Shown here: positions 1 to 21,913 of the stretch, piece by piece
How positions within the stretch are numbered: position 1 is the first letter of the stretch
How the letters are laid out: each line of letters begins with the position of its first letter
IMG/VR virus record: IMGVR_UViG_3300037490_000017
Span: 1-21,913 of that record
Length of the DNA stretch: 21,913 nt
Strand: one strand, 5' to 3'
Origin: a virus
Translations under genes and position numbers: made by a program
The notes under the pieces: generated by a model
Database searches by the model: none
The model's input: the letters and a program-made list of their open reading frames with translations, nothing else
Told to the model about the DNA's origin: nothing

Positions 1-431
1 ACGGTGTCCGTCACCCGCTGGTCTTGTTGGATCGTCCCCGTCACGCTGCTCGCAGTCAGCGTTGTGCCGGCCGATCCGCTACCGTTGTCAATCGTTGCGG
101 TGAAGCTCGCGATGCCGTTGACATAAGGGTTGGAGTTAGGCACGTCTTTCGTGAGCCATTTGTAATGTGCCCAACTCGTCATTGAACCGTTGCGCAGCGC
201 GTTCGTCGTGCCGGTCGTTTGCAACAGGACGTTCTGGTTGACGTATGCGCCCTGGTCGGGATTGAAAAATGGAATGTTGACTGAAAGACCGCTGCCGAGC
301 GTGAAGTTGCCCGCGAAGCCGTTTATAAAGTTGACGGCGGCCTGCGCCAGTTGCGGCGACCAGCCTGCGGCCATGACTTGCCCGACCAAGGCGCCAAGAA
401 ACAGAATGCCGAGTAGTCGAAGTTTTGTCAT
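1..431 (-). CDS. Exported phage protein, 3' end cut by window edge
   Basis: This partial gene has 143 codons and no stop inside the window. The start ATG lies four bases downstream of the previous stop. The N-terminus (MTKLRLLGILFLGALVGQVMA) is a typical Sec signal peptide: basic n-region, hydrophobic core of about 14 residues, and a V-M-A cleavage site near residue 21. The mature part is rich in Gly, Ser, Thr and Asn. Its visible end has a stretch of the type GTTLTASSVTGTIQQDQ, which resembles the repeated beta-strand motifs (T-V-T-S-G-T-I-x-V-G-Q) seen in phage tail and surface proteins. The function is not known; an exported beta-rich appendage or surface protein is my inference. It is the sixth consecutive gene here with an exported N-terminus. 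Confidence 0.72.
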   Translation of the reverse strand, partial: MTKLRLLGILFLGALVGQVMAAGWSPQLAQAAVNFINGFAGNFTLGSGLSVNIPFFNPDQGAYVNQNVLLQTTGTTNALRNGSMTSWAHYKWLTKDVPNSNPYVNGIASFTATIDNGSGSAGTTLTASSVTGTIQQDQRVTDT

Positions 432-435
432 CTAA

Positions 436-1515
436 CTATCCAGTGGGTGTGACGACGATTATGCCATTTGCTCCTGACCCGCCCGCATTGGTAGCCCCGG
501 TGAACCCACCGCCACCGCCGCCTGCTCCATAGTTGCCGCCGTTCCCACCTGGGGCGTCAGTGACAGAGGTCGGACCGGCGCCGCCGCCACCGCCACCGCC
601 GGAACCGTGGGAGGCATCAAAATCAACCCCGGCACCACCAGCGCACGCTGGCCCCATATTGCTGACACCAGAGTTAGCAGCACCACCGCCGCCCGATCCA
701 TGTGATCCAGCAGTGCAAACTGAAACGTTTGACACACCACCCAACCCGCCTGCCGTACTATCTTGAGCCGTGCCGCCGTTACCGCCACCATTCGCAACAG
801 AATCCGCTCCGTTACCACCGCCGCCATTGCCCCCACCGCCGCCGCCGCCGTTTTGAACACCCGCACCGGAAGCCCCGCCATGCCCGCCAGCTCCGTTCGG
901 ACCGGCCGCACCGCCGCCGCCGCCCGCTCCATTTGCTACTTGCGTCTGCGCGCCGCCGGCACCACCAGCATTCTTGGTAGAGCCAACCGCGCCCGTGGTA
1001 GACCCGCCCGCCGCCGTCGATGTTGATCCCACGCCCCCAGCGCCGCCGTTCGATCCGACGACAACTGCCGTGCCTCCGATTGTCGCGCAGTTGGTTGTGG
1101 CGTTGCACAGCCAAGTATTGCCGCCCGCAACACCGGGGCTCCCGTTCGCGCCGCCGGTTCCGATGTTGATCCCGATAGTGCCGGACAAAGAAAGTCCGGT
1201 GGCTTTGGAATATCCGCCCCCGCCGCCTCCAGCACCGATTACGGTTCCGGTCGCATTCGCGCCGCCACCACCCCCGGCGATGGTTTCGGCAGTAAAGACC
1301 GAGCAGTTTGGAAAATCGACCGTGAGGTTGATCGTAGTCGTGGCAGTGTTAGTGTAAAATGCTGCTGTGCCCGCGGAAGCACAACTGCCCCCACCACTCG
1401 GCGCCGTGATGCTGCAAAACCCCGCCGCGCAGCCGTTGAACTGCGCCCATGAGGCGAGCGGCAGGCCAACGCAAATGCCGGCAAGCGCCGCGAGAACAAC
1501 AACCCACCGTTTCAT
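436..1515 (-). CDS. Exported glycine-rich protein (phage Gly-rich appendage-type domain)
   Basis: The product is 359 aa. Residues 1-24 form a signal peptide (MKRWVVVLAALAGICVGLPLASWA) with an S-W-A cleavage site. Residues about 28-75 contain several Cys and a Thr/Val strand region. From about residue 80 to 345 the protein is dominated by Gly runs (GGGGGG) with Ala, Asn and Ser, and it ends in GANGIIVVTPTG. That ending matches the closing strand (G-x-x-G-x-I-I-V) of the glycine-rich domain common in phage tail appendage proteins. That family usually lacks a signal peptide, so export is unusual. The start overlaps the upstream stop as ATGA. The opposite strand is GC-rich and open in other frames, but those frames look like compositional shadows. 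The role is unknown; a secreted or virion surface adhesin-like protein is plausible. Confidence 0.8.
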   Translation of the reverse strand: MKRWVVVLAALAGICVGLPLASWAQFNGCAAGFCSITAPSGGGSCASAGTAAFYTNTATTTINLTVDFPNCSVFTAETIAGGGGGANATGTVIGAGGGGGGYSKATGLSLSGTIGINIGTGGANGSPGVAGGNTWLCNATTNCATIGGTAVVVGSNGGAGGVGSTSTAAGGSTTGAVGSTKNAGGAGGAQTQVANGAGGGGGAAGPNGAGGHGGASGAGVQNGGGGGGGNGGGGNGADSVANGGGNGGTAQDSTAGGLGGVSNVSVCTAGSHGSGGGGAANSGVSNMGPACAGGAGVDFDASHGSGGGGGGGAGPTSVTDAPGGNGGNYGAGGGGGGFTGATNAGGSGANGIIVVTPTG

Positions 1516-1985
1516 GTGAGGTCATTCCCGATCAGATAGAGATCACACGTCGCGGCCGTGCCCTGCCCGGTCGTCAGCGAGAGATACACCGTGTTGACCG
1601 TATAGCGTGTAGTTGCGATGTTCGCCGCCAAGGTCAGCCCGAGCACGATCGTCGCCCCGGTCAGCGCGGTATAAATCTGCGCCGCTGCAACGAGTGCCGT
1701 GCCGCCCTTGCTGACCGCCGGATAGACACCGCCCGCTGCGAGCGTCAGCGAAGCCGAGCAATTGGTGACGATGATCGAAGTCGGCACCCATGCGGTCACA
1801 CCGGCCGGAATGGTGCAGGCTTGATCCGTGGTGACATTAAAGTTGGCGGCGCGGATCGAGCATAGGACGCGCGTGGCGCCTGCCGCCGTGTTATTGATCG
1901 TGACAGCGCCGCCGCTGCCAAACCCGGCTATAGCCTGCGAACATGCCAGCCAAGCCGCACAAAAGAATGCAAGAACTCGGCGCAT
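1512..1985 (-). CDS. Exported small beta-rich protein, function unknown
   Basis: I chose the ATG at 1985, giving 157 aa. It falls four bases after the upstream stop, follows a GGTG-type ribosome site, and exposes a clean signal peptide (MRRVLAFFCAAWLACSQAIA). A start 48 bases further upstream would bury that signal behind a polar extension. The mature protein is rich in Thr, Ala, Val and Ile with four spaced Cys, suggesting an all-beta fold possibly stabilised by disulphides, which fits an oxidising extracytoplasmic location. The pattern of short strands (VLCSIRAANFNVT, TIVLGLTLAANI) resembles small phage decoration-type proteins but I do not recognise a named family. It overlaps the next gene by ATGA, suggesting translational coupling within the exported-protein cluster. 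Confidence 0.75.
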   Translation of the reverse strand: MRRVLAFFCAAWLACSQAIAGFGSGGAVTINNTAAGATRVLCSIRAANFNVTTDQACTIPAGVTAWVPTSIIVTNCSASLTLAAGGVYPAVSKGGTALVAAAQIYTALTGATIVLGLTLAANIATTRYTVNTVYLSLTTGQGTAATCDLYLIGNDLT

Positions 1986-1989
1986 GGCA

Positions 1990-2847
1990 TCACCAATATG
2001 TGCAGGAGAACTTGTGCCCGGTCGTCGCGGCAATGACCGACAGGGCCGTATTCATGCCGAAGCCGAGGGGCGTCGTGAAACTCGATAGGCCGGCAAATGT
2101 CGTCGCTGTCGGAGCGGCCAGAGGGTAGGACGCGGCGGTTGAAGCAGCGGCCGTGGTGGTGAAAGAAATCCATAACGGCTCACCGGAGCCCGCCGACGTG
2201 TCAATGTTGGCGATGGTGAATCCATGGATCGTCGCCGTTGCCGCGATGGCATTCTGCGCCGTGCCGCCTGATGTGATCGTACTGGAACAATTGGTCGGGG
2301 TGACATTGACATTGCCGGTGACGGTTCCGATCGCGGCAGTGCCGGCCGCTAGACCGACCGTTCCCCCGCTTGAGCCCATAGCACCCGTTGGCAGCGGCAA
2401 CGATGCCGCGCTTATCGGAATCACCGTTCCAGAGGCAATACCTTGGACCGTTACCACCTCGGCCGATGCCGTTCCGGCCGTGCCCACACCCGCGCCAGCA
2501 ACGGTCGAACCCGTGCCCGAGTTTTTCGAGACGGCGACGGGCGCCGCAGATGCGGCGACGGCCTGCCCGTTGGGATTAAGCGTTCCCGATGCAAGGTTGA
2601 CTGTTTGGTGTCCGCTACTATCCACCGCCGCGCATTGCGACGGCATCGTCGGATCGCATAGAAGTAGTTGCATGTAATGCACGGAGGCGACGACGATAGA
2701 CCCGAACGTCGTTCCGCTTCCTTGGGTCAACGTATAGTTGGCAAACGCCCATATTCCGCCGACCATCACGACAAGCAGAGTGCCGCGGAATATCGTTCCG
2801 AAACACCATAGCAGGGTGCGCAGCAGGAACATCGCCGTGCGTTTCAT
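1990..2847 (-). CDS. Phage structural-type protein with N-terminal membrane segment
   Basis: The product is 285 aa. Residues 8-36 are a long hydrophobic stretch ending in A-F-A followed by N, so it may be a membrane anchor or an unusually long signal peptide. After a short Cys-containing region (CDPTMPSQC), the chain contains motifs known from phage structural proteins: VVTVQGIASGTVIPI around the middle, and a C-terminal domain with HGFTIANID, EPLWISF, SYPLAAPTA and ALSVIAATTGHKFSC. That C-terminal pattern recurs in phage virion-associated beta-sandwich proteins that normally have no export signal. The start overlaps the stop of the 57 aa upstream gene as ATGA. I infer an exported or membrane-tethered relative of a virion protein; its role is unknown. 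Confidence 0.75.
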   Translation of the reverse strand: MKRTAMFLLRTLLWCFGTIFRGTLLVVMVGGIWAFANYTLTQGSGTTFGSIVVASVHYMQLLLCDPTMPSQCAAVDSSGHQTVNLASGTLNPNGQAVAASAAPVAVSKNSGTGSTVAGAGVGTAGTASAEVVTVQGIASGTVIPISAASLPLPTGAMGSSGGTVGLAAGTAAIGTVTGNVNVTPTNCSSTITSGGTAQNAIAATATIHGFTIANIDTSAGSGEPLWISFTTTAAASTAASYPLAAPTATTFAGLSSFTTPLGFGMNTALSVIAATTGHKFSCTYW

Positions 2848-3017
2848 TGTCCTAATCCTGTGACGCAGCCGAGGGAGAGATCGAGAACACCGTTACAGGT
2901 CGAAGGTGTGGATACCCCATGTCCCGATTGATTAGCCGGCGACATGATCCACACTTGCGCGTCCGCTCCCGCTGCCAGGGCGAGGGCCAAGAGCAGGATG
3001 AAGACGGTCACGCGCAT
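2844..3017 (-). CDS. 57 aa exported mini-protein with two cysteines
   Basis: This short gene was read directly from the sequence. It encodes a textbook signal peptide (MRVTVFILLLALALAAGADA, A-D-A cleavage) followed by a mature peptide of only about 37 residues, starting QVWIMSPANQSG and ending CNGVLDLSLGCVTGLGQ. The two Cys are ten residues apart and could form a disulphide loop. The stop overlaps the next start as ATGA, and the start lies three bases after the upstream stop, so it sits cleanly in the operon. The C-terminal C-x-G-x-L-D-L-S-L-G-C pattern looks conserved-phage-like to me, but I cannot name a family. A secreted peptide or small accessory component is inferred. Confidence 0.68.
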   Translation of the reverse strand: MRVTVFILLLALALAAGADAQVWIMSPANQSGHGVSTPSTCNGVLDLSLGCVTGLGQ

Positions 3018-3020
3018 GGG

Positions 3021-3485
3021 CTAGAATTGCGTGTAGTAGACGATCGCCTGGACGGCAACGCCGGCATTCGTCAGGATGCACAGGTCATTCGAGACTGGAA
3101 CCGGGGGAATCCCGGTATAGACCGGGAGATGGTCGACCTCGGCGATCTGCGCCGTGAGTGCAAAGGGCGGCGTGACCGCCGCCTGTCCCGTCCCGCAAGT
3201 TCCGCCCGTGCCGTAGACGAAACTGACACTGACCGTCCCGCCGGGCATGATGTTCCAGCCGCAGACGTAGATCTGCTTGGTCGCCGTGCCGGTTACGAGC
3301 TTCGTCGCGCCGTTGGTCGAGGCATTGTACTGCGCCGACTGATTGCAGCCGAACATCTGGTTTGGCGACACGCCCTGGGCGTGAGCAGGAAACAGCCCTA
3401 CCCACCACAAGAACCAAACGACGATGACAGCCGTTATCCAGTCGCCAGCATTGGGCTTGTAAGTCAGCCAAATCGGGCGCCGCAT
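3021..3485 (-). CDS. Exported small Cys-containing beta-rich protein
   Basis: I chose the ATG at 3485, five bases after the upstream stop, giving 154 aa. The much longer open frame reaching to about 4031 overlaps the real 207 aa gene and reads as an Arg/Gly-rich shadow there. Residues 17-36 are strongly hydrophobic and Trp-rich (ITAVIVVWFLWWVGLF) and end in A-H-A followed by Q, a good signal peptidase site. The mature part has four Cys and beta-type segments such as KQIYVCGWNIMPGGTVSVSF, CGTGQAAVTPPFALTAQ and VAVQAIVYYTQF. The layout resembles small phage-encoded beta-sandwich proteins, without a family I can name. It is the first of six exported-protein genes in transcription order. Confidence 0.75.
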   Translation of the reverse strand: MRRPIWLTYKPNAGDWITAVIVVWFLWWVGLFPAHAQGVSPNQMFGCNQSAQYNASTNGATKLVTGTATKQIYVCGWNIMPGGTVSVSFVYGTGGTCGTGQAAVTPPFALTAQIAEVDHLPVYTGIPPVPVSNDLCILTNAGVAVQAIVYYTQF

Positions 3486-3490
3486 CGTCG

Positions 3491-4114
3491 TCACCCCGCC
3501 TGCGGCCCTTGGGCCGGATTCGTGCCCGGCATGGGCGGGCGCACGGCTTGGCGCCGCTGGCGCTCGGCCTGCGCCCGTTGCGACGGGATATGATCGGCGA
3601 CGCCCTGCGGCGGTGGACGTGACGGATCGGGCGGCAACGCCATGCCGCTGACCGCGGCGTTCGGCATGATCGGCAGCGACGACGGCGCCGGACGATAGCC
3701 GACCGCGGGGCCGACCGGGCGCGCTCCCGCGCGCTTTTCCTTGATGGCGACGGCATACTTCATGACGGCGCCCCACCACTGATCGTGCGGGATTTCCGGT
3801 TCGCCCTCGCGCGGACGCATGGCAAAGGCGGCTTCCGAGATTTCTTCCTGGCTCAAGCCCTTCCCAACCACGGGAAGCGAATTGATCCACATCTCGAACC
3901 GTTCGCCGGCCGCCTTGTTCAACGGCTGCATCTGGTGGTTCGGCGTCATCTCCGTGGTGATGACCTGGCCTTCCTCGACCAAGGTCGGCCCGGTCAAGCC
4001 GGTTTCCGCCGAGCGCATGACCATGTGACAATCGGCGAGCAAGAGATAGGTCGGGCCATGGACGTGCTGGCCGTCCTCGGTCACGTAGGATTCGGGAAGC
4101 TGATGGTTATTCAT
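3491..4114 (-). CDS. Unknown 207 aa protein downstream of capsid genes
   Basis: The product is cytoplasmic-looking, with no signal or membrane segment. Residues 1-115 look folded (EDGQHVHGPTYLLLADCH, then a Trp-containing region with PHDQWWGAVMKYAVAI). The C-terminal third is Pro/Arg/Gln-rich and probably disordered. The ATG at 4114 is preceded by a GAGGT ribosome site. It is the first gene after the tandem hairpins that follow the cement gene and is transcribed into the exported-protein cluster. By position it could be a head-completion or tail-adaptor protein, but no motif supports that. Confidence 0.75.
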   Translation of the reverse strand: MNNHQLPESYVTEDGQHVHGPTYLLLADCHMVMRSAETGLTGPTLVEEGQVITTEMTPNHQMQPLNKAAGERFEMWINSLPVVGKGLSQEEISEAAFAMRPREGEPEIPHDQWWGAVMKYAVAIKEKRAGARPVGPAVGYRPAPSSLPIMPNAAVSGMALPPDPSRPPPQGVADHIPSQRAQAERQRRQAVRPPMPGTNPAQGPQAG

Positions 4115-4142
4115 TGGGATACCTCAAAAGGATCAAAGAGGG

Positions 4143-4187
4143 CTGTGGGCGGCCTCACGAGGTCGCGGCGCAACAGGCCGCCCACAG
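4143..4187 (-). terminator. 13-bp perfect hairpin after the capsid/cement genes
   Basis: Arms CTGTGGGCGGCCT (4143-4155) and AGGCCGCCCACAG (4175-4187) are perfectly complementary, with a 19-base loop. On the minus transcript the hairpin is followed by CCCTCTTTGATCCTTTT, a broken T tract. It lies in the 105-base gap between the cement gene and the 207 aa gene. It is probably a partial intrinsic terminator or an RNA-stabilising hairpin that sets high capsid but lower downstream expression. Confidence 0.65.
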
Positions 4188-4192
4188 GATCA

Positions 4193-4216
4193 TGCCGGGG
4201 ATTCGCGTACCCGGCA
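4193..4216 (-). terminator. Second hairpin just past the cement gene stop
   Basis: Arms TGCCGGG (4193-4199) and CCCGGCA (4210-4216) are perfectly complementary around a 10-base loop. It sits three bases past the stop of the cement gene and immediately before the larger 4143-4187 hairpin in transcription order. There is no T tract of its own, so it may protect the 3' end of the capsid/cement mRNA or act together with the larger hairpin. Confidence 0.5.
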
Positions 4217-4219
4217 GAG

Positions 4220-4780
4220 TTACGACGCAACCTTGTAGTTCGAGCCGTACTGGTTGAGCGTCGATTGGGCGTCTTCGTCTCCCAGAGTAACGTCGGCAGT
4301 AAGCGTGCCGGCGGTCGCGCTCGACCCGGTGATGGCGTAGTGCAGGTCGATGAACCGCGGCAAGCCCGCCCCGGTCTTTCGCATCGGCCAGTCGAATGAG
4401 GCGATGCGCGTGTTCGCGGTCAGAAGCGCGAGCGCGATCGTGTCGGTCTGCATGTAGATGACGAAGGCCAGATCCGAACGATTGCCCGAGGCGTGCGCGG
4501 TCGCGTTTTCCGGCGCGCCGCGGAACTGCACTTGGATCGTGGTCACGGTCAGGAACGCCGTGCCCGTATTGACCTGCACGCGCGGCGTGCCCGGACCCTT
4601 GCCGATGCCAAGGTCTTCCCCGAAGAACGTCTGGTTCACGGAGAAGATATTGCTGGGCGACGGCGTGAAGGTCGTCGTGCCCATCGAACCGTTGAGCTGG
4701 TCGTAGAAGTTCGTCGAGTCCGCCGCGGCGGTCAAAGCCTGGGCGTTCGAGAACTGGAGGTTTGCATCAAGCATACCCAT
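4220..4780 (-). CDS. Capsid cement/decoration protein, Bbp16-like
   Basis: The product is 186 aa. It starts MGMLDANLQFSNAQALTAAA, close to the opening of the Bordetella phage BPP-1 cement protein Bbp16 family (D-x-x-L-x-F-S-x-A-Q-A-x-T). It also has the family-like C-terminal segment around LPRFIDLHYAITGSSATAG. In BPP-1 this protein sits on the outer capsid surface and clamps neighbouring capsomers. The gene lies immediately downstream of the major capsid gene, as expected, behind a GGAG ribosome site seven bases from the ATG. A second in-frame ATG two codons later is possible. The family call is from recall of motifs, so a structure comparison would firm it up. Confidence 0.82.
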   Translation of the reverse strand: MGMLDANLQFSNAQALTAAADSTNFYDQLNGSMGTTTFTPSPSNIFSVNQTFFGEDLGIGKGPGTPRVQVNTGTAFLTVTTIQVQFRGAPENATAHASGNRSDLAFVIYMQTDTIALALLTANTRIASFDWPMRKTGAGLPRFIDLHYAITGSSATAGTLTADVTLGDEDAQSTLNQYGSNYKVAS

Positions 4781-4806
4781 TGGGGTGCTCCTGTTTCAAG
4801 GTTGAC

Positions 4807-4826
4807 CTAAGCTATTGATAGCTCAG
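4807..4826 (-). repeat. Short inverted repeat spanning the major capsid stop codon
   Basis: CTAAGCTAT and ATAGCTCAG flank a 2-base centre; on the transcript the arms pair over 9 bp with one G-U pair, and the innermost pairs would open to form the loop. It includes the major capsid stop codon and precedes the GGAG site of the cement gene. It may tune capsid-to-cement translation or mRNA stability. Confidence 0.4.
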
Positions 4827-5854
4827 GTAATTCGACTCTCAGTGTCCAGAATTTGGTCTGTGACCCCGATGGGTATGTTGCGGAAGTTCACGATCGGGCG
4901 CCCGGCGTAGTCCTCCGGCCGGAGCAGCACGTTCTTGTCGCGGATGGCCTGAATGTCGAGGTATTCGCGCCAGGTACGGTCGCCGTACCAGTTGAGCCGC
5001 ACCGGAGGCGCGACGCGATCGGGAGCGTCGGTCTTGGTGATGCCCGATACCATGCGGCCGGCGGTCGGCAGGCGAACGACGGCCTTCGACATGATCGCGA
5101 ACAGGTCGGGCGGCGTTGCACCCGCGAGGCCCGCCGTGGTCGTGTCGATGTTGCACATGCGAACGACATAGCGCCAGTCCTCGATGCACAACCCGGCGTT
5201 CCACGAGAAATACGACGTGTATGCCTCATAGCGCCGGCTGGAGCTATCGTAGGCCGGAACCGTGTCGCCCTTGTTCTCGAACGTCAGGCCGGCTTTCGTT
5301 CCCTTGGGGAAGATGCCGTAGGCGGTCTGATCGCCCCAGCCGATGAGCCAAGCGGAAGTGTTCGACGATCCGGTGCCGCCGCAGTCGAAGACGTTGACGC
5401 CGTTCTGCGCCGCCGCGATGGCCGCGAAATAGGTGGCAAAGCCCGACATCTGTTCCGGCGTCGTCCACGAGTTGCCGTAGATGTAGAAGCCGGACATCTG
5501 TTGCGACATGCCCTCCATGTGGGCAACGTCTTCCTTTTCCCGATTTGCGGCGGTGTTACCGCCCAAATCGGCCAGCTTCTTGTCGATCTGCGAATAGGCG
5601 TCGAGCATCATCATGCCGAACGTGAGCTGCGCCGCAGACGACTTGGTGTAGGCAACGCCCTGGTTGAACCGGCGGGCGGTGCCCTTCGGCAAGGCGGTGC
5701 GCAAAGTAACCACATGCCCCGTCGTCAGGTTGCCCTCGACCCACGGGATATGATCGATGATTTCGTTGCACTGGGAGAGCAATTCCGCCATGTCGGCGAT
5801 CTTGCCCGAAGGATCCATGCGCCGACCGATATCGGCGAGGGTCAAGGAAGCCAT
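4823..5854 (-). CDS. Major capsid protein (BPP-1 type, HK97-like fold expected)
   Basis: The product is 343 aa, the usual size for this family. The N-terminal part reads LTLADIGRRMDPSGK, AELLSQCNEIIDHIPWVEGN and TTGHVVTLRTALP. This is followed by RRFNQGVAYTKSS, DKKLADLGGNTAANR, FDCGGTGSSNTSAWLIGWG and GIFPKGTKAGL. These are the characteristic segments of the major capsid protein group that includes BPP-1 Bbp17. It assembles the icosahedral shell around the scaffold. The gene sits between the scaffold and the cement gene, and an AGGGG element lies about 10 bases before the ATG. Unlike HK97 there is no obvious N-terminal delta domain, in keeping with a separate scaffold gene. Confidence 0.9.
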   Translation of the reverse strand: MASLTLADIGRRMDPSGKIADMAELLSQCNEIIDHIPWVEGNLTTGHVVTLRTALPKGTARRFNQGVAYTKSSAAQLTFGMMMLDAYSQIDKKLADLGGNTAANREKEDVAHMEGMSQQMSGFYIYGNSWTTPEQMSGFATYFAAIAAAQNGVNVFDCGGTGSSNTSAWLIGWGDQTAYGIFPKGTKAGLTFENKGDTVPAYDSSSRRYEAYTSYFSWNAGLCIEDWRYVVRMCNIDTTTAGLAGATPPDLFAIMSKAVVRLPTAGRMVSGITKTDAPDRVAPPVRLNWYGDRTWREYLDIQAIRDKNVLLRPEDYAGRPIVNFRNIPIGVTDQILDTESRIT

Positions 5855-5878
5855 AGGTTTAAGCCCCTGGGTGCGAGG

Positions 5879-6925
5879 TTAAGCTGCGCGCCCGGACTCT
5901 CCGTCAACCTTGTCGTACCAGCCGCGTTGCCCGCGCTCGCGCGAGGCATCCGGCCTAAAGGGTGCTGGATTGGCCGAGGCGATTTCCGGCTCGCGAAAAC
6001 GCTCGTAGATGTTGTTGAGCAATCGGATGAAGCCTACGAAATTGGAAACCCCGCCCGCATCGGCCACGCGCAGAATCTCTTGCGCGGCTGACAATCGGGA
6101 AGGATCGCCGGGCGGCTTCGTCAGATCGCCCGCGAACGCCTCGATGACGTATTTCGCGTTGCCCAGCGTGGTATCCTGCCTGTTGCCGCCAAGCTGCGGA
6201 TCGGCCTTGAACTCGTTGATCCGTTGCTCGTTGAGGCGGTTCCAGACATCGATCTGGTGCTGGGCGACGTGCTCGCCGATGCGCTGCACCTCGGAGGTGT
6301 AGAAGTCCACGAGCTTTTGCCCGAACGCCTGGGTCTGTACGTGATCGGCTTTGGCGCCGACCTCGAACTCGCCGAGCATTGAGGAAAACTCGCCGACTTT
6401 CTTGTCATCCAAGGCAAAGCCGTCTGGGGCTTTGAACGCATCGTACACGGGAGCCGGTGGCTTTTCGGCCGGGGCTTCAACGACCGGGGCGGTCCCGTCT
6501 GCTTTCGGCTCGGCTGGCTTGTCGCCAGGGGGAGCCTCAGCCTTGACGGCCGGTTCCGGCTTATCCGCAGCTTTCGCGGGAGCGGGCGCCGGTTCGGGCG
6601 CCCCCTCTCGCTTGGCCGCATCCGCCCCTGCGAGCAGCGAGGGCGTGGATTCCTTGGGAGCCGCGGCCGGTTCTGGCGCTTTGGCGCCATCGGCTTTCGC
6701 AGGCTCGGGTGAAGAAGGAGCGGCAGCAGCCGCCGGGGCGGCAGTTTGGGAGGCGGCGTCAGGAGTCGGAGATGGCGCCGGGTTCGTCGATCCCGCCTCG
6801 GCTGGAGCCGGGATGGCCGTGGCCGCTGCCGCGGAGTCAGGTGCCGCGCTCGAACCCGTACCGGCCTCGGCCGCATAAAGAATCTGCGGCAACCAAGAGG
6901 CTGATCCAAGGAGCGCGTTGCGCAT
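5879..6925 (-). CDS. Capsid scaffolding protein (Ala/Pro-rich)
   Basis: The product is 348 aa. Residues about 15-160 are low-complexity Ala/Pro/Glu/Lys, probably disordered. The C-terminal half is helical and charged (AFKAPDGFALDDKKVGEF, QTQAFGQKLVDFYTSEV, FVGFIRLLNNIYERFREPE). A disordered acidic/Pro-rich N-terminus with a helical C-terminus, encoded directly upstream of the capsid gene, is the standard profile of a phage scaffold that binds the inner shell and leaves during maturation. The assignment rests on composition and position rather than a motif. The start ATG follows the upstream stop by one base. The low-complexity DNA gives long open shadows in other frames. Confidence 0.78.
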   Translation of the reverse strand: MRNALLGSASWLPQILYAAEAGTGSSAAPDSAAAATAIPAPAEAGSTNPAPSPTPDAASQTAAPAAAAAPSSPEPAKADGAKAPEPAAAPKESTPSLLAGADAAKREGAPEPAPAPAKAADKPEPAVKAEAPPGDKPAEPKADGTAPVVEAPAEKPPAPVYDAFKAPDGFALDDKKVGEFSSMLGEFEVGAKADHVQTQAFGQKLVDFYTSEVQRIGEHVAQHQIDVWNRLNEQRINEFKADPQLGGNRQDTTLGNAKYVIEAFAGDLTKPPGDPSRLSAAQEILRVADAGGVSNFVGFIRLLNNIYERFREPEIASANPAPFRPDASRERGQRGWYDKVDGESGRAA

Positions 6926-6926
6926 G

Positions 6927-7304
6927 CTAGACGCCTAGTGTTCCCTGTTCGTCCGCTTCCTTGGCTCTTTTCTCAGCCTTGGCGCGGCGGTTTTCCTGCC
7001 GAAGATTTTCTTCGGCCATCATCTTTGCGTACAGTTCGGGCACGAATCGGATCAAGTCAAGCATCAACTGCTTGCCAATGTGTTCTTCCCCCAACTTATA
7101 GGCGGTGGTGTCGGGCTCGCCCGCGGTGAACGAGCCCTGGTAAATGTGGCACTTGTCGAGGAAGCGGAGCATGTAATAGCGGCCTTCTTGGCCGCCCATC
7201 CATTCTTCGAGCACACGCCGATCGGCCGCCTCGATCCGGCCGGCTTCGCGGCGGCGTTCTTCTTCGTCGCGCTCGGAACCGGCGTCGTAGGCGTAGTCGG
7301 TCAT
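6927..7304 (-). CDS. Bbp19-like phage head-region protein
   Basis: The product is 125 aa. The centre (about 40-90) reads GRYYMLRFLDKCHIYQGSF, TAYKLGEEHIGKQLMLDLI. It fits the Bbp19-like phage domain: a W/Y-x-x-hydrophobic helix, a short S-F turn, then G-x-x-x-I-G-x-x-L-x-x-x-L. The flanks are highly charged, and the C-terminal 35 residues look like a Glu/Lys/Arg coiled coil. Members occur between portal and scaffold genes in BPP-1-like and related podoviruses; their exact role in head assembly is not established. The start overlaps the previous stop as ATGA. Confidence 0.75.
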   Translation of the reverse strand: MTDYAYDAGSERDEEERRREAGRIEAADRRVLEEWMGGQEGRYYMLRFLDKCHIYQGSFTAGEPDTTAYKLGEEHIGKQLMLDLIRFVPELYAKMMAEENLRQENRRAKAEKRAKEADEQGTLGV

Positions 7305-7579
7305 TCGGCAAGTGCCTCGCGCGCCACGCGAACCGAACCGGATTCATCAAAGGCACCATAGCTGCCGTGAGCTTCCAGATGATTCGATGCCAGTGGGTCA
7401 TCAAATGCGGCAATGCGCGTCAGAGCCGCTTGCAAGCGATCTATCTTCGCCTGCTGGCTTTCGATCAAATCCGCGATGATTGCGCAATCGCAACCGCTTG
7501 CGGCATTTCTTATACGACAACGGTCATTCTCGACGCACAGGCCATCACGTAATTGGTCAATCAGTGCGACGATGTTCAC
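7301..7579 (-). CDS. Small phage protein of unknown function (GTG start)
   Basis: I place the start at a GTG at 7579, giving 92 aa. GTG overlaps the upstream stop as GTGA and has a GGAGAGG ribosome site at good spacing; longer in-frame extensions would overlap the preceding gene by 110 bases. The product has a helical middle (IIADLIESQQAKIDRLQAAL, coiled-coil-like) and a C-terminal AFDDPLASNHLEAHGSYGAF segment of a type I associate with small conserved phage proteins. It contains four Cys near the N-terminus (C16 to C30 region). The function is unknown. Confidence 0.7.
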   Translation of the reverse strand: MNIVALIDQLRDGLCVENDRCRIRNAASGCDCAIIADLIESQQAKIDRLQAALTRIAAFDDPLASNHLEAHGSYGAFDESGSVRVAREALAE

Positions 7580-7980
7580 GTCTGCCTCTCCCGTGCCCAA
7601 TCCACGAACACCTTGACCATGGCGATATCGTTGCCAAACCCCGTGACCTCGAACCATCGCTTGATGCCGGGGATCATTTTCTCCAGCCATTCGACTAGCG
7701 GGACGGTCACGAGCAAGGTTTCGTGAAGCCGGTCGCCGTAGTGCTGTTGCGCTTCCTTGGCGCCGCCCTTTGACGGACCGCGCTGGAGGATCACGCGGAT
7801 ATCGTGCGCGATCGAGGGGGATTCCAGTTCCGCCAGTTCCACAAGCTGCCGGCGCATGGCGCGGTCAACGTCGGCGCGCACGGCCACGATCTTGTTGTCG
7901 GCGACGAACTCAGGGATAGGCTGAGCGCGATGCGACGAGAACGCCGTCGAGCTGAGAAGTTTGCCGGCACGCGGGAACAT
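7576..7980 (-). CDS. Unknown 134 aa head-region protein
   Basis: No family is recognised with confidence. The middle is helical and charged (DVDRAMRRQLVELAELES). The C-terminus reads LVEWLEKMIPGIKRWFEVTGFGNDIAMVKVFVDWARER. Such W-(L/F)-x-x-T-G-x-G-N-(D/H)-x-x-(V/M)-V-x-x-(F/L) endings occur in phage proteins of head-assembly regions, which is suggestive only. The N-terminal 25 residues are basic and look unstructured, so a later start is possible. The stop overlaps the next gene's GTG. Confidence 0.62.
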   Translation of the reverse strand: MFPRAGKLLSSTAFSSHRAQPIPEFVADNKIVAVRADVDRAMRRQLVELAELESPSIAHDIRVILQRGPSKGGAKEAQQHYGDRLHETLLVTVPLVEWLEKMIPGIKRWFEVTGFGNDIAMVKVFVDWARERQT

Positions 7981-7981
7981 G

Positions 7982-8503
7982 CTACTGCCGCCACTCCGGC
8001 AGGATCAGCGATGCCGTCTTCTTCTTCGCCGCGGCGGTCATCTTCGCCTGCATGCTTTCGAGCATCTTTGCCATTTTCGACCATGCAAAATCGTTGCGGA
8101 AGCAGATTGCGAGTTGCCGCATTCCTCCCGCCGCTTGGCGGCATCCTTCCCGGAATCGATCACGCGCCGGACGCCATGGCATCGAGGACGATCCGCGCGG
8201 TTCTTCCGTCTGCCGTTCCTTGATGGTCAGGCCGAGGCCGGCGATTTGAACGGAAATGCGCCGGCATTGGTCGAGGTTTGAGGCGAGCCTGCGCCAGATC
8301 CCATGGTTCTCCGGCTCGTTGCGGGCCAAGTGCTCTGCGGCGTCCGCCGCCATCTTCAAGCCTTCGATGACGCGCTCGTAGCTCTCGCGCTCGGTCATTG
8401 CGACCATGCGCGGATCGCGCACTGGATCACCGTCGCTGCCGCGGACGATGAGATCGTTAGCCTCGGGCGTGCCGGGGATTGGCGGGACAGATTCGTCGGT
8501 CAT
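7982..8503 (-). CDS. Unknown 173 aa protein in head operon
   Basis: I chose the ATG at 8503 because it overlaps the upstream stop as ATGA; the frame stays open 32 codons further but that part is an Arg-rich shadow of the preceding gene. The product begins MTDESVPPIPGTPEANDLIV, then has two helical segments (ESYERVIEGLKMAADAAEHL and IWRRLASNLDQCRRISVQIA) and a basic C-terminus containing MAKMLESMQAKMTAAAKKK. The helical, soluble profile fits a small structural or assembly factor. No domain is recognised. Confidence 0.65.
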   Translation of the reverse strand: MTDESVPPIPGTPEANDLIVRGSDGDPVRDPRMVAMTERESYERVIEGLKMAADAAEHLARNEPENHGIWRRLASNLDQCRRISVQIAGLGLTIKERQTEEPRGSSSMPWRPARDRFREGCRQAAGGMRQLAICFRNDFAWSKMAKMLESMQAKMTAAAKKKTASLILPEWRQ

Positions 8504-8688
8504 GCGAGCTTGCCTAGCAATTCGTCGTAGGTCGCGCATTCGTGCGACAAACGAAAGAGCGCCCCACTCGCCATCATATCGAGCGCGTCGTCGGACCATT
8601 CGATTCCGCGCTCGCGGCCCGCGGCGAGTTTCGATTCCATGACGATCCTGCGCGCGTGCGCGTATTGAGACAGTGTGAGAAGAATCAT
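8500..8688 (-). CDS. Small unknown protein (62 aa)
   Basis: The protein starts MILLTLSQYAHARRIVMES and ends ATYDELLGKLA. It is probably all helical and soluble. It overlaps both neighbours by ATGA, which argues that it is translated. Nothing in it indicates a function. The frame choice is supported by the unbroken chain of overlaps from the portal to the Bbp19-like gene. Confidence 0.6.
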   Translation of the reverse strand: MILLTLSQYAHARRIVMESKLAAGRERGIEWSDDALDMMASGALFRLSHECATYDELLGKLA

Positions 8689-8924
8689 AGCGGCTTCACC
8701 ACCTCGACGGTCTGGATTTGCTGCCGGCCGAAGCCGTCAGGGCCGATATTAAACCCGACCTTGAGGCCGTTGCTCTGCGCTTCTTGAATGATCGCGAGGA
8801 CGGGCACGAGCGCCGCGCGCAAACGGTCGCGATAGTCCTGCGCGCGTTCCGCATCGGTCGAGCCCGGCACGATATGAACCGGCCCGTCGCTTTTGCTCAG
8901 GTTCATCCTGTCTCCCGCCGTCAT
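8685..8924 (-). CDS. Small unknown protein downstream of portal (79 aa)
   Basis: Two starts are possible. The ATG at 8924 overlaps the portal stop as ATGA and has a GGGAGGG site. The ATG at 8906 has a GGGAG site inside the gene. I list the longer one. The product (VHIVPGSTDAERAQDYRDRL, PVLAIIQEAQSNGLKVGFNI, QIQTVEVVKPL) looks like a compact alpha/beta protein with a hydrophobic helix followed by a strand pair. Short proteins with the pattern L-x-x-x-x-x-x-G-L-x-V-x-F-x-I-x-x-D are common in phage genomes, without a known role. Confidence 0.65.
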   Translation of the reverse strand: MTAGDRMNLSKSDGPVHIVPGSTDAERAQDYRDRLRAALVPVLAIIQEAQSNGLKVGFNIGPDGFGRQQIQTVEVVKPL

Positions 8925-10777
8925 CCTGGCCCTCCCGCTCCTGGCGCACCAGCCCCGCCGCCTTGGAGCATCAATTGCAGCGCGTTCAATCCGCCGCCCG
9001 TATCGGTCTGCGAAAGCGTCTGCGCCGCGGTTGCCATATCCGCAGCAGGTTTTGCCGCTTCGGTCAAGTGCTGCGCCTGGGCGGCTTGCTGTTGTGCCTT
9101 CGCTCTTGCCTGGCGCATCTGGTCGCGGATTTCGGGCGTGCGCCAGTCCTTCGACGGATAGGCGAGCTTTTCGCCGTAGTCGCGGATATAGGCGTCGGGA
9201 TCGATATTGTCGATGGTGCCGGGCCATACCCCTTCCATCTTGCCGGCCATGGCGACGGTGCGTTCCATGCCGGCGGTCGCGGCGGCGGCCTGAGTGAGCG
9301 CGAGGATCGAGACATAGCGGATTTCGATCGGGACGTTGCGCAGCGCCGCCGGTTTCGGCGGCAGCAGGCCACGCCTCGCCATGATCGAGGCAATGCGATT
9401 GATCGCGGGCGTCATCGCTTCGTTGAGATTCTTTTCGATGACCGGGCCGAGTTGCAATAGTTTCTCGCCGCGGCGTTCGGTCAGCTCAAGCTCGTTTCGC
9501 GGCTGCACACCTTCCATCTGCGAGATCATCAGGAACACGTCGTTGTAGAACCATTTTTCGACGCGCTGCTCGATGACCTCGATCACCTTCGCCATTTCGG
9601 CGACCTGGGGATTGACCGTGTAGGCCGGCCGCATGCCGGTCTGCGGGCCGAGATTGGCGACGTAGGTCACGCGGCCGGGCAGGATCGACGATGGCTCGTT
9701 CTTCATGCTCACGTCGGCGAGCATGGGCGGGCGGACCATCTTGTCGATTGCCTCGCCGAAACGGCGCGTCATCTGGTGAAGCTGCCGCACGTCGGGCAGC
9801 GCGTTCATGCCGGGCGAGCGGCCGTAGGGATCGTTCGACCGCTGCGTCCAACGCGGCGCGATGAAGGGCTTTTCGTTGAAGCCCCGGATGGATAGCGGCT
9901 GCGGCGTGGCGATGCCGCGCAGCCAATAGACCTCGCGATAGGCAAAGCCGCCGGGGACGACGCCGAGCTTGGGATTCTGTCCTTCCTGCCCGGCCGGGAA
10001 ATTCGGCTCGATCAGGTGCCCGACGATGAATTCCGTATCGAGATTGGCGCCCTTGGTGTTCCACAGCGTTCCGACGTTAGTTCCGGCAACGGCCCTCGAT
10101 CCGAACATATTGACGATCTGGAGCACGGTTTGCACGTACTCGCGCACGATGCCGCAGACGCGGTTGGCTGCGTCCGACATCAGGTAGTATTCGCCCGCGC
10201 ATGGGTTGTAGCAGCGAATGATATCCTCGCGGTCCTCGTAGATTATCATCGGGCCGGTGCCGAAGACCGCCTCGTCCTCGTACATCTGGAAAAGGGCGTC
10301 GTACCAGTTCGAGCCGGCGAGCACGGCATAGATTCGCGCCTCGACTTCCTCGAACCAAGCGGAGGATTGCGCGTCCATCTTGAAGCCGCGGTCGATCCAC
10401 CATTTCGGCGGCCCGAGCTTGAACCATGGCCGCGACGGCGAGGTCAGCCCATTGAGCATGCCGGCGGCGCAGACGTTGATCGCCTGGGTCGGCGTTGAAT
10501 CGACGACCTCTTGATTGATCGGCGACCCACGCGTCATCTGGTTTGGTGTAATGAGCCAGTGATAGCGCCGCGGCAGCATGTTGGTGGCGATTTCCGCCCA
10601 ATGCACCCACCATGATGTTCGCCAGTTGCGAAGCCCGAGCAACCGTTGCTCGCAGTAAAGCCGCATGTCCTCCCAATCTTGGTCGGACCGCCATTCCTTC
10701 CAGGGGATGATTGCCGGCGCCCGCGAGAGCAGCGAGGCGTTCATCATCTCGTAATTGACGATGACGGGGGCGTTCAC
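8921..10777 (-). CDS. Portal / head-to-tail connecting protein
   Basis: The product is 618 aa and belongs to the podovirus head-tail connector family (Head-tail_con type). Recognisable segments are LRNWRTSWWVHWAEIATNML with PRRY, then INQEVVDSTPTQAINVCAAG and MLNGLTSPSRPWFKL. These are followed by DEAVFGTGPMIIYEDRED, YGRSPGMNALPDVRQLHQM, PGRVTYVANLG and NDVFLMISQMEG. The C-terminal 80 residues are Ala/Gln/Gly-rich and end in Gly/Pro repeats, as in many portals. It forms the dodecameric ring at one capsid vertex through which DNA is packaged and ejected. The start is a GTG overlapping the upstream stop as GTGA; an ATG ten codons later is the alternative. Position two genes upstream of the head assembly set fits. 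Confidence 0.93.
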   Translation of the reverse strand: MNAPVIVNYEMMNASLLSRAPAIIPWKEWRSDQDWEDMRLYCEQRLLGLRNWRTSWWVHWAEIATNMLPRRYHWLITPNQMTRGSPINQEVVDSTPTQAINVCAAGMLNGLTSPSRPWFKLGPPKWWIDRGFKMDAQSSAWFEEVEARIYAVLAGSNWYDALFQMYEDEAVFGTGPMIIYEDREDIIRCYNPCAGEYYLMSDAANRVCGIVREYVQTVLQIVNMFGSRAVAGTNVGTLWNTKGANLDTEFIVGHLIEPNFPAGQEGQNPKLGVVPGGFAYREVYWLRGIATPQPLSIRGFNEKPFIAPRWTQRSNDPYGRSPGMNALPDVRQLHQMTRRFGEAIDKMVRPPMLADVSMKNEPSSILPGRVTYVANLGPQTGMRPAYTVNPQVAEMAKVIEVIEQRVEKWFYNDVFLMISQMEGVQPRNELELTERRGEKLLQLGPVIEKNLNEAMTPAINRIASIMARRGLLPPKPAALRNVPIEIRYVSILALTQAAAATAGMERTVAMAGKMEGVWPGTIDNIDPDAYIRDYGEKLAYPSKDWRTPEIRDQMRQARAKAQQQAAQAQHLTEAAKPAADMATAAQTLSQTDTGGGLNALQLMLQGGGAGAPGAGGPG

Positions 10778-10941
10778 GGGTAATCCCGCATGCGTGCGGC
10801 CAGCTTCTTGAATTGCTGGGCGGCCTGGTCAGCGAGTTGGGCGGCTCGTTTTGATCGCTTCTGGCCCCACTCGAATTGCGCCGTCATGGCCTTGGCGATG
10901 GCCGCGTCGAAGCGAAGTGCGATTTCGTCGGGCTTGCTCAT
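10774..10941 (-). CDS. 55 aa protein, paralogue of the upstream gene
   Basis: This short gene encodes MSKPDEIALRFDAAIAKAMT, then AQFEWGQKRSKRAAQLADQA and ends KLAARMRDYP. It is probably one or two helices. Its centre (A-x-A-M-T-A-Q-F-E-W-x-Q) closely matches that of the 59 aa gene directly upstream, so the two look like a tandem duplication. It overlaps the portal start by GTGA and the upstream stop by ATGA. The function is unknown; position suggests a portal-associated or early assembly role. Confidence 0.62.
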   Translation of the reverse strand: MSKPDEIALRFDAAIAKAMTAQFEWGQKRSKRAAQLADQAAQQFKKLAARMRDYP

Positions 10942-11117
10942 TCGGCGGCAATCTTCGTCGAGCCCATGTGGATTCGCGCGTGGATCAGGCAGAGCGACGC
11001 GGCCTTGATGAATCTCTCGGCCTGTTCCGAACTTCCCTGCGACCACTCGAATTGAGCGGCCGTGATCTTGTTGGCCGCGTCCGAGAGCAGGCTTTCGACC
11101 GCGGCGAGGTGATTCAT
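10938..11117 (-). CDS. 59 aa protein, paralogue of the downstream gene
   Basis: Read directly from the sequence: MNHLAAVESLLSDAANKITA, AQFEWSQGSSEQAERFIKAA, ending HMGSTKIAAE. The I-T-A-A-Q-F-E-W-S-Q core matches the next gene's M-T-A-Q-F-E-W-G-Q. It is probably helical. Both ends join neighbours by ATGA overlaps, which is the main evidence that this short frame is a gene. Confidence 0.6.
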   Translation of the reverse strand: MNHLAAVESLLSDAANKITAAQFEWSQGSSEQAERFIKAASLCLIHARIHMGSTKIAAE

Positions 11118-11362
11118 GACGACGACGTTTGCCCGAGCAACGATGCCTTGCCGGTGAAGGGCGCGGAATCGCCGCCGCTGCTTTCCAGTGTTCCGCCATA
11201 GCCTCCCTTGCCGCTGGCCTGTGCGGCACGGCCGCGTTGTTGGGCTCCGGCAAGGGCTACGGCGGTTTCCGCCATGGTCGGGGGGATCGCTGCGGGCGGC
11301 AATGGCGGCGGGGCTGGAGGTGGCGGCGGCGACGCGCCGCCGGGAGAGAAGATCGCGCCCAT
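11114..11362 (-). CDS. Proline-rich minor virion-type protein
   Basis: The product is 82 aa: MGAIF, a poly-Pro stretch (SPPPPPAPPPLPPAAIPP), an Ala/Gln/Arg segment, a Gly-rich Y-G-G-T-L, and an ending FTGKASLLGQTSSS. Small phage proteins with the same order (short hydrophobic start, poly-Pro, Arg/Ala helix, then G-K-x-x-L-L-G near the end) are widespread next to portal genes and are thought to be minor virion components. The exact function is not known. It is linked to the downstream 59 aa gene by ATGA. Confidence 0.72.
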   Translation of the reverse strand: MGAIFSPGGASPPPPPAPPPLPPAAIPPTMAETAVALAGAQQRGRAAQASGKGGYGGTLESSGGDSAPFTGKASLLGQTSSS

Positions 11363-11377
11363 GGTGAATGTCTCCGG

Positions 11378-11692
11378 TTAGAACAGAAGCGCAAGGCCGG
11401 CGGCAATGCCGATGACGAATGACGCGCCGGTCACGAATAGCACCGCGCGCATGGGCACCGGCTCAATCAGTTGCACGACGTAGCTGCAATAGCTCAAGCC
11501 CATGCTGGCGAGTGCCAAGCGCCAAGCGACGCCGTTATGCAGAACCATGCCGGCCATGAAACAGCCGACAAGGTAAATCGCGGAGTTGACCAAGACGCCG
11601 CCCAGAATGGCGCTTCGGTGAACGCGCTTCATGGCGTCGGCCGGCGTATCGGTTCCGGGTCCGCCCAATGCTCTAGGCCATTCCGCGCCCAT
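11378..11692 (-). CDS. Three-helix small membrane protein (holin candidate)
   Basis: The product is 104 aa with about 20 polar N-terminal residues. Three hydrophobic segments follow at about 28-51, 56-76 and 83-104, the last ending at the C-terminus. The size and three-helix topology fit a class I holin, which would permeabilise the inner membrane at lysis. However, there is no lysozyme or spanin gene next to it here, so the assignment is tentative. An in-frame ATG at residue 21 could give a shorter form; dual starts are known in holins. A GAGGT site precedes the first ATG. Confidence 0.62.
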   Translation of the reverse strand: MGAEWPRALGGPGTDTPADAMKRVHRSAILGGVLVNSAIYLVGCFMAGMVLHNGVAWRLALASMGLSYCSYVVQLIEPVPMRAVLFVTGASFVIGIAAGLALLF

Positions 11693-11695
11693 GGC

Positions 11696-11929
11696 TTACC
11701 TCGCAAACGGATCGTAATCGGCGGTGAAGTCGTTGCCGCGCGGAGAGCCCATGCGCAGTTCGAGGATGACCAGATCCGCAGCGGTCATCGATGCAAGCTC
11801 GCGCTCGGCGCGGACAAGGCATTGCTGGGCGTCGGCGATGCCCGCCGGATTGAAAGCCGCCCGCGCGATGAAGGCAATCATGGCCTTGCGCTGATCGGGA
11901 GGAAGCTGGGCGGCGGGGGAATTAAGCAC
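11696..11929 (-). CDS. Small unknown protein ending in YDPFAR (GTG start)
   Basis: I propose the GTG at 11929 (77 aa) with an AAGGA element nine bases upstream; the frame is open further up but that part has no protein-like composition. The product is helical (DQRKAMIAFIARAAFNPAGI, ADAQQCLVRAERELASM, AADLVILELR) and ends DFTADYDPFAR. The last six residues, and 16 of 18 underlying bases, match the end of the large terminase gene 700 bases upstream. The function is unknown. Confidence 0.55.
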   Translation of the reverse strand: MLNSPAAQLPPDQRKAMIAFIARAAFNPAGIADAQQCLVRAERELASMTAADLVILELRMGSPRGNDFTADYDPFAR

Positions 11930-12050
11930 GGGCGGGCATCCTTGAACGCGAGAAATGCCATGGAGAACGACCGGAGCGCAGGATGCCTTTCTGAAAGCCG
12001 AGCCCCGTGCTGCCCGACCAAGGAGTCCCGATCGTTCTAGCCGAAGACAT
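11922..12050 (-). CDS. Possible 42 aa reading frame between two small genes
   Basis: This ATG-started frame begins six bases after the stop of the 99 aa gene and ends overlapping the proposed GTG of the next gene. Its product is basic and Ser/Gly-rich (MSSARTIGTPWSGSTG). There is no clear ribosome site. It fills an otherwise empty 127-base gap in a very compact operon, which is the only argument for it. Confidence 0.25.
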   Translation of the reverse strand: MSSARTIGTPWSGSTGLGFQKGILRSGRSPWHFSRSRMPARA

Positions 12051-12056
12051 TGGGAA

Positions 12057-12356
12057 TCAGAGGCCGCGATCGATGCGAGCCGATACGACGCTAAGCTGCG
12101 AGAGCAGATTGTCAAAGCGCGCCGCGTTTTCCGACATGCGATGGATCAGTGGGGCGGGATTCTGAGCACTCCCAGGCTTGCCGGTCGGGACGGCGTGCGG
12201 CTCTCCTCCGTGCAGACGGTCGGCGTGACCTCGCAGCCCACCGATTTCCTTTTCTAGCCGGTCGAGCAGGTTGTCGTATTCGGCCAGCGTCGAATTGATC
12301 GATGGCGACGGCGGAGCGTCTGACGGGGCGGTCTGGGCACTCTTCCATGGTTCCAT
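12057..12356 (-). CDS. Small coiled-coil-like protein downstream of large terminase
   Basis: The product is 99 aa with two helical heptad-like segments (INSTLAEYDNLLDRLEKEIG and ARFDNLLSQLSVVSARIDRG) joined by a His/Pro-rich linker. A perfect AGGAGG site precedes the ATG. Small phage proteins with paired L-x-x-L helices at this position are common but uncharacterised. It may be a minor structural or terminase-associated protein. Confidence 0.68.
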   Translation of the reverse strand: MEPWKSAQTAPSDAPPSPSINSTLAEYDNLLDRLEKEIGGLRGHADRLHGGEPHAVPTGKPGSAQNPAPLIHRMSENAARFDNLLSQLSVVSARIDRGL

Positions 12357-12376
12357 GTGGTCCTCCTATCGCCGGA

Positions 12377-13918
12377 CTATCGCGCCGGCCTCGCGAACGG
12401 ATCATATTCCACTTCCATTTGCGGGCGCTTCTCGAACGCGGCCGAGTGATCGGACTGGCCGAGCGCGTAGGCGAAGGTTAATGCTAAGCTGTCACCGTCG
12501 TCTGGACTCGCTAGGCCGCGCTTTTTCATGTGTTCCTTCTTTTCGAGCAGAATCGCCTCGCGGCCCTGCTTCATCGTGTAGCCGTATTCTACGGCGGTCA
12601 AGTCGGCGATCAGCTCGGGATCGTTGTCGATCATGCCGCCTTTGAGCCATTCGCGCGTCGCACCCCACATTTCGGCGCGTTTATTGGCAAACCATTCGCC
12701 AGCGGCATGTCCGTGCGGGTCGCGATCGGGCTCGGACCCGAAGTTGACCTCTCGGAAGGGGATACGCAAAAGGCGCAGGTTGTCCACAACAGAAGCGCCG
12801 GGACCGCCGCCATCCACAAAAATCGCGTCAGGCTGGTATTTCCGCCATAGCTCGGCGACGCGGGCGGCGACCTGCATGCCGTCCATGTTGCGCAGCTTGA
12901 GCGGCGGGATGGTGCGGGCGTCGCGGCCTCGGCGAAGGCGGATCACGGTCTTGTCGTCGCCGAAGCGGGCCACGTCGACGCCCATCACCAGCGGATCGTA
13001 GAGACTGACCGGCATGTCGCGGGCAGGATCGGCCGCGGCATTGACCACCTCGCCCGAGATGAACTGCATCGAGTCGACGCGCGGGAACTCGCCTTTCACG
13101 CGCACGCGCACGAAGTCGGAGTCTTCGCCGTAGTCGGTGATCCAGCCGGCGATTTCCTCCTTGTTGGTGATCGGCACGTCGCGACTGTCGATTTGCGCCG
13201 TGTCCCAGCGATGCGAGAACTTGCCGCCCGCGAATAGCTCACGGAACCGGCCGGTATTCCGGGTCGGGTTGCCGAAAGCACACCAGATGATTTCGGTCCC
13301 GGTATCGGTTAGCGCCCCGGTCGACACGTCCCAGATCACGTCGGGAATGCCGGATGCTTCGTCGAACAGCAGGACGATGCGCTTGCCCTGGTTATGCAGG
13401 CCGGCGAAGGCTTCCGTCCGCGTCTCATTCCAAGTGATCGCATCGATGCGCCAGGTCGCCGCGTGCGCCGGATCGACCGAATAGATCGACTTTGCCGTGA
13501 GCGCAAACCAATGGCCGCAGATGCACAGCCGTTTCCAGCGCGCAAGGCTGGCCCAGGTCTTGAGCCGGAGCTGATCGGCGGTGTTCGCCGTGACCACGCC
13601 GAGCGTGTCGACGCGGGTCGAGATCGCCCAGAGGATGATGATGGCGATAAGGGTCGACTTGCCGATGCCGTGGCCGGATGCCCGCGCAATGCGGATGGCT
13701 TCGCCTACCGTGACGAGCCCGTCGCGGATATCGGCGAGAATCTTGCGCTGCCAGGCTTGCAGCTCTTGCTTGGCGAGTTCGCCCTCGCCCCAGGGAAATG
13801 CGAAGTCCGCGAAGCCGAGCGGGTCGTGCGCGTAGGCTTCGATCTCATCGATCAGTTGGATTTCAGGATCGACGGCGGCCGGCGAAGACGGGCGGGATTC
13901 GTCGGCTTGCAGGGACAT
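12377..13918 (-). CDS. terL: Terminase large subunit
   Basis: The product is 513 aa from the ATG at 13918, which follows the upstream stop by four bases; a TTG ten codons earlier is a weaker alternative. The N-terminal ATPase has a Walker A-type loop SGHGIGKST (81-89) and Walker B LLFDEAS (183-189) with the catalytic Glu. The C-terminal RNase H-like nuclease has acidic residues in GVDVARFGDD (D315), FVDGGGPG (D369) and PDDGDSLAL (D473-D476). It cuts concatemeric DNA and pumps it through the portal into the procapsid. The small subunit lies upstream with two tiny genes between. The ending VEYDPFARPAR is partly repeated at the end of a downstream gene. Confidence 0.95.
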   Translation of the reverse strand: MSLQADESRPSSPAAVDPEIQLIDEIEAYAHDPLGFADFAFPWGEGELAKQELQAWQRKILADIRDGLVTVGEAIRIARASGHGIGKSTLIAIIILWAISTRVDTLGVVTANTADQLRLKTWASLARWKRLCICGHWFALTAKSIYSVDPAHAATWRIDAITWNETRTEAFAGLHNQGKRIVLLFDEASGIPDVIWDVSTGALTDTGTEIIWCAFGNPTRNTGRFRELFAGGKFSHRWDTAQIDSRDVPITNKEEIAGWITDYGEDSDFVRVRVKGEFPRVDSMQFISGEVVNAAADPARDMPVSLYDPLVMGVDVARFGDDKTVIRLRRGRDARTIPPLKLRNMDGMQVAARVAELWRKYQPDAIFVDGGGPGASVVDNLRLLRIPFREVNFGSEPDRDPHGHAAGEWFANKRAEMWGATREWLKGGMIDNDPELIADLTAVEYGYTMKQGREAILLEKKEHMKKRGLASPDDGDSLALTFAYALGQSDHSAAFEKRPQMEVEYDPFARPAR

Positions 13919-13922
13919 GGAA

Positions 13923-14060
13923 TCAACTGGCAAACATTCCGACCGCAAAGGCGTAAAGGACGATGCCGCAAAGCGCAGCGATCGAGCCGAGCAGGATCGC
14001 CATCACGATCCGATGCGCGCGGGGTTCGTCGAAGTCGTCCCATATGTCAGGCTGGCGCAT
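13923..14060 (-). CDS. 45 aa single-pass membrane protein between terminase genes
   Basis: The product starts MRQPDIWDDFDEPRAHRIV and continues with a hydrophobic helix (MAILLGSIAALCGIVLYAFA, about 20-39) ending in GMFAS. A GGAGG site sits five bases before the ATG. The acidic N-terminus followed by one membrane helix suggests a small inner-membrane protein. The function is unknown; small single-pass proteins of this kind can be lysis or superinfection-exclusion factors, but nothing here decides it. Confidence 0.65.
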   Translation of the reverse strand: MRQPDIWDDFDEPRAHRIVMAILLGSIAALCGIVLYAFAVGMFAS

Positions 14061-14137
14061 TAGTCCTCCAGTCGCCAGAAGGGCTCAGGAAGTGGGTAAC
14101 GCCATCCCATTCGCCGGCAAAATTCCGGCAACGTCAA
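14060..14137 (-). CDS. Possible 25 aa peptide with TTG start
   Basis: This frame begins with a TTG seven bases after the small terminase stop and ends in a TAATG overlap with the next gene. The peptide (TLPEFCRRMGWRYPLPEPFW, then RLED) is unusually rich in aromatic residues and Pro and does not look random. There is no strong ribosome site, so it could instead be non-coding leader for the membrane protein. Confidence 0.35.
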   Translation of the reverse strand: MTLPEFCRRMGWRYPLPEPFWRLED

Positions 14138-14144
14138 TGGCGGC

Positions 14145-14762
14145 TCACGCCGCGGAGGCGTTCGGCTGATGCTCGATGACGCGGGTCGGCTCGCTGCCGA
14201 TTTGGCGTTGGGCGCGGCGGGCTCGGGCGGCATTGAGACGTTCCCCCAATCCTTCGATGATTTCGACCGATCCGGCCGGGCTGTCGATTCTCGTAACGCG
14301 GGCGGCCTGCGGCTTCTCAGGCTTGAGGTAGTCGAGCAGTGCCTTGTTGGCAACCGTCTTGTCGTGGAATTTGAGCTTCGGGCGGCCGTCGCTGTCAAAG
14401 CCGACCTCGGCGATGGCATAGGCTTGCTCGGGCGTGAGTTTGGATAGATCCACGCGGAAGCTGCCGTCTGTCGGATCGATCTTGATAACGTCGATCACGT
14501 TCGCCTCGGCGATCTTCTTGAGGTTGGCGAGTGTCCAGGCGAGATGCACGCCGGCCATTTCGTCGGCCCGCTTGACGGCGGCGCGGAGCATCTTTTGCGC
14601 CCGCGGATCGTTGAGGATTTTCCGGCCGTTACCGGCGTTCTGAGTGTAGGGAGGTGAGGCGCGGCTTTGCGCCAGCTTGATGTCGCAGCACACCGCGAAT
14701 TCGCGAATGAATGACTTGGCGCGCTCGCTCAGTTCCTCGGGTCTATGCTGCTTACGGCTCAT
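14145..14762 (-). CDS. terS: Terminase small subunit
   Basis: The product is 205 aa. An N-terminal helix-turn-helix region (SERAKSFIREFAVCCDIKLA, then NAGNGRKILNDPRAQKMLRA) fits the terminase small-subunit type that binds the packaging site. The middle reads ANVIDVIKIDPTDGSFRVDL, SKLTPEQAYAIAEV, and KLKFHDKTVANKALLDYLKP, the typical follow-up in Terminase_2-like proteins. It forms a ring that recognises phage DNA and regulates the large subunit. It is followed closely by two tiny genes and then terL. No strong ribosome site is visible before the ATG. Confidence 0.88.
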   Translation of the reverse strand: MSRKQHRPEELSERAKSFIREFAVCCDIKLAQSRASPPYTQNAGNGRKILNDPRAQKMLRAAVKRADEMAGVHLAWTLANLKKIAEANVIDVIKIDPTDGSFRVDLSKLTPEQAYAIAEVGFDSDGRPKLKFHDKTVANKALLDYLKPEKPQAARVTRIDSPAGSVEIIEGLGERLNAARARRAQRQIGSEPTRVIEHQPNASAA

Positions 14763-14861
14763 GACAGAGATTCGCTTGAGTCATTCCCGCCACAATTTCG
14801 CCCAGGTTGCCCCCTGCATCGATTCAGGATTTAGCAAAGATGGATTAAGGCGGCCCGAGAG

Positions 14862-15095
14862 TCAAGACTCAGCCGGTTCCCCGGCCTTGCGGGCTTGGAA
14901 GGCGCGTTCTTCCGCGCTCGGCTCGCCGCGGTCGTAAAAGCACTCTCGAATGCCAAGGTGGGCGAGCGCACGCGCTCGCTTGGCAGAAAGCTGCCGACGG
15001 ATGCCGCAGGGTTCAGCGGGCTCGATTGCGAGCCCACTTACCGGGCGGCGCGTGCCTTTCGTGGCCGAGCCGCCTCGCCGTAGTAGCAGAACCAT
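14862..15095 (-). CDS. Small basic protein of unknown function (77 aa)
   Basis: The frame starts at an ATG inside the end of the replication-initiator-like gene (58-base overlap), with GAAGGA 11 bases upstream. The C-terminal two thirds look like a real protein: CGIRRQLSAKRARALAHLGI, RECFYDRGEPSAEERAFQAR. A competing frame begins with GTG directly after the upstream stop (68 aa) but has a composition unlike a folded protein. The true start of the chosen frame is uncertain. The stop codon lies in a small GAGTC-AA-GACTC inverted repeat. Confidence 0.5.
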   Translation of the reverse strand: MVLLLRRGGSATKGTRRPVSGLAIEPAEPCGIRRQLSAKRARALAHLGIRECFYDRGEPSAEERAFQARKAGEPAES

Positions 15096-15781
15096 TTGCC
15101 ACGCTTTCCTTCACGCACCTCGGGACATATACGCGTTCCCGTGACGTTTTGGAAGTCATCGGCGAAGATCGCCCATTGAGGATCGTCGCAATTGATCCAC
15201 ACGAACTGCCCGTCCTCGCTTCGCGCGCCTTGCCGCGGCCTCGACAGCTTGCTGATCCTGAATGCCTCTTTCTTATCCTTTGATTCTGTGGTTATGCTGC
15301 TTTCGGCCGTGTTTTCCCGCATGATTCCAGGCAGTTGCGGGGCGTCTTGTACGAAAGCGCGCACCGAAGATCGCGCGGAGCCGCCCGCCGCGCCGCGTAG
15401 CTGGCCCTGGAAATCATTGTAGTTGCAGATCGTTATGCGCGTCGCATTACGCGACACTTGCGTATGAATCTGCGTATGAATCTCCGTACGAATAGCTTCG
15501 GACAAAATTTTTTCGTGCCGTCTCAGGAGCGAAAGGAAGTATTGGACGGTACTCGGCGGCCATTCCCACGCCTCAGCGAGCCCGCGGACGGTCGTGGCAA
15601 GCTGGCCGCGCTGCACCTCGACCACGGCGAGGCCGACGCGCTGGCCGCCAGGCTTCCATGCCGCCTTGGCTACCAGCCATTGGAAAGCGTAGAGCCGCTG
15701 CGGGCGGCCGAGGAATAGCGGATCATCGAGGATTCGCCGATCAATGGCGATGTAGCCTATCGACTGGCGCTCGCGGCTCAT
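15038..15781 (-). CDS. Winged-helix phage replication-initiator-like protein
   Basis: The product is 247 aa. The N-terminal 105 residues follow the pattern of phage replisome-organiser proteins: GYIAIDRRILDDPLF, a helix with FQWLVAKAAW, then VQRGQLATTVRGLAEAWEWP and STVQYFLSLLRRHEKI, which is a winged-helix arrangement. A linker follows, then a C-terminal region with QFVWINCDDPQWAIFADDF and GKRGKWFCYYGEA. Such proteins bind the phage origin and recruit the host helicase loader. No helicase, primase or polymerase gene is in the window, so the phage would depend on host machinery or genes outside. The start overlaps the upstream stop as ATGA. Confidence 0.72.
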   Translation of the reverse strand: MSRERQSIGYIAIDRRILDDPLFLGRPQRLYAFQWLVAKAAWKPGGQRVGLAVVEVQRGQLATTVRGLAEAWEWPPSTVQYFLSLLRRHEKILSEAIRTEIHTQIHTQVSRNATRITICNYNDFQGQLRGAAGGSARSSVRAFVQDAPQLPGIMRENTAESSITTESKDKKEAFRISKLSRPRQGARSEDGQFVWINCDDPQWAIFADDFQNVTGTRICPEVREGKRGKWFCYYGEAARPRKARAAR

Positions 15782-15969
15782 TTTGGCCGCTGGTTATCAT
15801 TGCGGGCCTTTTTGGGCCGCTCCCACGGCAACATGCACCCGATCATCGTATATGCCGGCTCGCGGTCGCCCTTGGGGTATGGATCGTATTTCATGATTGG
15901 CCCGTGCCACCAATTTTGGAGAACCGAAGCCTTTTCCACAAAGACGATAAAGCTGTAATCTCGTACCAT
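15778..15969 (-). CDS. Small unknown protein (63 aa)
   Basis: I chose the ATG at 15969, which overlaps the upstream stop as TAATG and has a GGGAGGGGG element just before it. The product starts MVRDYSFIVFVEKASVLQNW and contains YDPYPKGDREPAYTM and a basic C-terminus. It is Trp/Tyr-rich and soluble. No family is recognised. It sits between the ribbon-helix-helix and replication-initiator genes. Confidence 0.62.
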   Translation of the reverse strand: MVRDYSFIVFVEKASVLQNWWHGPIMKYDPYPKGDREPAYTMIGCMLPWERPKKARNDNQRPK

Positions 15970-16511
15970 TACCCCCTCCCGCTCCACCTTCGCCCGCGCT
16001 CATACGGACCTTCTTTGAACGGCGCCGTGAGCGGGATTGCGGCGCCGGGCGGCGCCGGGGTGCCGAGATTCTGGCCCATGGGAGCCATGGGCGGCGCGCC
16101 TTTTGCGATTAGCTCGGCTAGGCGGCGATCGCGCATGGCTTCGGATTCACGCTCCGCGGGGCTTATTTCGGGAGGATATTCAACTTCCGCGTGGGGGCCC
16201 AATGGTTCGGCAACCGTAGGAGAGGGAGGAAAGTCGGCCGCCTGCGGCGGGGGAGCGGCCTGCTCGGCTGCGGAACCTCGATAGGGATCAGCGGGTTGCG
16301 GCGCGGATGGCTCGGCCGTACCATAAACGGGCATCAATGGCGGTAGCTCGGCTGGGTTCCCCGGCGCGAAAGCGCCGGCCAGCCTTCCCTTTCTAATCAT
16401 CATCCGCACGAGCGTTGCTTTATCGCAGCCGATTCGTTCGGATTCTGAGGAAAGCCATGCGTCATCGTCATTGGAAATGCGCACGACGATTCGATAGTCG
16501 GAATTGGACAT
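15969..16511 (-). CDS. Ribbon-helix-helix protein with long Pro-rich tail
   Basis: The product is 180 aa. Residues 6-42 match the ribbon-helix-helix fold: strand YRIVVRIS, helix DAWLSSESERIG, helix KATLVRMMIRKG, as in CopG/Arc-type repressors where the strand pairs in a dimer and enters the major groove. The remaining 135 residues are Pro/Ala/Glu-rich and likely disordered (PSAPQPADPYRG, PPEISPAERESEAM). Most members are much shorter, so the tail is odd. Being second from the control region at 16725-16860, it is a candidate regulator of one or both divergent operons. The start directly follows the upstream stop. Confidence 0.68.
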   Translation of the reverse strand: MSNSDYRIVVRISNDDDAWLSSESERIGCDKATLVRMMIRKGRLAGAFAPGNPAELPPLMPVYGTAEPSAPQPADPYRGSAAEQAAPPPQAADFPPSPTVAEPLGPHAEVEYPPEISPAERESEAMRDRRLAELIAKGAPPMAPMGQNLGTPAPPGAAIPLTAPFKEGPYERGRRWSGRG

Positions 16512-16724
16512 TCAGTTCGGCCGCAGATCGCAGGGATGGCCGCCTTTGGCGGAAGAAAGTTCCGCCTCGGCCACGAGGTCGAGGATATCATTCGCCAGAG
16601 CTTCGGCGACATCAAGGGCAAGCACCGCCTCGCAAACGGCTTTACCCTCGGGATTTAGTACTCGCACCGTGACCGTTTTGTCAGGCGAGAGGGCGAGGTC
16701 GATGGAGCCGGCGCGGTTTTCCAT
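16512..16724 (-). CDS. Small unknown protein at head of the minus-strand operon
   Basis: From the ATG at 16724 the product has 70 aa (SIDLALSPDKTVTVRVLNPE, GKAVCEAVLALDVAEALAND, then a helix and a polar end). The frame stays open to an ATG at 16835, giving 107 aa, but that extension would cover the promoter and inverted repeats of the divergent region and has no ribosome site. A GTG at 16766 is a further option. I favour the short form, though none of the starts has a good ribosome site. Function unknown; a small alpha/beta fold is likely. Confidence 0.6.
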   Translation of the reverse strand: MENRAGSIDLALSPDKTVTVRVLNPEGKAVCEAVLALDVAEALANDILDLVAEAELSSAKGGHPCDLRPN

Positions 16725-16760
16725 GGAGCGGGAAGGTGCGCCGGGATTCGCCGGGGCTTT

Positions 16761-16778
16761 GATCACAACTTCGTGATC
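16761..16778. promoter_or_regulatory. Candidate operator: GATCAC-N6-GTGATC
   Basis: This is a perfect 6-bp inverted repeat with a 6-base spacer (AACTTC), 26 bases upstream of the plus-strand -35 box. Spacing between half-site centres is 12 bases, about one helical turn, as expected for a dimeric repressor or activator. Binding partner unknown; the ribbon-helix-helix and helix-turn-helix proteins in the window are candidates. Confidence 0.5.
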
Positions 16779-16786
16779 GGACGATA

Positions 16787-16798
16787 TTGCATGTGCAA
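16787..16798. promoter_or_regulatory. Candidate operator: TTGCA-TG-TGCAA
   Basis: This is a perfect 5-bp inverted repeat with a 2-base spacer that ends five bases before the plus-strand -35 box. A protein bound here would contact or occlude polymerase. It lies eight bases from the first inverted repeat, so the two could form a composite control site. Confidence 0.42.
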
Positions 16799-16803
16799 GC
16801 CTG

Positions 16804-16832
16804 TTGACAAGCCGGAAATCGTTTCCTATTGT
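16804..16832 (+). promoter_or_regulatory. Sigma70-type promoter for the plus-strand operon
   Basis: A consensus -35 (TTGACA, 16804-16809) is followed after exactly 17 bases by TATTGT (16827-16832), a 4 of 6 match to the -10 box. Transcription would start near 16839, leaving a short leader before the AGGAG site (16851-16855) and the ATG at 16861. It is the strongest promoter I see in the window. Confidence 0.7.
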
Positions 16833-16860
16833 CATTGCGTAGGCAAGGAAAGGAGAACAG

Positions 16861-17034
16861 ATGACCGAACGCCCGACCGACATCACGCTGCCCGCCGGCT
16901 GGACCTGGGAGCACGTCGAGGCTTCCCGCGCGAAGTGGGACATCGCGGCAAACATGGTGCCGATCGCCGTCGCCCCTGGTGTTGTTGCCTGGGGCACAAT
17001 CAATAGCGTCCGACAAGAGAGGGGGACACGATGA
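16861..17034 (+). CDS. First early-operon gene, 57 aa unknown
   Basis: The ATG has an AGGAG site five bases upstream and is the first start after the predicted promoter. The product (MTERPTDITLPAGWTWEHVE, then a helical AKWDIAANMVPIAVAPG and a polar end) is small and soluble with Trp residues. It overlaps the next gene by ATGA. No family is recognised. First genes after early phage promoters are often host-takeover or anti-defence proteins, which is an inference from position only. Confidence 0.68.
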   Translation: MTERPTDITLPAGWTWEHVEASRAKWDIAANMVPIAVAPGVVAWGTINSVRQERGTR

Positions 17035-17597
17035 AGCACACATTCCCGCGCGATTTCTACCTGCCAAAGAGCGAGACGCTGACGCCGTTCGATTGTGCCG
17101 GCACCGATGCTGCGATCTGGACCTACGAGCACGGAACGCAGCCCTACGCGATCGGATTCCACGGCAAGGCGGCAAAGCCGGACTTTCATCTGTCGTTCCG
17201 CACGGTCGAGCGCCGCGCGGGATACATCGCCGGTTATCTCGACGGGCGCAAGCGGCGCGCCGTCATGATGGCAGAGCGCAGGACGACGCGCTCGGCGCCG
17301 CACACGCTCAAGGTCGGCGATATCCTGGTGTCCTCGTGGGGCTACGATCAGACAAACATCGACTACTACCAAGTGACCCGCGTTCCCGGTCCCTCGACGG
17401 TCGAGATTCGCAAGATCGCCGCCAACTCGGGACCGGAGGAAGGATTCATGACGGCTTCCTGCACGGCCGCGCGCGACAAGTTCATCGGCGAGCCGATGAT
17501 AAAGCGGGCGAGCGCCGGCAACTGTGTGCGGATCGCAAGCTACGCTTCCGCCTCACCATGGGACGGAAAGCCGGATCGTTATTCTTGGTACGCTTAG
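17031..17597 (+). CDS. Conserved-looking unknown protein (188 aa)
   Basis: The product begins MKHTFPRDFYLPKSE and has a C-terminal segment LKVGDILVSSWGYDQTNIDY followed by YQVTRVPGPSTVEIRKIAA. I associate the G-Y-D-Q-T-N-(I/V)-D-(Y/F)-Y-Q-V motif with uncharacterised proteins from phages and plasmids. This C-terminal part looks like a small beta-barrel. The N-terminal half, with FHLSFRTVERRAGYIAGYLD, looks alpha/beta. No catalytic motif is obvious. It is the longest of the first few early genes and overlaps the preceding one by ATGA. Confidence 0.75.
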   Translation: MKHTFPRDFYLPKSETLTPFDCAGTDAAIWTYEHGTQPYAIGFHGKAAKPDFHLSFRTVERRAGYIAGYLDGRKRRAVMMAERRTTRSAPHTLKVGDILVSSWGYDQTNIDYYQVTRVPGPSTVEIRKIAANSGPEEGFMTASCTAARDKFIGEPMIKRASAGNCVRIASYASASPWDGKPDRYSWYA

Positions 17598-17601
17598 ACG
17601 G

Positions 17602-17618
17602 CCGCCGCTGCGCGGCGG
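17602..17618 (+). repeat. Small GC hairpin between early genes
   Basis: CCGCCG and CGGCGG pair perfectly around a 5-base loop in the 37-base gap between the 188 aa and 96 aa genes. No T tract follows, so it is more likely an mRNA processing or stability element than a terminator. It lies just ahead of the GGAAAGGAAG ribosome site. Confidence 0.35.
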
Positions 17619-17634
17619 AAGGAAAGGAAGGCAG

Positions 17635-17925
17635 ATGACAAAGAGCTTTCGCTTCTACTACGATCCGGGCCACGGCTGGCTCGAAGTGAGCCTCGCCGAT
17701 ATGGCTGAGGTTGGTTTGCCGCTCTCGGCAATCAGCCGCTACAGCTACCGCAAGGGTGATGTGCTCTATTTGGAGGAAGACTGCGACTGCGGCAAGTTCG
17801 TCGACGCCTTTCAGGCGAAGTTTGATTGCTCGCCGCACATATGGGAGTGCGACGGCGGCGAGTTCATTCGCGGCCTAAAGCGCGTCAATGAGTGGTTTAA
17901 TTTCCCGGCGACGGAGGATGCATGA
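17635..17925 (+). CDS. Phage/plasmid-type conserved unknown protein (96 aa)
   Basis: The product begins MTKSFRFYYDPGHGWLEVSL and continues ISRYSYRKGDVLYLEEDCDC, GKFVDAFQAKF. The order F-Y-x-D-P-G-H-G-W-L-E-V, then S-x-Y-S-Y, then Y-L-E-E-D-x-D is a pattern I recognise from a widespread family of small phage and plasmid proteins without assigned function. The fold is probably alpha/beta. The start has a purine-rich GGAAAGGAAG site. It ends in ATGA overlap with the next gene. Confidence 0.76.
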   Translation: MTKSFRFYYDPGHGWLEVSLADMAEVGLPLSAISRYSYRKGDVLYLEEDCDCGKFVDAFQAKFDCSPHIWECDGGEFIRGLKRVNEWFNFPATEDA

Positions 17926-18104
17926 GTGCATGCCCGTGGTGCGGAAGCGACAAGGCTCCGCTTCCCACTATCGATCACTTGGACGAAGCCGAGTTCGTCT
18001 ATGTCAAGCCGTCCAAGTGTGCGGCTCAACGTAACCCCTGCATGTGCCCGGATTGTCACGGAGTCGGCGGGCGCGAGGATTTCATGGGATGGGTGTCCGA
18101 ATGA
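17922..18104 (+). CDS. Cys-rich, probable zinc-binding mini-protein
   Basis: The product is 60 aa with two Cys-rich knuckles: CPWC near residues 4-7 and CMCPDCHGVGG near 41-51. Together they could coordinate one zinc ion in a rubredoxin/zinc-ribbon-like arrangement, with DnaJ-like C-x-x-C-x-G-x-G character in the second. Small zinc-ribbon proteins in phage early regions may bind nucleic acid or host polymerase. It overlaps both neighbours by ATGA. Confidence 0.68.
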   Translation: MSACPWCGSDKAPLPTIDHLDEAEFVYVKPSKCAAQRNPCMCPDCHGVGGREDFMGWVSE

Positions 18105-18331
18105 AACTTTCTCCGCAAATGTCATCCGCTCTCGCTGCGATAAGCGAGAGCGGCGGATTAGCGATTCCGTTTGGCGGGGGATTCTGGATCGGCAAAGGCG
18201 GGGAAACTTTCGACTTCGCCAATGCGACTCAGACGATCTACGCGCTGGAACGGAGAGGACTCTTGAAGCGGCTCATGAAGCGCAAGGAATCATGGGCGGA
18301 TACTTACGAGATCGTGCAGGGGGGATTCTGA
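18101..18331 (+). CDS. Small winged-helix-like protein (76 aa)
   Basis: The product starts MKLSPQMSSALAAISESGGL and continues FDFANATQTIYALERRGLLK, RLMKRKESWADTYEIVQGG. A helix, a second helix, then T-I-x-x-L-x-x-R-G-L-L followed by a hairpin is the classic winged-helix outline, and it could be a DNA-binding regulator of the early operon. No named family is recognised. It is joined to neighbours by ATGA and TGATG overlaps. Confidence 0.62.
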   Translation: MKLSPQMSSALAAISESGGLAIPFGGGFWIGKGGETFDFANATQTIYALERRGLLKRLMKRKESWADTYEIVQGGF

Positions 18332-19125
18332 TGAACTGGTACGAGGAAAAGCAGGAACGGCGCCGCGAGCGGCTGGAAGCGAAAGCCGGCCGCCTTCGGC
18401 GGGAAGGCGAAGCGAAGTGGAAGCAAGGGGAACTGATGTTCTCCGCGATTCCCTTCGGGCAACCGATCCTTGTCGGACACCACAGCGAGGGCCGTGATCG
18501 GCGCTACCGCGAGCGGGCGCGCAACAATCTGCGCAAGGGCGCCGAATTGACGAAGGAAGCCCAAGAGGCCGAGCGGCGCGCGGAGTCGGTCGGCAGCGGC
18601 GGGATTTCCTCGGATGATCCTGCGGCCGTGGTCAAGCTGCGCGAGCAGCTTGTCAAGCTGGAGGAACGGCAAGCCAAGATGGCGGCAGCGAACAAGCTTG
18701 TTCGCAAGTACAAAGCAACGCCGGAGGAATCACTCACGGCTTTCGCCCAACTTGGCTTCCCCGAGGGGATCGCCCGCAAGCTGTTCGAGCCGGACTTTTG
18801 CGGGCGCATCGGATTCCCGGCGTATGAGTTGACCAACAACGGCGCCAACATTCGCCGGATCAAGGCGCGCATTCAAGCCCTCGGCCGCAAGCCGACCGAG
18901 ACGAAAGAGACGGAGATCGGCAACGTCCGCCTGGTCGAGAACGCCGAGATAAACCGCGTTCAACTGTTCTTCCCGGCGAAGCCGGCCTCTGAAATTCGCC
19001 AAATGCTCAAGACCGCCGGATTCAAATGGGCGCCCACAGAGGGCGCTTGGCAGCGGCAGTTGAGCGCCTGGGCCGTTCATGCGGCGCAGAGTCTAATCGA
19101 GAAGATCGGAAAGGGGGAATCATGA
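18331..19125 (+). CDS. DUF3560-type protein
   Basis: The start at 18331 shares a base with the preceding stop (TGATG), giving 264 aa; the frame is open far upstream but that part overlaps two other genes. After a basic coiled-coil-like N-terminus, a segment with GHHSEGRDRRYRERARNNLR, KGAELTKEAQEAERRAESVG and DDPAAVVKLREQLVKLEERQ matches the DUF3560 pattern. The C-terminal part has RVQLFFPAKPASEIRQMLKT and AGFKWAPTEGAWQRQL, a module found with DUF3560 in plasmid and phage proteins, often beside ArdC-like anti-restriction or conjugation genes. The biochemical function is unknown. Confidence 0.8.
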   Translation: MNWYEEKQERRRERLEAKAGRLRREGEAKWKQGELMFSAIPFGQPILVGHHSEGRDRRYRERARNNLRKGAELTKEAQEAERRAESVGSGGISSDDPAAVVKLREQLVKLEERQAKMAAANKLVRKYKATPEESLTAFAQLGFPEGIARKLFEPDFCGRIGFPAYELTNNGANIRRIKARIQALGRKPTETKETEIGNVRLVENAEINRVQLFFPAKPASEIRQMLKTAGFKWAPTEGAWQRQLSAWAVHAAQSLIEKIGKGES

Positions 19126-19295
19126 AGGAAACAGCACAACAGAGTGTCGAGTTGAAATACCGTTTCAAGCGGCATTTCCTAGTGTGCGGCTACTACATTC
19201 CATTGCCACTCGACTTGGCGCGCGAACGCGACGAATATCCTCTTGAGTGGGCGGAAGCCTGCCAAGAGTGGGAACAGTACGGCACACTCGAATGA
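19122..19295 (+). CDS. 57 aa unknown early protein
   Basis: The product reads MKETAQQSVELKYRFKRHFL, VCGYYIPLPLDLARERDEYP and ends in an acidic, Trp-containing tail. It is small and probably soluble, with a short strand pair at the centre. It overlaps the DUF3560 gene by ATGA and the next gene by ATGA. No function can be assigned. Confidence 0.62.
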   Translation: MKETAQQSVELKYRFKRHFLVCGYYIPLPLDLARERDEYPLEWAEACQEWEQYGTLE

Positions 19296-19498
19296 CTCTC
19301 GCTCAAACTCTCTCCGGCGAGCGCCAAGTCGAGCGCGAGCTAAACGCTCTCGGCTGGTATCGCGTGCGAGGATTCGCAACTTCAATATGGGAGCATGAGC
19401 CGCGCTTGCATTTCTATCTGACAGGAAGCGCGGTTATTGCTCTGCATCAACTCAAACAGAAGGAGTCTGAAAGTGCCACGTCCGAAAACAGGATATAG
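19292..19498 (+). CDS. 68 aa unknown early protein
   Basis: The product begins MTLAQTLSGERQVERELNAL, then GWYRVRGFATSIWEHEPRLH and ends with a Lys/Glu/Ser tail. The L-x-x-L-G-W-Y-R-V-x-G-F-x-x-S-x-W-x-H segment looks like a compact alpha/beta fold. The ATG overlaps the upstream stop. Its 3' end carries the AAGGAG ribosome site and start of the nuclease gene, a 26-base overlap. Confidence 0.62.
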   Translation: MTLAQTLSGERQVERELNALGWYRVRGFATSIWEHEPRLHFYLTGSAVIALHQLKQKESESATSENRI

Positions 19499-20288
19499 GC
19501 TGGCCGATGGAACGGAAGTTCCCGGCGTTACCACGATCGCCGGCCGCTTCAAAAATTCCGGCGCAATAGTCCAATGGGCTTTCAGGCAAGGGCGCCTCGG
19601 CTTGCCGAGCCTTTACGCCAAGCTCGATCAAGAAGCCGACATCGGAACGTGCGTTCACGATATGGTCGGCCTCGCATTCCGGGGAAAGGGTGATGAGGAA
19701 ATCCAGTTCTTCGCCCAGCAGGCTTTGCCTGATCCGGTCGACTTCGGCCGAGCCATGGCGGGCTTCCGCGCCTATCGCGCATGGGAGCAGAGCTTCAAGG
19801 TGCGCGTCGTCGATAGCGAATTGTCGCTTGTGTCCGAAAAGCACAAGTACGGCGGCACGCTCGACTTTACCGCCGTCGTCGGCAACGAGCTGGCGTTGCT
19901 GGAGATCAAGACGGCCTCCGGCATTTATGCCGACCATTTGATTCAAGGGAGCGCGTACAAGCCGCTCTATGAAGAACGCTTCCCCGAGCGGGCGTTGACC
20001 GGCGGTTATCACGTCATCCGTCTGCCGAAGGACGGTTCATCGTTCGCCCATCATCACTACCCTTGGAAGCAATTGCGCCCGTGCTGGCGGTTGTTTAAGC
20101 TTTACCGTCAGGCGTTCGATCTTGCGAAACAAGTTGAGGATCGCAAGTTCCTCGCAGGAGCGAGGATTACCGCTGAGCCAAGGGCGAAGCGGCAATCTTC
20201 TAAGAAATCGTATCCCGCGATGATTCTTCCAAATTACGATGTGAAGGTGGCCGTCGCCTTCGGCAACGGGAAGGAAGGTAGCACATGA
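19473..20288 (+). CDS. PD-(D/E)XK nuclease, RecB/Cas4-like
   Basis: I chose a GTG at 19473 because AAGGAG lies seven bases upstream; an ATG twelve codons earlier would add a non-conserved extension. The product is 271 aa. Motifs are EVPGVTTIAGRF near the start, GTCVHD with H62, SEKHKYGGTLDF with E122 and D131, LLEIKTA with E144 and K146, and HLIQGSAY with Q158. The order H, then G-T-L-D, then E-x-K, then Q-x-x-x-Y is that of RecB/AddB/Cas4-type exonucleases. No four-cysteine iron-sulphur cluster of true Cas4 is visible. In phages such enzymes act in recombination, DNA end processing or host DNA degradation. It is the clearest enzyme in the plus-strand operon and overlaps the next gene by ATGA. 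Confidence 0.85.
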   Translation: MPRPKTGYRLADGTEVPGVTTIAGRFKNSGAIVQWAFRQGRLGLPSLYAKLDQEADIGTCVHDMVGLAFRGKGDEEIQFFAQQALPDPVDFGRAMAGFRAYRAWEQSFKVRVVDSELSLVSEKHKYGGTLDFTAVVGNELALLEIKTASGIYADHLIQGSAYKPLYEERFPERALTGGYHVIRLPKDGSSFAHHHYPWKQLRPCWRLFKLYRQAFDLAKQVEDRKFLAGARITAEPRAKRQSSKKSYPAMILPNYDVKVAVAFGNGKEGST

Positions 20289-20482
20289 CCCCACACTGGT
20301 CCGCTTACTGGAATCTCATCAAGGCCGCGCCCGAATTGTTGGCCGCGCTGAAAGACCTCGCGGACGACTGCGACGAATACGTCCGCATCAACAATCTGCA
20401 CAACAAAGACGGCGGCCCGGCCACTAACCACGCCATGCGGCGCGCTCGCGCCGCCATTGCCAAGGCTGAGGGCCGAACATGA
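20285..20482 (+). CDS. Small helical phage protein (65 aa)
   Basis: The product starts MTPHWSAYWNLIKAAPELLA and ends HAMRRARAAIAKAEGRT. Short phage proteins with A-P-E-L-L-A-A-L near the start and A-R-A-A-I-A-K-A-E-G at the end are very common and uncharacterised; this one fits that pattern well. It is mostly helical. ATGA overlaps link it to both neighbours. Confidence 0.7.
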   Translation: MTPHWSAYWNLIKAAPELLAALKDLADDCDEYVRINNLHNKDGGPATNHAMRRARAAIAKAEGRT

Positions 20483-20661
20483 CCCGGATCAAAGTCTATT
20501 TGGACGGCCGCCTTCGCATCGACGAATCGGCAACTAATGCCGATCTTGAACGCTTGGACGAAGCAGTCGAGCAGATGGAAACCGATTGCCTCGCCTATAA
20601 TCATCGTTTGTTGATCGTTGCTCAAGAGGGCAACGTGCATGCGATCTTGGTTCGGATATGA
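20479..20661 (+). CDS. 60 aa unknown early protein
   Basis: The product reads MTRIKVYLDGRLRIDESATN, ADLERLDEAVEQMETDCLAY and ends VAQEGNVHAILVRI. The expected fold is strand-strand-helix-strand-strand, a compact alpha/beta protein. It overlaps neighbours by ATGA at both ends. No motif points to a function. Confidence 0.64.
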   Translation: MTRIKVYLDGRLRIDESATNADLERLDEAVEQMETDCLAYNHRLLIVAQEGNVHAILVRI

Positions 20662-20951
20662 GGCTCCTTTTCAATCCGGCAAAACTCCCGCGCACGATGA
20701 CGCGGAAGGAATGGAAAGAGATCGATCGCTGGCGGCGCGTGGTCACGCGCAAGCTGCGCGAATCGCTGGAACAGCGACTTAGCGAGGTCTTCATTCGCGG
20801 CGGCGAAAAATTCCTCATCGACGTGCTCGACGAAGCCGTCAATCCGCCGCTGCTGCTAGGGCCGTATCAGGAGAGCACAATCGACTGCACCGATATTGTC
20901 CCTGGAAAGATCGCCAGTACGGACCCTCGCATCCGGCGTCGTTTGCCATGA
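20658..20951 (+). CDS. 97 aa basic unknown early protein
   Basis: The product begins MRLLFNPAKLPRTMTRKEWK, followed by a very basic helix (EIDRWRRVVTRKLRESLEQR) and a C-terminal segment with FLIDVLDEAVNPPLLLGPYQ. The basic helix could bind nucleic acid, but no defined DNA-binding fold is seen. It overlaps the helix-turn-helix gene by ATGA. Confidence 0.63.
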   Translation: MRLLFNPAKLPRTMTRKEWKEIDRWRRVVTRKLRESLEQRLSEVFIRGGEKFLIDVLDEAVNPPLLLGPYQESTIDCTDIVPGKIASTDPRIRRRLP

Positions 20952-21199
20952 CCGGCGCCGAGTTCCGCGACCAGCTCAAACGCTACAGCCTTTCGCAGAC
21001 GGCGGCGGCGGCGTTCTTCGGCGTGACCGATCGCACCGTGCGCAATTGGGTAACGGAAGGCCGCCCGCCCGTGGCGGTCATTGTCTGTCTGGATCTGCTT
21101 GCGGAGTTCGATTCAGTGACGGCGCGGGAATTGATCTTCAAGATCATGGAAGAAGAAAAACAGCGGCTCGCCAGAGTGACGAAGGAGATTATCGCGTGA
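20948..21199 (+). CDS. Helix-turn-helix DNA-binding protein (83 aa)
   Basis: Residues 1-50 read MTGAEFRDQLKRYSLSQTAA, AAFFGVTDRTVRNWVTEGRP and PVAVIVCLDLL. This is a Cro/XRE-like arrangement: the S-Q-x-x-x-A-x-F-F-G-V-T-x-R-T-V-R-N-W segment is the helix-turn-helix and recognition helix, with the next helix packing against it. It is probably a repressor of its own operon. It stands near the end of a train of tiny genes, an arrangement also seen for anti-CRISPR-associated regulators, but that link is conjecture. The C-terminus is a charged helix. Confidence 0.8.
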   Translation: MTGAEFRDQLKRYSLSQTAAAAFFGVTDRTVRNWVTEGRPPVAVIVCLDLLAEFDSVTARELIFKIMEEEKQRLARVTKEIIA

Positions 21200-21399
21200 G
21201 CATCGTAAGAACCACTCAAATGACTTTCCGCGACATCGCCAGATTGTTCGACCGGCCGACCGCGCTCCAAGCCCTGACGATCGCCTGGGGCGGCTGGTGC
21301 CAGGATGAAAAGTGCCCCGATTATCCGCATGGTCCGCGGCCGAGCTTCAATGAATATTACTTCGCAACCGCCCAAAAAGCACAAGGCCGTCAGCCTTAG
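21196..21399 (+). CDS. Last early-operon gene, 67 aa unknown
   Basis: The start is a GTG overlapping the upstream stop as GTGA, with GAAGGAG well placed before it. The product (VSIVRTTQMTFRDIARLFDR, LTIAWGGWCQDEKCPDYPHG, ending KAQGRQP) has an N-terminal helix and a short C-x-x-x-x-C loop near the middle. An ATG eight codons later is an alternative. The stop lies inside a GTCAGC-CTTA-GCTGAC hairpin. Confidence 0.62.
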   Translation: MSIVRTTQMTFRDIARLFDRPTALQALTIAWGGWCQDEKCPDYPHGPRPSFNEYYFATAQKAQGRQP

Positions 21400-21404
21400 C
21401 TGAC
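21389..21404 (+). repeat. Hairpin overlapping the last early-operon stop
   Basis: GTCAGC and GCTGAC form a perfect 6-bp stem with a CTTA tetraloop that contains the start of the TAG stop codon. It is the first of several hairpins in the convergent intergenic region. Confidence 0.45.
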
Positions 21405-21410
21405 AGCCCT

Positions 21411-21429
21411 GCGATTCCTGGTTAATCGC
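21411..21429 (+). terminator. Possible weak terminator hairpin
   Basis: GCGATT and AATCGC pair perfectly around a 7-base loop; TTCTCGTGTT follows within a base. The stem is short, so termination would be partial. It lies 12 bases after the last early-operon stop codon. Confidence 0.4.
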
Positions 21430-21499
21430 TTCTCGTGTTGCAGCCCATCAATGGGTTGATCCCGCCTGCCTCCATGGTTCGATGCGATCCCGCAGAATA

Positions 21500-21540
21500 A
21501 CACGCCGGCCGCAGGAGGGCAATCCTTACGGCCGGCGTGT
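21500..21540. terminator. 12-bp perfect hairpin, probable bidirectional terminator
   Basis: ACACGCCGGCCG (21500-21511) and CGGCCGGCGTGT (21529-21540) are perfectly complementary. The 17-base loop carries a smaller AGGA/TCCT stem around GGGCAA. The plus transcript continues CATTTCG and the minus transcript TATTCTG, both only mildly T-rich. Its position between convergent operons fits a bidirectional terminator. Confidence 0.7.
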
Positions 21541-21640
21541 CATTTCGCGTCGCGCTCCCTCGGGACAGGGGGCTGGCCGTACAGAAGCGCATACGCTGGA
21601 GAACCGCCCCTACGGCAACCAGTTCGGAGCGTGGGTAAAT

Positions 21641-21913
21641 CTATGCGGCGGGCAGGGCAGATTCGTCAACGAAAGACGGCGCGTTGTCCACCGTTTCGTT
21701 CCCCCAGGCGGCCCATCCTGGCCGCGGCGCGCCGCGCCGGTTAAGCTCGATCTTCGGCAGGTTTGGGAAATAGTGCTCGATGATCTCGTGAAACGCCTCG
21801 GGCTTTGCCGAGTGATCCGTGGCCGCGATCGACAGCAATCCCTCGGCCTGGTCGCCCATGGCCGGGGCCACGATGGCGCCTTTGGTGCCCACCAAGAGCA
21901 GTTCAAGGCGGTT
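21641..21913 (-). CDS. MT-A70-type adenine DNA methyltransferase, C-terminal part
   Basis: The gene enters from the right edge; 90 codons and the TAG stop are visible. The sequence NRLELLLVGTKGAIVAP is followed by ATDHSAKPEAFHEIIEHYFP, then PKIELNRRG and GWAAWGNET. This matches the C-terminal half of MT-A70-like N6-adenine methyltransferases: H-S-x-K-P-x-x-x-x-x-I-I-E, then (K/R)-(I/L)-E-L, then G-W-x-x-W-G-N-E. The catalytic DPPW motif lies outside the window and cannot be checked. Where the family usually has E-L-F-A-R, this has E-L-N-R-R. Phage-borne members methylate viral DNA and can protect it from restriction. It is convergent to the early operon. Confidence 0.85.
   Translation of the reverse strand, partial: NRLELLLVGTKGAIVAPAMGDQAEGLLSIAATDHSAKPEAFHEIIEHYFPNLPKIELNRRGAPRPGWAAWGNETVDNAPSFVDESALPAA

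Follow-up and report, generated by a model that had tools for sequence, protein, structure and literature searches.

A cassette of candidate Sec-exported virion appendages in the morphogenesis operon of a soil podovirus

Six consecutive genes at the left edge of the window—the whole 21,913-bp IMG/VR fragment analysed here—encode proteins predicted, with good support, to be exported by the Sec pathway, and the reading preferred for them, at a probability of about one half, is that they are virion appendages that would leave the cytoplasm through Sec, become oxidised once in the periplasm and attach to virions at lysis. At 100% identity, the window corresponds to positions 26557-48469 of G001, a complete contig of 64,450 bp that has a terminal repeat. 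Since a GP7 capsid, a Bbp16-type cement and a Head-tail_con portal (the latter within the window; E 1.8e-119) are all encoded, the phage is assigned to the BPP-1/epsilon15-type podoviruses. It is a soil phage, and the trait described below is present also in many of its relatives. A prophage or host-gene origin was rejected, scans of 84,980 species genomes with gene D and with the tailspike anchor having found no relative of either.

The six minus-strand ORFs, running from position 3485 down to the left window edge, were confirmed, and the cleavage sites predicted for them are those that the sequence-only reading had listed (VMA, SWA, AIA, AFA, ADA and AHA; Table 1). The cassette is flanked by the cement/Bbp15 position on one side and by the tail adaptor gene (phrog_394) on the other, within a morphogenesis operon laid out as in BPP-1 and BcepC6B. 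The podoviruses of the BPP-1/BcepC6B/epsilon15 type have the capsid, Bbp16-type cement, portal, tail adaptor and Bbp9 anchor as well as the gene order in common with the window phage, but they are without an exported cassette between cement and adaptor; in BcepC6B a further likeness is seen in gp19, itself a signal-peptide protein. Concerning the six cassette proteins, PHROGs and Pfam gave no significant match for any of them, and tblastn against annotated phages returned no match for gene C and a best value of only E 0.07 for gene D.

Table 1 Coordinates of the cassette genes, their neighbours and related loci (the slash marks the predicted cleavage site)
Feature	Position (strand)	Length	Mature Cys	Description
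Gene A	3021..3485 (-)	154 aa	4	Signal peptide AHA/QGV; predicted jelly-roll domain with the 4 Cys
Gene B	2844..3017 (-)	57 aa	2	Signal peptide ADA/QVW; mature peptide of ~37 residues, one Cys pair around LDLS
Gene C	1990..2847 (-)	285 aa	4	Signal peptide AFA/NYT; mosaic; C-terminal domain (1990-2310) with Cys pair
Gene D	1512..1985 (-)	157 aa	4	Signal peptide AIA/GFG; beta-sandwich domain
Gene E	436..1515 (-)	359 aa	8	Signal peptide SWA/QFN; glycine-rich
Gene F	<3-431 (-), cut by window edge	631 aa in G001	16 (full length)	Signal peptide VMA/AGW
Cassette neighbour in Bbp15 position	3491..4114 (-)			No signal peptide; no family match
Capsid cement protein, Bbp16-type	4220..4780 (-)			phrog_427, E 5.6e-10; Pfam Bbp16 24.5 bits, below the 27.1 cut-off
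Major capsid protein, GP7 family	4823..5854 (-)			E 1.1e-99
Class-3 lipase domain gene (G001)	L045:999-1691			28.3 bits (cut-off 22); adjoins GH108 endolysin and putative holin
BcepC6B gp19	L134:20959-22032		4	Signal-peptide 'tail fiber'/structural protein
PBR31 orf035	L298:2932-3741		2	Signal-peptide 'tail fiber'/structural protein
F.NPG proteins	L142 4982-5338; L140 5759-6115; G003_41; G005_19; G006_26	~118 aa		No signal peptide
Proteins with rhizobial-type N-terminus	L044:18515-19366 (G001); L038:1014-1736 (G008); L047:11662-12405 (G002); L051:4777-5514 (G005)			Signal peptide

Export was assessed by a mechanical rule asking for a basic n-region, a hydrophobic core of 8-18 residues and a small-x-small site, which accepts all six cassette N-termini; in five related reference phages it accepts 5 of 238 N-termini (2.1%), and among 2,153 internal segments it accepts 6 (0.3%). 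The features of Sec/signal peptidase I substrates—basic n-region, hydrophobic core and AxA-type site—are thus present by this rule and are kept in orthologues; in those of gene D, the signal peptide is 30-45% identical versus 67-85% for the mature part, with the signal-peptide type retained. That the real starts might lie downstream of the hydrophobic segments, a weakness foreseen in the sequence-only reading, is unlikely, and wrong start codons were rejected, because the orthologues keep both the hydrophobic segment and the AxA site. Lipoproteins were likewise rejected, none of the six having a lipobox, and no C-terminal membrane anchor or hydrophobic segment was seen in the six proteins.

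Within the complete contig the run extends to nine consecutive signal-peptide genes (22102-30041), six of them in the window, and signal peptides are found also on genes 0 and 2, close to the end of the contig. By the strict rule, 12 of the 95 genes of this genome are signal-peptide genes, including a called run of eight (permutation p < 0.0002). The first nine genomes compared have 2-15 such genes each, the longest run being eight, and three further genomes have 4-7; these counts are low estimates, since gene B escaped the gene caller and at least one start (G023_32) was misplaced by it. Runs of this kind were found in related and unrelated phages alike. The trait is not confined to a single isolated late cassette, recurring as it does at two sites of the same genome and in unrelated phages. 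The layout of gene B is repeated in G003_27, G007_66 and G008_33, so that an exported ~57-aa protein with a conserved C...LD(L/F)S..C loop is present in four phages, in or beside the exported cassette.

Disulfide pairing of the exported proteins is the second well-supported prediction, the even parity of their Cys numbers being the pairing expected of an oxidising compartment. Among the proteins of nine genomes that have at least 80 aa and contain Cys—with the mature Cys counted in signal-peptide proteins—the number is even in 61 of 66 signal-peptide proteins (5 odd) versus 120 of 282 others (162 odd), some of the odd counts stemming from misplaced cleavage or membrane proteins. At the level of homology clusters, taken over twelve genomes, a majority-even state was found for 33/40 signal-peptide clusters versus 106/239 others (p 6e-6).

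The same association is seen within single families occurring in two states, i.e. with and without a signal peptide. Environmental phages often carry the gene D domain (the best 80 of 175 loci were kept), and after removal of near-copies at least two Cys were counted in 15/16 signal-peptide forms versus 3/36 plain forms, one of the latter three (L132) having a signal peptide on inspection; plain forms adjoin major head protein genes (L021, L088). For the gene C domain, the comparison gave 12/12 signal-peptide versus 4/23 plain forms by the rule, and 15/15 versus 1/20 with the N-termini read by eye, three different Cys pairs being placed differently in different clades. The gene A domain stands behind a signal peptide in nearly all cases; its pairs are probably C46-C75 and C97-C136, the first being absent together in L240 and L246, where the second stays. 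It should be pointed out that the trees indicate about three state changes for each of the C and D domains, and the evolutionary association therefore rests on few independent events; with 2-3 independent pairs of joint signal-peptide and Cys gain per domain, significance in a formal sign test is out of reach. Broader support comes from the parity over the 40 clusters.

With regard to the source of the cassette, L265, a locus from a related podovirus, shows the genes for a GP7 capsid and Bbp16 cement followed by one of 207 aa, then a gene-C-type protein (E 8e-13 against gene C), a Gly_rich_2 tail-fibre-type protein and the phrog_394 adaptor. Neither the gene-C-type nor the Gly_rich_2 protein has a signal peptide or a cysteine, whereas in the window phage the equivalent slot is occupied by C and the glycine-rich E, each of which has a signal peptide and Cys. 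The product of gene E resembles phage tail-fibre glycine-rich domains, a likeness that, being one of low complexity, does not establish homology to Gly_rich_2. Judged from these sequence comparisons, an origin of the cassette proteins from virion-side proteins kept cytoplasmic in other phages appears well supported; for genes A, B and F no plain virion homologue, i.e. one free of a signal peptide, was found.

For gene D, the structure model has high confidence over the domain (pLDDT about 95). Among PDB entries it matches best, though weakly, the C-terminal fibre fragment of Bdellovibrio Bd2133 (8OND; E 1.4e-3, TM 0.41), with capsid and cement proteins of phages ranking next, and a better match was obtained to predicted phage proteins (E 4e-11); searching the PDB sequences with a gene D profile gave no hit. 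The model of gene A is jelly-roll-like and less confident. For both models Foldseek gave weak matches (E about 1e-3 to 4e-2) to trimeric cement proteins and jelly-roll tips, represented by phages KHP40, Pam1 and GP4 and by the Sf6 needle knob, which, unlike D and A, are cytoplasmic and without signal peptides. The PDB matches of the two models may serve as leads rather than as proof.

A link to the virion comes from the tailspike. The product of gene 2 of the contig, outside the window, has a signal peptide followed by the domain that anchors Bbp9/epsilon15-type tailspikes to the virion, and position 2 of the anchor profile aligns to residue 21, exactly at the ANA/T junction, which places the anchor at the N-terminus of the predicted mature protein. 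The junctions of the exported tailspikes read ANA/TITSS, ARA/TVNSQ and AVA/TINSA, and the starts of the plain ones M/TINNA (G005), M/TVNDQ (G004) and M/TVTSS (BcepC6B), the tailspike of the BPP-1/BcepC6B/epsilon15 type beginning directly with the anchor domain, unlike that of G001. Because the fusion of signal peptide and anchor domain lies precisely at residue 2 of the domain, the predicted cleavage would restore an ordinary tailspike N-terminus. The anchor occurs in one copy per genome and is of the exported form in seven of nine genomes; the plain tailspike of the two relatives G004 and G005 counts against the preferred reading.

Among further signal-peptide proteins, one carries the Peptidase_S74 fibre chaperone (29.6 bits, cut-off 22) and others give weaker beta-helix and GDSL-lipase matches. 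The sequence-only reading was right to see here exported proteins of virion or appendage type, an unusual combination: signal-peptide homologues have the Bbp9/epsilon15 anchor, the S74 chaperone, beta-helix modules and domains encoded beside the major head gene in other phages. The genes for BcepC6B gp19 and its relative PBR31 orf035 directly follow the tailspike/fibre gene and adjoin the holin; the two proteins differ by one Cys pair, lost together. The gene of a conserved protein with an F.NPG motif separates that of the exported tailspike from that of the exported fibre protein following it.

Under the preferred reading, fibre, spike and decoration-type phage proteins would be exported by the host Sec pathway, signal peptidase I would remove the signal peptide, and the mature proteins would reach their fold, with intramolecular disulfides, in the periplasm; lysis by holin and endolysin would then mix periplasm and cytoplasm, so that the appendages could dock on finished virions. 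The benefit might be oxidised, stable adhesins unable to bind surface-glycan precursors in the cytoplasm. Docking at lysis we infer from the tailspike anchor—retained, exactly restored and single-copy—and from the operon context; the timing and the benefit are likewise conjectural. A point against it is that large trimeric fibres would need to fold without cytoplasmic helpers. From the roles offered in the sequence-only reading, attachment to virions at lysis emerges as the best supported and that of periplasmic lysis factors as the least, because the lysis genes (putative holin, GH108 endolysin, lipase) are placed elsewhere in the genome than the cassette.

It is rather unlikely, yet deserving of attention, that the exported proteins act instead on the infected cell, as fibre-derived adhesins of the envelope or surface that block receptors (superinfection exclusion) or keep progeny off debris. 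Signal peptides and Cys pairing, after all, indicate export and not virion binding, and several of these phages encode OMP-like proteins with rhizobial-type N-termini, which brings envelope modification within their repertoire. On the other hand, the six proteins have neither a lipobox nor a C-terminal membrane anchor, their genes lie inside the morphogenesis operon, and the tailspike retains its virion anchor, with restored N-terminus, in its only copy. As to the OMP-like proteins themselves, they have signal peptides and the N-terminal pattern AD(L/M)...K..PP; those of G002 and G008 match an outer-membrane beta-barrel family below the cut-off, the latter only just (OMP_b-brl, 28.6 bits versus 28.7). 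A receptor mask or a surface change is a possible role for them, and their rhizobial-type N-termini hint at an alphaproteobacterial host.

Less probable still is a release of the mature proteins at lysis as adhesins or enzymes—for example depolymerases opening the matrix of neighbours—that never join the virion. Other phages are known to make spike proteins in soluble form, and the beta-helix and weak GDSL-lipase matches would suit such a function, but it gives no reason to retain a virion-anchor domain or the exact junction, and export would be needless, since lysis frees cytoplasmic proteins as well. Finally, the long n-regions and strong hydrophobic cores of genes A and C could be taken for membrane tethers or assembly signals of proteins assembled in the cytoplasm, i.e. 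not for working signal peptides, which is very improbable in view of the even Cys parity, the convergent Cys pairs that go with the signal peptide and the AxA sites at the exact tailspike junction.

Filamentous phages offer familiar examples of virion proteins that a signal peptide sends to the periplasm, where they are oxidised; these coat proteins (e.g. pIII) are membrane-anchored and assembled during extrusion. The likeness is confined to export and oxidation: the window phage is tailed and has a holin and an endolysin, and the six proteins, ending without a hydrophobic segment, do not fit anchoring and extrusion of the filamentous type. The mosaic adhesive trimer (MAT) fibres of Bdellovibrio bacteriovorus are phage-fibre-like, too, with a signal peptide followed by a conserved MAT N-domain of ~130 aa and with mosaic tips, some carrying S74 (PMC10769870). 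They share with the cassette the combination of phage-fibre-like protein and signal peptide, Bd2133 being the weak best PDB match of gene D; they are, however, prey-entry fibres of a predatory bacterium encoded on its chromosome, whereas the cassette is encoded by a lytic phage inside its virion operon. The use of Sec by fibre-like or virion proteins is therefore already known, and the tailed-phage case is apparently undescribed, searches of the openly accessible literature having turned up no account of tailed phages that send appendages through Sec.

Tailed phages are held to assemble wholly in the cytoplasm. More tentatively than for the window phage itself, many of them may build a part of the virion outside it, having gained disulfides and a signal peptide placed precisely where a virion-binding domain begins, with the parts joining when the cell opens and with repeated switching between the cytoplasmic and the exported state. 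If this is true, appendages finished in the periplasm and added at lysis would change the models of late assembly and would explain why fibres of soil phages are rich in disulfides, and parts that bind receptors may have been overlooked where a signal peptide was counted against a virion role. A signal peptide together with an even cysteine count offers a simple genomic test for further cases, and the cultured phages BcepC6B and PBR31, each carrying a single member, make the idea of exported appendages testable now.
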